Assembly: GCF_001543895.1 (NCBI RefSeq)
Contig: NZ_JYIJ01000019.1
Location: forward strand, 1,054,001 to 1,118,000
Direction of reading: 5' to 3'
Origin: Carbonactinospora thermoautotrophica
GTDB lineage: Bacteria > Actinomycetota > Actinomycetes > Streptomycetales > Carbonactinosporaceae
DNA: 64,000 bases
Shown here in pieces: positions 1-64,000 of the stretch (position 1 is the stretch's first letter; every line of letters starts with the position of its first letter). Under the pieces are notes generated by a model. The model saw only the letters and a list, made by a program, of their open reading frames with translations, searched no databases and was not told the DNA's origin. A program made the position numbers and the translations under genes.

Positions 1-558
1 GCCCTGCTCGGGGTGGCTGGCGAAGGCGCGCGCGTTCAGCGCGACCCAGGCCGCGTCGTCCTGCCCGGGCACGAACGCGCGGATCCGTACGCCTGGCGGG
101 ACCGGGACCTCCGGCAGCGGCGTGTCCAGCGACCGGCGCATGCGCCACAGCTCGCGCACGGTCCGGAAGCCCAGCGCCGTGGCCAGCTTCGTCGCCCCCG
201 GGTGGTTGCCGTGCGCCCACAGCCGCAGCCGGCCGCCGGGTGACTCGGCCAGCAGCCGCTCGGCGAGTGCCCGCCCGTACCCGCGTCGCCGGTGCGCCGG
301 GTGCACGACCAGCTCCGCGACAGCTCCCGCGGCGGGGTCGGCGAGATCCAGGTGGGCGTACGCGACCAGCTCCTCCCCGGCGTACCCCAGCACGTCACGC
401 GCGTGAGCCGCACCGCCGTACCGCAGGTGCAGCAGGACGTGCTCGGACAGCGGCCGCACGCCGTCGGCCTCGGTGGCGGCGTCGACCACGCGCAGCACCG
501 CGGCCGCGCGCTCCGGGCCGGGGTGGCCGGTCGTCTCGATGCGCAAGCCGGTCGTCAC
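1..558 (-). CDS. mshD: Mycothiol synthase MshD, 3' end outside window
   Basis: Acetyl-CoA:Cys-GlcN-inositol acetyltransferase, the last step of mycothiol synthesis in the cytoplasm. The visible 186 codons start at a GTG (558-556); an ATG eight bases further upstream runs into a stop. An acetyl-CoA-binding GNAT motif is seen near residues 84-98 (VVHPAHRRRGYGRAL). A second family signature, LNARAFASHPEQ, lies at about 174-185, where the second GNAT domain begins. MshD is usually near 300 residues, so roughly the last third is missing beyond the window edge. Divergently placed from the 5'-nucleotidase gene. No convincing ribosome site, so the start could be off. The mycothiol pathway is also represented here by mshA. 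Confidence 0.9.
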   Translation of the reverse strand, partial: MTTGLRIETTGHPGPERAAAVLRVVDAATEADGVRPLSEHVLLHLRYGGAAHARDVLGYAGEELVAYAHLDLADPAAGAVAELVVHPAHRRRGYGRALAERLLAESPGGRLRLWAHGNHPGATKLATALGFRTVRELWRMRRSLDTPLPEVPVPPGVRIRAFVPGQDDAAWVALNARAFASHPEQG

Positions 559-664
559 GCCACCATGATCCCACGTACCCGACACCTCGTGTTCGCCAAG
601 GACCGCCCTGGGCGTGGTAGGCCTAGGCTGCGCCTCCCGCAACATCACCTTCCCGAGGAGTCAC

Positions 665-2434
665 ATGGCGACACGTCTGCGCCGCGGCCTGACCCTGGCG
701 CTCGCGGCCGGCATGGCCAGCCTGGTGGGCCTGGCCGCGCCGGCCGGCGCGCAGGCCGCGTCCGGCGCCGGGCCGTACGGCCCCACGGTGGACCTCCAGA
801 TCTTGGCGGTCAACGACTTCCACGGCAACCTCGAACCGCCCGCGGGCTCGGCCGGCCAGATCACCCTGCTCCGGGACGGCCAGCAGGTGCGGGTCCCGGC
901 CGGCGGCGCCGAGTACCTGGCCACCCACCTGCGCCAGGCCCGCGCGGCCAACCCGAACACCGTCGTCGTCGGCGTGGGCGACCTGATCGGCGCCAGCCCG
1001 CTGCTGTCGGCCGCCTTCCACGACGAGCCCACGATCCAGGCGATGGACCTGCTGGGCATGGAGACCAGCCCGGTCGGCAACCACGAGTTCGACGAGGGCA
1101 AGCGCGAGCTGCTGCGCGTGCAGTACGGCGGCTGCTACCCGGATGACGGCTGCTACGACCCCGAGCACCCCTACCCCGGGGCTCGCTTCCGGTACCTGGC
1201 CGCCAACGTGGTCGACGAGGCCACCGGTGCCCCGCTGCTGCCGCCTTTCTGGGTCAAGAACATCCGCGGCGCGCGGGTGGGCTTCATCGGCGTCGTCACC
1301 AAGGACACGCCGAACGTCACCACGGCCGAGGGCACCAAGGGCCTGAGGTTCCTCGACGAGGCCGAGACCATCAACAAGTACGCGCAGGTGCTCCGGCGCC
1401 TCGGCGTGCGCGCGATCGTGGCGCTGGTCCACGAGGGCGGCGTCGCGGCCAGCCCGGTGTACGACTACGACTGCGACGCGCCGACGCCCGGCGCAGGCGT
1501 CACCGGCCCGATCGTCGACATCGCCGAGCGGGTCGACCCGGAGGTCGACGTGATCCTCACCGCGCACACCCACAACGCGTACGTCTGCACGATCCCCGAC
1601 CCCTCCGGGCGGCCCCGCCTGGTCGCCCAGGGCGCCTCGTTCGGGCGGCTGATCACCGACGTCGACGTCACGTACGACCGGCGTACCCGGGACATCCGCC
1701 GCGTCAAGGCGCGCAACATCGTGGTGACGCGCGACGTGCCGAAGGACCCGGCGATGAGTCAGCTCATCCAGAGGTACCAGAAGCTGATCGAGCCCATCGC
1801 CAACCGCGTCGTCGGCTACATCGGCGCCGACATCCTCGGCCGTGGCGCCGGCACCCCGGAGACGCCGCTCGGCGACCTGATCGCCGACGCCCAGGTGGAG
1901 GCCACGCGTGAGCGGTTCAAGGCCGAGGTGGCGTTCATGAACCCCGGCGGCGTGCGGTCCGACCTGGCGTACGCGGCGTCCGGCGCCGAGGGCGACGGCG
2001 TGGTCACCTACGCCGAGGCGTTCGCCGTCCAGCCGTTCGGCAACGTGCTGGTCACCATGGACCTGACCGGCGCGCAGATCCTGAAGCTGCTTCAGCAGCA
2101 GTACTCGGAGGCGAACGCGGCCAGCCCGCGCGTGCTCCAGCCGTCCGAGGCGGTGCGGTATACCGTCGACCTCACCCGGACCGGTGCGGACCGGATCGTC
2201 GCGGACTCGGTGCGGATCAACGGCCAGCCGCTCGACCTCGCCCGCGTGTACAAGGTGACGGTGAACGAGTTCCTGGCCGGCGGCGGAGACGGGTTCACGG
2301 TCCTGAAGGAGGGACGGAACCCGCAGCGCAGCGTGCCCGACCTGGACGCGTTCGTCGCGTACCTGGGCGCGCACTCCTCCCCCGACCGCCCGCTCCAGCC
2401 GCCGAAGGCGGACCGGATCACCTTCCTGGGCTGA
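665..2434 (+). CDS. Secreted bifunctional metallophosphatase / 5'-nucleotidase
   Basis: Predicted exported 5'-nucleotidase of 589 residues, hydrolysing nucleotides outside the membrane for phosphate and nucleoside salvage. The N-terminus is a signal peptide (basic MATRLRRG, hydrophobic core, AQA-A cleavage). The metal site motifs of calcineurin-like phosphatases are present: VNDFHGN, GDLIGASP, VGNHEFDEG and LTAHTHN. The C-terminal 5'-nucleotidase domain shows TPLGDLIADA, MNPGGVRSDL and FLAGGGDGF. The ATG at 665 is chosen because a GAGGAG ribosome site precedes it and the signal peptide begins there; an upstream in-frame GTG at 614 would bury it. A single long domain pair of normal length for the family. 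The adjacent mshD and glnR match the Streptomyces order. Confidence 0.93.
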   Translation: MATRLRRGLTLALAAGMASLVGLAAPAGAQAASGAGPYGPTVDLQILAVNDFHGNLEPPAGSAGQITLLRDGQQVRVPAGGAEYLATHLRQARAANPNTVVVGVGDLIGASPLLSAAFHDEPTIQAMDLLGMETSPVGNHEFDEGKRELLRVQYGGCYPDDGCYDPEHPYPGARFRYLAANVVDEATGAPLLPPFWVKNIRGARVGFIGVVTKDTPNVTTAEGTKGLRFLDEAETINKYAQVLRRLGVRAIVALVHEGGVAASPVYDYDCDAPTPGAGVTGPIVDIAERVDPEVDVILTAHTHNAYVCTIPDPSGRPRLVAQGASFGRLITDVDVTYDRRTRDIRRVKARNIVVTRDVPKDPAMSQLIQRYQKLIEPIANRVVGYIGADILGRGAGTPETPLGDLIADAQVEATRERFKAEVAFMNPGGVRSDLAYAASGAEGDGVVTYAEAFAVQPFGNVLVTMDLTGAQILKLLQQQYSEANAASPRVLQPSEAVRYTVDLTRTGADRIVADSVRINGQPLDLARVYKVTVNEFLAGGGDGFTVLKEGRNPQRSVPDLDAFVAYLGAHSSPDRPLQPPKADRITFLG

Positions 2435-2627
2435 GAGCGCGTTGCGGAACCACTTGTCCGGCTCGCCGGCCCCCGCATCCACGCCGGCTACCGGGGGTGC
2501 GGGGGTGTCTCCCGCAAGGCACAGCGTCGCGAAGGCCGGACAAGCGACGCCGGTACGTGGCTTGTCCTCCGCCTTGCCGGCGGGATGACCGGCTCGCTGA
2601 TCGAACAGCGGTTCCGCAACACGCTCT
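2435..2627. repeat. 193-bp MITE-like element with 17-bp terminal inverted repeats
   Basis: The sequence begins GAGCGCGTTGCGGAACC and ends with GGTTCCGCAACACGCTC, inverted copies with one mismatch. It is flanked on both sides by TGA, which fits the three-base TNA target duplication of some IS5-family elements, although the left TGA is also the nucleotidase stop codon. No transposase is encoded. The interior has nested inverted repeats (GGACAAGC with GCTTGTCC). It sits between the nucleotidase stop and the convergent terminator. Its ends do not match the IS5 element at 10138-11025, so another transposase would have moved it. Confidence 0.55.
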
Positions 2628-2632
2628 GAACC

Positions 2633-2679
2633 GGAAACGGTCGGGATGCCCTGGGCGCCAGGGCATCCCGACCGTTTCC
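2633..2679. terminator. Bidirectional terminator hairpin between nucleotidase and glnR
   Basis: Perfect 22-bp inverted repeat (2633-2654 with 2658-2679) and a three-base loop, ending one base before the glnR stop codon. It serves the convergent 5'-nucleotidase and glnR genes. Confidence 0.85.
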
Positions 2680-2680
2680 C

Positions 2681-3421
2681 TCACGACCTGGCGTCCTCGT
2701 TCTCCGGCTCCGGCAATGACTGCTCCGGGCTCTTCTCCGGCAGGTTCTTCTCCGGCAGCACGAACCGGTACCCGACGTTGCGGACCGTGCCGATCAGGGC
2801 CTCGTGCTCGGCGCCGAGCTTCGCGCGTAGCCGGCGGACGTGGACGTCCACGGTGCGCGTGCCGCCGAAGTAGTCGTACCCCCAGACCTCCTGGAGCAAC
2901 TGGGAACGCGTGAACACCCGGCCGGGGTGCTGGGCCAGGTACTTGAGCAGCTCGAACTCCTTGAAGGTCAGGTCGAGCGGCCGGCCGCGCAGCTTGGCGG
3001 TGTAGGTGGCCTCGTCGATGACCAGGGGGCCGCTGCGGATCTCGGTGGGGGACTCCGGTCCGTTGTCGGCCTTGGCCTTGCCGATCGCCAGGCGGAGCCG
3101 CGCCTCGACTTCTGCGGGGCCGGCCGTGTCGAGCACCACGTCGTCGATGCCCCACTCGGCGGTGACCGCGGCGAGCCCGCCCTCGGTGGTGATCAACAGC
3201 AACGGGCAGTCCAGGCCGGTCGTCCGCAGGACCCGGCAGAGGCTGCGGGCGTGGGGCAGGTCCTTGCGCCCGTCGACCAGGATGGCGTCCACGGGCGGCG
3301 TGTCGAGCAGGGCCGTTGCCTCGGCAGGGGCGACCCGCACGCTGTGCAGCAGCAAGCCCAAGGCGGGCAGCACCTCGGCGGAGGGTTGGAGCGCGTTGGT
3401 GAGCAGCAGGAGCGAGCTCAC
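2681..3421 (-). CDS. glnR: GlnR, nitrogen-response OmpR-type regulator
   Basis: Global nitrogen regulator of actinomycetes, an orphan OmpR/PhoB-type protein of 246 residues. The GTG start at 3421 follows GGAGG at five bases. The start [13 protein letters not shown] and the receiver-like half match what I recall of GlnR, including the lone aspartate D50 (LVDGR). The usual partners of a phosphorylation pocket are not evident, as expected of GlnR. The C-terminal winged helix has [20 protein letters not shown] and a long recognition segment with [14 protein letters not shown]. It is divergent from the moaD-like gene, with an inverted repeat GGTGTGG-N6-CCACACC between them. A generic winged-helix response regulator is the fallback; the MshD-nucleotidase neighbourhood supports GlnR. 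Confidence 0.88.
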
Positions 3422-3441
3422 GATTACCTCCGTCCGCCGAT

Positions 3442-3461
3442 GGTGTGGACTATCCCACACC
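3442..3461. promoter_or_regulatory. Inverted repeat in the glnR-moaD divergent promoter region
   Basis: GGTGTGG and CCACACC are separated by six bases, 21 bases upstream of the glnR start. The position and symmetry suggest an operator for a dimeric regulator, which is an inference. It does not resemble the GlnR box I know. Confidence 0.35.
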
Positions 3462-3527
3462 GTCTGAAACGACGAAAGGACCCGGGGGCGTCCTTGCCCG
3501 AGTCCTCTGGAAGGCAGGATATCTGAC

Positions 3528-3788
3528 ATGGCACGTGGCACGATCCGGTATTGGGCAGCCGCCCGGGACGCCGCCGGCACCCCGGAGGAACCGTACGACG
3601 CCGTGACCCTCGCCGAGGCGCTGGCCGCGGCTCGTCGACAGCGCGGGGACGAACCGCGCTTCGCCAGCGTGTTGAGCGTCTGCTCCTACATCGTGGACGG
3701 CAAGCCGGTGGGTACCCGTGACCTGGAGACCGTGCTTCTCGCCGACGGCGGCACGGTTGAGGTGCTGCCGCCGTTCGCCGGCGGGTGA
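3528..3788 (+). CDS. MoaD/ThiS family sulfur-carrier protein
   Basis: Small ubiquitin-like protein of 86 residues ending in FAGG, the double glycine that is activated as a thiocarboxylate in molybdopterin or thiamine sulfur transfer. The length and the segment [12 protein letters not shown] are typical of the MoaD/ThiS family. It starts at ATG 3528, just after a weak purine stretch. It is divergent from glnR. No MoaE or ThiG partner lies next to it, so the acceptor pathway cannot be decided; a nearby thioredoxin and sulfurtransferase operon gives a loose sulfur theme. Confidence 0.85.
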
Positions 3789-3870
3789 GCGGGGGCAGGC
3801 GGCGCTGAAATCATGCCGAACCACCGTCCCGCCTGCCTACGGCGACCGGGATGCGGGTACGGTGGCGGCC

Positions 3871-4584
3871 ATGCGTCGCCTCATCCGAGTCCTGATCGTC
3901 CTGGCCGTACTCGCCGCGCTGTTCGCGGCGGCGGATCGCATCGCGGTGCGCCTCGCGCAGGACATGGCCGCCTCCGCGCTGGCCGGCACCGGCCGGTTCG
4001 GGGAGAGCCCCACGGTGCGGATCCACGGTTTCCCGTTCCTGACCCAGGTCGTGGCGCGCCGCCTGGACCAGGTGGACGTGCACGGGCGAGGCATCCATGT
4101 GAAGGGCGGCGACCTGGAACGGCTCGATGCGCGGTTGTACGGCGTGCGGGTACGCGACCTGGAAACGCGCGACCTCCTGGCGGAGCGGGTGATGGGGACC
4201 GGGCTCGTCACGTACCCGTACCTGCAGCAGGCGGTCGACCGCAGCGGCGTCGAGATCGGCCCCGGCGCGGACGGGACGGTGCGGGTGACCAGCACGATCC
4301 GGGTGTTCGGGCAGCCGGTGAAGGTGCGGACGGACGGCGCGCTCGTGGCGGTGAGCGGCAACCGGATCAGCTTCCAGCCCGAGCGGGTCACGGCGAACGG
4401 CGTGGACCTCGGCGACTCCACGCTCCAGCGGCTGGCCCAGCGGTTCGAGCTCACCGCATCCGTGCCGGGGCTGCCCGCCGGCACCCGCATCACCGCGGTG
4501 CGCCCGACCGAACAGGGCGTGGAGGTCGACCTGGCTGGGGAGAACGTCTCGTTGCGCGGCGCCGCGGTGACGACGAGCGACTGA
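3871..4584 (+). CDS. LmeA-like DUF2993 membrane-anchored protein
   Basis: Predicted 237-residue protein with an N-terminal signal anchor (RRLIRVLIVLAVLAALFAAA) and an outside domain of the DUF2993 family. The family includes mycobacterial LmeA, a periplasmic lipid-binding protein of the envelope. The fold signature is seen in PTVRIHGFPFLTQV and the repeating beta-rich stretches after it. The ATG at 3871 is preferred since it starts directly at the basic membrane anchor; a GTG nine bases earlier is possible. It lies between the sulfur carrier and a membrane thioredoxin. The exact role in this organism is unknown. Confidence 0.75.
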   Translation: MRRLIRVLIVLAVLAALFAAADRIAVRLAQDMAASALAGTGRFGESPTVRIHGFPFLTQVVARRLDQVDVHGRGIHVKGGDLERLDARLYGVRVRDLETRDLLAERVMGTGLVTYPYLQQAVDRSGVEIGPGADGTVRVTSTIRVFGQPVKVRTDGALVAVSGNRISFQPERVTANGVDLGDSTLQRLAQRFELTASVPGLPAGTRITAVRPTEQGVEVDLAGENVSLRGAAVTTSD

Positions 4585-4663
4585 CCCGCTGTCCGTCCCG
4601 GCTACGCCCTGCGGTTGGCCCACAGCGACCGGGAGGGCGCGGTGCCCGCGTGACCTGGGGGGA

Positions 4664-5104
4664 ATGCTCCGTGGGGTGTGCGGCATTGTGGGTGGCGTGC
4701 GTAACGGATTCGTCGTGCTCGTCCTGGTGCTGCTGGCCGCTACCGTGTTCGGCCTGTACCGGCGGCGCCGCGACGGGCGCCTGCGGGTGGGGAACGAGAT
4801 GCGGTTGACCCCGGAGGACATCGGCGCGCCGCTCGGCGAGCGGGCCACGCTCCTGCAGTTCTCGACCGCCTTCTGCCAACCGTGCCGGGCGACCCGCCGG
4901 ATCCTCGGTGAGGTGGCCGGTATGGTTGACGGAGTGGCTCACGTGGAGGTCGACGCCGAGTCGCGGCTGGAGCTGGTACGCCGGCTCGACGTCATGCGCA
5001 CACCGACGGTGTTCGTGCTGGACAGCCAGGGACGCGTGGTGAAGAAGGCGACCGGCCAGCCGCGCAAGGTGGACGTGATCGCCGCGCTCGGCGAGACGGT
5101 CTGA
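4664..5104 (+). CDS. Membrane-anchored thioredoxin-fold protein
   Basis: Thioredoxin-domain protein of 146 residues. One membrane helix spans about residues 13-31, followed by a thioredoxin fold with the redox pair FCQPC (C71, C74) and the cis-proline region MRTPTVFVLD. It probably reduces or transfers disulfides at the membrane. The domain follows the membrane helix in a way that fits either side, so orientation is unclear. ATG 4664 has a GGGGGA stretch just before it; a GTG at 4697 is the alternative. It precedes the sulfur operon, from which it is separated by its own promoter and leader ORF. Confidence 0.8.
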   Translation: MLRGVCGIVGGVRNGFVVLVLVLLAATVFGLYRRRRDGRLRVGNEMRLTPEDIGAPLGERATLLQFSTAFCQPCRATRRILGEVAGMVDGVAHVEVDAESRLELVRRLDVMRTPTVFVLDSQGRVVKKATGQPRKVDVIAALGETV

Positions 5105-5166
5105 CCCCGTGCTCGCACCGCGTCGTCCACGATGTGTACACTTTCATCTCGTCATATGGACGCGGT

Positions 5167-5195
5167 GTGACAGCGGCTATCCGCGTCTCTACGAT
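5167..5195 (+). promoter_or_regulatory. Predicted housekeeping promoter of the sulfur operon
   Basis: GTGACA at 5167-5172 and TACGAT at 5190-5195 are exactly 17 bp apart, matching the -35/-10 pattern of the main actinobacterial sigma factor. Transcription would begin at about 5202, two bases before the leader-peptide ATG, giving an almost leaderless start. Confidence 0.6.
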
Positions 5196-5203
5196 CGGGA
5201 GCC

Positions 5204-5284
5204 ATGAAGCAGGCAGTGTTGACGAAGCGACGCGCGGTTGACCTGTGCCGTGTGTCCACCTGCCTGTGTCGCCGAATGCCCTGA
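5204..5284 (+). CDS. Cysteine-rich leader peptide of the sulfur operon
   Basis: A 26-codon ORF that reads MKQAVLTKRRAVDL followed by CRVSTCLCRRMP, so three cysteines fall in a six-residue span near the end. It matches the pattern KRRAVDLCR...CLCRR of short leader ORFs found before sulfur-assimilation genes in actinobacteria. Short cysteine-rich leaderless ORFs have been reported in mycobacteria to act as cysteine-responsive attenuators. The ATG lies about two bases after the predicted transcription start. The 101 bases after the stop contain small inverted repeats (GGCAGC with GCTGCC, GTCCG with CGGAC) that could switch structure. The downstream operon encodes a thiosulfate sulfurtransferase, which fits a cysteine sensor. 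That it regulates is inferred. Confidence 0.75.
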   Translation: MKQAVLTKRRAVDLCRVSTCLCRRMP

Positions 5285-5385
5285 CGGGCGGCAGCCATCT
5301 GCGCTCGACTCTCGCCCGGTCCGTCCCGGACTGCGCTGCCGTCTGACGCCCGAAACCCCGTTCCAGTCCGTCAGGAGCATTCCCG

Positions 5386-5883
5386 ATGTTCATCGACCCC
5401 CGAGGTCCGCGGTTCGGCGCCGCCATCACCACGGTCGTCCTGGCTCTGGTCCTGCTGACCGGCAGCGTCTGGCTGCTCGCCGCCCAGGCGGTGGTGTTCG
5501 CCTTGGGGGCGCTCGCCGGCCCACGCTTCTCCCCGTACGGCTGGGTCTTCCAGCGGCTCGTACGGCCGAAGCTCGGCTCTCCGGGTGAGCTGGAGCCCGA
5601 GGCACCGCCCCGTTTCGCCCAGGCGGTCGGGCTCGCCTTCGCCCTCGCCGGCCTGGCCGGGTACGTGACCGGGGTGACGGCGTTGGGGGTCACGGCCACC
5701 GCGCTGGCCCTCGCCGCCGCCTTCCTCAACGCCGCCTTCGGCCTCTGCCTCGGCTGCGAGGTATATCTGCTGTTCCGCCGGTCGGTCCCGCGCCGCGTAC
5801 CGGCTCCCGTCGTGGCCGGAGCCCCGGCCGGCAAGCCGCTCTTCGACCGCCGCACCACTTCCCACAAGGAGGTTTCCGCATGA
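5386..5883 (+). CDS. DUF4395 membrane protein with CxxC motif
   Basis: A 165-residue membrane protein with about four hydrophobic helices (residues 12-45 and 80-130) and the motif CLGCE (C121, C124) at the end of the last helix. The family DUF4395 is often next to sulfurtransferase or thioredoxin genes and is presumed to handle sulfur or thiol-redox chemistry at the membrane; the reaction is not known. AGGAG precedes the ATG by nine bases. The stop overlaps the next ATG, so it is translationally coupled to the sulfurtransferase. Confidence 0.82.
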   Translation: MFIDPRGPRFGAAITTVVLALVLLTGSVWLLAAQAVVFALGALAGPRFSPYGWVFQRLVRPKLGSPGELEPEAPPRFAQAVGLAFALAGLAGYVTGVTALGVTATALALAAAFLNAAFGLCLGCEVYLLFRRSVPRRVPAPVVAGAPAGKPLFDRRTTSHKEVSA

Positions 5884-6725
5884 GTCGCTCCGACGTCCTT
5901 GTCGACGCCGACTGGGTGGAGGCCCACCTCGACGACCCGAACGTGGTCATCATCGAGGTGGACGAGGACACCACGGCGTACGACAAGGCGCACATCCGCA
6001 ACGCGATCAAGCTCGACTGGAAGAAGGACCTGCAGGACCCCGTCCGCCGTGACTTCGTGAGCAAGGAGCAGTTCGAGAAGCTCCTGTCGGAGCGCGGCGT
6101 CTCCAACGACCACACTGTGGTGCTGTACGGCGGCAACAACAACTGGTTCGCGGCGTACGCGTACTGGTACTTCAAGCTGTACGGCCACGAGAAGGTCAAG
6201 CTGCTGGACGGCGGCCGCAAGAAGTGGGAGCTGGACTCCCGCGAGCTGGTCGAAGAGGTGCCGCAGCGTCCGAAGACCAACTACGTCGCCAAGGAGCAGG
6301 ACCTGTCGATCCGCGCCTTCCGTGACGAGGTCGTGGAGGCGATCGGCAAGCTGAACCTGGTCGACGTGCGCTCGCCCGACGAGTTCACCGGCAAGCTGCT
6401 CGCCCCGGCGCACCTGCCGCAGGAGCAGTCGCAGCGGCCCGGCCACGTGCCCACCGCCAAGAACATTCCGTGGTCCAAGGCCGCGAACGACGACGGCACC
6501 TTCAAGTCGGACGAGGAGCTCCGCAGGCTGTACGAGGAGGCCGGCGTCGACTTCTCGAAGGACACCATCGCGTACTGCCGGATCGGCGAGCGCTCGGCCC
6601 ACACCTGGTTCGTGCTCCACGAGCTGCTTGACCAGCCGAACGTGAAGAACTACGACGGTTCGTGGACCGAGTACGGCTCGCTGGTCGGCGTGCCGATCGA
6701 GCTCGGTGAAGGGAGCAAGGCCTGA
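5880..6725 (+). CDS. sseA: Thiosulfate sulfurtransferase (rhodanese)
   Basis: Cytoplasmic two-domain rhodanese of 281 residues that moves sulfane sulfur from thiosulfate to cyanide or thiol acceptors. The N-terminal inactive domain (about 1-125) is followed by a catalytic domain with VDVRSPDEFTG and the active-site loop CRIGERS, where C233 would carry the persulfide. This loop is the thiosulfate-type signature, distinct from mercaptopyruvate enzymes. The start overlaps the DUF4395 stop (ATGA), and its own stop overlaps the next ATG (TGATG), so the three genes form one tight operon behind the cysteine leader. The protein is often called CysA or SseA in actinobacteria, hence the symbol is approximate. 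Confidence 0.92.
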   Translation: MSRSDVLVDADWVEAHLDDPNVVIIEVDEDTTAYDKAHIRNAIKLDWKKDLQDPVRRDFVSKEQFEKLLSERGVSNDHTVVLYGGNNNWFAAYAYWYFKLYGHEKVKLLDGGRKKWELDSRELVEEVPQRPKTNYVAKEQDLSIRAFRDEVVEAIGKLNLVDVRSPDEFTGKLLAPAHLPQEQSQRPGHVPTAKNIPWSKAANDDGTFKSDEELRRLYEEAGVDFSKDTIAYCRIGERSAHTWFVLHELLDQPNVKNYDGSWTEYGSLVGVPIELGEGSKA

Positions 6726-7021
6726 TGTGCGGCGCGGTTGCCGGCGGCCCGGATCTGGCAGGAGTTGACGTGACGCAGGAAGCGATCATTCAGGGTTCGG
6801 TTCTCAAGGACGGTCAGCCGGCCAACGGCTACGTCAGGCTGCTGAACAACGACGGTGAGTTCGTCGCCGAGGTGCCCACCTCGGCCACCGGGCAGTTCCG
6901 GTTCTTCGCCGCCCCTGGCGAGTGGACCGTGCGGGCCCTGGTGCCCGGCGCGACCGTCGACCGCAAGGTCGTCGCCCAGCGGGGCGCAGTCGCCGAGGTC
7001 GAGGTGGCCGTCCCCGCCTGA
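6725..7021 (+). CDS. DUF1416 small protein of the sulfur operon
   Basis: A 98-residue protein with an N-terminal MCGAV and a beta-sandwich-like body (QGSVLKDGQPANGYVRLLN, then TGQFRFFAAPGEWTVR). DUF1416 proteins follow sulfurtransferase genes in many actinobacteria; the biochemical role is unknown. The fold resembles transthyretin or carboxypeptidase-regulatory domains that bind peptides or pigments. The start overlaps the sulfurtransferase stop. A strong hairpin follows 13 bases after the stop, closing the operon. Confidence 0.85.
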   Translation: MCGAVAGGPDLAGVDVTQEAIIQGSVLKDGQPANGYVRLLNNDGEFVAEVPTSATGQFRFFAAPGEWTVRALVPGATVDRKVVAQRGAVAEVEVAVPA

Positions 7022-7033
7022 CCTCCCCAAGAC

Positions 7034-7084
7034 CTACGGCCGGCCCGCGTTCCTGGTGCCCAGGGAGCGTGGGACCGGCCGTAG
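7034..7084 (+). terminator. Terminator of the sulfur operon
   Basis: Inverted repeat CTACGGCCGG (7034-7043) with CCGGCCGTAG (7075-7084), with further pairing inside (CCTGG with CCAGG). Confidence 0.75.
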
Positions 7085-7556
7085 TGCCTTCCCGGTCGGA
7101 TAATCATCTGATTCCCGGATACCTGCTGTCCCAAGCTCATCACCGGCGTTCTTGTTCTGCGCTCGCCGGCGGAAGCCTCATGGCGCGGGCCAGACCTTGG
7201 CCTGCGCGGCCTGCGGTGTGGACCGATCGACCCGTGAGTCGCCGCCGGTGCCGGCCGCGCCGCGGGCTGGCCGGGCAGGGCGACGGTGTCCGGTCCAGCA
7301 GTGGTGCTGCCGGGGCTGGATACCCGTCACCGAGTTCGACGAGCGGTTCGCTCGGCTGCGTCAGCCGGTGCCGGCCAGCGCGCCCGCCACAGCCCAGCGG
7401 GCGTTGCGGACAGCCGGGGTTCGCCGGTCCGCCTCGACCGGTGACGTTTCTCGACGTCCGGAACCCCGACAACCACTCCTCCGCGGCCCGAGGTTCGCTG
7501 AGCCGCATCGACCCCACCGTCAAGCCGATACGTCTCCGGCACGCCGCATCCTCGGC

Positions 7557-7678
7557 ATGCCCCCCTCCCAGGAGGGCGACCCCACCCCAGCCCCGGGACG
7601 TAACCAGGCTGACCCGGCCGGTGGGTACTCCGAAAGGCTGTGGACCTTATCTGTGGATAACTTGCCGCCTGTGGATAA
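7557..7678 (-). repeat. Dispersed TTNTCCACA-pair element, copy C
   Basis: Read on the minus strand, two perfect TTATCCACA boxes (7670-7678 and 7652-7660) are spaced 18 bp start to start, with a weaker GTCCACAG beside them. About 70 bases further on, the conserved hairpin core GGGGTCGCCCTCCTGGGAGG appears (near 7565-7584). The box is the actinobacterial DnaA-box consensus. It belongs to the same family as the copies near 20973 and 44490. Confidence 0.7.
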
Positions 7679-8280
7679 GTCACGCCTTGCGGATGACTGC
7701 ACCCCTGGGGATGACTTGGGCTTTTATGAACTATCGCGGCACTTGCGGGGATTCCGGGCACCGGCCAGGAATCCACAGGCCTGTGGAAAACTCGGCTGTG
7801 GATCAGGGCTGCCGGAAGGCTGCGGGAGCATCACCGTGGCCCACTTTCGCAGGCGGCGATCTCGACTGGGACGGGCCCCGTGCCGAGTGCCGGACCCCCG
7901 GAGCGCCAGCCGGATGTACGGACACGCCTGGCGACGCGTCCATGGGTGGCAGGCGTCCGTCCTCGGCACCAGCGCACAGGGCACGGGCCGGTGATCACCT
8001 CCGTGAAGCATGGGTCGCCCGGGCGGCGGGCACTGGCTGCCGGTGCGAGGCCCCCGGCCTGACCTCCCGCTCGGACAGGCGCCGACGCGCCTCCAGGTTG
8101 GCGGACAGCCAAGCCGGTCGCGGTCGGTGGTCCGGGGTAGGCCGGGCCAGCCGGGAAAACGCTCCTCCGGGCCCGCGTGGTGCGCCAGTCGCATCCCAGG
8201 TTTGTCCGCTTTCTAGAGCGGATTGCCCTGTCCCGTACGTCGCCTGCCGCCCGTCACGTTCTTTGCGGAGGCTGTGAATG

Positions 8281-8340
8281 GCACGATCGGCTATAAGATC
8301 TTCAATTGCTGATAATCAGTAAATAAGCGAACTTGCGGTA
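8281..8340. promoter_or_regulatory. AT-rich island with palindrome CTGATAATCAG
   Basis: A sharply AT-rich 60 bp in a very GC-rich region, with the perfect palindrome CTGATAATCAG at 8309-8319 and a TATAAGAT stretch at 8292-8299. It looks like an operator or promoter. No plus-strand gene follows before the 8387-8434 hairpin, so any transcript would be a short RNA of about 100 bases. That is inference. Confidence 0.35.
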
Positions 8341-8386
8341 TTTCCGGGCGCTGCCGGGAACGTCGCCGTCTCAGGTGAGCAGGCCG

Positions 8387-8434
8387 GGGCCGAACTCGGC
8401 CTTCGAGGAAATCCTTCAAGGCCGAGTTCGGCCC
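8387..8434. terminator. Long hairpin after dsrE gene
   Basis: A 23-bp stem (8387-8409 with 8412-8434) interrupted by two mismatches, with a two-base loop. It lies 36 bases beyond the stop of the minus-strand DsrE gene and could also end a plus-strand transcript from the AT-rich island. Confidence 0.75.
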
Positions 8435-8469
8435 GCGTCGCGCGGTGTCGGGAAAACCCGGGCGCCAGC

Positions 8470-8832
8470 TCAGTACACGAGAGCCTGGGTGCCCTCAGCC
8501 ATAACCTCCTGCACGAACACCTGCGCGCCCGCGATCCGCACGCCCTCGATGACGTCCTCCTGCTTGATCCCGCGTCGGGCCGCGCACTGCGAGCACAGCG
8601 TCACGCGGCCTCCGGCCAGGATCGACTCCAGCAGGTCCGGCAGTGGAGCGGCCTCGGCCAGCGAGAACTCGGCCGCCCGGCCGGGCAGCGCGTACCAGGC
8701 CGACTCCCCGGTGAGCCAAAGCGACACCCGGGCTCCGCTGGCCACCGCGACGGCGGCGACGGTGAACGCCTGCGAGCAGCGTTCGGGTGCGTCCATGCCC
8801 GCGGTGACCTTGACCACCAATGACTGCGCCAT
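8470..8832 (-). CDS. DsrE-family protein
   Basis: A 120-residue cytoplasmic protein of the DsrE/DsrF-like family, small sulfur-relay proteins that form oligomers. The start MAQSLVVKVTAGMDAPERC is followed by an alpha/beta fold with VSLWLTGES and the cysteine pair LCSQCAARRG. The latter is where DsrE-type proteins carry their reactive cysteines. The ATG at 8832 is chosen because GGAGG sits six bases upstream; the longer reading frame begins before the ribosome site. It is alone on this strand with a strong terminator. The substrate is unknown. Confidence 0.8.
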   Translation of the reverse strand: MAQSLVVKVTAGMDAPERCSQAFTVAAVAVASGARVSLWLTGESAWYALPGRAAEFSLAEAAPLPDLLESILAGGRVTLCSQCAARRGIKQEDVIEGVRIAGAQVFVQEVMAEGTQALVY

Positions 8833-8932
8833 CAGTCCTCCTACGTGGCCCACCTCACTCAGAACCTGTCCAAGCCTCGCACTAGACTCGATGCCGTCCC
8901 AATGCCCTTCAGCTAGCAGGAGCGCCCCGGAA

Positions 8933-9034
8933 GTGTTGGAGATCTTCTACACCGCGCTGCTCGCCGTGGCGTTCATCGCGGTCGTCTGGTTCTCCGGGCT
9001 CGTCGTGTACAAGCTCTTCAAGGGCCAGAGCTGA
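8933..9034 (+). CDS. 33-residue single-pass membrane peptide
   Basis: A very short ORF starting at GTG 8933 with AGGAG ten bases before it. The peptide begins with LEIFYTALLAVAFIAVVW, which is a membrane helix, and ends in YKLFKGQS, a basic cytoplasmic tail. Such conserved tiny membrane proteins sit before the nitrobindin gene in related actinomycetes; no function is known. The stop is 12 bases before the next start, so the two genes are probably co-transcribed. Confidence 0.65.
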   Translation: MLEIFYTALLAVAFIAVVWFSGLVVYKLFKGQS

Positions 9035-9046
9035 GCCGTACTCGCC

Positions 9047-9577
9047 GTGTTCGAGATTTCCCAGGACTTGCACCCCGACCTCATGCCGCTCGCCTGGCTG
9101 GTCGGCAAGTGGGAAGGCGAGGGGGTGGGCGGTTACCCCACCCTCGACGAGGATTTCCGGTTCGCCCAGGAGATCGAGTTCTCCCACAACGGCAAGCCGT
9201 TCCTCGCGTACACGTCGCGTACCTGGCTGCTCGACGAGGAGAACAACCGGGTACGGCCGCTGGCCAGCGAGACCGGGTACTGGCGCCCCCGCCCGAACCG
9301 CGAGGTGGAGGTGCTGCTCGCCCATCCGACCGGCTTCGTGGAAGTCTGGGTCGGCCGGGTCACGGGCGCGAAGATCGAGCTGCGCACCGACGTGGTCGCC
9401 CGCACCGAGTCGGCCAAGGAGGTCAACGCCGGCCACCGGCTGTACGGGCTGGTGGAGGGCGACCTGCTGTGGGCGTACGACATGGCCGCGATGGGGCAGC
9501 CGCTGCAGGCGCACGTGTCCGCCCGGCTGCGGCGGGTGCGCGTTGGTGAGGAACCCGGCGATTCCGAAAACGCCTAA
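9047..9577 (+). CDS. Nitrobindin / FABP-like heme-binding protein (DUF1794)
   Basis: A 176-residue beta-barrel protein of the THAP4/nitrobindin family, which binds ferric heme and nitric oxide or peroxynitrite. It shows the family signature GKWEGEG near residues 24-30 and the closing strands YDMAAMGQPLQAHVSARL. The GTG start at 9047 agrees with MFEISQDLHPDLMPLAWLVG, the conserved opening of the family. It is followed after nine bases by the Fur-family regulator. Length is normal for the family. Confidence 0.85.
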   Translation: MFEISQDLHPDLMPLAWLVGKWEGEGVGGYPTLDEDFRFAQEIEFSHNGKPFLAYTSRTWLLDEENNRVRPLASETGYWRPRPNREVEVLLAHPTGFVEVWVGRVTGAKIELRTDVVARTESAKEVNAGHRLYGLVEGDLLWAYDMAAMGQPLQAHVSARLRRVRVGEEPGDSENA

Positions 9578-9580
9578 ACT
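9575..9580 (+). promoter_or_regulatory. Putative -10 element of nur/fur, leaderless start
   Basis: TAAACT ends six bases before the GTG start of the Fur-family gene, so transcription would begin at or next to the start codon. The -35 region is weak. Confidence 0.4.
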
Positions 9581-9586
9581 CTCGGC

Positions 9587-10015
9587 GTGGGCAATGACTG
9601 GCAGAGCGCGTTGCGCGCCAAGGGCTACCGGCTGACGCCGCAGCGCCAGCTCGTCCTGGAAGCGGTCACCAAGCTCGAGCACGCGACGCCGGACGAAATC
9701 TGCAACGAGGTCCGCAAGACCGCGAGCAGCATCAACATCTCCACCGTGTACCGCACGCTGGAGCTGCTCGAGGAGCTCGGGCTGGTCACGCATACACATC
9801 TCGGTCACGGCTCGCCCACGTACCACGCCGCCAACCTTCCCGAGCATCTGCACCTGGTCTGCCGTGACTGTGGGAAGGTCACCGAGACCGACGTGGACGT
9901 CGCGAACGAGCTGATCGCACGGCTGACTGAAAAACACGGCTTTGAACCCGATGTCCGCCATTTCTCGATTTTCGGACGATGTGCGGAATGCTCGGCAAAA
10001 CGTCGCCGATCTTGA
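9587..10015 (+). CDS. nur: Fur-family metalloregulator, Nur-like
   Basis: A 142-residue Fur-family repressor. The winged helix carries INISTVYRTLELLEELGLV and the opening KGYRLTPQRQLVLEAV is characteristic. The dimer domain has the metal-binding HLHLVCRDCGK (H87, H89, C92, C95) and a second pair CAEC near the end. Sequence and position, right after nitrobindin, match Nur, the nickel-responsive regulator of Streptomyces. By my recollection one of Nur's nickel ligands (H86 there) corresponds to P85 here, so the sensed metal may differ. The GTG start is close behind a -10-like TAAACT. The stretch after it is AT-rich and ends in an IS5-family insertion. Confidence 0.8.
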   Translation: MGNDWQSALRAKGYRLTPQRQLVLEAVTKLEHATPDEICNEVRKTASSINISTVYRTLELLEELGLVTHTHLGHGSPTYHAANLPEHLHLVCRDCGKVTETDVDVANELIARLTEKHGFEPDVRHFSIFGRCAECSAKRRRS

Positions 10016-10137
10016 ATCGCATTGTCGCGATCTTGATTATCCTAAGATAGTTCTAAAACCCTTAAGATCATTTTCAATTGGTCCCGGCGTGGGCTTTCTA
10101 TTGACCATCGACTCGGGTTATGGTGCCGCTCGACCTA

Positions 10138-11025
10138 AAGGCTGTCACGTAACTGGTCTTCTGGGTTGCGTGCGATGCTGGCCGGCGCCTGCTCCGATCA
10201 ACCAGTGAGGGCGAGGTTGTGCAGGAAGGCGATGCCGGCGGCGGTGTCGCGCAGGGTATGGGCCTTGCGCCGGTAATCGCGCAGGATCTTCCAACACTTC
10301 ATCCTCGCCAGGGTGTGCTCGATCCGAGCCCGGACGCTGCGATGGACCGCGTTGAGCTCCTCCTGCCACTCCGGCAGGGGCGTGCCGTCCCGGGGCCTAC
10401 GGTAGGGGATGATCACGCCCGGGTTGCCCTGATAGCCCCCGTCGGCCATGACAGGCCTGCCAGCCAGGACCTGGTCAATGCCGGACTCGCGGTAGGCCCG
10501 GCAGTCGTTGCGGTTGCCCGGCTGGGGGTCCCCGACGGCGACGACCAGGCGGGTGTCGGCGTCGATCGCGACCTGGAGGTTGGTCGAGTACCGGTAGTTC
10601 TTGCTGCGCTCCGCCAGACGGCGATCCCGGGTGGGCACCAGGGTGCCGTCCACGATGCACACCTGATCGACGCTGCGGCGCCGGGCCGGGGCCAGGGCCA
10701 GCAGCGGCCCCACCGTCTCCACGACCCGGTGCGCCGCGGCATGGGAGATCCCGAACAGCGGGCCGACCTGCCGCAACGTCAGGTTCGTGCGCCAGTACAC
10801 CGCGACCAGCAACACCCGATCCGCCAGACACAATCGCCACGGCCGGCAGGCGCGACCGTCGGCGATCCTGTCCCCGCCCCGCTCGGCCACGGTACGCACC
10901 AGCTTGCGGAACTGCCGGGGTGTCAACCCGGTGAACGGAGTGATCCACCCCGCCTGAGCAGCAGAGATCACCTGACCCATACCCCGACCAACGGCCGACA
11001 CCGCCCCGAGTTACGAGACAACCTT
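10138..11025 (-). mobile_element. IS5-family insertion sequence, complete
   Basis: An 888-bp element with terminal inverted repeats of about 17 bp: AAGGCTGTCACGTAACT at the left and the inverse of AGTTACGAGACAACCTT at the right, two mismatches. TA flanks both ends (10136-10137 and 11026-11027); the outermost bases are symmetric, so the duplication size cannot be fixed. It carries one intact transposase on the minus strand. It lies between nur and the CAP-domain gene, in the AT-rich promoter-like region. Confidence 0.85.
10198..11001 (-). CDS. IS5-family transposase
   Basis: A 267-residue DDE transposase. The N-terminal DDE_4-type helix-turn-helix includes TLRQVGPLFGISHAAAHRVV. The acidic triad falls in IVDGTLVPT, MADGGYQG and RARIEHTLARMK, and the IS5 mark RRK follows near the end. 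No frameshift or stop interrupts it, so it could be active. It fills nearly the whole element, ending 60 bases from the left inverted repeat. Confidence 0.92.
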   Translation of the reverse strand: MSAVGRGMGQVISAAQAGWITPFTGLTPRQFRKLVRTVAERGGDRIADGRACRPWRLCLADRVLLVAVYWRTNLTLRQVGPLFGISHAAAHRVVETVGPLLALAPARRRSVDQVCIVDGTLVPTRDRRLAERSKNYRYSTNLQVAIDADTRLVVAVGDPQPGNRNDCRAYRESGIDQVLAGRPVMADGGYQGNPGVIIPYRRPRDGTPLPEWQEELNAVHRSVRARIEHTLARMKCWKILRDYRRKAHTLRDTAAGIAFLHNLALTG

Positions 11026-11053
11026 TAGCACATCCACGACCTAAGGGAGTGTC

Positions 11054-11947
11054 TTGAGCGGGCGACATCGAAAGCGAGCGTGGAGGTTCGAAAAGCAGCA
11101 GCCGGTGAATCAGCGAAAGCGACGGAAGAACGTTTCGCTGGTATGCGGCGCATTCGCGTTGGTGATTATGAGTTCGCTGCTCGCGTTCGACATCGTTGGA
11201 CTGGGCCCGAGCGCCCATGCGGGGGTGCGGGCCTCACTTCCGTTCCTCGGCGACGAGGAGCTCTTCGGAGGCAAGGAGTTCGAAGGCGGGGAGTTCCTCG
11301 GGGACAAGGATCAGATCATCAGGGAGGCGGCCAGCCGTAGCGGCGTCCGGATCCCGGACAGGGTCATCCCATCGGTCCCGGCGACCCCGAAGTACACCCC
11401 GACCCGGAAGCCGAGGCCCACGGCGACCGCCACACCGACCAAGAAGCCGGCGAAGACTCCGCGGTGGAAGCGGTGGAAGCATCGGAAGCATCACAGGCCC
11501 AGCACGCGGCCGATGCCCGTCCCGTCGCCGACCCGGCCGGGCACCCCGGCGCCGACCGACCAGGCCACGGGACTCGAACGCGAGGTCTGGCGCCTGATCA
11601 ACGCCGCACGCACTGAGCGCGGCTGCGCGGCGCTGCGCTACGACTCCCGCATTGCCCGGGCCGCTCGGCTGCACAGCCAGGACATGGCCAGGAACGGGTA
11701 CTTCGAGCACGACTCGCTCGACGGCCGTTCCCCGTGGGACCGGATGCGTGCCCAGGGGTATGACGCGCCCGGCGCCGAGAACATCGCCGCCGGCCAGCGC
11801 ACCCCGCAGGAGGCGGTTCGGGCCTGGATGAACAGCTCCGGGCACCGTGCCAACATCCTCGACTGTGACCTGAAGGCCACCGGGGTCGGTGTCGCGTTCG
11901 GTGGCAGGTATGGGATCTACTGGACGCAGGACTTCGGTCGCGAGTGA
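11054..11947 (+). CDS. Exported CAP-domain (SCP/PR1) protein
   Basis: A 297-residue protein with a basic N-terminus (SGRHRKRAWRF), one membrane segment at about 28-47, a charged and then proline/threonine-rich linker (PTRKPRPTATATPTKKP) to about residue 170, and a C-terminal CAP domain. The CAP signatures are HSQDMARNGYFEHDS, GAENIAAGQRTPQEAV and SSGHRANILDCD. Bacterial CAP proteins are extracellular, with proposed roles in the cell wall or during development. The TTG start at 11054 is supported by AGGGAG five bases before it. The IS5 element ends 28 bases upstream, so the original promoter has been displaced or replaced. Confidence 0.88.
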   Translation: MSGRHRKRAWRFEKQQPVNQRKRRKNVSLVCGAFALVIMSSLLAFDIVGLGPSAHAGVRASLPFLGDEELFGGKEFEGGEFLGDKDQIIREAASRSGVRIPDRVIPSVPATPKYTPTRKPRPTATATPTKKPAKTPRWKRWKHRKHHRPSTRPMPVPSPTRPGTPAPTDQATGLEREVWRLINAARTERGCAALRYDSRIARAARLHSQDMARNGYFEHDSLDGRSPWDRMRAQGYDAPGAENIAAGQRTPQEAVRAWMNSSGHRANILDCDLKATGVGVAFGGRYGIYWTQDFGRE

Positions 11948-11984
11948 TCCCGCCGGAGCCGGCTGACCGCGAGCTGGTTCCACG

Positions 11985-12018
11985 GTGTGCGTGCCGTCAC
12001 ACGTGACGGCACGCACAC
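11985..12018 (+). terminator. Terminator of the CAP-domain gene
   Basis: Perfect 16-bp inverted repeat (11985-12000 with 12003-12018) and a two-base loop, 37 bases after the stop. Confidence 0.8.
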
Positions 12019-12063
12019 TCGGCTTTCCGATCCACGGCCGACTCGTCCGGCGGTCATCCGCCA

Positions 12064-12069
12064 TAGGCT
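12064..12069 (+). promoter_or_regulatory. Putative -10 element of ygfZ, leaderless start
   Basis: TAGGCT ends six bases before the GTG start codon at 12076. The same hexamer at a similar distance precedes the phosphoglycerate mutase gene. Confidence 0.4.
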
Positions 12070-12075
12070 GGGAGC

Positions 12076-13029
12076 GTGGCGAACTCCTACCGAAGCCCCT
12101 TGCTCGACCTGCCCGGGGCGGTGCCCGGTGAGCCGCCGGACGAGGGCGTGGCCCTGCACTACGGAGACCCCTTCGCCGAGCAGCGGCGGCTGGAGTCCGG
12201 GGTCGGCTACGTCGACCTGTCGCACCGCGAGGTCGTCCGGGTCAGCGGTCCCGACCGGCTGTCTTGGCTGCACTCGCTGACCACGCAGCATCTGACTGAG
12301 CTGCCGCCCGGCCAGGCCACCGAGGCGCTCGTGCTCAGCCCGCACGGGCACATCGAGCACGCGCTCTACCTGGTCGACGACGGCGAGGCGACCTGGATGC
12401 ATGTGGAGCCCGGCACCGCGGCCGATCTCGTGTCCTTCCTCGACAAGATGCGATTCATGCTCCGCGTCGAGGTCGCCGACGTGACCGCGGAGTGGGCGCT
12501 CATCTGGGAGCCGGTGCGCGAGCCCGTACCGGGACGCCTCACCCGGGTCACCGACCACGGTCGGGACGTGTTCCTGCCCCGGGGTGAGCTGGCCGAGTAC
12601 GGCCGCACGCACGAACATCCCGCCGGCATGTGGGCGTACGAGGCGTTGCGCATCGCCCGGCACCAGCCGCGGCTGAGGTTCGAGACCGACCACCGGACCA
12701 TCCCGCACGAAGCTGGCTGGATCGACCGGGCCGTGCACCTGGACAAGGGCTGCTACCGAGGCCAGGAGACCGTGGCTCGGGTGCACTTCCGCGGCCGTCC
12801 GCCGCGCCGGCTGGTGTTCCTGCACCTGGACGGCAGCGTCGAGACCCTGCCCCCGCACGGCGCCCCCGTGGAGTACGAGGGTCGCCAGGTCGGCTTCGTC
12901 ACCTCCTCGGCGCGCCACTACGAGCTGGGCCCCATCGCGCTCGCCCTGATCAAGCGGAACACCCCGATCGAGGTGCCGCTGCTGGCCGGCGGCGTCGCCG
13001 CGAGCCAGGAGGTCATCGTTCCGGCCTGA
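12076..13029 (+). CDS. ygfZ: YgfZ-family folate-binding iron-sulfur protein
   Basis: A 317-residue GcvT-like protein that assists maintenance of iron-sulfur enzymes with tetrahydrofolate. The diagnostic motif KGCYRGQETVAR is present near residues 225-236, with the conserved cysteine. Upstream, the GcvT-like fold shows VRVSGPDRLSWLHSLTTQ. The GTG start begins MANSYRSPLLDLPGAV, the usual opening in related actinobacteria. No ribosome site is seen; a -10-like TAGGCT six bases before suggests leaderless translation. A hairpin closes the gene. Confidence 0.88.
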   Translation: MANSYRSPLLDLPGAVPGEPPDEGVALHYGDPFAEQRRLESGVGYVDLSHREVVRVSGPDRLSWLHSLTTQHLTELPPGQATEALVLSPHGHIEHALYLVDDGEATWMHVEPGTAADLVSFLDKMRFMLRVEVADVTAEWALIWEPVREPVPGRLTRVTDHGRDVFLPRGELAEYGRTHEHPAGMWAYEALRIARHQPRLRFETDHRTIPHEAGWIDRAVHLDKGCYRGQETVARVHFRGRPPRRLVFLHLDGSVETLPPHGAPVEYEGRQVGFVTSSARHYELGPIALALIKRNTPIEVPLLAGGVAASQEVIVPA

Positions 13030-13032
13030 GGC

Positions 13033-13068
13033 GTGACGGGCTCCGGGCGTCCGCCTGGAGCCCGTCAC
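13033..13068 (+). terminator. Terminator of ygfZ
   Basis: 12-bp inverted repeat GTGACGGGCTCC with GGAGCCCGTCAC, starting three bases after the stop codon. Confidence 0.75.
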
Positions 13069-13168
13069 CGAGCCGGCTCCGTCTGCGGACGCTCAGCGGG
13101 CACGTGAGGTGACGCCGGCTCATCGTCGCGGGGCAGGGGGTCCGGCCGGGAGAACCGCGCACCGCTTC

Positions 13169-13594
13169 CTACACCTCCAGGATCAGCGTCACCGGACCGT
13201 CGTTCACGAGGGAGACGAGCATGTGGGCCCCGAACTGGCCGGTCTCCACGTGCGCGCCGCGTCGGCGCAGGGCCTCGACCACGGCGTTGACGAGCGGCTC
13301 GGCGACCGGGCCGGGAGCGGCTGCATGCCAGGTGGGCCGGCGGCCCTTCCGGGCGTCACCGTAAAGCGTGAACTGGCTGATTATCAGCAGCGGGGCGTTC
13401 AGCTCGGCGCAAGACTTCTCATCGTCCAGGAGACGCAGGTTCCACAGCTTCTCCGCCAGTCGATCGGCTTTTTCCGGGGTGTCGTCATGCGTGACGCCGA
13501 CCAGGACGAGCAGGCCCGGGCCCTTGATCTCGCCCACGGTCCGGCCGCTGACCTTGACGCTCGCTTCGGTCACCCGCTGTACAACTGCGCGCAT
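13169..13594 (-). CDS. dtd: D-aminoacyl-tRNA deacylase
   Basis: Homodimeric cytoplasmic enzyme of 141 residues that removes D-amino acids (and glycine) mischarged on tRNA. The start [15 protein letters not shown] is typical. The two catalytic signatures are [15 protein letters not shown] and the cross-subunit proline segment [10 protein letters not shown], where GP follows the family rule. The start at 13594 is fixed by the conserved opening. It is divergent from the BKACE gene, with only 51 bases between them. Confidence 0.93.
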
Positions 13595-13645
13595 GCAGGG
13601 CATTCTGCCGAGGGCAGCAGACGAAGTCGCGACAGGGTGCAGGGC

Positions 13646-14530
13646 ATGGCTACGGCAAGCACGATGATCACCCTGGCTCCCACCGGCGCCGAGACGGTCA
13701 AGGCGGACGCCCCCGCTCTTCCGGTGACGTTGGAGGAGCTGGTCAAGACCGCGAAGGCCGCTCAGGCCGCCGGGGCAGCGCTCATCCACGTCCACATCCG
13801 GGACGAGAAGTACGAGCCGACGCTGGACCTGGGGCGGCTCAAGGAGACCGTGGCGGCGCTGCGCGAGGAGACCGACCTGATCGTGCAGCTGTCCACGGGC
13901 GGCGCGGTGACCGACCCGTACGAGGACCGGCTGCGGGTGCTCGACGCCCTGCCGGACAGTTGCTCTCTTACCTGCGGCACGGTCAACTTCGGCCATGACG
14001 TGTTCATGAACCCCTGGCCGTTCATGGTCGAGCTCTACCAGAAGACCCAGGAGCTCGAGGTCGTGCCCGAGTTCGAGCTGTTCGACCTGGGGCACATCGC
14101 CGCGTTGCACCGGCTGCTGGACGAGTACGGGCTCCCGTACGGCGGCAAGATCCACTGTGACCTGGTCATGGGTGTGCCGGGCGGCATGCCGGGAGATGCT
14201 CGGACGCTGGTCGCCGCGGTGCAGGCGCTGCCCGAGGGCGCCAGCTGGTCGGCCACCGGGATCGGCCGGACCACACTGCCGGTCATGCTCGCCGCGCTGT
14301 CGGTCGGCGGCCACCTGCGGGTCGGCATGGAGGACACGCTCACGTACGCGAAGGGCGAGCCGGTGCGGGACAACCTGCAGCTCGTGGAGCGGGCAGCCAA
14401 GCTCGCGACCCTGGCCCAACGGCCTCCTATGCCGATCGAGGAGGCGCGTGCCATGCTCGCGGTGAAGGAGCGCCGGCCCGGCAAGGTGGGTCCTGTTCAC
14501 GGTTCGCGGCGCTCGGGACAGGGCCCCTGA
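13646..14530 (+). CDS. BKACE-family beta-keto acid cleavage enzyme (DUF849)
   Basis: A 294-residue TIM-barrel enzyme of the BKACE family, which condenses a beta-keto acid with acetyl-CoA and splits it into acetoacetate and a CoA ester; the prototype is the Kce enzyme of lysine fermentation. Zinc-site and family motifs visible are [29 protein letters not shown] and [11 protein letters not shown]. The substrate specificity cannot be read from sequence. The C-terminal 25 residues are basic and run past the domain. ATG 13646 matches the family start. It is the only such enzyme here and is followed by rsiG with a 77-base gap. Confidence 0.85.
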
Positions 14531-14607
14531 CGAGGCTGGCGACGGGACCGCTGACCCGGCTACGGACAAGGCGACCGACTAGACAGAACCGACTAGACAG
14601 ACGAGGA

Positions 14608-15162
14608 ATGATGACCGATCCGGTTCGAGGAGGGCGCCGACGCCTCGACCGCGTACTCTCCGAGGACTACCTGGAAGGGCTTGAGTCCCTACCGCTCGAA
14701 GAGGTGCGTCGGCTTCGGTTGGAGGCCCAGCAGGAGGAAGCCGATCTCTCGTACATCCGGCGTCTTCTGCAGGGTCGGATCGACATCGTGCGGGCCGAAC
14801 TGGTCCGCCGCGGAAAGGAGGGGGAGCACGGCAGCGTCGTCGACCAGCTGCCGGAGATCCTCGCTGACGACCAGCCGCTCCGGTCGAGCTCCGCGCGGCA
14901 CATCACCGTGCAGCCCTCCCGCGTGGACGAGCACCGGCGCGAGGTGGAGAAGCTCGTCGCCGACGTCGGCATCTCCGACGTGACCTCGCAGTCCGACGAC
15001 CAACTGCGGGCCGCGCTGGAGGTGCTCGCCCAGCACGAGCGCCGGGTTTCGCGCACCCGCCAGGCGGTCCAGCGGGTGACCGACGCGTGCAACGCGGAGA
15101 TCGCTCGGCGCTACCGCGACGGCGAGGCCAGCGTGGACGATCTGCTCCGCGATCCGTCCTGA
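14608..15162 (+). CDS. rsiG: RsiG, c-di-GMP-binding anti-sigma factor for WhiG
   Basis: A 184-residue, largely helical protein. Both copies of the c-di-GMP-binding motif E-x3-S-x2-R-x3-Q-x3-D are present and complete: E44, S48, R51, Q55, D59 and E144, S148, R151, Q155, D159. In Streptomyces, RsiG with c-di-GMP holds the sporulation sigma factor WhiG inactive, so sporulation is tied to second-messenger level. Conservation of all ten residues suggests the same control here and therefore a differentiating life style. GAGGA precedes the tandem ATGs (14608 and 14611). WhiG is not in the window. Confidence 0.9.
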   Translation: MMTDPVRGGRRRLDRVLSEDYLEGLESLPLEEVRRLRLEAQQEEADLSYIRRLLQGRIDIVRAELVRRGKEGEHGSVVDQLPEILADDQPLRSSSARHITVQPSRVDEHRREVEKLVADVGISDVTSQSDDQLRAALEVLAQHERRVSRTRQAVQRVTDACNAEIARRYRDGEASVDDLLRDPS

Positions 15163-15263
15163 CCAGGAGGTTCGCCTTTGGCGGGTGTGGCCTTGGCGGC
15201 AACCCGAGGAACGGCGCGACCAGGAAGTTTACGGCCGGACACCGCAGGTCGATACTCCCCGCC

Positions 15264-16685
15264 ATGAACGGACTCTTCAGGACCAAGAGTCTCGACGCCT
15301 TGCAGGCGGACCCCACGGTCAGGACCGGGCTCCGGCGAACCCTGGGCCTGTGGCAGCTGACCGCGATCGGTATCGGCGGCATCATCGGCGTGGGCATCTT
15401 CGTGCTCACCGGCCAGGCGGCGGCGACCAAGGCCGGGCCGGCCGTGGCGATCTCGTTCGTGATCGCGGGCATCGCGAGCGCGGCGGCGGCGCTGTGCTAC
15501 GCCGAGTTCGCCGGCATGATCCCGGTGGCGGGCAGCGCCTACACGTACGGCTACGCGGTTCTCGGCGAGTTGGTCGCGTGGATCATCGGCTGGGACCTCC
15601 TCCTGGAGTACACGGTGGTGGTCGCGGTGGTCGCGATCGGCCTCGGCGGGTACGTGAACGCCCTCCTTGACGCGTTCGACCTCCAGGTGCCGGCCTGGAT
15701 GCAGGGGGCGCCCGGAACCGGCGAGGGGCGGGTCGTCAACCTCTTCGCGGTGCTCATCTGCCTGTTCGTGGCCTGGCTGCTGGCCCGTGGCATCAAGGAG
15801 AGCGCGCGGCTCAACAACGTCATGGTCGTCATCAAGCTGGCCGTGGTCGTTCTGATCATCACGGTCGGCGCCTTCTATGTGAACCCGGACAATCTCACCC
15901 CCTTCGCGCCGTTCGGAATCAGCGGTATCTTCGCGGGCGCGGGGCTGGTGTTCTTCGCGGTGTACGGCTACGACACGCTGACGACCGCCGCCGAGGAGGC
16001 GGTGAACCCGCAGCGGGACCTGCCGCGCGCCGTGCTGCTCTCACTGCTGGTGTCGATGACCGCGTACATCGGGATGAGCCTCGTCCTCACCGGCATGGCG
16101 CCCTACCAGACGCTGAACGTGGACGCGCCGGTGGCGAAGGTGTTCGTGGACGTCGGCCTGCCGGTCATGTCGCAGATCATCTCGGTGGCGGCGATCGCCG
16201 GCATCACGTCCGTACTCCTGGCGTTCGCGCTCGCCGGCGCGCGGATCTGGTTCGCGATGAGCCGCGACGGCCTGCTGCCGATCTGGTTCGCGAGGGTCCA
16301 CCCGACCCACCGCACGCCGTACCGGCCGACCTGGATCATCGGCGTGGTGACCGCGGTGGTGGCGGGCTTCACCCCGATCGCCGTCGTGGCCGAGCTGGCG
16401 AACATCGGGACCCTGGTGGCGTTCATCATCGTCTGCACCTCCGTGCTCGTGCTGCGGTACCGGCGGCCGGACGCGCGGCGGGGCTTTCGCGCACCGGCTC
16501 TGGTGGCGGTGGCGCCGCTGGGAGTGGTCTCGTCGGTCGTGCTGATCGCCGTGCTCGACCCGCTGACGTGGGTGCGGTTTTTGATCTGGATGCTGCTCGG
16601 CTTGGTGGTCTACTTCGCGTACGGCCGCCGGCACAGCCGGGTGGCGGTCGAGCCGGGCGTTCCAGCGGCGCCAGAAGAAGCGTGA
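15264..16685 (+). CDS. APC-superfamily amino-acid permease (cationic type)
   Basis: A 473-residue membrane transporter with about 12 helices. The first helix has the substrate-binding loop IGIGGIIGVGIFVLTG, followed by PAVAISFVIAGIASAAAALCYAEF, so it belongs to the CAT/YfnA branch of the APC superfamily that imports amino acids by proton coupling. The ATG at 15264 is favoured, because the 59 extra codons upstream overlap rsiG and are not conserved-looking. Its length is normal for the branch. It precedes the asparaginase gene in the same direction; joint use for nitrogen salvage is plausible but unproven. Confidence 0.88.
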   Translation: MNGLFRTKSLDALQADPTVRTGLRRTLGLWQLTAIGIGGIIGVGIFVLTGQAAATKAGPAVAISFVIAGIASAAAALCYAEFAGMIPVAGSAYTYGYAVLGELVAWIIGWDLLLEYTVVVAVVAIGLGGYVNALLDAFDLQVPAWMQGAPGTGEGRVVNLFAVLICLFVAWLLARGIKESARLNNVMVVIKLAVVVLIITVGAFYVNPDNLTPFAPFGISGIFAGAGLVFFAVYGYDTLTTAAEEAVNPQRDLPRAVLLSLLVSMTAYIGMSLVLTGMAPYQTLNVDAPVAKVFVDVGLPVMSQIISVAAIAGITSVLLAFALAGARIWFAMSRDGLLPIWFARVHPTHRTPYRPTWIIGVVTAVVAGFTPIAVVAELANIGTLVAFIIVCTSVLVLRYRRPDARRGFRAPALVAVAPLGVVSSVVLIAVLDPLTWVRFLIWMLLGLVVYFAYGRRHSRVAVEPGVPAAPEEA

Positions 16686-16712
16686 CACATTCGCGCGGAC
16701 CGGCCGGTTCGG

Positions 16713-16764
16713 TTATCCACAGGCGCTACGTCATCCACAGGCGGGCGCGCGGCCGCGCGCCCGC
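16713..16764 (+). repeat. TTNTCCACA pair with GC palindrome, copy D
   Basis: TTATCCACA (16713-16721) and TCATCCACA (16731-16739) are spaced 18 bp start to start. They are followed at once by the perfect 24-bp palindrome at 16741-16764 (half-site GCGGGCGCGCGG). It lacks the GGGGTCGCCC hairpin of copies A-C. It lies between the permease and asparaginase genes. Confidence 0.6.
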
Positions 16765-16796
16765 CTTGGCCGGACTCCGGTGCCCACGCCATCAGG

Positions 16797-16802
16797 TAAT
16801 GT
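16797..16802 (+). promoter_or_regulatory. Putative -10 element of the asparaginase gene
   Basis: TAATGT ends six bases before the GTG start at 16809, consistent with a leaderless mRNA. No ribosome site is seen. Confidence 0.4.
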
Positions 16803-16808
16803 CCGTGC

Positions 16809-17756
16809 GTGTCCCACGTCCCTGTACTGGCTGAAGTCGTCCGGTCCGGTTTCGTCGAGAGCGTCCACCACGGGTCGCTGGTCGCCCTGGACGCCGACGG
16901 CGGTGTCGCCTTCGCGATCGGCGACGTCGACTCTCCGGTCTTCCCGCGTTCGGCGAACAAGCCGATGCAGGCGGTCGGCGCGCTGCGCGCCGGGCTCGAC
17001 CTGGACGGCGAACTGCTCGCGCTCGTCGCGGCCAGCCACGCTGGCGAGCCGTTCCACGTCGAGGGCGTGCGTCGCATCCTGGCCGGCGCCGGGCTCACCG
17101 AGGACGCGCTGCGGACCCCGCCGGACCTCCCGCTGGACCAGGCGGCCGCCGCCGAGGCGCTGCTGCGCGGGGACGCCAGCCCGGTGACCATGAACTGCTC
17201 CGGCAAGCACGCGGGCATGCTCGCCGCCTGTGTCGCGGCGGGCTGGGACACCGCCACGTACCGCGAACCTGATCACCCCCTGCAGGTGCTGATCCGCCAG
17301 ACGCTGGAGGAACTGGCCGGCGAGAAGGTGGCGCACACCGGCGTGGACGGATGCGGCGCGCCCGTGCTCGCGATCAGCCTGGCCGGACTGGCCCGGGCGT
17401 TCCGCCGTCTGGTGTCGGCCGAACCCGGCACGTACGAGCGGCGCGTGGCCGACGCCATGCGGGCGCATCCGGAGTACGTGGACGGCACCGGCCGCATGGA
17501 CACTCGGCTGATGAGTGGGATCCCCGGGCTGCTGGCCAAGGGCGGCGCCGAGGGCGTGTACGCCCTGGCGCTGGCGGACGGCCGGGCGGTCGCGTTCAAG
17601 ATTGCCGACGGCGCGGCCCGGGCGCGCCCGGCCGTGGCGGTGGCGGCGCTGCGCCGGCTGGGCGCGCAAGCCCCGGTCCTGGAAGAGTTGCTCGCCAGCT
17701 GCGTGGTGCTCGGCGGCGGCCGTCCGGTCGGGGAGATCCGGGCGGTCGGTCTTTAG
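16809..17756 (+). CDS. Asparaginase (Rhizobium etli type II-like)
   Basis: A 315-residue asparaginase of the AnsA-type family distinct from the E. coli enzymes, hydrolysing L-asparagine to aspartate and ammonia. The family blocks are RSANKPMQAV, ASHAGEPFH, MNCSGKHAGML with the reactive serine-lysine pair, and HTGVDGCGAP. Length is normal for the family, and there is no signal peptide, so it acts in the cytoplasm. The GTG start 16809 is the first possible one. The gene stands between a permease and an ArsR regulator and appears monocistronic. Confidence 0.88.
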   Translation: MSHVPVLAEVVRSGFVESVHHGSLVALDADGGVAFAIGDVDSPVFPRSANKPMQAVGALRAGLDLDGELLALVAASHAGEPFHVEGVRRILAGAGLTEDALRTPPDLPLDQAAAAEALLRGDASPVTMNCSGKHAGMLAACVAAGWDTATYREPDHPLQVLIRQTLEELAGEKVAHTGVDGCGAPVLAISLAGLARAFRRLVSAEPGTYERRVADAMRAHPEYVDGTGRMDTRLMSGIPGLLAKGGAEGVYALALADGRAVAFKIADGAARARPAVAVAALRRLGAQAPVLEELLASCVVLGGGRPVGEIRAVGL

Positions 17757-17941
17757 CCGGGGTCCGACGCCAGACCTGCGGCGGGGGTCGCGCGGTGGAC
17801 CCGCCGGCGCACTGCGGCGCGGCCTATTTCGATTTATTTGCAAGTTTGAATTGACCAACCTTTTGGATCATCCATCCGCATGACCCGCAACTTTTGACTG
17901 GGTTGCCACGTCCTTCCCTGTGACGACCATAGGGAGGACAT

Positions 17942-18322
17942 ATGCGGGCTCGTGAACTGAGGACCGCGGACCTGACCGAGGCCTGCACCCCGCTGCGAGG
18001 GGAGAAGCTGTCGCCCCAGCGCGCGGCCGTGCTCGCCGACGCCTTCAAGGCACTGGGCGACCCGGTCCGGCTGCGCATCCTCAACCTGCTGCTCACGGCG
18101 CCGGAAGGCAAGGTGTGCGCGTGCGACCTGGTCGACCCGGTAGGCCGCAGCCAGCCCACGGTGAGCCACCACCTGAAGGTGCTGCGCGAGGCCGGCCTGG
18201 TGACCGCCGATCGGCGCGGCACGTGGATCTTCTACTCGGCGGTGCCCGAACGACTCGAGGCCTTGACCCGGGTCCTCAACCCGGGCCACCAGCCCGCGGC
18301 CGTCGTGGGCGGGGTGGCCTGA
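17942..18322 (+). CDS. ArsR/SmtB-family metalloregulator
   Basis: A 126-residue winged-helix repressor. The metal-sensing motif CACDL at about residues 59-63 is a variant of the arsenite box CVCDL, and it is followed by the recognition helix SQPTVSHHLKVLREAGLV. It is therefore probably an As(III)/Sb(III) sensor of the ArsR type. GGGAGGA lies just before the ATG. No arsenic efflux pump or arsenate reductase follows; the next gene is an amino-acid permease 23 bases downstream. The target may lie elsewhere, or the permease may be controlled. The AT-rich upstream stretch contains TTGACC. Confidence 0.88.
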   Translation: MRARELRTADLTEACTPLRGEKLSPQRAAVLADAFKALGDPVRLRILNLLLTAPEGKVCACDLVDPVGRSQPTVSHHLKVLREAGLVTADRRGTWIFYSAVPERLEALTRVLNPGHQPAAVVGGVA

Positions 18323-18345
18323 CTCCCTCCTGGTAGAAAGGGCGG

Positions 18346-19608
18346 GTGAAGCGTTCCGCCCCAGATCCGGGCACCCGGCTCGACCGCCGCATCGGAACCG
18401 CGGACGCGGTGGTCATGGGGCTGGGTTCGATGCTCGGCACCGGTGTCCTCGTCGTCTTCGCGCCGGCCGCCGCGCGGGCCGGGATCGGCCTGTTCGTGGG
18501 ACTCCTGCTGGCCGCGTTCGTCGCGTACGCGAACGCCACCTCCGCCGCCCAGCTCGCGGCGGTCCACCCGATGTCGGGTGGCGCGTACGTGTACGGCCGC
18601 GCCCGGCTCGGCCCTGCCTGGGGCGCGCTCGCCGGGTACGCGTTCGTGCTCGGCAAGACCGCCTCGTGCGCGGCGGCCGCGCTAGCCGTCGGCGCGTACG
18701 CCTGGCCGGAGCATCCCCGGTTGCTGGCGGTGATCGCGGTGGTGGCCACGACCGCCCTCAACTACCTGGGCGTCACCAAGACCGTGGGCGTCACCCGGAT
18801 CCTGGTTGCCGCCCTTCTCATCGTGCTGGCCGTGGTGGTCGTTACCGGATTCTCCGCGCCTGGGCCGGATCTCACCGGCGCGCGGGATATCGCGCCAACG
18901 CTTCCCGGGATCCTGGGCGCTGGGGCGTTGCTGTTCTTCGCCTTCGCCGGGTATGCGCGTATCGCCACCCTGGGCGAGGAGGTGCGTGACCCGGCGCGGA
19001 CCATCCCGCGGGCCGTGCTGATCGCGCTCGGGATCACCCTGGTGGTGTACGGGCTGGTCGGGCTCGCCGCGGTGCACGCGCTCGGCGTCTGGCGGCTCGC
19101 TCACGCCCGCGCGCCCCTGGTCGACGTGGTGTCCGTCGCAGGGCACGCGTGGCTCACGCCGGTCGTCCGGGCCGGCGGCGCGATGGCCGCCTCGGCGGTG
19201 CTGATCTCGCTGGTCGCCGGCGTGAGCCGGACGGTGTTCGCGATGGGCGCGGAGCGGGACCTGCCGGCCTGGCTCGCCGCGGTCCATCCGGTCCGCCGGG
19301 TGCCGCACCGGGCGGAGTTGCTCGTCGGCGCGGTCACGCTCGGGATCGTGCTCCTCGGCGGGTTGGTCGGCGCGGTCGCCTTCAGCGCGTTCACCGTGTT
19401 GCTGTACTACGCGGTCACCAACGCCTCCGCCCTGCGGTTGGCGCCCGAGGAGCGGCGTTACCCGCGCTGGCTCGCGGGCCTCGGCCTGCTGGGCTGCCTG
19501 GCGCTGTCGTTCGCCTCACCGCCCCAGATCGTGCTGGCCGGCTCCGCCGCCCTGGCCGTACTGCTGCTCGCGCGTATTGTTGTGCTTCGCCAGTGTTGGT
19601 CTGGGTAG
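18346..19608 (+). CDS. APC-superfamily amino-acid permease
   Basis: A 420-residue membrane transporter with about 11-12 helices. The first helix has the APC signature GLGSMLGTGVLVVFAPAAA, and PMSGGAYVYGRARLG is the usual second loop. It is shorter than the CAT-type permease at 15264 and is less similar to the known amino-acid porters, so the substrate is open. It begins at GTG 18346, 23 bases after the ArsR gene, and is likely co-transcribed with it. The C-terminal end (RIVVLRQCWSG) overlaps no other gene. Confidence 0.85.
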   Translation: MKRSAPDPGTRLDRRIGTADAVVMGLGSMLGTGVLVVFAPAAARAGIGLFVGLLLAAFVAYANATSAAQLAAVHPMSGGAYVYGRARLGPAWGALAGYAFVLGKTASCAAAALAVGAYAWPEHPRLLAVIAVVATTALNYLGVTKTVGVTRILVAALLIVLAVVVVTGFSAPGPDLTGARDIAPTLPGILGAGALLFFAFAGYARIATLGEEVRDPARTIPRAVLIALGITLVVYGLVGLAAVHALGVWRLAHARAPLVDVVSVAGHAWLTPVVRAGGAMAASAVLISLVAGVSRTVFAMGAERDLPAWLAAVHPVRRVPHRAELLVGAVTLGIVLLGGLVGAVAFSAFTVLLYYAVTNASALRLAPEERRYPRWLAGLGLLGCLALSFASPPQIVLAGSAALAVLLLARIVVLRQCWSG

Positions 19609-19641
19609 GTGGTTTAGGTCATGGTTTGTGAACATACCCGC

Positions 19642-19668
19642 GCTTGCTATTGCTTGCATTTTGCTTGC
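19642..19668 (+). promoter_or_regulatory. Three phased GCTTGC repeats before the XRE gene
   Basis: GCTTGC occurs at 19642, 19652 and 19663, so the copies are 10 and 11 bp apart, one DNA turn each. The block is 30 bases before the start of the helix-turn-helix gene and is AT-rich. It is a good candidate for an operator, perhaps of that regulator itself. Confidence 0.5.
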
Positions 19669-19699
19669 AAAAGTTAGCGCTGGGAGGCACTATGGAGGC

Positions 19700-20200
19700 A
19701 TGGCGACTCTGAGGGTCAGCTCGCTTGGCGAGTACATCCGGGAGCAGCGGCGCAACGCCCAGTACTCCTTGCGTCAACTCGCCGAGGTGGCCGGGGTGTC
19801 GAACCCCTATCTCAGCCAGATCGAGCGAGGCTTGCGCCGGCCGAGTGCGGAGATTCTCCAGCAGATCGCGAAGGCGCTGCGGATCTCAGCCGAACAGCTG
19901 TACATCCGAGCCGGGATCCTGGAGGAGAGCGACGACCGCCGGGTGGAGGCCGCGATCCTCGCCGACACCTCGATCACCGAGCGGCAGAAGCGCGTGCTGC
20001 TTGAGATCTACGAGTCGTTCCGCAGGGAAACCGCGACGACCACGGCCCGCAAGAGCGGGCCGGAGACCGTGGCAACAGCAGAGGCATCTCAGGGAAGGGC
20101 ACACGATGGCGATCACGACCGAGCTCAGGAGGCTCACGGAATCGAAAGCGTGGTACGCCGCGGCCGGGGCGGGCGACCTCGCGATCGAGAAGCTTCGTGA
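19700..20200 (+). CDS. XRE-family helix-turn-helix regulator
   Basis: A 166-residue protein whose first 75 residues form an XRE/Cro DNA-binding domain (LGEYIREQRRNAQYSLRQLA, then SNPYLSQIERGLRRPSAEIL). The rest looks like a linker with a basic tail. A GGAGG precedes the ATG at 19700. The last 95 bases overlap the start of the HbhA-like gene in another frame, so the tail may be unstructured. In related actinomycetes this regulator precedes the same coiled-coil protein, so joint regulation is likely. Three phased GCTTGC repeats upstream suggest autoregulation. Confidence 0.82.
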   Translation: MATLRVSSLGEYIREQRRNAQYSLRQLAEVAGVSNPYLSQIERGLRRPSAEILQQIAKALRISAEQLYIRAGILEESDDRRVEAAILADTSITERQKRVLLEIYESFRRETATTTARKSGPETVATAEASQGRAHDGDHDRAQEAHGIESVVRRGRGGRPRDREAS

Positions 20201-20807
20201 GGTTCCGAGCCGGCTGAACCAGCTCAGGGAGGAACCGAAGGAGCTGCAGGAGCGCGTCGCCAAGGTCCAGTCCAGGATCACCGAGGCGCTGAACCAGGTC
20301 GGCAAGGAGGCCAGGGAGCTGCAGAACCGGGCGCGTACGTTGCCGGAGCAGGCGCAGTCGCTCGCCCAGGTCGGCCTGACCAAGGCCCAGGAGGGCCTCG
20401 GCAAGGCGTCCGAGGTGTACGACGAGCTGGCCGAGCGCGGCAAGCTCCTCGTCGAGCGCGTTCGTCGGCAGAAAGCCACCCAGGACATGAAGGCGGCCGC
20501 CAGGACCACCGTCCAGCGCATCGGCCGGGCGGCCGAGGAGACCAAGGCGGCGGCCGGTGAGATGGCCGAGGAGGCCAAGGAGACCGCCACCACCGCGCGG
20601 ACTCAGGCCAGGCGGACGGCCGGAGCGGCCCGCCGGGCCGCGACCCGGACCACCTCGTCCGGTCGGAAGGTCGCCTCGTCCGCGGGCCAGACGGCCAGGG
20701 CAGCGCAGCAGGCCGTGGCCGAAGCCGCCGAGAAGGTGGGTACCGAGGGCGACAGGAAGCCGGTCGAGGAGACCGTGGAGAAGTCCGGCGAGCGGCCTAG
20801 CGCGTGA
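20106..20807 (+). CDS. HbhA-like coiled-coil protein with basic Ala/Thr-rich tail
   Basis: A 233-residue protein. The first two-thirds are long amphipathic helices (LREEPKELQERVAKVQSRI and onward), and the last third is rich in Ala, Thr, Arg and Lys (GRKVASSAGQTARAAQQA). This resembles mycobacterial heparin-binding hemagglutinin and granule- or phasin-like proteins. No signal peptide is visible. The ATG at 20106 follows AGGGAAGGG. Its start overlaps the end of the XRE gene by 95 bases. The function here is unknown; binding to nucleic acid or polysaccharide is possible. Two hairpins follow the stop. Confidence 0.75.
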   Translation: MAITTELRRLTESKAWYAAAGAGDLAIEKLREVPSRLNQLREEPKELQERVAKVQSRITEALNQVGKEARELQNRARTLPEQAQSLAQVGLTKAQEGLGKASEVYDELAERGKLLVERVRRQKATQDMKAAARTTVQRIGRAAEETKAAAGEMAEEAKETATTARTQARRTAGAARRAATRTTSSGRKVASSAGQTARAAQQAVAEAAEKVGTEGDRKPVEETVEKSGERPSA

Positions 20808-20808
20808 G

Positions 20809-20859
20809 CCTGCCGTCTGGGCGGCAGGGCGCCCTCGCGTGAACACCGCGCGAGGGCGC
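20809..20859 (+). terminator. Tandem terminator hairpins after the HbhA-like gene
   Basis: CCTGCCG with CGGCAGG (20809-20828), then an 11-bp stem GCGCCCTCGCG with CGCGAGGGCGC (20829-20859). Confidence 0.7.
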
Positions 20860-20972
20860 TTCGTCGTGCCCAGGCTGCGCGTCCGGCGGCACCGGACGCG
20901 CCTGCCGTGACCGGGGCCGTCCACGCTCCGGGCGAGCGGCACCGGTGCTCCGGCTTCCCCCTGGCCGGCGTG

Positions 20973-21080
20973 TTGTCCACAGGGGTGCGGTTGTCCACAG
21001 ATCGCGGCGTGGGGGTGGTGGCGGCGGGCCGGACCGCGTGATCATGGAAGAGGGGTCGCCCCCCTGGGAGGGGGCTGCCC
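20973..21080 (+). repeat. Dispersed TTNTCCACA-pair element, copy A
   Basis: Two TTGTCCACA boxes (20973-20981 and 20991-20999) are spaced 18 bp start to start. Fifty-two bases later the conserved block GATCATGGAA and GGGGTCGCCCCCCTGGGAGG appears, which contains a GCCCCC/GGGGGC stem (21058-21075). It is clearly related to the copy at 44490-44601 and, inverted, to the one at 7557-7678. Confidence 0.75.
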
Positions 21081-21700
21081 TGTGGGCGAAGCGGCGCAGC
21101 CGACCAGGCGGGCGATCCGACCGGTCAGCGCGGGTCGGGCGAGGGTCGAGGGCGGTGCCTCCCGGGTCCGGAGCGTGTCTGAACGAGCCGCTGTCGTGGC
21201 GGCACCGGGCACCCGGTCCCCGGGTATGTCCGGACTCATCACGCGCTCAGGCCGTGTTGGGCAGGCATGGTACCGGCCCGCCGCTGGTGCGCTGCGGAGT
21301 GACGTGCCGTGCGGCGATGATCATGACTTGGAGCAGGACGCCGGCCACGAAGTACGGGGAAAGGTTCGGCCATCCGGTGCCAGCGCGCGGTCAGCCGGGT
21401 CTGGCTGTCCGGGCTGGCCGTGGCCGCCGCTTCGCAAAGGGCGGAGCGCGAGATCCGGGAACCGCTCGCCGGCGCTTCTGGACGCTTGGCGGCAGGTCGC
21501 GTGCGCGCCCGCGCCAGCCCGCGCGCGGACGGCCAGGGCGCCGCACAGGTACCAGGGCTTCGCGGGGACCAGGGCTTCCGCGAGCCGTCAGCCGCTCATG
21601 CGGCTCGTTCGCCGTCGCCGGCCCGGGGCGTGTCCCGCCGCTCAGGTTCAGCACCGGACCTGTCGTCGGATTCCCGGCACCCGTGTCGGACGGTTAGGCT
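21081..21700. other. Gene-free 0.6 kb after element copy A
   Basis: Open frames on either strand are arginine/alanine/glycine-rich and carry no recognisable domain or ribosome site. I see no gene. The stretch ends at a TAGGCT motif (-10-like) before the DUF2516 gene. Confidence 0.5.
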
Positions 21701-21732
21701 CGGAATCCTAGAAGAACGTGAGGAGCACGACC

Positions 21733-22053
21733 GTGGATCTGCTGTCGCCGTTCATGGGCCTGCTGGGGTTGCTGGGCCTCGCCATGCTCCTCTTCAAAGT
21801 CTTCGCGCTCGTGGACGCGGCGCTGGTCAAGGAGTACGCCTACCCGGCGGCCGACAAGCAGAAGAAGCCCTTCTGGCTGATCATCCTGGGCATCGGCGCG
21901 GTCTGGAACCTGTTGCGGCCATCCCCGGTCGACTTCATCAACCTCATCGGCCTGGTCGCGGCGATCGTGTACGTGGTGGACGTGCGGCCCGCGGTGCGCT
22001 CCGTCCAGCGCGGCGGGCGCGGGGGCGCCATGGGCCCGTACGGGCCGTGGTGA
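21733..22053 (+). CDS. DUF2516 small membrane protein
   Basis: A 106-residue protein with three hydrophobic segments (about 6-28, 47-60 and 70-86) and a polar glycine/arginine-rich tail. The length and conserved centre (DKQKKPFWLIILGIGAVWNLL) fit DUF2516, an actinobacterial membrane family of unknown function. GTG 21733 has AGGAG seven bases before it and is preferred to the GTG at 21718. The stop overlaps the start of the next gene by GTGA, so the two are translationally coupled. Confidence 0.8.
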   Translation: MDLLSPFMGLLGLLGLAMLLFKVFALVDAALVKEYAYPAADKQKKPFWLIILGIGAVWNLLRPSPVDFINLIGLVAAIVYVVDVRPAVRSVQRGGRGGAMGPYGPW

Positions 22054-22820
22054 CCCTTCTGGACGTGCCGGGTGGCCGGCTGGAGTACCTGACCGTCGGC
22101 GCCGGCCAGCCGGTCACCGTCTTCGCGCACGGCCTGGGCGGGTCGATCCCCGACACCCGGCCCCTGGGCAGCGGCGTGCGTGGCACCAAGGTGTTCTGCC
22201 ACTTCCGCGACCACGGGGCCTCGGCGGTCACCGCCCCGGTCTCGTACGCGGAGCTGGCCGGCGAGCTGCGCGCGGTGGCCGACGCGGTGGGCGCGACCCG
22301 GGCGCTGGGGGTGTCGCTGGGCGCGGGCGCGCTGTGCCGGTTGCTCGTCCAGACCCCGGACCGGTTCGAGCGGGTGGTGTTCTTCCTGCCGGCCCTGCTG
22401 GACCGCGCGCCAGAGGATCCGGCGCGGCTGCTCGCGCTGGCCGAGCGCGCCGCGGCCGGAGACAGGTGCGGGCTCGCCGAACTGCTGCTGGCCGAGCAGC
22501 CGAAGGCCGTACGCGGCCTGCTGGAGGCCCGGCGGTGGGCGCGGGCACGGGCGGCGGCGCTCGCCGGGCCGGCGTTCGCCCGGCTCTGCCGTGGGCTGGC
22601 CGGCCAGGCCGCCGTGCCGGACCGGGCGCTGCTCGCCCGGGTGGACGTACCCGCCCTGGTGATCGGGCAGGAAGGCGACGACGTGCATCCGGTCGAGGTG
22701 GCCCGGGCGCTCGCCGCCGTCCTGCCGCGCGCCGAGCTGCGGGTGTTCGGCGAAGGCGGGGCACTGTGGGCGCACCGGCGGGAGCTGCGCGACCTGGTCG
22801 GCGGGTTCCTCGCCGAGTGA
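22050..22820 (+). CDS. Alpha/beta-hydrolase
   Basis: A 256-residue alpha/beta-hydrolase. The nucleophile elbow is GVSLGAGAL, the oxyanion region is FAHGLGG, the acidic residue lies in GQEGDDVHPV, and a histidine is found in LWAHRREL near the end. The short cap region of about 70 residues is alanine/arginine-rich. It is coupled to DUF2516 by a GTGA overlap, so it probably works on a membrane lipid or small ester together with it. The substrate is unknown. A start at 22047 is also possible. Confidence 0.75.
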   Translation: MTLLDVPGGRLEYLTVGAGQPVTVFAHGLGGSIPDTRPLGSGVRGTKVFCHFRDHGASAVTAPVSYAELAGELRAVADAVGATRALGVSLGAGALCRLLVQTPDRFERVVFFLPALLDRAPEDPARLLALAERAAAGDRCGLAELLLAEQPKAVRGLLEARRWARARAAALAGPAFARLCRGLAGQAAVPDRALLARVDVPALVIGQEGDDVHPVEVARALAAVLPRAELRVFGEGGALWAHRRELRDLVGGFLAE

Positions 22821-23136
22821 GCCGCCGCATCGCTCATGACCGCGCTAGGCCGCGGACGTACCCGGGGCCGCGCGCCGGCTGTCGGGTCGTGCTCCGCGCC
22901 GGGCAGCGGGATCGTCCTCGACCGGTCTGCGGGCCACCCGGGCGGGCAACCCCGGGGTGCTGCTGGGCGTGCAGGCCCGGGCCGTAGGCGCTCGTCCGTG
23001 ACCTCTCGAAGATCCCGCTGGCGGACCGCGCAGCCGACGCATGCGCCGCGGATGACGCACTGCCACGGCTCGGACCTCATCCGCACCGCCCAGAACCTGC
23101 TGCACCCGGTGGACGTCCGGATCGTCGACCACGCGA
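22821..23136. other. Gene-free gap between hydrolase and TetR gene
   Basis: 316 bases with no convincing reading frame or RNA. It separates two convergent genes; no strong terminator is visible. Confidence 0.4.
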
Positions 23137-23781
23137 CTAACGAACGCGCAGCCCGTGGAGCATCAGGTCGGCGAACGTCTCCCCGATCTCGTGCGGGCTC
23201 AGCGGGCCCTCGCGGCGGTACCAGGTGCCCAGGTGGTGCACCGCGCCGAAGAACGCGTGCACGGCCAGGTCGGCCGAGACATCCCGGCGGAAGACGCCGG
23301 ACCGCTGCCCCTGCTCGATCAGCGAGCGGAAGCGCTCGTGGTAGCGGCGACGCTCCGCCCGCACGCTCGCCTGCTTCTCGGGGGAGAGCAGGTGCATCGA
23401 GCGGAAGAAGACGACGACGTCGTCGAGGTTCTCGATACTCGTCACGACCACGTCCACTGCGGCGGCCCGCAGCCGCTCCTCGATCGGCGCGTCCGCCGTG
23501 GCGAAGCGCTCCAGCCGCTCGGTCTGCATGGCCAGCACCCGGTGGTAGATCTCGTAGAGCAGGTCGTCCTTGGACGCGAAGTAGTGGTACATCGCGCCCT
23601 TGGTGACGCCGGCCGCTTCGACGATCTCCTGGACGGAGGTGCTGTCGAACCCTCGCTCGGCGAAGAGCCGAGTGGCCACGGCGACGAGGCGCCGCGGGAC
23701 GGAGACGTCGCCGAGGGACTCCTCATGCGCCGGCTTCGCGGAGCGCGCGGCCCGGGCGGGCCCCTTGGCACGCGGCGACAT
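23137..23781 (-). CDS. TetR-family repressor of the acyl-CoA module
   Basis: A 214-residue TetR-type regulator. The DNA-binding helix-turn-helix is at about 44-75 (TSVQEIVEAAGVTKGAMYHY), followed by the effector domain; the variable N-terminus is lysine/arginine-rich. The ATG at 23781 has AGAGGTGA upstream; an in-frame start at 23856 seems too early. It is divergent from a run of acyl-CoA dehydrogenase genes. Three palindromes of the form CCGACCGGTCGG, typical TetR operators, lie at 23966, 24214 and 26783. It may therefore control the module in response to an acyl-CoA; that is inference. Confidence 0.85.
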   Translation of the reverse strand: MSPRAKGPARAARSAKPAHEESLGDVSVPRRLVAVATRLFAERGFDSTSVQEIVEAAGVTKGAMYHYFASKDDLLYEIYHRVLAMQTERLERFATADAPIEERLRAAAVDVVVTSIENLDDVVVFFRSMHLLSPEKQASVRAERRRYHERFRSLIEQGQRSGVFRRDVSADLAVHAFFGAVHHLGTWYRREGPLSPHEIGETFADLMLHGLRVR

Positions 23782-23965
23782 CCGCTCACCTCTTTCGGTT
23801 CCAGGAACTGGCACGGCGCTCACACTGTAATCCGCGAGAGGGCGTCCGGACGTCACGGCGCTCCTCGGAGTGTCCGGTGGGCGCGCGAGTACCCGGTGAA
23901 GCCATCGAATTCAATCGAAGTTACCAGAGGGTAGAAGGAAGCGAAAGAGCGAAGGCTCGATGACA

Positions 23966-23981
23966 AACCGACCGGTTGGAA
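23966..23981. promoter_or_regulatory. TetR-type operator, site 1
   Basis: AACCGACCGGTTGGAA in the gap between the TetR gene and the first acyl-CoA dehydrogenase. It is palindromic around ACCGGT and shares the core with the sites at 24214 and 26783. Confidence 0.55.
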
Positions 23982-24213
23982 TGTTTCTCCCAGGGTCCGT
24001 GGGCCGAGGCCTGCTGGTCGTCGGCGGTGGCCTGTCCGCGTCCTCGGCGGCGTTCCGCGACGCGGTCGGACTCGTCGGCTCCCGGAGCAGCCGGACCCTC
24101 GCGGCCGGCGGCCAGCCGGACGGGAGCGGCGGGCACACCCGCCGTCGCCCCCGGACGCGCCTACCCGGTTCGCGCCCGGGGTGCGAAGGTCCCGGTTCCC
24201 GCGGGCAGGTAAA

Positions 24214-24229
24214 TACCGACCGGTCGGCA
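24214..24229. promoter_or_regulatory. TetR-type operator, site 2
   Basis: TACCGACCGGTCGGCA contains a perfect 12-bp palindrome CCGACCGGTCGG. It lies 51 bases upstream of the first acyl-CoA dehydrogenase, next to the TA-rich sequence CATATAGGAT that may be its -10 region. Confidence 0.65.
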
Positions 24230-24279
24230 TATAGGATCTCCGCGGGAATTCACCCGCCCCGTTCCAGAAGGGCCTGCCG

Positions 24280-25473
24280 GTGACCGCCACCACGTCAGTC
24301 CCCGACGCGGAGAGGCTGCGCGCCCTCGTCCGCGACTTCCTCGCCACGCATGATCCCCGCGAGCGGCTGCGGTTCCTCCGGGCGCGGTTCGACGCCGGGC
24401 TCGCCTGGGTCCACTATCCCGAGGGGCTGGGCGGGCTGGGCCTGCCTCGCGCGTTGCAGTCCGTGGTCGACGAGGAGTTCGCCGCCGCGGGCGCGCCGGA
24501 CAACGCGCCGCGGCGCAACCTGATCGGCCTGGGGATGGTGGCGCCGACCATCCTGCGGTTCGGCACCGAGGAGCAGAAGCGGCGCTTCCTCCGCCCGCTG
24601 TGGACCGGCGAGGAGGCGTGGTGCCAGCTGTTCAGCGAGCCGGGCGCGGGCTCGGACCTGGCGGTGCTGGCCACGCGCGCCGTGCGTGACGGCGACGACT
24701 GGGTCGTCACCGGCCAGAAGGTGTGGACGTCGCGGGCCCACGAGGCCGACTGGGCGATCCTGCTGGCCCGCACCGACCCGGACGTGCCCAAGCACCGCGG
24801 CCTCACCTACTTCCTCTGCGACATGCACAGCCCGGGCGTGGTGGTGCGCCCGCTCCGCCAGGCCACCGGCGAGGCGGAGTTCAACGAGGTGTTCCTCAAC
24901 CGCGTGCGCATCCCCGACGCGCACCGGCTCGGCGCGGTCGGCGACGGCTGGCGGGTCGCCCAGACGACGCTGATGAACGAGCGCATCGCGATCGGGGGAG
25001 GTGCGGCCCCCCGCGAGACGGGCGCGCTCGGCGTGGTCGCCCGCACCTGGCGGGAGCGACCCGAGCTGCGCACCCCCGGGCTCCACGACGAGCTGCTCCG
25101 GCTGTGGGTCGCGTGGGAGGTCAACCGGCTGACCAACGAGCGGATCCGCCAGCAGCTCGCGAACGGCCAGCCCGGCCCGGAGGGATCCGCGGTGAAGCTC
25201 GCCTTCGCCCGGCTCAACCAGCGGGTGACCGGGCTGGAACTCACGCTCCTGGCCGGGGAGGGGCTGGCGTACGACGACTGGACGATGCGCCGGCCGGCCG
25301 GGGTGGACTTCACGCAACGCTCGCCGGGCTACCGCTACCTGCGGGCGAAGGGGAACTCCATCGAGGGCGGCACCTCGGAGATCCTGCGCAACATCATCGC
25401 CGAGCGCGTGCTCGGCCTGCCGCCCGAGCCGCGTACCGACAAGGACGTCCCGTGGAAGGACCTCCCGCGGTGA
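24280..25473 (+). CDS. Acyl-CoA dehydrogenase, likely alpha subunit of a pair
   Basis: A 397-residue FAD enzyme that introduces a trans-2 double bond into an acyl-CoA. FAD/acyl-CoA blocks are present: GMVAPTILRFGTEEQK, CQLFSEPGAGSDLA, GQKVWTSRAHEADW and the late GNSIEGGTSEILRN, which holds the FAD-pyrophosphate-binding segment. GTG 24280 is the first start after the operator. The stop overlaps the next gene (GTGA). In mycobacteria, neighbouring dehydrogenases of this kind form alpha2beta2 enzymes acting on sterol side chains or other bulky acyl-CoAs. A similar complex with the next gene is likely. Confidence 0.88.
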   Translation: MTATTSVPDAERLRALVRDFLATHDPRERLRFLRARFDAGLAWVHYPEGLGGLGLPRALQSVVDEEFAAAGAPDNAPRRNLIGLGMVAPTILRFGTEEQKRRFLRPLWTGEEAWCQLFSEPGAGSDLAVLATRAVRDGDDWVVTGQKVWTSRAHEADWAILLARTDPDVPKHRGLTYFLCDMHSPGVVVRPLRQATGEAEFNEVFLNRVRIPDAHRLGAVGDGWRVAQTTLMNERIAIGGGAAPRETGALGVVARTWRERPELRTPGLHDELLRLWVAWEVNRLTNERIRQQLANGQPGPEGSAVKLAFARLNQRVTGLELTLLAGEGLAYDDWTMRRPAGVDFTQRSPGYRYLRAKGNSIEGGTSEILRNIIAERVLGLPPEPRTDKDVPWKDLPR

Positions 25474-26600
25474 GCACGCTGCCGGACCTGCGCTACTCCG
25501 ACGTCGAGGACGCGCTGCGCGCGAGTGTTCGCGACCTGCTGGCGGACCGGTGCCCGTGGTCGGCCGTGCTCCGCCGCTGCGAGACCTCCGAGCCGTACGA
25601 CATGGACCTTTGGCGCCGGCTCGCCGGCGGGCTCGGGTGCGCGGGACTGCTCGTGCCCGAGCGGTACGGCGGGGCCGGGGCGAGCGCCCGCGAGGTCGCG
25701 GTCGTGCTCGAGGAGCTGGGCCGCGCGGTCGCCCCGGTGCCGTTCCTCGGCAGCGCGGTGCTCGCGACGAGCGCCCTGCTCGCGTGCGGCGCAGGTGACG
25801 GCGCGGACGACTGCCTCGGGCCGCTGGCCGCCGGCGAGCGGACCGCTGCGCTGGCCGTGCCGTTCGCCACGCCGCCCGGAGCGCCCTTCCCCGCGTCGGT
25901 CCACGCTGAGGGCGATCGCCTGACCGGCCGGGTGGTCGGCGTCGTGGACGCGGTGGTCGCTGACCTGCTCGTGGTCCCGGCCACGGGCGCGGACGGGCCG
26001 GGGCTGTACGTCGTCGAGGTGGGCGGGAGCGCGGTCGCCGTGACCCTACGGACCTCACTGGACCTCACCCGGCCGATCGCGGACGTCACCCTCGACGGCG
26101 CGGCCGCGCGCCGGGTGGCGGGCCCGGAATCGGCCGCGGCGGCGCTCGACGCCGCGCTCGTCGCGGGCGCCGCGCTGCTCGCCTCCGAGCAACTCGGCGT
26201 CGCCGAGCAGTGCCTGGAGACCACCGTGGGCTACGTCAAGACGCGGTACCAGTTCGGCCGCCCGATCGGCGGTTTCCAGGCGGTCAAGCACCGGCTCGCC
26301 GACCTGTGGGCGGCGGTCACCTCGGCCCGGTCGGCCGCCCGGTACGCCGCGGCGTGCCTCGCGACGGCGGACCCGGACGTCCGGGTCGCGACGGCGGTCG
26401 CGCAGGCGCACTGCTCGGAGGTGGCGGTGACCGCGGCCGAGGAGTGCGTCCAACTGCACGGCGGCATCGGCTTCACCTGGGAGCACCCGGCCCACCTGTA
26501 CCTGAAGCGCGCCAAGGCATGCGAGATCGCCCTGGGCAGCCCCGACCGGCACCGGGCGGCGCTCGCCGCGCTGGTCGACCTGCCCGCGGCCACACCTTGA
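25470..26600 (+). CDS. Acyl-CoA dehydrogenase, likely beta subunit of a pair
   Basis: A 376-residue acyl-CoA dehydrogenase-like protein with the family fold: LLVPERYGGAGASAREVA, GRPIGGFQAVKHRLADLW and LHGGIGFTWEHPAHLYLKRA. The middle beta-domain (about 115-205) is poorly conserved and lacks the SEPxAGSD block of the partner. The late GGTSEI segment of the alpha subunit is also absent. That division of FAD-binding parts fits the heterotetrameric dehydrogenases of actinobacteria. It starts inside the stop of the first gene, GTGA. Confidence 0.85.
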   Translation: MSTLPDLRYSDVEDALRASVRDLLADRCPWSAVLRRCETSEPYDMDLWRRLAGGLGCAGLLVPERYGGAGASAREVAVVLEELGRAVAPVPFLGSAVLATSALLACGAGDGADDCLGPLAAGERTAALAVPFATPPGAPFPASVHAEGDRLTGRVVGVVDAVVADLLVVPATGADGPGLYVVEVGGSAVAVTLRTSLDLTRPIADVTLDGAAARRVAGPESAAAALDAALVAGAALLASEQLGVAEQCLETTVGYVKTRYQFGRPIGGFQAVKHRLADLWAAVTSARSAARYAAACLATADPDVRVATAVAQAHCSEVAVTAAEECVQLHGGIGFTWEHPAHLYLKRAKACEIALGSPDRHRAALAALVDLPAATP

Positions 26601-26782
26601 CGCCGGTCCGTCTGGCTCGACGAGCACGCCCTGCTCGTCCGGGAAGCCGTTCCGGGAGCCGACGCCCCCGGGATCGCGGCGGCTCTCAGGTTCCCTCGGG
26701 CTCGTTCCGATCAGGTCGTGCCCGCGTCCGTCATGGGCTGCCGGACGGCGCTGCCGAAGAAACGAAGACAGCGGAAAAACGA

Positions 26783-26798
26783 AACCGACTGGTCGGTA
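26783..26798. promoter_or_regulatory. TetR-type operator, site 3
   Basis: AACCGACTGGTCGGTA, a near-perfect copy of the sites at 23966 and 24214, located 45 bases before the APH-like gene. It places the second half of the module under the same predicted control. Confidence 0.6.
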
Positions 26799-26842
26799 TG
26801 CTATTTGCTGGACGTCGGCCAGCCGGACGGAATGAGGTAACG

Positions 26843-27889
26843 ATGGACGCCGAGGTACACGGGACGACCGCGGTCCCGGGGGTGGACCTGGCCAAGCTCG
26901 CGCCATGGTTCGCCGAGCACGTGCCCGGGGCGGGGGACGGGCCGCTCCAGGTGCGCCGCCTCTCGGGCGGTCGCTCCAACCTGACGTACGAGGTGTCCGA
27001 CGGCGCGCGGACGTGGGTGCTGCGCCGCCCGCCGCTCGGCCACGTGCTGGCGACGGCGCACGACATGGCGCGCGAGTACCGCGTGATCAGCGCGCTGGCC
27101 GGCACCTGCGTCCCGGTCCCGCGGCCGCTCGCGCTCTGCGCGGACGAGTCCGTCATCGGGGCGCCGTTCTACGTCATGGAGAAGGTCGACGGGGTCGTCT
27201 ACCGTTCCCCCGACCTCCTGGACCAGCTCGGCACGGCGGGCGCGCACCAGGTCGGGCACGCCCTCGCGGACGTCCTGGCCGCGCTGCACAACGTCGACCC
27301 CGCGGCGGTGGGGCTGGCCGACTTCGGCCGGCCGGAAGGCTTCCTGCAGCGCCAGCTGAGCCGCTGGGACCGGCAGCTCGCGGCCTCGCGCACCCGCGAC
27401 ATCCCCGGCATCGACGACCTCGCCCGCCGGCTGGCGAGCACCCTGCCGGCGTCCCCGCGCGCCGCGCTCCTCCACGGGGACTACCGCCTGGACAACGTCA
27501 TCGTCCACACCGCCGACCCGGGACGTATCAACGCCGTCCTGGACTGGGAGATGTCGACCCTCGGCGACCCGCTCGCCGACCTCGGCATGTTCTGCATGTA
27601 CTGGGACGGGTTCGCCGGCCTCAGCGGCGCGGTCCTGTCCCCCGGCGGGCACCCGGGGTTCCCGAGCCGGGCCGACCTGGTCGAGCGCTACGCGGCGCGG
27701 AGCGGGGTCGGAGTCGACCGCCTGGACTGGTACATCGCGTTCGCCTTCTACAAGATCGCGGTCATCTTGGAGGGCATCTACTGCCGCTACGTACAGGGAC
27801 TGACCGTCGGTGACGGGTTCGACCGGATCGGCGACGTCGTCCCGGCCCTCGTCGAGCGCGGCCACGCGGCGCTCACCGGCGGATGCTGA
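26843..27889 (+). CDS. APH-like kinase, ACAD10/11-type domain
   Basis: A 348-residue aminoglycoside-phosphotransferase-like protein. Kinase-fold motifs are [12 protein letters not shown] (catalytic HxDxxxxN) and [16 protein letters not shown] (metal-binding DWE). The N-lobe has [12 protein letters not shown]. The sequence matches the kinase-like domain that is fused to an acyl-CoA dehydrogenase in animal ACAD10/11, and the LvaA kinase of levulinate breakdown. Those enzymes phosphorylate 4-hydroxyacyl-CoA. The next gene, 13 bases away, is the matching dehydrogenase. TGAGGT precedes the ATG. It is not expected to give antibiotic resistance. Confidence 0.82.
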
Positions 27890-27902
27890 GAGAGGAGATC
27901 CG

Positions 27903-29132
27903 ATGGACTTCGCGTTCGACGCCAAGACGGAGGAGTTCCGGGAGAAGCTGCTCGCCTTCATGGACGAGTGCGTCTACCCCGCAGAACCGGTGTTCGCCGA
28001 ACAGGTGGCCGCGCTCGAGGGCCCCTGGGACCGCCCGCCGGTCATCGACGAGCTGAAGGCCGAGGCCCGCCGGCGGGGACTGTGGAACCTGTTCCTCCCC
28101 GGCTCCGAGTACGGCGCTGGCCTGACCAACCTCCAGTACGCCCCGCTCGCCGAGATCACCGGCCGCAGCCCGCACTTGGCGCCCGAGGCGCTCAACTGCG
28201 CGGCCCCGGACACCGGCAACATGGAGCTGCTCGCCATGTTCGGCACCGAGGAGCAGAAGAAGCGCTGGCTGGAGCCGCTGCTGGCGGGCGAGATCCGCTC
28301 GGCGTTCTGCATGACCGAGCCCGACGTCGCGTCCTCCGACGCCACGAACATCTCGCTGCGCATCGAACGCGACGGCGACTCCTACGTCATCAACGGCCGC
28401 AAGTGGTGGTCGACCGGGGCGATGAGCCCTCGCTGCGAGCTCTTCATCGTGATGGGGAAGACCGACCCGCACGCCGAGCGGCACCGCCAGCAGAGCATGA
28501 TCCTGGTGCCGCGCGACACCCCCGGGGTGGAGGTCAAGCGGGGCCTGCGGGTCTTCGGCTTCACCGACGGCCCGCACGGCGGGCACGCGGAGATCGAGTT
28601 CCGTGACGTACGCGTGCCCGCCGAGAACCTGCTCGGCGAGGAGGGCTCCGGTTTCGCTCTCGCCCAGGCCCGGCTGGGCCCTGGCCGGATCCACCACTGC
28701 ATGCGGCTCATCGGCATGGCCGAGCGCGCCGTCGAGCTCATGTGCCGCCGGGCGGTCTCCCGCGTCGCCTTCGGCCAGCCGCTCGCCGACCAGGGGGTGA
28801 TCCAGGACTGGATCGCCGAAGCGCGAGTGCGCATCGAGCAGGTGCGGCTGCTGGTGCTCAAGACCGCCTGGCTGATGGACACCGTGGGTAACAAGGGCGC
28901 GCACGCCGAGATCCAGGCCATCAAGATCGCCGCACCGGCCGCCGTCGAGTGGGTGCTCGACAAGGCCATCCAGGTCCATGGCGCGGCCGGCCTCAGCCAG
29001 GACTTCCCGCTCGCCGAGCTGTGGGCCGCCGCCCGCACCCTGCGGCTGATCGACGGCCCCGACGAGGTGCACAAGCGCTCCCTGGCCCGCCGCGAGCTGC
29101 GCCCCTACATCGAAGCCGCCCGCCGCGGCTGA
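27903..29132 (+). CDS. Acyl-CoA dehydrogenase, ACAD11-type partner of the kinase
   Basis: A 409-residue acyl-CoA dehydrogenase. Motifs: [48 protein letters not shown] and [18 protein letters not shown]. The MTEPxVASSDA and WWxTGA forms are those of the ACAD10/11 branch, as opposed to SEPxAGSD in the first dehydrogenase here. GAGAGGAG precedes the ATG at 27903. It likely acts with the upstream kinase to eliminate phosphate from 4-phosphoacyl-CoA and move the double bond; this is inferred from the animal and Pseudomonas pathways. Confidence 0.87.
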
Positions 29133-29153
29133 CCCCGGCCTGAGGAGGAGCCC

Positions 29154-30017
29154 GTGACGCCGCTCGACGAGCTACTGGAGATCCTCGACCTCGACGAGGT
29201 CGGCGCGGACGTCTACCGCGGCCAGAGCCCGCAAGAGGACCTGCAACGGGTCTTCGGCGGGCAGGTCGCCGGGCAGGCGCTCGTCGCCGCCGGACGTACC
29301 GTGCCGGAGGACCGGCCCGTGCACTCGCTGCACGCGTACTTCCTGCGGCCCGGCGATCCGACCGTGCCGATCGAGTACGCCGTCGAGCGGCTGCGGGACG
29401 GCCGCTCCTTCACGGCGCGGCGCGTCGTGGCACGCCAGCGAGGAAAGGCGATCCTCACGCTCGCGGCCTCCTTCCAACTCCCGGCCGAGGGACTCGACCA
29501 CCAGACGCCGATGCCGGTCGTGCCCGAGCCGGAGACCCTGCCGACCCTGGCGGAGCGGGTCGCGCCGTACCGCGACAAGCTCCCCGCCTGGTGGTCGCGC
29601 GAGCGGCCGATCGACGTGCGCCACGTCGGTGACCCCCCGTACCTCGGTGGCGCCGACGGGCCGCGCGAGCCGCGCCAGTACGTGTGGATGCGCGCCGCGG
29701 GCAAGCTGCCGGACGACCCGATGCTGCACGCCTGCGTCATCGCGTACGCGTCCGACATGACGCTGCTCGACTCCGTGCTGCTCGCGCACGGGGAGACCTG
29801 GCACTCCGGCCGGCTCAAGGCGGCCAGCCTCGACCACGCCATGTGGTTCCACCGGCCGGCACGCGCCGACGAGTGGATGCTGTACGTCCAGGAGAGCCCG
29901 TCGGCGTCGGGGGCGCGCGGCTTCACCCGGGCGCAGATCTACACCTGGGACGGGAAGCTCGCGGTGTCCGTCGCCCAGGAGGGCATGATCCGCCTCGTGG
30001 AGCCCCGAGACCGGTGA
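29154..30017 (+). CDS. tesB: Acyl-CoA thioesterase II (TesB type)
   Basis: A 287-residue double hot-dog thioesterase that releases fatty acid from acyl-CoA. Typical segments are RVFGGQVAGQALVAAGRTV, HSLHAYFLRPGDP, YAVERLRDGRSFTARRV and MWFHRPARADEWMLY. GGAGGAG lies four bases before the GTG start. It follows the ACAD11-type gene at 21 bases and likely ends the operon, as a strong hairpin follows. It may drain CoA when the module is overloaded. Confidence 0.9.
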   Translation: MTPLDELLEILDLDEVGADVYRGQSPQEDLQRVFGGQVAGQALVAAGRTVPEDRPVHSLHAYFLRPGDPTVPIEYAVERLRDGRSFTARRVVARQRGKAILTLAASFQLPAEGLDHQTPMPVVPEPETLPTLAERVAPYRDKLPAWWSRERPIDVRHVGDPPYLGGADGPREPRQYVWMRAAGKLPDDPMLHACVIAYASDMTLLDSVLLAHGETWHSGRLKAASLDHAMWFHRPARADEWMLYVQESPSASGARGFTRAQIYTWDGKLAVSVAQEGMIRLVEPRDR

Positions 30018-30025
30018 GGAGCACC

Positions 30026-30055
30026 GGCCCTCGACCGGCGAGCCGGTCGAGGGCC
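30026..30055 (+). terminator. Terminator of the acyl-CoA module
   Basis: Perfect 13-bp stem (30026-30038 with 30043-30055) and a four-base loop, starting nine bases after the tesB stop. A second hairpin (30118-30149) follows before the macrodomain gene. Confidence 0.8.
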
Positions 30056-30166
30056 GCGGCGAGGACTGGTCGCCCGACGCCGCGAACGTGCCGATCGGAC
30101 CCTGCGGCGGGTGAAAGCCGCCCCGCGACCCCTGCGGGCCGCGGGGCGGTGTGCCACGCTGGAGGC

Positions 30167-30700
30167 ATGGTCGAGATCACGCTCGTCCATGGCGACATCA
30201 CCGAGCAGCGGGTCGACGCGATCGTCAACGCCGCCAACCCCTCCCTCATGGGCGGAGGCGGCGTGGACGGGGCCATCCACCGGCGCGGCGGCCCGGCGAT
30301 CCTCGAGGAGTGCAAGGAGATCCGCCGGCGCGAGGAGTACCGGGAGGGCCTGCCCACCGGCCAGGCGGTGGCGACGACCGCCGGGGAGCTGCCCGCCCGC
30401 TGGGTGATCCACACGGTCGGCCCGGTGTACTCCGAGCGCGAGGACCGCTCCGACCTGCTCGCCTCCTGCTACCGCGAGGCCCTGCGGGTGGCCGACGAAC
30501 TGGGCGCGCGGACCGTCGCCTTCCCGGCGATCTCCACCGGCGTGTACCGGTGGCCGCTGGAGTCCGCCGCCCGGATCGCGATCGACACCGTGCGCCGGGC
30601 CGACACGCGGGTGCACGAGGTCCGCTTCGTGCTGTTCGGCCAGGACGCGTACGACACGTTCGCCCGGGTGCTCGCTGAGACGCGACCCGACGGCCGTTGA
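30167..30700 (+). CDS. Macrodomain protein, O-acetyl-ADP-ribose deacetylase type
   Basis: A 177-residue single macrodomain. Ligand-binding blocks: HGDITEQRVDAIVNAANPSL, GGGGVDGAIHRRGGP and FPAISTGVYRWP, which match the MacroD/YmdB branch that hydrolyses O-acetyl-ADP-ribose or mono-ADP-ribose on proteins. GGAGG precedes the ATG by only one base, so a slightly downstream start is possible but no Met follows. It appears to be transcribed alone. No ADP-ribosyltransferase is adjacent. Confidence 0.9.
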   Translation: MVEITLVHGDITEQRVDAIVNAANPSLMGGGGVDGAIHRRGGPAILEECKEIRRREEYREGLPTGQAVATTAGELPARWVIHTVGPVYSEREDRSDLLASCYREALRVADELGARTVAFPAISTGVYRWPLESAARIAIDTVRRADTRVHEVRFVLFGQDAYDTFARVLAETRPDGR

Positions 30701-30838
30701 TCGGCCGGGCTGTCGCGATCACGCGCGTGTCGAGGCGCCGGCCTGCTGGTTGCCCCATCCGGTGCGTGGGCGTGCTTCATCCCGGATTGAGGGGGTACGG
30801 GAAACGCGCCGTATTGTCGTACGAACCAGGAGGTCATC

Positions 30839-31195
30839 ATGGCCCAGCAGTCCCCGCAGGGAATGAAGCAGATGCAGCGCGCTGTCATGGACGCGCTGGA
30901 GTGCCACCGGGTATGTGAAGAGACCATCGGGCACTGTCTCCAGGCGGGCGGCCGGTACGCGGAGGCCTCCCACATCAGGCTCCTCACCGACTGCGCCGAC
31001 GTCTGCCGGATGACCGCTGACATGATGGTGCGCTCCTCTGAGTTCCACCCCCAGATGTGTGGCATGTGCGCGGACGTGTGCGTCCGCTGCGCCGAGGACT
31101 GTGAACGGTTCTCCGACGACGAGCAGATGCGCCGGTGCGCCGAGGCGTGCCGGCGGTGTGCCGAGTCGTGCCGCCAGATGGCCGGGGTGGCCTAG
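30839..31195 (+). CDS. Four-helix-bundle cysteine-rich metal-binding protein (Csp/DUF326-like)
   Basis: A 118-residue protein with 14 cysteines placed mostly as CxxxC or CxxC pairs along amphipathic helices (C22/C26, C52/C56, C74/C77/C81/C84/C88, C100/C104/C107/C111). This is the pattern of four-helix-bundle copper-storage proteins (Csp) that hold many Cu(I) inside the bundle. There is no signal peptide, so it is cytoplasmic (Csp3-like). The start ATG has a good GGAGG seven bases before it. Whether copper is the true metal cannot be seen. It has no copper-export genes beside it. Confidence 0.8.
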   Translation: MAQQSPQGMKQMQRAVMDALECHRVCEETIGHCLQAGGRYAEASHIRLLTDCADVCRMTADMMVRSSEFHPQMCGMCADVCVRCAEDCERFSDDEQMRRCAEACRRCAESCRQMAGVA

Positions 31196-31209
31196 ACACC
31201 ATCAGGATC

Positions 31210-31239
31210 GTGGGCCGCGCACGCCGGTGCGCGGCCCAC
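31210..31239. terminator. Bidirectional terminator, csp-like gene and methyltransferase
   Basis: Perfect 13-bp stem GTGGGCCGCGCAC with GTGCGCGGCCCAC, loop of four bases, between two convergent genes. Confidence 0.8.
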
Positions 31240-31291
31240 GCGGCTGAGCGGCCCGCGCGGCCCGGCCGGGCCGGCCGTGTCCGGGGGCCGG

Positions 31292-32095
31292 TCACGGCCT
31301 GGCCGCCGGCGCCACCGCGGGCCAGGCGACGGTGAGCTCGCCGAGCCGCCAGCGGGGGCGGCGGCCCTGGACGGGCCAATCGGCGCGCAGGGACTCGACG
31401 GCGGCGATCCACCGCTGGCGTACCCCGAAGGCGCGCAGCGGCGCGGCGCGCGCCCAGGCCCGGTCGAACGCGGCGAGGAAGGCGTGCACCGGCTCCCCGG
31501 GCACGTTGCGGTGGATGAGCACCTTGGGCAGGCGCTCGGCCAGGTCGGACGGGCGGTGGAGGGACGCCAGGTGCGCGGCGAACGTGATCGTGCGCGGGCC
31601 TTCCGGGCCCAGCGCCACCCAGACGCCGCGGCGGCCGATCTCATCGCAGGTGCCCTCGACCAGCAGGCCGCCGGGGGCGAGCCGAGACCGCAGCAGGTCC
31701 CATGCCGCCCACGCCTCGGCCTCCGCGTACTGGCGCAGCACGTTGAGCGCCCGGACCAGCACGGGCCGCCGCCCGCGCTCCAGAGGGATCTCGAACCCGC
31801 CGCGCCGGAACTCCAGGCCGGGGGCCGCGTACGGCTGGGCGGCCGCGACCCGGTCGGCGTCGATCTCGATCCCGACCACCTGGACGTCCGGGCGGACCGC
31901 GCGCAGCCGGTGGAAGAGCTCCACCGTGGTGACCGGCGACGCCCCGTACCCCAGGTCGACGACCAGCGGGTCGGTCGCGCGGCGCAGCAGGGCCGCCTGC
32001 GTGCCGACGATCCACCGGTCCACGCGGCGCAGCCGGTTGGGCGCGGTGGTGCCCCGGGTGATCACGCCCTGAGGTCTGGCGGGTGCGGTCTTCAC
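31292..32095 (-). CDS. SAM-dependent methyltransferase-like protein
   Basis: A 267-residue protein with a class I methyltransferase motif I (LVVDLGYGASPVTTVEL) and a motif II acidic residue (VVGIEIDADRV), then LLVEGTCDEIGRRG. The opening RGTTAPNRLRRVDRW is common in actinobacteria. The acceptor substrate is not known. The GTG start at 32095 is favoured; a TTG at 32104 is also possible, and no strong ribosome site supports either. It is divergent from mshA, with 172 bases between them. Confidence 0.75.
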   Translation of the reverse strand: MKTAPARPQGVITRGTTAPNRLRRVDRWIVGTQAALLRRATDPLVVDLGYGASPVTTVELFHRLRAVRPDVQVVGIEIDADRVAAAQPYAAPGLEFRRGGFEIPLERGRRPVLVRALNVLRQYAEAEAWAAWDLLRSRLAPGGLLVEGTCDEIGRRGVWVALGPEGPRTITFAAHLASLHRPSDLAERLPKVLIHRNVPGEPVHAFLAAFDRAWARAAPLRAFGVRQRWIAAVESLRADWPVQGRRPRWRLGELTVAWPAVAPAARP

Positions 32096-32267
32096 ACCCG
32101 GCAAGGGTACGGATGCTGGACGTCAAGGCTTCCCGCCGTCGCGCGGGCGCGGCCGCGCGATGTGACGACGATCACATCGGCGGGGGAATGCGGTTAGCGG
32201 CCCGGCCAGTTGCGACGTGACGGGTCTGCCCCGCGTCCTTGCCCGCCGCCTGAAGGGAGCCTCCTGC

Positions 32268-33584
32268 GTGAGCAGCCACGCTCCGCATGTGATCCGGTCG
32301 GTGCGCCGTCGTCCGATCCCGCGCCGGATCGCGACCCTCAGCGTCCACACGTCCCCCCTGCACCAGCCTGGCACCGGCGACGCTGGCGGCATGAACGTCT
32401 ACATCGTCGAGCTGTCCAAGCGGCTGGCCGCGCTCGGCATCGAGGTGGAGATCTTCACCCGGGCGACCAGCAGCGACCTGCCGCCGGTGGTGGAGATAGA
32501 GCCGGGCGTGCTGGTGCGGCACGTGACCGCGGGGCCGTTCGAGGGGTTGGCCAAGGAGGACCTGCCGTCGCAGCTTTGCGCGTTCACCACCGGCGTGCTG
32601 CGCGTGGAGGCGATGCACGAGCCCGGGTACTACGACCTGGTCCACTCCCACTACTGGCTGTCCGGGCAGGTCGGCTGGCTCGCCAAGGAACGCTGGGGCG
32701 TGCCGCTGGTGCACTCCATGCACACCCTGGCGAAGGTCAAGAACGCCGCGCTCGCCCACGGCGACCGTCCCGAGCCCGCTGCCCGGGTGATCGGGGAGAC
32801 CCAGGTCGTGGAGGCGGCCGAGCGGCTGGTCGCGAACACCCAGGAGGAGGCCGGCCAGCTCATCTCCCTGTACGGCGCGGACCCCGCCCGGGTGGCGGTC
32901 GTGAACCCCGGCGTCAACCTGGACCTGTTCTCGCCCGGCGACAAGCGCGCGGCCCGGCGGCGGCTCGGCCTGCCGGAGGACGCGGAGGTGCTGCTGTTCG
33001 TCGGCCGCATCCAGCCGCTCAAAGCGCCTGACGTGCTGCTCCACGCCGCGGCGCGGCTGCTCGCCGACGAGCCCGGGCTGCGCACCCGGCTCGTCGTCGC
33101 CGTGGTCGGCGGACCGTCCGGGTCGGGCCTGGAGGAGCCCGAGCACCTGCAACACCTGGCCCGGACGCTGCAGATCGAGGACGTCGTCCGGTTCCACAAG
33201 CCGGTCCCGCAGGGGGACCTGGTCGACTGGTACCGTGCCGCCAGCATCACCGTCGTCCCCTCGTACAACGAGTCGTTCGGCCTGGTCGCCATCGAGGCCC
33301 AGGCGTGCGGCACCCCGGTGGTGGCGGCCGCGGTCGGGGGGCTGCGCACCGCGGTGCGCGACGGCCTCTCCGGGGTGCTCGTAGACGGGCACGACCCGGA
33401 CGACTACGCGCGCGTGCTGGGCTGGCTCGTCCGGGATACCGAGGCGCGCGCACGGTACGGCGCGGCCGCTGTCGAGCACGCGCGACAGTTCGGCTGGTCG
33501 GTGACGGCGGCGAACATGCTGGACGTGTACGCGGGCGCGACCGCCGAGCTGCTGGAGGGCAGCCAGCTCGTCGTCGGGCAGTGA
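32268..33584 (+). CDS. mshA: D-inositol-3-phosphate glycosyltransferase MshA
   Basis: A 438-residue GT4 glycosyltransferase that transfers GlcNAc from UDP-GlcNAc to 1-L-myo-inositol-1-phosphate, the first step of mycothiol synthesis. Diagnostic pieces: [58 protein letters not shown] and [19 protein letters not shown] with the catalytic E-x7-E. The GTG at 32268 is chosen over the earlier start because AGGGAG is eight bases ahead. It is followed by ybjN after 72 bases. With mshD at the window edge, mycothiol synthesis is represented twice. Confidence 0.95.
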
Positions 33585-33656
33585 CCCAGGGCAAGTGAGC
33601 GGGCGAACCGTCGGCGGCGAATACGCTCGCGGCGTCGACAGGCGCGAGGAGGAGAC

Positions 33657-34160
33657 GTGAGCGACGACGCCGAGAAGGCATGTGAGGTGGTGCGCGGCGT
33701 CCTGCGGGAGTCCGAGCTGACGTGGGAGGAGCCGCGGCCCGGCACGTTCGTGGTGACCCTGCCCGGGGAGCACAAGCTGTCCACGACCTGCTCGCTCGTG
33801 GTCGGTGACCACAGCCTGTCGGTCAACGCGTTCGTGCTGCGCCGCCCGGAGGAGAACCACGAGGCCGTATACCGCTGGCTGCTGGAGCGCAACGCCCGCA
33901 TGTACGGGGTGGCGTTCGCTCTCGACCAGCTCGGCGACGTGTACCTGGTGGGCCGGATCGGCCTGCACGCGGTCACGCCCGAGGAGGTGGACCGGCTGCT
34001 CGGCGGGGTGCTGGAGCACGCTGACTCCAGCTTCAACAAGCTGCTCGAGCTGGGGTACGGCACGGCGATCCGCCGCGAGTGGGAGTGGCGGGTCAAGCGG
34101 GGGGAGTCGCTGGCGAACCTCCAGGCCTTCGCGCACTTCGCCGATCCCGACCGGCGCTGA
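33657..34160 (+). CDS. YbjN-domain protein
   Basis: A 167-residue YbjN-family protein with the typical fold of type III secretion chaperone-like proteins. Identifiable segments are LREYRW-like EAVYRWLLERNARMYGVAF and the start of the C-terminal helices TPEEVDRLLGGVLEHAD. Its role in actinobacteria is unknown, but it lies between mshA and phosphoglycerate mutase in many genomes. GAGGAGGAG precedes the GTG start at 33657. It is probably co-transcribed with mshA. Confidence 0.8.
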   Translation: MSDDAEKACEVVRGVLRESELTWEEPRPGTFVVTLPGEHKLSTTCSLVVGDHSLSVNAFVLRRPEENHEAVYRWLLERNARMYGVAFALDQLGDVYLVGRIGLHAVTPEEVDRLLGGVLEHADSSFNKLLELGYGTAIRREWEWRVKRGESLANLQAFAHFADPDRR

Positions 34161-34431
34161 CGGCGCCCTTCCCGGGCCGCCGGGGAGCGGCCGGTCGCGG
34201 CGCCCGCTCCGCTTGACCTGGACGGCTGCCCTGGGCCGGGAACCGGCCTCGGGACGACCCCGGGCACGAGGTCCCCGGTTCACCACCCGGGTGGAAGACC
34301 GAGGCCCCGCACTGGGGGCGCGGGGCCTCGTGTCGGCTCCGGGACATGATCCCGTTTCGATGCTATAGATAGCAGGCTTTCCCGCGATATCGGGCCTCCC
34401 CGGATTCGTGATCTCGCGTACCCCCGGCGGT

Positions 34432-34478
34432 GGCCCACCTGCCCCTCGGCCGCCTGCTGGCCGAGGGGCAGGTGGGCC
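34432..34478. terminator. Strong hairpin before gpmA
   Basis: Perfect 20-bp stem (34432-34451 with 34459-34478). It is too far from the ybjN stop to be its first terminator, since the 34300-34330 hairpin comes earlier. Confidence 0.7.
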
Positions 34479-34593
34479 GGGGCGCAGGCGACCTCGTGCA
34501 TCGACCCTGGTGAGGGGCGTTCCGGGAGTCACCTGGTCGGTGCGACAGGTCCACCAGTCGGACCGCGACTCGGCCTTGCCGCGCGACCCCGGT

Positions 34594-34599
34594 TAGGCT
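34594..34599 (+). promoter_or_regulatory. Putative -10 element of gpmA, leaderless start
   Basis: TAGGCT ends seven bases before the ATG at 34607. There is no ribosome site. Confidence 0.45.
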
Positions 34600-34606
34600 C
34601 CCAGAC

Positions 34607-35365
34607 ATGGCGCACACCCCCTACAGGCTGGTGCTGCTCCGCCACGGCGAGAGCGAATGGAACGCGAAGAACCTGTTCACCGGTTGGGTCGACGTGGACC
34701 TGACCGAGACGGGCGAGAAGGAGGCCAGGCGTGGCGGCGAGCTCTTGCGCGAACACGACCTGCTGCCCGATGTCACCCACACATCCCTGCTGCGCCGGGC
34801 GATCCGCACCGCGCAGATCGCGCTGGACGTGGCCGACCGGCTGTGGATCCCGGTCCGCCGGTCCTGGCGGCTGAACGAGCGGCACTACGGCGCGCTCCAG
34901 GGCAAGAACAAGGCGCAGATCCGCGAGCGGTACGGCGAGGAGCAGTTCATGCTGTGGCGGCGCTCGTACGACGTGCCGCCGCCGCCCATCGAGGACGACG
35001 ACGAGTACTCGCAGGCGCACGACCCGCGGTACGCCGCGCTGCCGCCAGAGCTCCTGCCGCGCACCGAGTGCTTGAAGGACGTCGTCGCACGGATGCTCCC
35101 GTACTGGTACGACGCGATCGTCCCGGACCTGCTGGACGGCCGGACCGTGCTGGTCGCCGCGCACGGCAACTCGCTGCGCGCGCTGGTCAAGCATCTCGAC
35201 GGGATCTCCGACGAGGCCATCGCCAAGCTCAACATCCCGACCGGCATCCCGCTGCTGTACGAGCTGGACGAGAACCTGCGGCCGGTCGAGCGGGGCGGGC
35301 GGTACCTCGACCCGGAGGCCGCGGCCGCGGCCATCGAGGCGGTCGCCAACCAGGGGCGCAAGTAG
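34607..35365 (+). CDS. gpmA: 2,3-bisphosphoglycerate-dependent phosphoglycerate mutase
   Basis: A 252-residue glycolytic enzyme that interconverts 3- and 2-phosphoglycerate. The phosphohistidine motif LRHGESEWN and the second-histidine region [19 protein letters not shown] are both present, along with [16 protein letters not shown]. The length is normal. It starts at ATG 34607 with a -10-like TAGGCT seven bases before and is probably leaderless. It matches the Streptomyces order mshA-ybjN-gpm. Confidence 0.95.
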
Positions 35366-35515
35366 CCGTCCCCCCGCCGCGCCCCGGCCGGTAGTGCCTG
35401 ACGTCCCCGCCTAGCGACCGTACGGGCGGCGCCTGCGGTATCAACCTGCTGTATCAGGAGCCACCCGGACCGGATCAGTTGGCCAGGCGTTGCGGTAGGA
35501 CGGTTCAGCGAGTAC

Positions 35516-37045
35516 ATGGGGGGTGTGATGACAGGCACGCCGCAGGGCCGGCGGTTGCTCGCCGGGCGGTACGAGCTGCACGCCGAGCTCGGGCGCGGCG
35601 GCATGGGCGTGGTGTGGCGGGGCGTGGACACCCAGCTCGGCCGTGAGGTCGCCGTCAAGGAGCTGCGGCTCGGCATGGAGCTCGACGAGGCGGAGTTGCG
35701 CTCGCGGTGGGAGCGGATGATGCGCGAGGCCCGCAGCGCCGCCCGTGTCAACCACCCCAACGTCATCCGCGTCTACGACGTGGTGGTGGAGGACGGCCTG
35801 CCGTGGATCGTCATGGAGTATGTCGAGGGCCGGTCGCTCAGCGACGTCATCGCCGACTCCGGGCCGCTGCCGCCCGAGCGTGTCGCCGCCGTGGGCATCG
35901 CCGTCCTCGACGCCCTCACCGCCGCCCACCGTGCCGGCATCCTGCACCGGGACGTCAAGCCGTCCAACGTGCTGCTCACCGGCGACGGCCGGGTCGTGCT
36001 GACCGACTTCGGGATCGCGCGGCTGGAGGGCGACCGCACCCTGACCGCCACCGGGGCGGTGCTCGGCTCGCCCGCGTACATGGCGCCCGAGCGGGCCCAG
36101 GGCCAGCACCCCGGCCCCGAGTCCGACCTGTGGGCGCTCGGCGCCACCCTGTACACGGCGGTCGAGGGCCGGGCGCCCTTCGAGCGTGACACCCCGCTCG
36201 CGGTCATGGCCGCGGTCGTGAGCGGGGAGCCCGACCCGTACGAGAAGGCCGGCCCGCTGCAGCCCGTGCTCGCCGCGCTGCTCCAGCCGGAGCCGGCGGC
36301 CCGCCCGAGCCATGAGGAGGCACGCCGCATGCTGCGCGCGGTGTGCGACGCCCGACCCGTCGCCGTGCCGCGCGCCGTGCCCCCGGCCACGCCGGCGGTC
36401 CGGCCGCCGCGCACGCCGGCAGCCGGACCGACCCTCCTCGCCCTGCCGGTCGAGCCCGTTCCGCGTCGTCGGGTCGGGCTGGCCTTGCTGGGCGCCGCGC
36501 TGGCCGTGGCCGGGATCGGCGCGTACGCCAGCGGCGTGCTGCGTCTCAGCGGCCAGCCGGCCGGCGCGGCACCCTCACCCAGCCGGGGCGCCCAGGACAC
36601 CGGGTCGGTCGAGTACCGGCCATACCGCGACCGCGCCGGGTTCGCGCTCAAGCTGCCCGTGGGTTGGCAGCGGACCTCCTCGGGCACGCGGCAGATCGAT
36701 TTCATCGACCCGACCAATACCCACCTGCTGCGGGTCGGCTGGAGCCGCCATCCCGGCGCGAACCTGGTCCAGGACCGCAGGAACCTCGAACGCAAGACCT
36801 ACGGGGACCGTCCCGACTACGACCGGATCACGCTGCGGAAGACCCGGCTGCGCGACTGGGAGGCGGCTGAGTGGGAGTTCACCTTCCGCGACAGCCGGGG
36901 CCGGCTCCGGCACGCGTACAACATCGCGTTCCTCGTCCATGACGACCTCGGGTACGCGATCCACTTCTCCACCCTGGAGGAGGACTGGGCCCGGATGAAG
37001 CCGGTGTGCCAGGCCGCGCTGGAGTCGTTCGAGCCGGCCGACTAG
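35516..37045 (+). CDS. Receptor-type Ser/Thr protein kinase
   Basis: A 509-residue Hanks-type kinase. The kinase domain (about 16-280) has LGRGGMGVVWRG, the catalytic lysine in VAVKEL, the loop HRDVKPSNVLL and DFGIARLEG with SPAYMAPER. A proline-rich linker leads to one membrane helix near residues 323-342, and then an outside domain of about 165 residues with no PASTA repeats. The outside part begins YRDRAGFALKLPVGWQ and may sense a ligand. ATG 35516 is taken as the start, with an in-frame ATG at 35528 as the alternative; the latter has a GGGGGT ahead. Confidence 0.85.
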   Translation: MGGVMTGTPQGRRLLAGRYELHAELGRGGMGVVWRGVDTQLGREVAVKELRLGMELDEAELRSRWERMMREARSAARVNHPNVIRVYDVVVEDGLPWIVMEYVEGRSLSDVIADSGPLPPERVAAVGIAVLDALTAAHRAGILHRDVKPSNVLLTGDGRVVLTDFGIARLEGDRTLTATGAVLGSPAYMAPERAQGQHPGPESDLWALGATLYTAVEGRAPFERDTPLAVMAAVVSGEPDPYEKAGPLQPVLAALLQPEPAARPSHEEARRMLRAVCDARPVAVPRAVPPATPAVRPPRTPAAGPTLLALPVEPVPRRRVGLALLGAALAVAGIGAYASGVLRLSGQPAGAAPSPSRGAQDTGSVEYRPYRDRAGFALKLPVGWQRTSSGTRQIDFIDPTNTHLLRVGWSRHPGANLVQDRRNLERKTYGDRPDYDRITLRKTRLRDWEAAEWEFTFRDSRGRLRHAYNIAFLVHDDLGYAIHFSTLEEDWARMKPVCQAALESFEPAD

Positions 37046-37155
37046 GAGCCCTCCTGGTTCCCCCAGGACCGCTTGGCGACGTCGCCCATGGGCACCTCGG
37101 GGGACCAGGTTCCCATCGACCCGACGTGCCCCGGCCGCGATGCCCGCGCGGGCCT

Positions 37156-37818
37156 TCAGACCGCTCCGGCCGCCGTGGCGTCGTACTCCCCGGTGACCAG
37201 GTACACCACCCGGCGGGCCACCGACACGGCATGGTCGGCGAACCGCTCGTAGTACCGGCCGCACAGCGTCACGTCCACGGCGGTCTCGATGCCGTGCGAC
37301 CAGTCCTTGGCCAGCATCAGCTGGAACAGCGTGCGGTGCAGCCGGTCCATCTCGTCGTCGTCGCGCTCCATCTGGATGGCGAGCTCGACGTCGCGCTCCT
37401 GGATCACCTGGCCCGCCTTGGCGGCCAGGTCCTGGGCCACGCGGCTCATCGCGCCGATCGTGTCGCGCAGCTCTTCCGGCACGACGCGGCTCGGGTACTT
37501 CAGGCGTGCCACCTTGGCCAAGTGCACGGCCAGGTCGCCCATGCGTTCCAGGTCGGCCGCCATGCGCAGGCCGGTCACGAGCGTGCGCAGGTCGGTGGCG
37601 ACCGGCTGTTGGCGGGCGATCAGGCCGATCGCGCGCTGGTCGAACTCGTGCTGCAGCCGGTTGACCGCGTCGTCCGCTGAGATCACGCTCTCGGCAAGGG
37701 GCAGGTCAGCCTGGAGCAGCGCCTGGGTCGCCTTGTCCATCGCCGTGCCCACGAACCGGGTCATCTCGACGAGACGCTCGGTGAGGGCGGTGAGCTCCTC
37801 CCGGAAGGCTTCGCGCAT
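37156..37818 (-). CDS. phoU: PhoU phosphate-signalling protein
   Basis: A 220-residue, all-helical PhoU with two three-helix repeats, each with the metal-binding pattern seen at AADLERMGDLAVHLAK and RYYERFADHAVSVARR. It dampens phosphate signalling between the Pst transporter and the PhoR/SenX3 kinase. The ATG at 37818 has GGAG six bases before it and begins MREAFREELTALTERL as in related proteins. It is divergent from the two-component genes next to it, exactly as in Streptomyces. Confidence 0.93.
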   Translation of the reverse strand: MREAFREELTALTERLVEMTRFVGTAMDKATQALLQADLPLAESVISADDAVNRLQHEFDQRAIGLIARQQPVATDLRTLVTGLRMAADLERMGDLAVHLAKVARLKYPSRVVPEELRDTIGAMSRVAQDLAAKAGQVIQERDVELAIQMERDDDEMDRLHRTLFQLMLAKDWSHGIETAVDVTLCGRYYERFADHAVSVARRVVYLVTGEYDATAAGAV

Positions 37819-38013
37819 GATCCGCTCCGTCAATAATTCGGGCCGAGCCGGCTAACTGTGCACGATCTCGGCGGATTGGGGCCTGTCCAGGGTAATACCC
37901 GCGCGGAAAGCGCCGTCCAGAGCGAGTAAACAAGCTCTGACGCCTTGATGAACTCTTGTCGCCCCGCGACGAGAAGCATCTGGTTTGTCCGATCGTCGTA
38001 CGCGCACCCGACT

Positions 38014-38019
38014 TACTCT
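38014..38019 (+). promoter_or_regulatory. Putative -10 element of senX3/phoR, leaderless start
   Basis: TACTCT ends six bases before the GTG at 38026. In the phoU-senX3 gap I do not see clear tandem PHO boxes. Confidence 0.35.
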
Positions 38020-38025
38020 GGACGC

Positions 38026-39213
38026 GTGGACGTGAGTGTCGCCAGTGGTCTGGCCGGGCTCGTCGGGTTCGTCACCGGCGCCCTGGCCGTGCTGGCGTTC
38101 CGGTGGAGCGAACGGGAGCGGGAAGCCGCCGTCCCCTCGCCCCCTGAGGACACGCTGGCCGCCCTGCCGCCGGGCGCGGCCGCCGTGCTGTCGGTGCTGC
38201 GCTCGTCCGCGGTCGTGCTCGACGACAGCGACCGGGTGGTCAAGGCCAGCGCGGCCGCCCACTCGTTCGGCATCGTCCGCGGCGATCGCCTCGTCGCCGA
38301 GGAACTGCTGCGGATAGCGCGCCAGGTGCGCCGGGACGGGGAGATCCGCCAGGAGGAGCTGGAGCTGCCACGCGGGCCGCTGGGTAAGGAGAAGCTCGCG
38401 GTGCACGCCCGGGTCGCGCCGCTCGGCTCGCGGTTCGTGCTCGTCCTCGTCGAGGACCACACCGAGGCCAAGCGGGTGGAGGCGATCCGGCGTGACTTCG
38501 TCGCGAACGTCAGCCACGAGCTGAAGACACCGATCGGCGCGCTGTCGCTGCTGGCCGAGGCGGTCCTCGGCGCGTCCGACGACCCGGAGGCGGTGCGGCG
38601 CTTCGCCGGGCGCATGCTCGACGAGGCGGCCCGGCTTTCCAGCCTCGTCCAGGAGATCATCGACCTGTCCCGGCTCCAGGGCGACGATCCGCTGCGCCAC
38701 GCGTCCCCGGTCAGCATCGACGACGTCGTCGCCGAGGCCGTGGACCGCTCGCGGGCGCTCGCCCAGGCCAAGTGCATCGAGCTGGTCAGCGGCGGCGAGG
38801 AGGGCCTGCGCGTGCTGGGCGACGAGAACCAGCTCGCGATGGCGCTCGGCAACCTCGTCGAGAACGCCGTCACCTACTCGCCCGAGCACACCCGGGTCGC
38901 GATCGGCGTGCGCCGGGTCGGCGACCTCGTCGAGATCTCCGTCACCGACCAGGGCATCGGAATCCCGGAAACCGAACTGCAGCGGATCTTCGAGCGCTTC
39001 TACCGGGTCGACAAGGCCCGGTCCCGGTCAACCGGGGGCACCGGGCTCGGCCTGTCCATCGTCAAGCACGTCGCCGCCAACCACGGCGGCGAGGTTTCCG
39101 TCTGGAGCGTGGAGGGGCAAGGCTCCACGTTCACGCTCCGGCTCCCTCTCGTCGCAACATCTGCCGCACCCGCTGAAAGCACCAAGACATCCGCTCGGGA
39201 GGCGACCCCGTGA
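38026..39213 (+). CDS. senX3: SenX3/PhoR-type sensor histidine kinase
   Basis: A 395-residue sensor kinase with one or two N-terminal membrane segments (about 5-25), a PAS-like region, and the transmitter: H-box FVANVSHELKTPIGAL, N-box LGNLVENAVTYS, G1 VTDQGIGIPE and G2 GGTGLGLSIVKHV. It probably senses phosphate through PhoU/Pst and phosphorylates the regulator next to it. The GTG at 38026 is chosen because the membrane segment starts there. The stop overlaps the regulator start (GTGA). Confidence 0.92.
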   Translation: MDVSVASGLAGLVGFVTGALAVLAFRWSEREREAAVPSPPEDTLAALPPGAAAVLSVLRSSAVVLDDSDRVVKASAAAHSFGIVRGDRLVAEELLRIARQVRRDGEIRQEELELPRGPLGKEKLAVHARVAPLGSRFVLVLVEDHTEAKRVEAIRRDFVANVSHELKTPIGALSLLAEAVLGASDDPEAVRRFAGRMLDEAARLSSLVQEIIDLSRLQGDDPLRHASPVSIDDVVAEAVDRSRALAQAKCIELVSGGEEGLRVLGDENQLAMALGNLVENAVTYSPEHTRVAIGVRRVGDLVEISVTDQGIGIPETELQRIFERFYRVDKARSRSTGGTGLGLSIVKHVAANHGGEVSVWSVEGQGSTFTLRLPLVATSAAPAESTKTSAREATP

Positions 39214-39890
39214 CTCGCGTACTCGTGGTCGAAGACGAGGAATCCTTCAGCGACGCGCTCTCGTACATGCTCCGCAAGGAGGGGTTCGAGGTGGCCGTCG
39301 CCACGAGCGGACCGGCCGCGCTGAAGGAGTTCGACCGCAGCGGGGCCGACCTCGTGCTGCTCGACCTGATGCTCCCCGGCCTGCCCGGCACTGAGGTGTG
39401 CCGCCAGCTGCGCGCCAAGTCCAGCGTGCCGGTGATCATGCTGACCGCCAAGGACAGCGAGATCGACAAGGTGGTCGGCCTGGAACTCGGCGCGGACGAC
39501 TACGTGACCAAGCCGTTCTCGTCCCGCGAGCTGGTCGCGCGCATCCGCGCGGTGCTGCGCCGCCGGTCCGAACCGGAGGACCTCACGCCGTCGGTCCTGG
39601 AGGCGGGTCCGGTACGCATGGACGTCGAACGCCACACGGTCAGCGTCAACGGCGAGCCGATCCAGCTGCCGCTCAAGGAGTTCGAGCTGCTGGAGATGCT
39701 GCTGCGCAACGCCGGGCGCGTGCTCACCCGGATGCAGCTCATCGACCGGATCTGGGGGGCGGACTACGTCGGCGACACCAAGACGTTGGACGTGCACGTG
39801 AAGCGGCTGCGTTCCAAGATCGAGCCCAATCCCAGCTCGCCGCGCCACATCGTCACGGTCCGTGGCCTGGGCTACAAGTTCGAGCCGTAA
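39210..39890 (+). CDS. regX3: RegX3/PhoP-type response regulator
   Basis: A 226-residue OmpR-family regulator. The receiver has acidic pocket VVEDEE, phospho-acceptor D in LLDLMLPG (about residue 52) and the lysine in VTKPFSSREL. The winged helix has LPLKEFELLEMLLRNAGRVL and TLDVHVKRLRSKIEP. Coupled to senX3 by GTGA. It is the phosphate-starvation regulator in this arrangement. A terminator follows 51 bases later. Confidence 0.93.
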   Translation: MTRVLVVEDEESFSDALSYMLRKEGFEVAVATSGPAALKEFDRSGADLVLLDLMLPGLPGTEVCRQLRAKSSVPVIMLTAKDSEIDKVVGLELGADDYVTKPFSSRELVARIRAVLRRRSEPEDLTPSVLEAGPVRMDVERHTVSVNGEPIQLPLKEFELLEMLLRNAGRVLTRMQLIDRIWGADYVGDTKTLDVHVKRLRSKIEPNPSSPRHIVTVRGLGYKFEP

Positions 39891-39941
39891 CCCACCCCGT
39901 GGCCGACGAGCCGCCGTCGAGAGCGGCGTCGGCGTACGCGC

Positions 39942-39972
39942 GAGGGTGCCGTGCCGATGGCACGGCACCCTC
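39942..39972 (+). terminator. Terminator of senX3-regX3
   Basis: 14-bp stem GAGGGTGCCGTGCC with GGCACGGCACCCTC and a three-base loop. Confidence 0.8.
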
Positions 39973-40016
39973 GGGTACGTCCGGGAAAGCCCGGCCCGCT
40001 GCCGGCTCGCCGTCGG

Positions 40017-40763
40017 CTAGCGAGCGGCCGGCGGCTGGGTGGCCGTCGGCTGGGTGGCCGTCGGCTGGGTGGCTCCGCCCTGGCCCGACTGGGCCGGGGT
40101 CTCGACCCCGCTGGCGGGCGACCGGCCCGGCGTGGGCTGGCCTGGGGTCGGTGTCGGCTGGGACGCCTCCCCGCCGGGGGTGATCGTCGCGTACGGGCCG
40201 ATCGGCTCGTACACCGGTACGTTCATCTTGAGGTCACCGGCGTTCTCGAACGACAGCGTGATCGCGAGCACCGAGCCCGGACGCACGTCACGCAGCCCGG
40301 TCAGGGTCACGGACGGCTGCTGCGGCTGGCCGATGAGAACCAGCCCGCCGCTGGGGATCGTGATCGCGCCGCCGCTGATCGTCGCCTGCCCGCCGTCGAC
40401 CTGCACGCGGTTGAGCTTGTCCGGCTTCCCGTTGTTGGAGATCGCCATCGTGAGCGCTGCGGTGTCCACGGCCGGTTCCACGGGCTGGGACTGCGGAGAG
40501 CTCGGCTTCGCCTCGCCCTGCTCGGCACCCGGGATCCCGGGAGCGGCCGGGTGCGCCGTGCCGGGTTCCCCGCCCGCCGTGCCGCCCGCGAGCACCACCG
40601 CGGCGTTGATGATCTTCAACGCGCCGAGTTCGGCGGCCGGGTTGTCCGGCTTGATGAAGCTGGTCTGTGCGTCAAAACCAGTTGCGCAGCCCGCGAGCGG
40701 AAGGCTCAGCGCGACGGCGATGACGGCGGCGAGGCCGCGTCGACGGCTGCGGCTGGGGGCCAC
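40017..40763 (-). CDS. Lipoprotein of unknown function with QPTAT repeats
   Basis: A 248-residue exported lipoprotein: the lipobox LAGC is at about residues 23-26 after a signal helix. The body has a beta-rich middle (MAISNNGKPDKLNRV, VTLTGLRDVRPGSVLAITL) resembling copper-chaperone-like lipoproteins of actinobacteria, but no Met/His metal motif is clear. The C-terminal 45 residues are Pro/Thr/Gln-rich, and the 18-bp unit TQPTA is repeated three times (about 40034-40075). The GTG start has AAGGAG seven bases before it. It is convergent with regX3. Confidence 0.75.
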   Translation of the reverse strand: MAPSRSRRRGLAAVIAVALSLPLAGCATGFDAQTSFIKPDNPAAELGALKIINAAVVLAGGTAGGEPGTAHPAAPGIPGAEQGEAKPSSPQSQPVEPAVDTAALTMAISNNGKPDKLNRVQVDGGQATISGGAITIPSGGLVLIGQPQQPSVTLTGLRDVRPGSVLAITLSFENAGDLKMNVPVYEPIGPYATITPGGEASQPTPTPGQPTPGRSPASGVETPAQSGQGGATQPTATQPTATQPPAAR

Positions 40764-40910
40764 GGCTTCTCCTTCGTGCTGACGTGAACGTCGGTATTGG
40801 TTAGACCGACCTCACAGGGTACAGACCTGGCCATCGCCCCCGGTGAACCAGGTGCGGCCCGCGGGCCGCACCTGGTGGGTGTCCGGGCGGGAGCGGCGCC
40901 GGGCCGGGGC

Positions 40911-41666
40911 TCACGGGCTGCCGGCCGGAGCCGGACCCAGGGCCGTGGCTCCGGGGTTGGGCAGGCGGGCGAGCAGGGGCTCGATGCGCAGCCCCGGTGG
41001 GATGTCCCGGAGCACCGAGCCGATCACGCCGTCGCTGTGCACGAGCACGAGCGTGATCCCCCGGGCGGCGGTCGACGCGGTGAGCACGCCCTCGGTGTCG
41101 ATCACGACCCCGGCGGTGCCGTTGCCCACCCGGTGAACCAGCTGCGTCAGCTCCGGCTCCTGGGAGCTGCGGCCCACCACGTACATCGTCAGGCGGTACG
41201 CCTGCGCCTGGTCGAACACCTCGTTCAGCAGCGTCTCGCACGCGCACCCAGGGGGAACGATGGCGAGCACGGCCGGGCGGAGGTCACGGGCGGGGCGGAC
41301 GTCGCCGCGCACCTTGACATCGACCGCGGGCAGCAGGCCACCCTGCTGCCCGGCCGGGGTCTGGTCGCCGCGGGCGAGGGGACCGCGGGACGAGGGCGGC
41401 GAGGCGGTCGGCCCGATCAGCGCCATCATGCTGCCGACGAAGCCGACCAGGAGAAGCACCAGCACGAACAGGGGGGCGGACAGTCCGGCGCGGTGCCAGC
41501 GGTGGACGAGCAGGAACCGGCGTAGTCGCTCGCGGCGTTGCTCGCGGCGGTACGCGCGGACCTCGTCGTCCAGTTCGCGAAGATCATCCGGGATGACGAA
41601 GTCGAAGGCGGCCAGGTCGTCGTCGCGCCCGTCTTCCCGGTCACGGCCATCGTCGGGGACGCCCAT
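40911..41666 (-). CDS. Single-pass membrane protein with thioredoxin-like outside domain
   Basis: A 251-residue protein. The N-terminal 65 residues are acidic then basic, one membrane helix is at about 66-86, and the outside region starts after a proline/serine linker. The motif PPGCACETLLNEVFDQA has two cysteines (CxC) and sits where thioredoxin-like proteins have their active site; VYVVGRS-like segments follow. A redox function is possible but not proven. GGGGGTG lies upstream of ATG 41666. It precedes the lipoprotein gene on the same strand. Confidence 0.65.
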   Translation of the reverse strand: MGVPDDGRDREDGRDDDLAAFDFVIPDDLRELDDEVRAYRREQRRERLRRFLLVHRWHRAGLSAPLFVLVLLLVGFVGSMMALIGPTASPPSSRGPLARGDQTPAGQQGGLLPAVDVKVRGDVRPARDLRPAVLAIVPPGCACETLLNEVFDQAQAYRLTMYVVGRSSQEPELTQLVHRVGNGTAGVVIDTEGVLTASTAARGITLVLVHSDGVIGSVLRDIPPGLRIEPLLARLPNPGATALGPAPAGSP

Positions 41667-41836
41667 CTATCGCACCCCCTTACTCTCGGCGAGGCCCAGG
41701 ATGCGCGCCCACGCATCCCACATCAGCCAGTATCCGCCACTTTCACCCTATCCGGCAGGGCTGACAGCAGACTTGCGCAAGCACGCCAAACACCTTTTGT
41801 CAATCCCCCTCACTGCTCTGACCTGCGAAAACGCTA

Positions 41837-41865
41837 TTTTGGGCGTAGGCCCCTCGTGTTACCCT
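41837..41865 (+). promoter_or_regulatory. Putative promoter of carD
   Basis: TTTTGG (41837-41842) and TACCCT (41860-41865) are 17 bp apart in an AT-richer region. An alternative -10 is TAGATA (41865-41870). Confidence 0.4.
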
Positions 41866-41893
41866 AGATAACGACGGAAGGGGTACCTGTCAC

Positions 41894-42376
41894 ATGACCT
41901 TCAAGGTTGGCGAGACCGTCGTCTATCCGCACCACGGGGCTGCCCGTATCGAGGCAATCGAAACACGCACGATCAAGGGTGAGGAGAAGACCTACCTGGT
42001 CCTCAAGGTCGCCCAGGGCGACCTCACCGTGAGGGTTCCGGCGGACAACGCTGAGTTCGTCGGTGTCCGTGACGTGGTGAACCAGGAGGGCTTGGACAAG
42101 GTCTTCGAGGTCCTGCGGGCCCCGCACACCGAGGAGCCGACCAACTGGTCGCGGCGCTACAAGGCGAACCTGGAGAAGCTCGCGTCCGGCGACGTCATCA
42201 AGGTCGCCGAGGTGGTCCGTGACCTGTGGCGGCGAGAGCGTGAGCGGGGTTTGTCCGCCGGTGAGAAGCGCATGCTCGCGAAGGCCCGCCAAATCCTCGT
42301 GAGCGAGCTCGCGCTGGCGGAGAACACCAACGAGGACAAGGCCGAGGCCCTCCTCGACGAGGTCCTCGCCTCTTGA
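41894..42376 (+). CDS. carD: CarD, RNA polymerase-binding transcription factor
   Basis: A 160-residue essential regulator that binds the beta subunit of RNA polymerase and stabilises the open complex, chiefly at rRNA promoters. The N-terminal Tudor-like domain [20 protein letters not shown] is followed by the helical DNA-binding part with [17 protein letters not shown] and the tryptophan in [21 protein letters not shown] precedes the ATG by a short distance. Matches the usual place before ispD. A hairpin terminates it. Confidence 0.95.
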
Positions 42377-42389
42377 GCGCCTGGGCTCG

Positions 42390-42419
42390 CGTCTGAGGCC
42401 GCGAACGCGGCCTCAGACG
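42390..42419 (+). terminator. Terminator of carD
   Basis: Perfect 14-bp stem CGTCTGAGGCCGCG with CGCGGCCTCAGACG and two-base loop, 13 bases after the carD stop. Confidence 0.8.
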
Positions 42420-42512
42420 GCGTGACCGGCGTGTTTCGGCTCGTGCGCCCTGCCCGCGCCGCCGATCTGGCCGGGCGGTAAGGTGCCGCTTGATGACGAG
42501 GCGGTGCAGGGC

Positions 42513-43970
42513 ATGAGGGCGATTGCTGTCGTGCCCGCGGTCGCGGCGGCGCCGGTCACCACCGCGCCAGCCGCCACCGCGGGTCTGGCCGTTTCCCACG
42601 AACCAACCTCCGGCCTGGTGCCGTCGGCCGGCGACTCCCAGGCCGTCGGCCAGCCGCTCGGGGGACAACCGCTGCTGGTCCACGCGCTCCGTGCGGTGAC
42701 CGCCGCCGAGCTGGTGTCCGCTGTGCTCGTACCCGCGCCGTCGGTCGCCGCGGTGAAGGCCGTCCTCGACGCGGCCGGCCTGGACACGGCCCGTGCGTGG
42801 TCCGCGGGGGAGACCCGCGCCGCCTGCCTGGCCGCGGCGCTGCGGCTGTTGCCGTCCGACGCCGATGTGGTCGTCGTGCACTCTCTCGCCTATCCGCTGA
42901 TCCCGCCGTCGCTGGTCGACGCCGTGATCCGCCGCGTGCGGGACGGCGCCGACGCCGCGGTGCCCGTCGGTCCGGTCACCGACACGATCAAGCGCCTGGA
43001 CGCCGGCGGCGCGGTGGTCGCGACCGTGCCCCGCGACGAGCTGGGCGTGCTCCAGGCGCCGTACGCGTTCCGCCGCGACCTCGCCGAACGCCTGTTCGGC
43101 GATCCGACCGGGTCGTCCGACGAGATCGAGCGCGCCCTGCGGTCCGGCGTCAAGGTGGCTGGGGTGCCGGGCACGGCCAGCGGCTCCCCGGTCCGTGCCG
43201 GCGCCGACCTGGCCTGCGCCGAGCCATCGTCCGGCCCAGCCGGGACCGCGCCCGCCGCCGCTGTCGTGCTCGCCGGGGGCCGGGGCAGCCGGTTCGGCGC
43301 CGACCGCAACAAGGCGTTCCTGCCCGTCGCCGGCCGGCTGGTCGCGGCCTGGTCGCTGCGTGCGTTCGCCGCCCTGCCCGAGATCGGCCGCCTGGTGTTC
43401 GTGGTCCGCGCGGAGGACCGTGACCTGGCCGAGCGGATGCTGGCCGAGGACCTGCCCGGCGTACCCGTCGACCTCGTCACGGGCGGGGCGACCCGGCACG
43501 GCTCGGAGTACAACGCGCTGCGCCACCTCGCCCCGGCGATCCGCGCCGGTCAGGTCGGGTGCGTGCTGCTGCACGACGCCGCCCGCCCGGTCGTCGACCC
43601 CGCCCTGGTCCGTCGCGTCCTCGCCGCGGCCCGCCGGCACGGCGGCGCCCTGCCCGGCCTGCCTGCCGAACGCCTGGTCCCGGTCGGCCCGGACGACACG
43701 GTCCACGGCGGGGTCCAGCCCGACCTGGTCCGGGTGCAGACCCCGCAGGCGTTCCAGGCCGTGCCGCTGCTGGCCGCGTACGAGGCGGCTGAGCGCGACG
43801 GGTTCGACGGCAGCGACACCTCGGCGTGCGTCGAGCGGTACGCCCCCGGGCTGCGCGTCCAATGCGTCCCCGGCGACCCGCGCAACCTCAAGGTGACGTA
43901 CGCGCCCGATCTGCTGCTGGCCGAACGCTTCTTGGCCGGTCAGGACACCGCCGCGAAGGCTACCGGGTAG
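42513..43970 (+). CDS. ispD: IspD with duplicated cytidylyltransferase domain
   Basis: 2-C-methyl-D-erythritol 4-phosphate cytidylyltransferase of the non-mevalonate isoprenoid path, but about 485 residues instead of 230-270. Two IspD-like domains are in tandem. The second (about 247-485) has the working set: LAGGRGSRFGADRNKAFL, GGATRHGSEYNAL, LLHDAARPV and RNLKVT. The first (about 1-235) keeps PVTDTIKR and overall shape but lacks the glycine loop, reads HSLAYP where HDAARP belongs, and lacks the late lysine. It looks catalytically dead. A start at GTG 42483 would add ten residues; ATG 42513 matches the IspD opening RAIAVVPA. Confidence 0.85.
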   Translation: MRAIAVVPAVAAAPVTTAPAATAGLAVSHEPTSGLVPSAGDSQAVGQPLGGQPLLVHALRAVTAAELVSAVLVPAPSVAAVKAVLDAAGLDTARAWSAGETRAACLAAALRLLPSDADVVVVHSLAYPLIPPSLVDAVIRRVRDGADAAVPVGPVTDTIKRLDAGGAVVATVPRDELGVLQAPYAFRRDLAERLFGDPTGSSDEIERALRSGVKVAGVPGTASGSPVRAGADLACAEPSSGPAGTAPAAAVVLAGGRGSRFGADRNKAFLPVAGRLVAAWSLRAFAALPEIGRLVFVVRAEDRDLAERMLAEDLPGVPVDLVTGGATRHGSEYNALRHLAPAIRAGQVGCVLLHDAARPVVDPALVRRVLAAARRHGGALPGLPAERLVPVGPDDTVHGGVQPDLVRVQTPQAFQAVPLLAAYEAAERDGFDGSDTSACVERYAPGLRVQCVPGDPRNLKVTYAPDLLLAERFLAGQDTAAKATG

Positions 43971-44449
43971 GTCACCATCCCGCGCTGGTGCCCGGCGTAC
44001 CCGGCGAGCGGCCTGGCCTGGTACACCTCGTCCGGCACCTCCCACGGGGAGCGCAGCCCGTGCCGGGAGGCGGGCTCGAACCCGAACCGCCCGTAGTACC
44101 GCGGGTCCCCGAGCACGACGACGATCCGCTCGCCGGCCGCCTCGGCCTTGTCCAGCGCCGTGCGCACCAGCGCGCTCCCCACTCCCTGCCGCCGCCGGTC
44201 GGGCCGTACCGCGAGCGGCGCCAGCGCAAGCAGCGGCTCCCCGCCCGCCGTCGCGCGGGTGAGCAGCACATGCCCGATGATCTCGCCGGCCGCCTCGGCG
44301 ACCAGCGACAGCCCGGGCAGCCAGGCGTCCGAGGCGCGCAGCGCGTCCACCAGCGCGCTCTCGGCCTCCCGCCCGAACGCGGCCGTGTGCACCGCGCGGA
44401 TCGCCGCCTGGTCACCACCCCGTTCGAGGCGAATCCGGAAGCGCTCCAT
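43940..44449 (-). CDS. GNAT-family N-acetyltransferase
   Basis: A 169-residue GNAT. The acetyl-CoA loop LAPLAVRPDRRRQGVGSAL is clear, followed by VVLGDPRYYGRFGFEPA, which places it with YhbS-type acetyltransferases. The target is unknown. Its 3' end overlaps the 3' end of ispD by 31 bases on the opposite strand, so transcription is convergent with no terminator between. It begins at ATG 44449. Confidence 0.83.
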   Translation of the reverse strand: MERFRIRLERGGDQAAIRAVHTAAFGREAESALVDALRASDAWLPGLSLVAEAAGEIIGHVLLTRATAGGEPLLALAPLAVRPDRRRQGVGSALVRTALDKAEAAGERIVVVLGDPRYYGRFGFEPASRHGLRSPWEVPDEVYQARPLAGYAGHQRGMVTYPVAFAAVS

Positions 44450-44489
44450 GACCGCACGCTAAGCCGCGACCCCTGGACAGGGCACCTGG

Positions 44490-44601
44490 TTTTCCACCGC
44501 GGCCGAGTTATCCACAGATCGCGTCTTGTGGTTGGCGTTCCGGCCCACGGCGGGCGATCATGGAATTGGGGTCGCCCCCCTTGGGAGGGCGGGGGCTGCC
44601 C
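44490..44601 (+). repeat. Dispersed TTNTCCACA-pair element, copy B
   Basis: A degenerate TTTTCCACC (44490-44498) and a TTATCCACA (44508-44516) are again spaced exactly 18 bp. After 51 bases, GATCATGGAA and GGGGTCGCCCCCC then TTGGGAGGG follow, as in copy A. The segment ACAGATCGCG after the second box is identical in copies A and B. Confidence 0.75.
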
Positions 44602-44927
44602 GGGGATGTCCTGCCACGGCCTCGGCACCGGCACGCCGCCACCCCGGTCCGGGAGGACACGGGGTGCGCGTGACCGTCGCCTGTGGCGAGGAAGGACGGC
44701 TCGAGCGGACAGTTCGGCAGGGTACGGCGCCTGGGCGGGCCTCGAGGCGGCCTCGGCGCCGGACAGGCTTCCTCAGCCGGCGTCCCCGGCGCTGGCGCAG
44801 GACGCGGAAGGGACGAGGCCGCAGCCCCGGTCGAGCCACGGGCGGGTGAGGTCAGGTAGCCCGTCCGGACGCGTGGAATGGGCACGGAAGGGGCTCCGCA
44901 GGGGGTCACTCTGGTTGGATTGTTGCC
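44602..44927. other. Gene-free 0.3 kb after element copy B
   Basis: No coding frame with credible composition or ribosome site. It ends at the ispF start. No -10 motif is obvious apart from the AT-poor sequence TTGGATTGTTGCC just before the ATG. Confidence 0.5.
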
Positions 44928-45410
44928 ATGGCAACTCCCCGGGTTGGCGTGGGCGTCGACGTCCATCCGTTCGCCGAAGGGCGTCCCCTGTGGTTGGCCG
45001 GCCTGGAGTGGCCGGGCGAGACCGGCCTGGCCGGGCATTCCGACGGAGACGTGGCCGCACACGCCGCGTGCGACGCGTTGCTCTCGGCGGCGGGGCTCGG
45101 CGATCTCGGCGCGCAGTTCGGGACGGCCGAGCCGGAGTGGGCCGGCGCGTCCGGCGTGGCGCTGCTGGCGGAGACCGCCCGGCGGGTGCGCGCGGCCGGA
45201 TACCAGGTGGGCAACGTCGCGATCCAGGTGATCGGCAACCGACCCAAGGTCGGCCCACGGCGCGCCGAGGCGGAGAAGACGTTGTCAGCGGCGGTCGACG
45301 CCCCGGTGACGGTCGCCGCGACCACGACCGACGGGCTCGGCCTGACCGGGCGCGGCGAGGGGTTGGCGGCGATCGCGACCGCGTTGGTGTACCCGACCAG
45401 CTCTCGCTGA
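44928..45410 (+). CDS. ispF: 2-C-methyl-D-erythritol 2,4-cyclodiphosphate synthase
   Basis: A 160-residue trimeric zinc enzyme of the non-mevalonate pathway. Zinc ligands are visible in GVDVHPF and [11 protein letters not shown], with the substrate loop [13 protein letters not shown] near the end. The length is normal. In many actinobacteria it follows or is fused with ispD; here the two are separated by the GNAT gene and the element copy B, about one kilobase apart. The ATG at 44928 fits the family opening. Confidence 0.94.
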
Positions 45411-45428
45411 CCGCTAGCAGGGGGAACC

Positions 45429-46715
45429 ATGCCCGAGACGCCACTGATCCGCAGCCTGCGGGCCGCCGTCGCGGCGGCTCCCGACGACGTGCCCCTGCGG
45501 CTGCACCTGGCCAGCCTGTTGCTGGACGCGCATCTGACCGACGAGGCGATCACCCACATCGCGGCGGCGCTGCAACGCGATCCGGGTTCCGACGAGGCGC
45601 GCGCGCTCATGGCCCGTGCGGTGAGCGCCCCGGTGACCCCGCCGCGGGCGGAGCACCTGGGCGGCAGCCAGGAGTCGCCGGCACGCCCGGACGGCGACGC
45701 CGTGCTCGGCCCGCGAACCGACGAGTTCGACTGGCAGGCCGCCGAGCAGGAACTGGCCGACATCGTGCCGCCGATGTTCGTGACGAGTGGCCCTGAGGGG
45801 GGCGCCGGAGACCTCGCCGACCTGGACAGCGGGCCGGCCTTCGACGTGGAGACGTCGACCGTGCGGCTGGCCGACGTGGGCGGCATGGCCGAGGTGAAGG
45901 AACGCCTGGAGGCCGCGTTCCTGGCGCCGCTGCGCAACCCGGAGCTACGCCGGCTGTACGGGAAGAGCCTGCGCGGCGGGCTGCTGCTGTACGGGCCGCC
46001 GGGCTGCGGCAAGACGTTCATCGCGCGGGCGGTCGCTGGCGAGATGGGCGCGCGTTTCCTGTCGGTCTCCCTGGCCGACGTGCTGGACATGTACGTCGGC
46101 CAGAGCGAGCGCAACCTGCGGGAGATCTTCGACACCGCCCGCCGGGCCGCTCCTTGCGTGCTGTTCCTGGACGAGATCGACGCGATCGGCCAGAAGCGCA
46201 GCAACCTGCGCAGCTCCGGCATGCGCGGCACGGTGAACCAGCTGCTGGCCGAGCTGGACGACGTGGGCGACCGCAACCAAGGCGTGTTCGTGCTGGCGGC
46301 CACCAACCATCCATGGGACGTGGACGTGGCGCTGCGCCGGCCGGGCAGGCTGGACCGCACGCTGCTCGTCGTGCCGCCCGACCCGCCGGCGCGCGAGGCG
46401 ATCCTCCGCTACCACCTGAAGGACCGCCCGGTGGCCGGGATCGATCTGCGTAAGCTGGTCCGCCGTACCGAGGGGTACTCCGGCGCGGACCTCGCGCACC
46501 TGTGCGAGACCGCGGCCGAGCGGGCGATGCTGGAGGCGGCCAGGACCGGGCAGGCCCGGCTGATCGAGATGCGCGATTTCGAGACGGCCCTGGCCGAGGT
46601 GCGGCCGTCGACCGGGCCGTGGTTCGAGACTGCGCGGAACGTGGCGCTGTTCGCGAACGAGGGCGGGACGTACGATGACCTGCTCGTCTACCTGAAGAAG
46701 AGACGGATGGTCTGA
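45429..46715 (+). CDS. Classic AAA ATPase with short TPR-like N-terminus
   Basis: A 428-residue AAA protein. The N-terminal 60 residues look like one or two TPR helices (PLRLHLASLLLDAHLTDEAI). An acidic linker leads to a FtsH/p97-type AAA domain with Walker A GPPGCGKT, Walker B LFLDEIDA, the pore-loop-like YVGQSERNLREIF and the arginine finger in RRPGRLDRT. No protease domain follows. Its start is 18 bases after ispF, and its stop is five bases before the TPR membrane gene, so the two probably act together. The substrate is not known. Confidence 0.82.
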   Translation: MPETPLIRSLRAAVAAAPDDVPLRLHLASLLLDAHLTDEAITHIAAALQRDPGSDEARALMARAVSAPVTPPRAEHLGGSQESPARPDGDAVLGPRTDEFDWQAAEQELADIVPPMFVTSGPEGGAGDLADLDSGPAFDVETSTVRLADVGGMAEVKERLEAAFLAPLRNPELRRLYGKSLRGGLLLYGPPGCGKTFIARAVAGEMGARFLSVSLADVLDMYVGQSERNLREIFDTARRAAPCVLFLDEIDAIGQKRSNLRSSGMRGTVNQLLAELDDVGDRNQGVFVLAATNHPWDVDVALRRPGRLDRTLLVVPPDPPAREAILRYHLKDRPVAGIDLRKLVRRTEGYSGADLAHLCETAAERAMLEAARTGQARLIEMRDFETALAEVRPSTGPWFETARNVALFANEGGTYDDLLVYLKKRRMV

Positions 46716-46720
46716 GGACC

Positions 46721-47773
46721 GTGGAGGAGCGTGCGCTACTACGCGCCCAGGTTCTGATCCGGCTGCGCCGATGGAACCGGGCGCGGAGCCTGCTCGCGCT
46801 CGTGCTCGCCCGGGATCCGGACTGCGTGGAGGCCTGGTGCCTGCTGGCCCGCTGCCACAACGGGCTGGGGGAGTATCCGGGCATGCTCAGGGCGGCCGAG
46901 CGGGCGCTCACGATAGATCCGGCCAGCGACTGGGCGCACCGGCTGCGCAGCATCGCCCTGACCGAGCTGGGCCGGCACCAGGAGGCGGTGTACTCGGCGC
47001 GGGAGGCGGTCCGGCTCGCGCCGAAGGACTGGCGGGCGTACGTGGCGCTGGCCAGCGCGCTCAACGGCCTGCCCGAGCACCGCCGGGAGGCCCTGAACTG
47101 GGCGCGCCGCGCCGTCCGGCTCGCCCCGGACCAGCCGGACACCCACTTCACGGTCGGCCTGGTCGCGGCCGAGCTGGGCGAGGACGACCTGGCGGACCGG
47201 TCGTTCCGTGAGGCGCTGGCGCTCCGGCCCGACCATGCGGCGGCGATCAACAACCTGGCCCTCCTGGATCTGCGGCGAGGCCGGATGGCGTCGGCGGCGT
47301 CCGGTTTCGGGGCCGCGGTGGCCAGCGACCCCACCTCGCACATCGCCCGGGAGAACGTAGACGTGGTGGGCTGGGCCCTGCTGCGACGCGCGCACATGGT
47401 CGCGTTCGTCGCCCTGTTCGGGCTGACCCAGCTACTCCGGCTCGGCGACCGCGGGGTCGTGCCGGCCCTGGTCCCGGAGCGCGCGTGCGTAGGCGTGCTG
47501 CTGCTCGGGACCTGGGTGGCGATGATCCTGCGTACCTCGGGGCACCTCACGCCCCCGGTGCGCCGGTACCTGTGGACGCAGCCCCGCCGCGACCCGCTGT
47601 TCGGGGTGATGGCCGGCGGGTTGGGCGTGGGCGTGCTGGGCACGGTCGCGGCCGCGCTGCTGCCCGGGCAGCCGGCGCTGATGGCGGTCGTGGTCGCGTT
47701 CCTCGGCCTGCTGGCCAGCTTCCTCGCCTCGTCCCTGCGGTACCTGCGCGTGTGCCGGGCCGGCACCGGCTGA
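46721..47773 (+). CDS. TPR protein with C-terminal membrane domain
   Basis: A 350-residue protein. About six tetratricopeptide repeats occupy residues 1-205 (for example AWCLLARCHNGLGEYPGMLR, and AYVALASALNGLPEHRREAL), followed by three or four membrane helices (about 217-345). The repeats should face the cytoplasm and hold client proteins for the neighbouring AAA ATPase. It begins at GTG 46721, five bases after the ATPase stop. I know no named function for this pair. Confidence 0.78.
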   Translation: MEERALLRAQVLIRLRRWNRARSLLALVLARDPDCVEAWCLLARCHNGLGEYPGMLRAAERALTIDPASDWAHRLRSIALTELGRHQEAVYSAREAVRLAPKDWRAYVALASALNGLPEHRREALNWARRAVRLAPDQPDTHFTVGLVAAELGEDDLADRSFREALALRPDHAAAINNLALLDLRRGRMASAASGFGAAVASDPTSHIARENVDVVGWALLRRAHMVAFVALFGLTQLLRLGDRGVVPALVPERACVGVLLLGTWVAMILRTSGHLTPPVRRYLWTQPRRDPLFGVMAGGLGVGVLGTVAAALLPGQPALMAVVVAFLGLLASFLASSLRYLRVCRAGTG

Positions 47774-47954
47774 CCGCGGGTGAACCGCCGGGAAGCTGGC
47801 TGACGATCATTCGCGGGGTGAGACCGGCGCCGGCCCCGCGGACCCAGCGGGCCGCCAGGGGTACGGCTCGGGCCCGAACACGGTGCGCTCGGCCATCGGC
47901 TTCACGGCCGCCGCACCCGGGTACCGGTTAGGTGCGTCCTGAGAGGAGGGCGGC

Positions 47955-48206
47955 GTGGCCACGGTGTTCACGTACGAGATCCAGCTCTGCGACCCGGACG
48001 AGATCAAGGAGGACATCGCCTCCGAGTACCGGCGCTGGGAGACCGTCCGCTCCGGACTGGACGACAGCGGCGAATCCCCCGAGCGACTGGCCGAGCGGCT
48101 GCTCGTGGAGTACCTGGCGGAGGAGCCGAAAGCCCGCGACCGGGTACGTGTCGCCATCCGCCGGTACGACGAGCTGCTGCACGTCGCCTACCCCTCCGGC
48201 GGCTGA
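47955..48206 (+). CDS. Small acidic protein of unknown function
   Basis: An 83-residue, helix-rich, acidic protein (ATVFTYEIQLCDPDEIKED onward). No domain is recognised. A GAGGAGGG ribosome site seven bases before the GTG start at 47955 gives good support for a gene. It lies between the AAA-TPR pair and cysS. No signal peptide or membrane helix. Confidence 0.6.
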   Translation: MATVFTYEIQLCDPDEIKEDIASEYRRWETVRSGLDDSGESPERLAERLLVEYLAEEPKARDRVRVAIRRYDELLHVAYPSGG

Positions 48207-48277
48207 GCCGGCCCCGGCAGCAGCACGGGGATCACCCGGGCAGGCGTCGCCGGGTGAGTAAGTCCCAGCTCAGCGAC

Positions 48278-48283
48278 TACGCT
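48278..48283 (+). promoter_or_regulatory. Putative -10 element of cysS
   Basis: TACGCT ends seven bases before the GTG at 48291 and one base before the GTG at 48285. If the mRNA is leaderless, 48291 is the true start. Confidence 0.4.
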
Positions 48284-48284
48284 T

Positions 48285-49700
48285 GTGCGGGTGAGCCTCC
48301 GCCTGTACGACACCAGCGCCCGCACGGTCCGTGACTTCGTCCCGCTCCAGCCGGGGAAGGTCGGCATCTACCTGTGTGGCGCCACCGTCCAGGCGCCGCC
48401 GCATCTGGGACACATGCGTCCCGCGGTCAGCTTCGACGTGCTGCGTCGCTGGCTGGAGCGGTCCGGGTACCGGGTCACGTTCGTCCAGAACGTCACCGAC
48501 ATCGACGACAAGATCCTGCGCAAGGCGGCCGAGCAGGGCGAGCCGTACTGGGCGATCGCGTACCGCAACGAGCTGGCGTTCCGGCACGGCTACTCCACCC
48601 TGGGTTGCCTGCCCCCGACCGTGGAGCCGCGCGCGACCGGGCACATCCCGGAGATGATCGAGCTCATCCGCCGGCTCATCGAACGCGGGCACGCGTACCC
48701 CTCCGGCGGTGACGTGTACTTCGACGTGCACTCCTACCCCGACTACGGGGCGCTGTCCAACCAGCGCCTGGAGAACATCCAGCCCAGCGAGGACGGCGAC
48801 ACCGGCCTGAAGCGGGACCCGCGCGACTTCGCGCTGTGGAAGGGCGTCAAGCCCGGCGAGCCCGTCTGGGACACCCCCTGGGGTCCGGGCCGCCCCGGCT
48901 GGCACCTGGAGTGCTCGGCCATGGCGCGCAAGTACCTGGGCGAGACCTTCGACATCCACGGCGGCGGCGTGGACTTGGTCTTCCCACACCACGAGAACGA
49001 GATCGCGCAGTCGCGCGCGGCCGGCTGGGGCTTCGCCCGGTACTGGCTGCACCAGGCGTGGCTGACGCTGGCCGGCGAGAAGATGAGCAAGTCGGTCGGC
49101 AACGTGGTGTCGATGGACTCCATGCTCCAGCGGGTGCGCCCGATCGTGCTCCGCTACTACCTGGTCGCGCCGCACTACCGGTCGACGATCGAGTACAGCG
49201 ACGAGGCCCTGGCGGAGGCCGCCGCCGCGTTCGGGCGGATCGAGCAGTTCGTGAAGCGCGCCACCGAGCTGGTCGGCGACCTGGACATCTCCACCGTCAC
49301 CCTGCCGGACGGGTTCGTGAACGCGCTCAACGACGACCTCGGCGTGCCGCAGGCGCTCGCCGTGGTCCACACCACGGTCCGCGACGGCAACGCCGCGCTG
49401 GCCGCGGTCGACAAGGACGCCGTGGTGATCGCGCTCGGCCAGGTGCGCGCCATGCTCGACGTGCTCGGCCTCGACCCGCTGGCCCCCTCCTGGGCCGCCA
49501 CCGAGCGGGGCGGTGCTGAGGCCGAGCTGCGCGAGGTCATCGACGCGCTGGTCGAGATCGCCCTGGAGCAGCGGCAGGCGGCCCGGCAGCGCAAGGACTA
49601 CGCGACCGCGGACGCGATCCGGGCGCGGCTCAACGAGGCCGGCATCGCGGTCGAGGACACCCCGGCGGGTACCCGCTGGACGCTCAAGGGCCGGCCGTGA
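48285..49700 (+). CDS. cysS: Cysteinyl-tRNA synthetase
   Basis: A 471-residue class I synthetase. The zinc site begins in [17 protein letters not shown], including the HIGH-like element HLGH; other landmarks are [35 protein letters not shown] and the KMSKS loop. The anticodon-binding domain fills the C-terminal third. An alternative GTG start at 48291 would drop MR. It overlaps rlmB by GTGA at the end, so both are co-transcribed, a common pairing in actinobacteria. Confidence 0.95.
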
Positions 49701-50650
49701 CGGCGCGCGGCAAGCAAGGCGGCCGCGGCGACAAGCCGGGCAAGGCCGCGCAGAAGAAAGCCTCCGGCCAGTGGGTGCACCGCGGCCGCGGGCACCCGAC
49801 CCTGCCGGCCGCGGAGCGGCCCTGGCACAAGGCGTACCAGCGGGCCGAGGCGGCCAAGGACGCCCGCCGCGCCGCGCGGGCCAAGGCCAAGGAGGCGGCC
49901 CCCGAGGTCGTCGCCGGGCGCAACCCGGTGCTCGAGGCGCTGCACGCGCACGTCCCGGCCAAGGCGCTGTACGTCGCGGTCGGCATCGACTTCGACGACC
50001 GCGTCCGGGAGGCGCTCAAGATCGCCACGGACACCGGCGTGCCGCTGCTGGAGGTGACCCGGTCCGAGCTGGACCGGCTCACCGGCGGCGCGCTGCACCA
50101 GGGGCTCGCGCTGCAGATCCCGCCGTACGAGTACGCCCACCCCGACGACCTGGTCGAGCGGGCCCGCGACGCGGCGGAGGAGCCGCTGATCGTCGCACTC
50201 GACGGGGTGACCGACCCGCGCAACCTGGGCGCGGTCGTGCGCTCGGCCGCCGCCTTCGGCGCCCATGGCGTCGTGGTGCCGGAGCGCCGGGCGGCCGGCA
50301 TGACGGCCGGCGCCTGGAAGGCCTCGGCGGGCGCGGCGGCCCGGCTTCCGGTGGCTCGGGCGACCAACCTGACGCAGGCGCTCAAGGCGTACCAGAAGGC
50401 CGGGTTGATGGTCGTCGGCCTGGCCGCCGACGGCGCGGTCGACCTGGCCGACCTGGAGCTGGCCGTCGATCCGCTGGTGCTGGTCGTCGGCTCGGAGGGC
50501 CGGGGTCTGTCCCGCCTGGTCGCCCAGACGTGTGACCTGCTGGTCCGCATCCCGATCGCGGCGCACACCGAGTCGCTGAACGCGGGCGTGGCCGCCGGCA
50601 TCGCCCTGTACGAGGTGGCCCGCCGCCGCGCCGCCGCCGGTCGGCTCTAA
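49697..50650 (+). CDS. rlmB: 23S rRNA 2'-O-methyltransferase RlmB (SPOUT family)
   Basis: A 317-residue SpoU-type RNA methyltransferase that methylates the ribose of G2251 of 23S rRNA. A basic 70-residue extension (lysine/arginine/glycine-rich) precedes the substrate-binding domain [14 protein letters not shown]. The knot has [39 protein letters not shown] and [18 protein letters not shown]. It starts within the cysS stop (GTGA). Confidence 0.92.
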
Positions 50651-50724
50651 GGCGTGCCCCCGCTCCCCGGGGGCCGCTCGACGACGTTGCCAAAGCCCAG
50701 GGGACCAGGCGGCAGGGGCGCGGT

Positions 50725-51708
50725 TCACCGCGGGTGGCGCACCCGGGCCGCCGCGTAGTGGCAGGCGACCCGAGGTTCGGGGGAGCTGCCCGGCAGGACG
50801 GCCAGCTCGGTGCCCCGGCAGCGGCCGGCGACTCCGGCGCGCTCCGCCTCACCGGAGGCCAGCACCGGGCAGCGTGGGTGGAACCGGCACCCGGCCGGGA
50901 GCCGGGTCGGGTCCGGCGGCTCGCCAGCGACCGGCTCGCCGGCCCCGGACTCGGGCAGCACCGACAGCAACGCGCGCGTGTACGGGTGCTCCGGCTCCCG
51001 CAGGATCCGCTCGACCGGGCCCAGCTCGACGATCCGGCCGAGGTACATGACCGCGACCCGGTCGGCGACGTTCCAGGCCAGCCCGAGGTCGTGGGTGACG
51101 ACGAGGGCGGCCAGCCCCAGCTCGTCGCGCAGCCGCAGCAGCAGCGCGAGGATCTCACCCCGGACCGAGGCGTCGAGCGAGGCGACCGGCTCGTCGGCGA
51201 CCAGCACCTTCGGCTCCAGGGCGAGGGCGCCGGCGATGACGACGCGCTGGCGCTGGCCGCCGGACAGCTCGTGCGGGTACGACAGGAAGAACCGCTCCGG
51301 CGGGCGCAGGCCGGCCCGCGCGAGGGCGGCCGCCACCCGCTCCTCCTCGCCGTCGGTCAGGCCGTGGATGCGCAGCCCTTCGGCGACCGCCTCGTACACG
51401 GTGTGCCGGGGGTTGAGCGACCCCGTCGGGTCCTGTGGGACCAGCTGCACCTGACGGCGGTACGCCTTCAGCGCCCGCCCCGAGTACGCCAGCGGCCGGC
51501 CCGCGTACCGCACCTCCCCGGAGGCGGGCCGCTCCAGGCCGAGCAGGGTGCGCGCGAGCGTGGTCTTCCCGCACCCGGACTCCCCGACCAGGGCGACGAT
51601 CTCCCCGGGGTGCACGTCCAGATTCACCCCGTCCACCGCGCGGGCCACGCGGCCCTTGGCGGCGAACTCGACCCGCAGGTCGCGCGCGGCGAGGATCGGC
51701 GAGCTCAC
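50725..51708 (-). CDS. Peptide ABC transporter ATP-binding protein (OppF/DppF type)
   Basis: A 327-residue ATPase. Walker [10 protein letters not shown]-loop [12 protein letters not shown], signature LSGGQRQRV, Walker B LVADEP and H-loop VTHDLGLAW are all present. The C-terminal oligopeptide-transporter domain with three cysteines (GCRFHPRCP, then RVACHYA) is also seen. The GTG start overlaps the stop of the partner ATPase gene. The preceding 30 codons of the same frame are inside that gene and are not used. It is the last gene of the operon. Confidence 0.92.
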
Positions 51709-52682
51709 GTGGAGACCTCCGGGGAGTCGCGGACGTGGACGCAGGCGGCCCGCCGGCCGGGGCCGGCCGGCCACAGGGCCACGTCCAGTGCCGGGCACTC
51801 GGGCGTGGCGACGGGGCAGCGCGGGTGGAACGCGCAGCCGCCGGGCAGGCGCGCCGGGTCGGGCGGGTCGCCGCCGAGACCGCGCGGGTTCAGCCGGGAG
51901 CGCGGGTCGCCGACGGCGGGGAACGCCGCGGCGAGCGCCTGGCTGTACGGGTGACGCGGGCCGGCGAAGAACTCGCGGGCCGGGGCCTCCTCCACGACGC
52001 GGCCGGCGTACATGACGGCGAGGCGCCGGCAGGCGGCCGCGAGCGCGGACAGGTCGTGGCTGATCATGATCAGGCTGATGCCGCGGTCGGCCACCAGGCC
52101 CTGGATGAGCCGCAGCACCTGGGCCTGGATCATCACGTCGAGCGCGGTGGTCGGCTCGTCGGCGATGATGAGCCGGGGCGAGCAGGCCAGCGCCATCGCG
52201 ATCATCACCCGCTGGCGCTGGCCGCCGGACAGCTCGTGCGGGTAGGAGCGCGCCCGCCAGGCAGGCAGCCCCACCTGCTCCAGCAGTTCGCCCGCCCGGC
52301 GGCGCGCCTGCGCGGGCGTGGCCTTCTCGTGCAGCAGGATCGGCTCGGCGATCTGGTCGCCGAGCCGCCGGACCGGGTTGAGGGCGTGCATGGCGCCCTG
52401 GAAGACGACCGACGCCTCGGCCCAGCGCACCGCGCGCAGCCGACCCCAGGACATGGCGCGCACATCCTCGCCGTCGAGCAGGATCTCACCCGCCACAGCG
52501 GCGTTCTTCGGCAGCAGCCGCAACAGCGCGAGCGCGAGCGTGGACTTGCCGCACCCGGACTCTCCGGCCACCCCGAGGGTGTCCCCGGCCTCCAGGGTGA
52601 GGTCCACGCCGCGTACCGCCGGTACCTCCCCGTCGCGGGTCCGGTACGTGACGCGCAGGTCACGCAGTTCCAGCAGGGCCAT
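51705..52682 (-). CDS. Peptide ABC transporter ATP-binding protein (OppD/DppD type)
   Basis: A 325-residue ATPase. Walker [10 protein letters not shown]-loop [12 protein letters not shown], signature LSGGQRQRV, Walker [14 protein letters not shown] and H-loop ISHDLSALA are intact, and the family C-terminal part GCAFHPRCP ends the protein. It is paired with the following ATPase; both power the two permeases. Its stop overlaps the next GTG by GTGA. ATG start at 52682 directly follows the permease stop. Confidence 0.92.
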
Positions 52683-53690
52683 TCAGCGCTCCCTGTCCGA
52701 TTGCTCGCCTCGCCCGCGCGCGGCTCCGTTCTCACGGGCCTTCGCCCTCCGGCCCAGTGGACGCGCGCGGGCCGGGGTCAGCCTCGGGTCGAGCACCGCC
52801 TCCAGCGCGCGGCCGCACAGGGTGAACGCCAACACGACCAGCAGGATCGCCAGGCCGGGCGCGAGCAGGTACCACCAGGCGCCCCGGGTGATCGCGCCGC
52901 TGGAGAACGCGAACTGCAGCATCGAGCCCCAGGACACCCGAGTTGGGTCACCGAGCCCGAGGAACGACAGCGTCGACTCGGAGATGACGGCGCCGGCCAC
53001 GGTCAGGGTGGTATTCGCCAGGACGAGCGGCAGCACGTTGGGCAGCACGTGCCGGGTCATCACGTGCCAGTGCCCGGCGCCGAGCACCCGGGCCCGCTCG
53101 ATGTAGGGGCGCGCCTCCACGCCGAGCGTCTGGGCGCGGACCAGGCGGGCCGTGGTCGGCCAGGTGGTGACGCCGATCGCGAGCGCGATCGTGAACAGCC
53201 CCCGCTGCAGCACGGTGGCCAGCGCGATCGCCAACACCAGCGAGGGCAGCACGAGGAACCAGTCGGTGAGCCGCATGAGGACCACCGAGAGCCAGCCCCG
53301 GAAGTGGCCGGCGCCCACGCCGACGACCGTGCCGATGCCGACGCTGAGCAGCGTGGCGAGGAAGCCGACCAGCAGCGAGACCCTGGCCCCCCACAGGGTG
53401 AGCAGCGCGACCGACCGGCCGTTCTCGTCGGTGCCGAGCGGGTGGTCCGCGCTCGGCCCGGCGAGCACCGGCCCGTCCGCCCGGGTGACGTCCAGCCCGG
53501 CAGGGTCGGTGAGCAGCGGCGCGGCGAGCGCGAGCCCGGCGACCAGGGCGAGCAGCACCAGCCCGGCCAGCCCCGCCGGGTCCCGGCGGTACTCCCGCCA
53601 GCACGCGGCCAGCGTCCGCCGCCGGCGCGTCCACGCGATCGCCCGGGCGCTCGCCCGGTTCCCGGTGGCGGTGGTGACGGGGCCGGTCAT
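52683..53690 (-). CDS. Peptide ABC transporter permease (OppC/DppC type)
   Basis: A 335-residue inner-membrane protein with six predicted helices. The N-terminal OppC segment (PAGLAGLVLLALVAGLALAAP), PLGTDENGRSVA, and the EAA-like coupling loop around YIERARVLGAGHWHVMTRHV identify it. The C-terminal 30 residues are basic and hydrophilic (GRRAKARENGAARG). The start overlaps the OppB stop (53687-53690). Confidence 0.9.
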   Translation of the reverse strand: MTGPVTTATGNRASARAIAWTRRRRTLAACWREYRRDPAGLAGLVLLALVAGLALAAPLLTDPAGLDVTRADGPVLAGPSADHPLGTDENGRSVALLTLWGARVSLLVGFLATLLSVGIGTVVGVGAGHFRGWLSVVLMRLTDWFLVLPSLVLAIALATVLQRGLFTIALAIGVTTWPTTARLVRAQTLGVEARPYIERARVLGAGHWHVMTRHVLPNVLPLVLANTTLTVAGAVISESTLSFLGLGDPTRVSWGSMLQFAFSSGAITRGAWWYLLAPGLAILLVVLAFTLCGRALEAVLDPRLTPARARPLGRRAKARENGAARGRGEQSDRER

Positions 53691-54736
53691 GCCGCACGCA
53701 CCCGGGGGTCGAGGAACCGGTACAGCATGTCCGCGAGCATGTTCATGACGATCGCGGAGCCCGAGAACAGCAGGAACGTGCCCTGGAGCAGCGGCAGGTC
53801 GGGCACCTTGAGCGCCTGGTACATGAGGTCGCCGAGCCCCGGCCAGGAGTACACGGTCTCGACGGTGATCGCGCCGGTCACCACCAGACCCAGGTGCAGG
53901 AAGATCAGGGTCACCGTGGGCAGCAGCGCGTTGGGCACCGCGTGGCGGCGGCGCACCAGGTCCTCGCGCAGCCCCTTGGCGCGGGCCGTGACCAGGTAGT
54001 CCGCGCCCATCTCATCCAGCAGCGACGAGCGCATGACCAGCAGGTACTGGGCGTACACGACCGCGACGAAGGTCACGCAGGGCAGCACCAGGTGGTGGAG
54101 CACGTCGAGGGCGTGCGGCACGGACCCGGCGTCCGGCGAGGCGTACCCGCCGGTCGGGAACAGGCCGGGGACCGGCCCCATCCCGACCGCGAACACCATG
54201 AGCAGGATCATCCCGAGCCAGAACGTCGGCACCGACCACAGCGTGAGCGCGGTTCCGGTGGCCACCCGGTCGAACCGGCTGCCGCGCTGCCACGCGCTGC
54301 GGGTGCCGAGCCAGAGCCCCAGCGCGGCGGCGATCACGGTGGCGCTGCCGGCCAACAGCAGGGTCGGCCAGAGCCGCTCGGCGATGAGCTCGGCGACCGG
54401 GCGCTGGTGCAGGTAGGAGACGCCGAGGTCGCCGCGCAGGGTGCCGCCGAGATAGCCGAGGAACTGCTCCCACAGCGGCCGGTCCAGACCCATCCGGTGC
54501 CGCAGCTCCTCCACCTGCGCGGCGCTCACCGGCCGGCCGCGGGTCATGGTCTGCACCGGGTCGCCCGGGATGACGCGGAACAGGAAGAACGAGAGCACCA
54601 TGACGAAACCCAGGCTGAGGGCGGCCTCGCCCAGCTTGGTCGCCAGGTACCGCAGGGTCCGTGCCCCGGGCCGGCGGCCCTTGGCCCGCTCTCCGGGTGC
54701 GAGGGCTGTCTCCGTCTCCAGGATCGGGGCGGTCAC
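53687..54736 (-). CDS. Peptide ABC transporter permease (OppB/DppB type)
   Basis: A 349-residue membrane protein. OppB hallmarks are the opening after a basic segment (LSFFLFRVIPGDPVQTM), RHRMGLDRPLWEQFLGYL and the coupling loop YLVTARAKGLREDLVRRRHA. The N-terminus has an extra 30 hydrophilic residues before the first helix. The ATG at 54736 lies three bases after the substrate-binding protein stop. Both permeases form the channel. Confidence 0.9.
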   Translation of the reverse strand: MTAPILETETALAPGERAKGRRPGARTLRYLATKLGEAALSLGFVMVLSFFLFRVIPGDPVQTMTRGRPVSAAQVEELRHRMGLDRPLWEQFLGYLGGTLRGDLGVSYLHQRPVAELIAERLWPTLLLAGSATVIAAALGLWLGTRSAWQRGSRFDRVATGTALTLWSVPTFWLGMILLMVFAVGMGPVPGLFPTGGYASPDAGSVPHALDVLHHLVLPCVTFVAVVYAQYLLVMRSSLLDEMGADYLVTARAKGLREDLVRRRHAVPNALLPTVTLIFLHLGLVVTGAITVETVYSWPGLGDLMYQALKVPDLPLLQGTFLLFSGSAIVMNMLADMLYRFLDPRVRAA

Positions 54737-54739
54737 CGG

Positions 54740-56596
54740 CTACTCCCGGTCGTCGGCCGTCGCGCGGCGCCGCCGGTTGACGACCACGCCGGCCATGACG
54801 GCGAGCACGGCCAAGCCGGCGAGGCCGCCGAGCAGGGGCCCGGTGCCGCCGGAGGACCGTTCGGCGCTGACCGGCGTGGCGGACCACATGCTCCAGTAAC
54901 CGTCCTGGTGCAGGATCACCCCGCCCGGGTCGGGCTGGGTCTGGAACGGCGCGAAGCGGTCCTTGCGGTACGCCTCCAGCTCGTAGGCGTAGTACAGGAT
55001 CACCGCGGTCGACAGCTCGTACAGCCGCTGCTGCATCCGCTTGACGATCTCGGCCCGCTTGGCCCGGTCCAGCTCCTGGATCTGCTGCGCGTAGAGCGCC
55101 TCGTACTCCGCGTCGCAGAGGAAGTTGTCGGTCGTGCCGCCCTTGCCGCTCGCCGCCGGGCGCTGGTCGCACTTCTGGATCGACAGCACGTAGTCCGGGT
55201 CGGGGTTGGCGTTCCAGCCGCCCAGCGCCAGGTCGTACTCGCCGGCGGACCACACCTCGTTGAGCCGGGCGCTGGCGAGCAGCCGGACGTCGGCTCGGAT
55301 GCCGATCCGCTCGAGCCAGCCGGCGATGTGCTGGGCGAGCGGCGCGTCCAGAGGCCGGTCGTTGTGGCCGAGCAGGCGGAACTTCAGCGGCTGGCTGCCG
55401 TCGGGCATGGTCCGCACCCCGTCCGGACCCCTGCGGTACCCGGCCTGGTCCAGGATCTGGTTGGCCTTGGCGATGTCGAAGTCGATCGCCTCGGCCGGGT
55501 TCGGCGCCCAGTGGAAGTCCTTGAAACGCGCCGGGAGGTAGCCCGCGCCGGGCTCGCCGTACCCGCCCAGGACCTTCTGGACCAGGGTCTTCTTGTCGAT
55601 GGCGTGGTGGATCGCCCGCCGGACCCGCTGGTCGCGCAGGGCCGGGTGGCCGTCGCCGATCGGCTCGCCCGTCACGGTCGCCGCGCCCGGGTTGATGGCC
55701 AGCTCGTAGAACCGGCTGCCCTGCGCCTTGTTGAGCGCTATGCCTGGCTCGCCTTTCAGGGCGTCGTACTGGGCGGGGGTGAGGCCGCCGACCACGTCGA
55801 CCTCGCCCTTGCGCAGCGCCTGCACGGCGGCGTCGGTGTTCTTGTAGTACCGGTAGACCAGCTCGTCGAGCTTTGGCGCGCCGCGCCAGAAGTTCTTGTT
55901 GGCCTTGAGCTTGACGTACTGGTCGGGCTTGTAGTCGACGAGGATGAACGGCCCGCTGCCGACGACCGGGTATTGGTCGTTCTGGTAGTCCCCGATGTCC
56001 TTGACGTTCTTCCAGACGTGCTCGGGCACGATCGGGACGTCGAGCGCGAGCATGGTCGCCTGCGGTGTCTTCGTCCTGAACACCGCGGTCCAGTCGTCCG
56101 GCGCGGTGACCGAGGCGAAGTTGGCGACGAAGTTGCCGTTGGCGGTGCGGGCGTCCTCGTCCCGCAGCATCAGGCGGTACGTGAACGCCACGTCCCGCGC
56201 GGTGACCGGCTGGCCGTCGGACCACTTGGCGTTCTTGCGGATCCGGTAGGTCCAGGTCAGCTTGTCGGTCGAAACCTCCCACGACTCGGCGAGCCCGGGG
56301 ACCGGATGCGTGTCCTTGGGGTCGTACGCGGTCAGGAAGTCGTACATCAGCCGGTTGATCTCGGTCGAGGTGGCGAAGACCGCGAGGAACGGGTTGAGCG
56401 TGTCGATGCCGCGCGTGATCGCGACCCGCAGGGTCTTCGGCCGCGTCTGCTCCGCGGCGTGGGCGGTGGCGGCCCCGCCGGGAACCGGTAGCCCGGTCAC
56501 GCCTGGGTCGACGCACAGGCTGAGGCAGCCGGCCACCAGTAACGCGGCGGTTCGAGCCGCGAAGGGCCGGCACCGGGGGCGCTGTGCGGCGGTCAT
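54740..56596 (-). CDS. Peptide ABC transporter substrate-binding protein with C-terminal membrane anchor
   Basis: A 618-residue solute-binding protein of family 5. The signal peptide (RTAALLVAGCLSLCV) is followed by the binding domain: TRGIDTLNPFLAVFAT, VPGLAESWEVSTDKLTWTY and VVGSGPFILVDYKP. The C-terminal end is unusual, with a glycine-rich linker, a membrane helix (LLGGLAGLAVLAVMAGVVV) and a basic tail, so the protein is anchored at its C-terminus and not by a lipid. ATG 56596 is chosen as the first start before the signal peptide; the longer frame adds an implausible leader. It heads the operon. Confidence 0.88.
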   Translation of the reverse strand: MTAAQRPRCRPFAARTAALLVAGCLSLCVDPGVTGLPVPGGAATAHAAEQTRPKTLRVAITRGIDTLNPFLAVFATSTEINRLMYDFLTAYDPKDTHPVPGLAESWEVSTDKLTWTYRIRKNAKWSDGQPVTARDVAFTYRLMLRDEDARTANGNFVANFASVTAPDDWTAVFRTKTPQATMLALDVPIVPEHVWKNVKDIGDYQNDQYPVVGSGPFILVDYKPDQYVKLKANKNFWRGAPKLDELVYRYYKNTDAAVQALRKGEVDVVGGLTPAQYDALKGEPGIALNKAQGSRFYELAINPGAATVTGEPIGDGHPALRDQRVRRAIHHAIDKKTLVQKVLGGYGEPGAGYLPARFKDFHWAPNPAEAIDFDIAKANQILDQAGYRRGPDGVRTMPDGSQPLKFRLLGHNDRPLDAPLAQHIAGWLERIGIRADVRLLASARLNEVWSAGEYDLALGGWNANPDPDYVLSIQKCDQRPAASGKGGTTDNFLCDAEYEALYAQQIQELDRAKRAEIVKRMQQRLYELSTAVILYYAYELEAYRKDRFAPFQTQPDPGGVILHQDGYWSMWSATPVSAERSSGGTGPLLGGLAGLAVLAVMAGVVVNRRRRATADDRE

Positions 56597-57202
56597 GGTT
56601 GGGCCTCGCTTCCCACAGGTGCCCGCAAGCCGCGGTCGGCCAGGGTTGGCAGAAAAAGTCCACCAAAATGGAAAGAAAGTCAATAATTTCCTTCACCCGC
56701 TAGGCCGCCGCCGCGTACCGCGGCGGGATTCCGGTGCCCCCGGACATAGCGGGCTCTGCCCCCCGTTCCTGGCCGACCAGATGACCGGGGTCCGGCTGGA
56801 CGGGGAGCGTGCGAGCGAGGGCCGGCACAACGCCGCGCTCGCCGCGGACCAGGCGCGTGGTTCCGTTCCTCATGTCCGGCGGCGCGGATGCCGTTCGCCC
56901 GGCTCGGCATCGCCGGGTACGGCTTCCCCTCGGGTACTTCTCACCCGGGTACGCGCCCGTGGGCTTCGACCACTATCGGCAGGCCCGTGGGGTGGACGAG
57001 CGCGTCCCGGTCGAGGGCCCGGGGTTCGGCGTCCGGGTGCTGGATGAGCACCTGCTGACCGCCTGTCCCAGGCGCAGGGCACGAGGTGTTCGGGCCGCCA
57101 CTCCTCCGGCGGGGTCCGGGCAGGGCAGGGCGAGGAGCGCCGGGCTGCCCGGCACGGCGATGATCCGAGGCGCCGCGTCAACCTGGCGTCCGGGCGACGC
57201 AC
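56597..57202. other. Intergenic gap of 0.6 kb between oppA-type gene and msiK
   Basis: The first 100 bases next to the binding-protein gene are AT-rich and carry its promoter region; on the minus strand TTGACT lies near 56680. A hairpin CCGCCGCG with CGCGGCGG is at about 56708-56726. From 56730 to 57200 no credible gene or repeat is seen; the plus-strand frames have arginine-rich, shadow-like content. Confidence 0.5.
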
Positions 57203-58294
<1,092 letters not shown>

Positions 58295-58539
58295 GTGCGT
58301 TGTCGTCCCTTCACCGGCAGGAACGTGCCGGACGATCCGAGTGAAGTGGACCCGGGCCGAACGCGGGGCTGCGGCGACGGTACCCGCGCGGCGACGGGAT
58401 TGTCAGCAACCCTGGTCAGCGACCTTCGCGCGACCAGGAGGGTTGTGAAGAAATAGACTGCCCGTCCGAGTTTTCAGCGAATATTCTTCATCGTACTGAT
58501 CATTGCGATCCACCTCCTCATGAGCAAAATCTTTCAGGG
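58295..58539. other. Region between msiK and the LacI gene
   Basis: No gene of normal size. It becomes AT-rich from about 58440. On the minus strand a strong GAGGAGG (58513-58519) stands seven bases before an ATG that opens an eight-codon ORF, MISTMKNI, ending in R and a stop (58480-58506). It could be a translated leader or the broken start of a lost sugar-binding-protein gene. Confidence 0.4.
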
Positions 58540-58560
58540 CTTGCGGAAACCGTGTGCAAG
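58540..58560. promoter_or_regulatory. Candidate LacI-type operator
   Basis: CTTGC at 58540-58544 and GCAAG at 58556-58560 form an inverted repeat with 11 bases between. Actinomycete LacI-family sugar regulators, such as MalR, often bind CTTGC...GCAAG sequences. It lies 20 bases before the LacI start, so it would mediate autoregulation. Confidence 0.5.
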
Positions 58561-58580
58561 CTTCCACTACTGTGAGACCT

Positions 58581-59633
58581 ATGCGAGCACGGCTGGCAGA
58601 CATCGCGGCGCAGGCTGGAGTCAGTGAGGCGACCGTCAGTCGCGTTCTCAACGGCAAGCCAGGTGTCTCACCGGCGACCCGGCAGGCCGTGCTCACCGCG
58701 CTCGACGTCCTCGGGTACGAGCGGCCCAGCCGCCTGCGCCGCCGCAGCGCCGGGCTGGTGGGCCTGATCCTGCCCGAGCTGGACAACCCGATCTTCCCTG
58801 CCTTCGCCCAGGCCATCGAGACCACGCTCGCCCAGCACGGGTACACCGCGGTGCTGTGCACCAGCCGGCCCGGCAGCGTGGGCGAGGACGAGTACACCGA
58901 GCTGCTGCTGGAGCGCGGCGTCTCCGGCATCGTCTTCGTCTCCGGGCTGCACTCCGACAGCAGCGCCGACCCCGCCCGGTACCAGCGCCTGGTCGAGCGC
59001 GGCCTCCCGATCGTGCTGATCAACGGGTACGTCGAGGGCGTCGACGCCCCCTTCATCTCGACCGACGAGGAAGCCGCGATGGAGCTGGCCGTCGCGCACC
59101 TCGCCGCGCTCGGGCACACCCGGATCGGTCTCGCCGTCGGCCCCGAGCGGTACGTGCCCACCAAACGCAAGATCAGCGGCTTCCGGCGCGCCATGGCCGC
59201 CCAGACCGGCGCCGAGGACGTGCCGATCGAGTGCTCGCTGTTCTCTGTCGAGGGCGGTGCCGCGGCTGCGGGACGCCTGCTCGACCAGGGCGTCACCGCG
59301 ATCGTCTGCGGGAGCGACCTGATGGCGCTCGGCGCGATCCGCGCGGCTCGCCAGCGCGACCTCGACGTGCCCCGGGACGTCTCCGTCGTCGGGTTCGACG
59401 ACTCCCCGCTGGTCGCGTTCACCGACCCGCCGCTCACCACCGTGCGCCAGGCCGTCACGGCCATGGGGCAGGCCGCCGTGCAGGCACTCCTCGACGAGAT
59501 CGGCGGCGCCCGCGCCTCCCGGTCGGAGTTCCTGTTCTGCCCCGAGCTCGTGGTCCGCGGCTCCACCGGCGCGGTCGGCGACCGTCCCGACGCCGACCGC
59601 GTGACCCTGCCGCACCAGCTCGCCGTCGACTGA
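58581..59633 (+). CDS. LacI-family sugar-responsive repressor
   Basis: A 350-residue LacI-type regulator. The helix-turn-helix and hinge are RLADIAAQAGVSEATVSRVL and ERPSRLRRRSAGLVGLILPE. The periplasmic-binding-like ligand domain follows, with VCGSDLMALGAIRAAR and PRDVSVVGFDDSPLVAFTDPPLTTV. The ATG at 58581 is taken because the DNA-binding domain begins directly after it; the upstream GTG at 58554 is within the putative operator. It is divergent from msiK and probably controls a sugar-uptake gene, with its own promoter included. Confidence 0.88.
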   Translation: MRARLADIAAQAGVSEATVSRVLNGKPGVSPATRQAVLTALDVLGYERPSRLRRRSAGLVGLILPELDNPIFPAFAQAIETTLAQHGYTAVLCTSRPGSVGEDEYTELLLERGVSGIVFVSGLHSDSSADPARYQRLVERGLPIVLINGYVEGVDAPFISTDEEAAMELAVAHLAALGHTRIGLAVGPERYVPTKRKISGFRRAMAAQTGAEDVPIECSLFSVEGGAAAAGRLLDQGVTAIVCGSDLMALGAIRAARQRDLDVPRDVSVVGFDDSPLVAFTDPPLTTVRQAVTAMGQAAVQALLDEIGGARASRSEFLFCPELVVRGSTGAVGDRPDADRVTLPHQLAVD

Positions 59634-59691
59634 CGCCGGCCGGCTTCGGCGCGCACGACCTTGCCGTATCTGGGTACGATGCGGCTGTTCC

Positions 59692-59764
59692 GCCGGCATG
59701 GCGCAACTGGCAGCGCACCCGACTTGTAATCGGGCGGTTAGGGGTTCGAGTCCCCTTGCCGGCT
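59692..59764 (+). tRNA. tRNA-Thr (anticodon TGT)
   Basis: 73-base tRNA. The acceptor arms are GCCGGCA (59692-59698) and TGCCGGC (59757-59763) with discriminator T. The anticodon stem-loop is CCCGA-CTTGTAA-TCGGG, giving anticodon TGT for ACA codons. The T arm AGGGG-TTCGAGT-CCCCT is complete. CCA is not encoded. It is the probable attachment site of the integrative element that starts right after it, because the integrase is at this end. Confidence 0.95.
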
Positions 59765-59771
59765 CCCAGGT

Positions 59772-59804
59772 CAGAGGCCCTTTCCACTCCGGAAAGGGCC
59801 TCTG
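59772..59804 (+). terminator. Terminator after tRNA-Thr and at the integrase end
   Basis: Perfect 14-bp stem CAGAGGCCCTTTCC with GGAAAGGGCCTCTG, five-base loop, then TTTGCT. Confidence 0.8.
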
Positions 59805-59826
59805 TTTGCTAACACCTTTGCTAACA
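59805..59826. repeat. Direct repeat TTTGCTAACA, possible att/integrase arm site
   Basis: Two copies of TTTGCTAACA (59805-59814 and 59817-59826) are separated by two bases, between the terminator and the integrase stop. Such repeats near the integrase end can be arm-type binding sites; this is inferred from position. Confidence 0.5.
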
Positions 59827-59834
59827 AGCGCACC

Positions 59835-60187
59835 TCAGCCCGCCCGCTCGCCCTCGACCGCCCGGGCGAAGATGTCGGCCACGCTGGCGGCGCGCTCGCG
59901 GATGACGTGCGCGTGCACCCGGAGCGTGATCGACGGGTCCGCGTGGCCCAGCCGTGCCGCCACGACGTGGACCGGCACGCCGGCGAGCAGGAGCGTGGTC
60001 GCGCGGATGTGGCGCAGGTCGTGCAGCCGGGCCAGGGGCAGCGGCACGACGGGGCGGCCGTCCTTCGGCTCGTTGTGGGCCTTGATCAGCTTGGCCATGA
60101 GCTGGGACACGGTGTCCGGGTACAGCGGCTCGCCGAGTTCGGTGGTGAACACGTGGTCGCCGCCAGCCCAGGCCGCCCCAGCGGCTA
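59835..60187 (-). pseudogene. Integrase, C-terminal fragment (IS-interrupted)
   Basis: C-terminal 117 codons of a pSAM2-type tyrosine recombinase. The catalytic HxxR (HDLRHIRATTLLLAG) and the second His (ARLGHADPSITL) are present. The residue in the place of the catalytic tyrosine is histidine: the sequence reads RVHAHVIRE where the family has RVYAHVIRE. It is separated from its N-terminal part by the IS630 element. Joining the flanks at one TA gives an uninterrupted frame ARERLAAGAAWAGG. The enzyme is presumably inactive. Confidence 0.85.
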
Positions 60188-61225
60188 AGCGGCTTGCCGA
60201 AAGTTCTGTCGGTAACTGTGGGGTAGCCATGGAGAGCTCCAGGGCGCAGCGGTGATCAGGTTCTGGTCCGGGGTGCGGTGCCGGAAGAAGGCGTGGACCT
60301 GGCGCAGGCGGTCGGCCATGGTGGTCGGGGCGGTGTTGGCGAGCTGGTGCTTGAGCGCGGCCCAGATCCGCTCGGTGGGGTTGTCCTGGGGGCAGTAGCG
60401 GGCGCCTTCCAGCAGCAGCAAGCGTGGATGGGCAGCCAGCCAACGCCGGGTGATCCCGCTGTGGTGGATCGATGCGTTGTCGCAGATCACCGCCACTGTC
60501 GGGGCGGTCGGGTAGGCGGTGAGCAACTGGTCGAGGAACTGGCAGAACACCGCCGAGACGGCCCGACGGCTGATGGCGTAGTGGAACGCTTCGGTGACCA
60601 GATCGGTGGCGCCGAACAGGCTGCGCCGCTGGTTGCTGCCGGGCGTATCGATCGTGTGACGTTGCCCGCGCAGGATCCAGCAAGCACGGATGCGAGCGAG
60701 CAGGTCCAGGTGGGATTCGTCGGCGGCCAGCGCGACCGATCCGGCTGGCAGGGCGGCGATCCTGGTGCGGATGTGCTGGCAGATCGTCTCACGATCGGGG
60801 TCGCCTCTGGCGGCCAGGCGGGGCCGGCGCCAGCGGGCGTGCTCACGGATGCGCCGGTAGCAGGTGCGCAGGCTGATCGTCGGCCTGCCCAGCGCCTGCC
60901 ATACCCGCGGCGTGGTCCACGCCTTCGGCGCCGCGAGCAGGGCTCGGATGCGCTCACCGAGGCGACCGCTGCCCTTGCGGGGCCGCCCGCAGCGGGGTCG
61001 GTCAACCAGCCCGGTGATGCCTTCGGTGTCGTGCCGGGCGATCCAGCGGCGGACCGTGGCCGGGTCGTAGTGCAGCAGCACTGCGATCTCGGCCGCGGTC
61101 ATGCCGCGAGCGGACAGCAGCACCATCACCGCGCGGGTGGCTTCCCGCCACCGGCGATGCAGCGCGGCGACGAGCTGGTCGTAGCCGTCATCGGACAGGT
61201 TGGTGTACACGTGCGCGGGGCGCAT
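60185..61225 (-). CDS. IS630-family transposase
   Basis: A 346-residue DDE transposase. The N-terminal helix-turn-helix domain (MTAAEIAVLLHYDPATVRRW) is followed by the catalytic D, D and E regions: LAADESHLDLL, VICDNASIHHS and YCPQDNPTERIWAALKH. The reading frame is complete. The stop codon TAG is partly formed by the TA target duplication at 60186-60187, so the enzyme ends at the element border. It looks functional. Confidence 0.93.
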   Translation of the reverse strand: MRPAHVYTNLSDDGYDQLVAALHRRWREATRAVMVLLSARGMTAAEIAVLLHYDPATVRRWIARHDTEGITGLVDRPRCGRPRKGSGRLGERIRALLAAPKAWTTPRVWQALGRPTISLRTCYRRIREHARWRRPRLAARGDPDRETICQHIRTRIAALPAGSVALAADESHLDLLARIRACWILRGQRHTIDTPGSNQRRSLFGATDLVTEAFHYAISRRAVSAVFCQFLDQLLTAYPTAPTVAVICDNASIHHSGITRRWLAAHPRLLLLEGARYCPQDNPTERIWAALKHQLANTAPTTMADRLRQVHAFFRHRTPDQNLITAAPWSSPWLPHSYRQNFRQAA

Positions 61226-61351
61226 ACTGGCCGTGACCTCGTCGAGGGATGCGGTGGTGGGTGCACACCCCAGGCAATCCCCGACGAGGTCTTCACACCA
61301 GTGCCTGCCTCAACCCGGGCGCGTTACGGACAAAACTTCTGGCAACCCGCT
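60188..61351 (-). mobile_element. IS630-family insertion sequence inside the integrase gene
   Basis: A 1164-bp element bounded by TA at both ends (60186-60187 and 61352-61353), the target duplication of the Tc1/mariner-IS630 group. The ends are inverted copies with mismatches: from the left GCTTGCCGAAAGTTCTGTC, from the right the inverse of GACAAAACTTCTGGCAACC. It holds the transposase and splits the integrase. Confidence 0.9.
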
Positions 61352-61815
61352 TAGGCGTTCTCGCGCTTGGCGTGCCCGGTGCTCTTTCAGAACTCGTACC
61401 GTGCCAGCGTCGATGCTGACTGTCCGTTCCCGGCCGCCCTTGGTCGTGCCCTCGACGCGTTCGCCGTCGATTACGTCCGTAGAACCGCGGAACGTCACCT
61501 CACCCGCGTCGAGGTCGATGTCGGCCCAGCGCAGGTTCAGCAGCTCCCCGCGCCACGCGCCCGTGTAGGCGGCCAGGTGGAAGAAGGCGTACAGCCGGTG
61601 CCGCCGCGCCACCCGTAGGAACGCGCGTAGCTGGTCGTCGTTCCAGACTGTGCCCGGAGCCGGGCGCGGCTTGCGCGGTCGCTTGGCCCGCTCGGCCGGG
61701 TTGGACGCGAGCACCTGGTCCACGCGCACCGCGTCGTTGAACGCCTTGCGCAGCACCGCGTGTACGTACTCCACCGAACGGTGGGACAGCGGCTTGCCGC
61801 CCTTCCCGCCAGAGG
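61352..61815 (-). pseudogene. Integrase, internal fragment lacking its N-terminus
   Basis: Middle part of the tyrosine recombinase, from about SGGKGGKPLSHRSVEYVHAV to RQARERL. It includes the core-binding region (VLRKAFNDAVRVDQVLASNP) and the catalytic arginine in AYTGAWRGELLNLRW. The N-terminal arm-binding domain is missing. It is joined upstream to the remnant of the replication initiator in a different frame. The 3' end continues after the IS630 element. Confidence 0.8.
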
Positions 61816-62184
61816 TGAGGAGGTCGGCGCGCAGCTCGACGAGGAACCGCTGCCCCGCGTCCGGGTGTCCGGCGCGAAGACCGGTTCGGTCTCCAGGTGC
61901 CAGCCCTCGCGGCACTGGGCTATGCGCAGCCGCTTCTTCCGCTCCGCACACGACGGGCACACCGAGGCGAGGGTGGCCCCGCACGGCACGTCGATCACGG
62001 TCGTCTCGCCGGTCAGCGTGTCGATCCGACGCACCGTCACGGGGCGGACGCAGACGCCGTACTCCTCGGCGACGACCCGGACGACGTCCCGGGCGAGCGG
62101 CATACGGGACCGCTCGGCCCGGGACATCCGTCCGCTGGCGTTCGTGACGTCCGCCAGGTGGATTTCGTCGTGCTGTGTGCTCAT
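61816..62184 (-). pseudogene. Replication initiator (RepSA-like), N-terminal remnant
   Basis: Only the first 105-120 residues of a rolling-circle type initiator of AICEs remain. The segment TLASVCPSCAERKKRLRIAQ and REGWHLETEP is the usual N-terminal zinc-finger-like block. The reading frame then shifts near 61865, and the text after QRFLVELRADLL continues as integrase. The bulk of rep, the excisionase and the integrase N-terminus have been deleted. The ATG at 62184 overlaps the upstream gene stop (ATGA). Confidence 0.75.
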
Positions 62185-62375
62185 GGCCGGTTCTCCGAGT
62201 CCAGCTCACGCAGGAACTCCCGGGCCGAGCTGGCCGCTTCGTCGGCCAGCCGTTCGACCTGCCGGTACAGGTACCGGTACGTCTCGATCTGGAGGACACC
62301 GGCATCCAGCTCGTTGCCTATGTCGCCGAGCCGTCCCAGCAGGTCGCGCAGGTCTTCCCAGCCCCGGATGGTCAT
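62181..62375 (-). CDS. Small AICE protein of 64 residues
   Basis: A 64-residue helical protein with LRDLLGRLGDIGNELDAGVL and many charged residues. It sits between the FtsK-like gene (overlap ATGA) and the rep remnant (overlap ATGA), and so belongs to the element's operon. Similar small ORFs are found between tra and rep of pSAM2-like elements. The function is unknown; it looks intact. Confidence 0.65.
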   Translation of the reverse strand: MTIRGWEDLRDLLGRLGDIGNELDAGVLQIETYRYLYRQVERLADEAASSAREFLRELDSENRP

Positions 62376-63802
62376 GCCGCATCCGGGGTGGTCGCCTCTG
62401 CCTCGCCCAGGGCCGGGCGGCGCGCGTACTCGGCCGCCATGGCGCGGATCTCGTCGTCGGCGAGGTAGGAGGCCCGGACCCGGAACGGCTCGCGTACCCC
62501 GTCGAGCTTGACGAAGCCCACACCCGGCAGCGACTCGGGGATGCGGTCGCAGTACGCGCCCCGGTCCCGTGCCCCGTCGCCGAGCACCATGTCCACCTGG
62601 GTCGGCTCGTCGAGCCGCAGCGCGACCCGGGTGGGGAACAGGTTCCGGTACGGGATCACGTCCTTGGCCGGGTCCTGCAGCGCGCCCACGACCGAGTACC
62701 CGGCCGTCCGGCCCTTGGTGAGCAGGTGCCCCAACGCGTCGTCGATGCGGGCCGCGATCTTGCGTTCCCCGACCAGCGCGGTCAACGACGCCAGCTCGTC
62801 GATGACGAGCACCCGGAACGGGTCGCCGGGCGTGGGCTCGTGCTGGCGCGTGTGGCCTTTGAGCCTCTGGGTGCGCTCGTCCATGCCGGCGACGGCCTCG
62901 TCCAGCAGGTCGGCGAATCCGGCCGGGTCGCCGTCGGCGAAGCGGGCGAACATCGGCTGGCCGAACGCCAGCTCCATGCCGCCCTTGGGGTCGATCACCC
63001 ACAGCTCGACCAGCCCGTCCCGGACGGCCGGGGCGACACCGCGCACCAGCGACCACAGGACCGAGCCCTTGCCCGCGCCGGTCGCGCCCGCGACGAGCAC
63101 GTGGGTGCCGAGCAGCCGCAGCCGCCACAGCTCCCCGTCCTCCCGCAGTCCGACCGGGACGCGGTCCAGGTCGGCGACGTCCGGCACGGGCAGGGGCGGG
63201 ACGACCTGCCGGAGCGGGTCGCGGCGCAGCAACTCCACCCGCACCTCGCCCGGCCGGTGCACGCGCACCCGGCAGTCCTGCGCCTTGGTCGCGTGCGCCA
63301 GGGCGTCGGCGGCCTCCTCGAAGTGCGCCGGGGCCATCCCTTCGGGGATGGCGACGAGGAGCCGGTCCACTGTGCCCGTGCAGTGAACGCGCCGCAGCTT
63401 CGGCCGCTCGGTCTCACCGTCGCCCCAGGTGACGAGCCCGTGGCGGGACATGAGCCGGTCCCATCGGGGCGCGTACACCAGCCAGCGGCGGACGACGCCC
63501 AGGAACGCCGAGCCGACCCGCCGGCAGAACGCGTCCCGGGCGAGGAGGAACCACGCGAGCGCTGGCAGGCCCACGGCGAGCGCCGCCGCGACCACCAGCG
63601 CCCACACGCCCCACCGGACCAGCACGACGGCCGCCAGCAGGACCAACACCGCCTGGGCGGGGTGTCGGAAGGCCCACCGCACCAGCCGGAACGCCAGCTT
63701 GACCAGCTTCCAGACCACCCACAGCCAAGCCAGCAGTAACAGGACCGACAGGCTGAACTCGCCGTTGAGCACGCGAGCAGCCCGGAACCACCGCGAAGAC
63801 AT
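62372..63802 (-). CDS. FtsK/SpoIIIE-type DNA translocase (AICE transfer protein)
   Basis: A 476-residue transfer protein of the TraSA/TraB type. Two or three membrane helices lie near residues 18-90, then the FtsK domain with Walker A GATGAGKGS, the tail IDPKGGMELAFG, and Walker B VLVIDELASL. In AICEs this single protein moves double-stranded DNA between mycelial cells. The frame is complete, and the start ATG is at 63802. It is the least damaged conjugation gene of the element. Confidence 0.9.
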   Translation of the reverse strand: MSSRWFRAARVLNGEFSLSVLLLLAWLWVVWKLVKLAFRLVRWAFRHPAQAVLVLLAAVVLVRWGVWALVVAAALAVGLPALAWFLLARDAFCRRVGSAFLGVVRRWLVYAPRWDRLMSRHGLVTWGDGETERPKLRRVHCTGTVDRLLVAIPEGMAPAHFEEAADALAHATKAQDCRVRVHRPGEVRVELLRRDPLRQVVPPLPVPDVADLDRVPVGLREDGELWRLRLLGTHVLVAGATGAGKGSVLWSLVRGVAPAVRDGLVELWVIDPKGGMELAFGQPMFARFADGDPAGFADLLDEAVAGMDERTQRLKGHTRQHEPTPGDPFRVLVIDELASLTALVGERKIAARIDDALGHLLTKGRTAGYSVVGALQDPAKDVIPYRNLFPTRVALRLDEPTQVDMVLGDGARDRGAYCDRIPESLPGVGFVKLDGVREPFRVRASYLADDEIRAMAAEYARRPALGEAEATTPDAA

Positions 63803-63840
63803 AACCTGGAGCCCTCTCAGGAACGCACACCCTGGGAACC

Positions 63841-63873
63841 CGAGGGGCAGTCGGTGGCAGCGACTGCCCCTCG
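63841..63873 (-). terminator. Hairpin between the Pra-like gene and the FtsK-like gene
   Basis: 13-bp stem CGAGGGGCAGTCG with CGACTGCCCCTCG, loop of seven bases. It could limit read-through into the transfer genes. Confidence 0.65.
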
Positions 63874-63927
63874 CTCGATCCGGTCCGGGCCGCGTGGCAG
63901 GCGACCCGGACGCACGTCACCCGGCGC

Positions 63928-64000
63928 TCAGCCCTGCTTGGCCGGCGCGGCCGACTTCTGGCCGGGAGCGCGCACCCCGCGCGCCCGCAGCGAGTACGCG
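63928..64000 (-). CDS. C-terminus of an AICE gene, possibly the Pra activator
   Basis: Only the last 23 codons are in the window: AYSLRARGVRAPG then QKSAAPAKQG. The pattern YSxRAxGxRAP resembles the C-terminal end of the Pra family (activator of replication, integration and excision), which usually precedes the FtsK-like gene in AICEs. The rest is beyond the window, so the identity is tentative. Confidence 0.45.
   Translation of the reverse strand, partial: AYSLRARGVRAPGQKSAAPAKQG

Follow-up and report, generated by a model that had tools for sequence, protein, structure and literature searches.

The gene at positions 42483 to 43970 of the window (the whole 64,000-nucleotide stretch of Carbonactinospora thermoautotrophica DNA analysed here) probably encodes the only MEP cytidylyltransferase (IspD) of its genome, in a fused form of a two-subunit enzyme whose halves carry complementary losses and would build one composite active site. 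The C-terminal half (C-half) would bind CTP and supply the catalytic P-loop, R20, K27, D106, R109 and K213 (E. coli numbering); it appears to lack the beta-arm, which each monomer of ordinary IspD extends over the dimer to its partner's MEP site. The N-terminal half (N-half), its own CTP site apparently lost, would lend this arm with T140 and R157. The two halves are proposed to pack like the two monomers of the IspD homodimer, so that a single composite site would stand where the homodimer has two. In other genomes the same two parts are encoded by separate, usually neighbouring genes. That the halves pair physically, that the arm is lent in trans and that the protein has IspD activity is what we infer from the evidence given below.

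Results

A single reading frame with two IspD domains lies between carD and ispF

The features of the locus are as follows.

41894..42376, + strand: carD, the gene before ispD, named by eye
42483..43970, + strand: fused two-domain ispD gene, N-type then C-type domain; 495 codons from GTG 42483, alternative start ATG 42513
42513..43217, + strand: N-type domain, predicted degenerate IspD fold with the beta-arm kept; equivalents of the P-loop, K27, D106, R109 and K213 lost
42879..42896, + strand: HSLAYP, degenerate HDAARP of the N-half
42972..43046, + strand: retained beta-arm of the N-half, PVTDTIKRLDAGGAVVATVPRDELG; the T140 and R157 equivalents are T168 and R184 of P0001
43218..43253, + strand: inter-domain linker
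43254..43940, + strand: C-type domain, by its motifs the putative nucleotide-binding catalytic half
43266..43313, + strand: P-loop of the C-half, VLAGGRGSRFGADRNK; R20 and K27 equivalents present
43572..43589, + strand: HDAARP of the C-half; D106 and R109 equivalents present
43662..43727, + strand: beta-arm lost in the C-half, PAERLVPVGPDDTVHGGVQPDL; the alignment shows neither a T140 nor an R157 equivalent
43890..43892, + strand: lysine of NLK in the C-half (K213 equivalent)
44928..45410, + strand: ispF, named by eye

The first-pass annotation had recognised two IspD domains in one protein, and this is borne out by a single uninterrupted frame with two Pfam IspD (PF01128) matches far above chance. 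At a cut-off of 27 bits the whole protein scored 234.7, the N-half 86.3 and the C-half 153, with E-values of 3.2e-24 and 1.3e-44 for the N-half and C-half searched singly. The best NCBIfam match of the fused protein was the IspD model TIGR00453 (252.9 bits, cut-off 181.3), on which the halves taken singly fell below the cut-off (96.7 and 160.6 bits); the ribitol-5-phosphate enzyme model gave 79.4 bits. The C-half, itself a seed row of the C-type profile, scored 335 bits against it. From codon 228 (43164) to codon 262 (43266, inside the P-loop strand) no in-frame ATG, GTG or TTG is present, and the C-half is thus without such a start of its own.

Gene order is carD - ispD - ispF, all on the + strand, with one opposite-strand ORF between them. 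This ORF (43940-44449, - strand, 169 aa) resembles a GNAT acetyltransferase by eye, lies between ispD and ispF and overlaps the end of ispD by 31 bases. The other IspD-family matches in the genome are two and weak (37 and 30.7 bits), which leaves the fused gene as the sole IspD candidate. Since this only candidate lies between carD and ispF in a genome in which Dxr is present and HMG-CoA reductase was not found, the fused protein would be expected to convert MEP and CTP to CDP-ME.

The two halves retain opposite parts of the active site

T140 and R157 of E. coli IspD are taken here, after the E. coli structure papers, to act in the site of the partner monomer. The E. coli arm (residues 137-159) is described in passages of PMC11770629 as a subdomain that links one monomer to the other and contains the MEP site, and MEP is seemingly contacted by R157 and K213 according to the same passages, one of them a figure legend. 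An excerpt of PMC5099578 names the beta-arm, or beta-meander, as the major contributor to the IspD dimer interface. In a section of PMC3111433, T140 touches the methylerythritol part of the substrate, and replacement of the corresponding T141 of Francisella IspD costs 75% of the activity in T141D and all of it in T141E. The transition state is stabilised by K27 and K213, as stated in a passage of PMC5020098.

In the alignment, the CTP/Mg site (glycine-rich P-loop, R20 and K27) is absent from the N-half and present in the C-half, and the beta-arm with T140 and R157 is present in the N-half and absent from the C-half. Equivalents of D106, R109 and K213 are all found in the C-half; the residues aligned to them in the N-half are S, Y and P. 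The first domain had been described as lacking the glycine-rich loop, reading HSLAYP for HDAARP and having no final lysine, and the alignment agrees, the K213 position not being lysine. The C-terminal copy had been credited with all catalytic signatures. This was too generous: the P-loop, K27, HDAARP and NLK are present, but the beta-arm is lost and no equivalent of T140 or R157 is seen. The C-half has a DDT a few residues beyond the aligned T140 position, so the loss of T140 there hinges on the alignment.

A single-sequence AlphaFold2 model of the whole fused protein was unusable (pLDDT 39.9). The invariant columns of the two-domain alignment (A3) all fall within the C-half, and a predicted model was therefore made for the N-half alone (pLDDT 84.7, pTM 0.82; arm blocks 94-97). 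Its top fold matches are IspD structures, namely those of M. smegmatis (2xwl) and M. paratuberculosis (7kmw_D; Z 26.8, 2.4 A over 205 residues), a likeness to be read together with the canonical rows in its alignment (A4), which may pull the model towards the canonical fold. As predicted, the N-half still has the IspD fold.

Conservation in C-types, N-types and canonical IspD

Residues were numbered on E. coli IspD (NC_000913.3), aligned with 41 C-types, 40 N-types and canonical controls. G16, G18, R20, K27, D106, R109 and K213 are present in 41/41 C-types; none of the 41 has T or S at position 140, and one (G427) has R157. R157 is found in all 40 N-types, T or S at 140 in 39 (27 T, 12 S), K142 in 38 and D139 in 33, with E in the other seven. 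K27 and K213 occur in none of the N-types, R109 in eight and R20 in one; the 40 rows include that of G443, which is a wrong gene and accounts for both the sole R20 and the sole residue other than T or S at 140. D106 is kept in 38/40 N-types and is lost in the N-half of the fused protein. The canonical controls numbered 93, that is, 98 less five Chloroflexi rows (the C-types L147, L148 and L151 and the R20H/K27R copies L152 and L153). All 93 have R20, K27, R157 and K213, and position 140 is T in 88, S in 4 and A in 1.

Conservation of the arm was scored over a window of 25 residues from E. coli 136, the arm having been picked for testing after sight of the first sequences. With the G443 row left out (39 N-types), one of 195 windows of 25 residues is better conserved than the arm window, and that one starts at 133 and overlaps the arm. 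Among the C-types, 193 of 195 windows are better conserved than it. As judged from these alignments, conservation in the N- and C-types is mirror-like, each type keeping the part of the putative active site that the other has lost.

N- and C-type genes are neighbours in many genomes of the class

The C-type profile (A1) splits 34 of 296 class genomes (234.9 bits or more) from the rest (175.2 bits or less). The carriers belong to groups f28 (16), f6 (7) and f27 (6), with one each in f1 (the window genome), f25, f30, f33 and f46; by genus group they make up 14/14 genomes of g48, 2/2 of g109, 7/17 of g13 and 0/8 of g35. In the C-type matches of G550 and G672 a stop falls shortly before the profile end.

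An N-type ORF lies near and convergent to the C-type in 31 of the 34 carriers and is fused to it in one, the window genome. The N-type of G443 is on another contig, between carD and ispF. For the C-type of G427 no N-type partner was found in a genome that is 80% complete, the contig being short. G443 also has a third, degenerate IspD paralogue upstream of its C-type (L244:4316-5065, + strand), in which K27 is replaced by I and both R109 and T140 by F. Convergent N/C pairs are present at all seven named loci L065-L071 (four Mycolicibacterium/Mycobacterium records, Nocardioides silvaticus, a Nocardioidaceae MAG and an actinobacterial MAG), and no canonical IspD was found in the genomes of these loci, two of which (G394 and G395) are MAGs of ~2 Mb and perhaps incomplete. 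Over 38 pairs, the N and C genes overlap or are at most 84 bases apart in 30, are separated by 314-362 bases in six and by 1.6-1.7 kb in two (G432 and G492). At many split-pair loci of the class the N-type gene stands beside a carD whose product is 78-91% identical to the window CarD, and ispF is often near.

No ordinary canonical IspD was found among the 34 carriers. Extra IspD matches of 160 bits in four of them (G550, G606, G465 and G673) were rejected as canonical IspD, the ORFs being IspD-SDR two-domain genes. HMG-CoA reductase was found in none of the 34, and Dxr (TIGR00243) in 28, including the window genome. The six with neither a TIGR00243 match nor an HMG-CoA reductase are f27 genomes of 1.4-2.2 Mb with split IspD (G644, G672, G512, G621, G478 and G598), which perhaps use the DXR-like second type of reductoisomerase.

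A second fused N+C case was not found in the C-type ORFs examined, where the N profile matched only the C domain itself, nor among the matches listed in a search of 391 order genomes with the N-half, long open frames there having been left aside. The first-pass annotation had proposed a survey of other actinobacterial IspD proteins for the same duplication. No other fused form was noticed, and relatives of the first half exist as separate genes beside relatives of the second. It had also named a first half without conservation as part of what would refute its reading. This is not what is seen: relatives of this half are kept in many actinobacteria, and arm-bearing copies stand beside the C-types of Chloroflexi MAGs.

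Partners outside the class show various degrees of loss

From 234 further genomes of the phylum the best 18 new loci were examined, of which 14 are C-type (C profile above canonical profile, arm lost) and four canonical; C-types outside the class are thus present in at least 14 of the 234 genomes. An N-like, arm-bearing gene lies within 4 kb and divergent in eight of the 14 (G782, G772, G831, G792, G731, G695, G752 and G709), and ~8 kb from the C-type in G812. Residues of the partners outside the class were read by eye. In f49 the partners are on a different contig from the C-type (L293-L295; G738, G689 and G857); they keep the arm (DETLK, TVDR) and K213 and have lost the P-loop lysine, with R in its place in G689. 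From these residues they are read here as half-way N-types. Of two f60 genomes, G712 (L296) has a C-type and, on a different contig, a second copy with the arm kept, the P-loop changed and no K27, and G699 (L297) has a C-type and an apparently intact canonical IspD, again on a different contig. The second copies of G699 and G712 resemble two consecutive steps in the decay towards an N-type. Position 140 is A, with R157 kept, in nine partners of f56, f71, f79 and f87, and T in the three f49 partners. As 9/12 partners read outside the class have A at 140, the universal features are reduced to R157 and the arm taken as a unit.

At ten Chloroflexi MAG loci (L072-L081), a truncated N-like frame of 153-164 codons lies directly upstream of the C-type, and all ten frames, searched with a query from L073, keep DT[VC]KE and TV[PL]R. 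In six of them (L072, L073, L076, L078, L080 and L081) an insert that translates to about the pattern P.P..GEG..G precedes the arm, always in the same position, which resembles the insertion of a short repeat element. A full-length second IspD copy is present in 7/7 Chloroflexi MAG genomes (G398-G404; L152, L153 and L161-L165). In each of the seven T140, K142, R157 and K213 are kept and R20 is changed to H and K27 to R. The CTP site of these copies may be weakened or lost; either their active site is of an unusual kind, or they would be a further arm donor in partial decay.

Origins of the two halves and selection on them

In the trees the N-types group with canonical actinobacterial IspD with SH-aLRT 100, and 99.9 after long-branch removal, the second tree omitting 16 of the 112 rows of the first (long branches, near-duplicates and mislabelled rows). 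The C-types form one clade (SH-aLRT 100), joined with the Chloroflexi C-types in the first tree (95). As a single clade the N-types are weak, with a support of 94 that fell to 61 when long branches were dropped, and N may have arisen more than once. An origin by simple tandem duplication of a single gene was rejected on these placements, N going with canonical actinobacterial IspD and C with the arm-less clade at the values given; a clade uniting N and C is the less likely arrangement, though the AU test does not reject it (p 0.152). The first domain had been called duplicated. A second IspD domain is real, but the term is imprecise for halves that group with different IspD clades.

Over seven hand-chosen pairs, dN/dS is 0.10-0.62 for N and 0.13-0.53 for C. 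N- and C-types are under purifying selection. Distances of N and C are correlated (r 0.89 over 39 pairs), of which shared species history alone would give some, and the mean pairwise distance is 0.70 for N-types vs 0.52 for C-types. The simplest story from the trees and the carD - N - ispF position is that an arm-less C-type arrived and that the resident IspD then decayed to an arm donor; we infer this order, and with it the direction and dates of the events.

Discussion

The N-half would be a regulatory or purely structural dimerisation domain if the C-half did all the chemistry and held MEP in another way. We consider this unlikely. It would fit the lost nucleotide site of N, the D106 kept in 38/40 N-types without obvious need and the A at 140 in many N-like genes outside the class. 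The arm with R157 (40/40) is, however, the best-conserved part of N and exactly what C has lost, and mirror-image retention of catalytic-arm residues is not expected of a regulatory domain. The earlier suggestion of a regulatory or dimerisation domain comes close in its second part, the arm being the main dimer interface; as for the first, the evidence (T140 and R157) points to a contribution of the N-half that would be catalytic rather than regulatory. D106, for which a pure arm donor has no obvious need, also counts against the two-part enzyme proposed here, as do G427 (no N-type found, R aligned at 157), G699 with its apparently intact canonical copy, the stop in the C-type matches of G550 and G672, and the A at 140 of most partners outside the class. 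Still less likely is a pair that acts on an alcohol phosphate other than MEP, for example a pentitol phosphate as in TarI. C-types score 127-167 bits on Pfam IspD, below the 197-231 bits of the best IspD of order mates (G026 had none), and coexist with another full-length IspD copy in the Chloroflexi MAGs and in f60. Against another substrate stand the 34 class carriers, which have no ordinary canonical IspD found, Dxr in 28 and HMG-CoA reductase in none; the position of the genes beside carD at many loci, with ispF often near; the NCBIfam scores, far higher for IspD (252.9 bits) than for the ribitol-5-phosphate enzyme (79.4); and the changed R20 and K27 of the Chloroflexi full-length copies (7/7).

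The loss of most catalytic motifs from the N-half and the greater divergence of the N-types (0.70 vs 0.52) would also suit a decaying, functionless remnant of a fusion or assembly accident. This is very improbable, as the N-types are under purifying selection with a small set of near-invariant residues, on which ground a dead remnant was rejected and is largely refuted. N also stays linked to C whether the layout is convergent, divergent, co-directional or fused, and it diverges in step with C (r 0.89, 39 pairs). The fused frame in the window is uninterrupted and has no internal start ahead of the C-half.

Returning to the two-part enzyme, it seems rather probable that, in part of at least two phyla (Actinomycetota and Chloroflexi), an asymmetric enzyme has taken the place of homodimeric IspD, made of a catalytic subunit without arm and an arm-keeping partner without CTP site. 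The actinobacterial partner seems to be the ancestral IspD, passed on by vertical descent and rendered superfluous by the arm-less one. The f60 and f49 partners and the Chloroflexi copies with changed R20 and K27 look like intermediate stages, and the fused chain of the window like an end point.

IspD is an essential enzyme and an actively pursued antibacterial and herbicide target. If the proposal is correct, a heteromeric IspD that needs both unlike genes would operate in 16/16 of the genomes sampled from two genus groups placed with Nocardioides by the tree, and the same dependence would hold in 7/17 genomes of a genus group placed with Mycolicibacterium, and in others. The N gene may then be annotated as a weak or surplus IspD, and inhibitors designed for the homodimer may act differently. 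The system would further be an unusually clear case of reciprocal active-site degeneration in a homodimer, for which apparent intermediates, separate pairs and a fused form all exist.

Comparison with known systems

No report of a two-subunit, pseudoenzyme or duplicated IspD was found in searches of the open-licence PMC literature, and the word 'heterodimer' is absent from the available sections of a 2026 review on the diversity of isoprenoid pathways in bacteria (PMC13001223). The two-part IspD, fused here and split into neighbouring genes in many other genomes, is best read as a new form of IspD. It resembles ordinary IspD (PF01128, TIGR00453) in that both halves are IspD by profile, the N-half also by predicted fold, and in the place of the gene between carD and ispF. 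Ordinary IspD is, however, a homodimer with two identical sites (a passage of PMC11770629), whereas the residues of one site appear here to be divided between two unlike domains.

Fusion of an IspD domain to another domain is also seen in IspDF (Campylobacter jejuni 1w55; NF006899), but there the partner is IspF. In the fused gene described here a second, degenerate IspD domain takes that place, and ispF is a separate gene. The IspD-SDR proteins of four split-IspD genomes (L207-L210; open frames of 508-802 codons) and TarI/TarJ likewise combine an IspD-like cytidylyltransferase with a second domain. The IspD-SDR proteins differ in having a single IspD-like domain with its own P-loop and a second domain that is short-chain dehydrogenase-like by eye; they are probably pentitol-phosphate cytidylyltransferase/dehydrogenases. 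Many order mates have second IspD matches of ~500 aa, similar in length to L207-L210. Enzyme-pseudoenzyme pairs, such as trypanosomal AdoMetDC-prozyme, GMPPA/GMPPB and the subunits of ADP-glucose pyrophosphorylase, keep a degenerate paralogue as the partner of the catalytic one. These pairs belong to other families, whereas in the enzyme proposed here the losses would be reciprocal, the catalytic copy being without the arm, and the halves come from different IspD clades.
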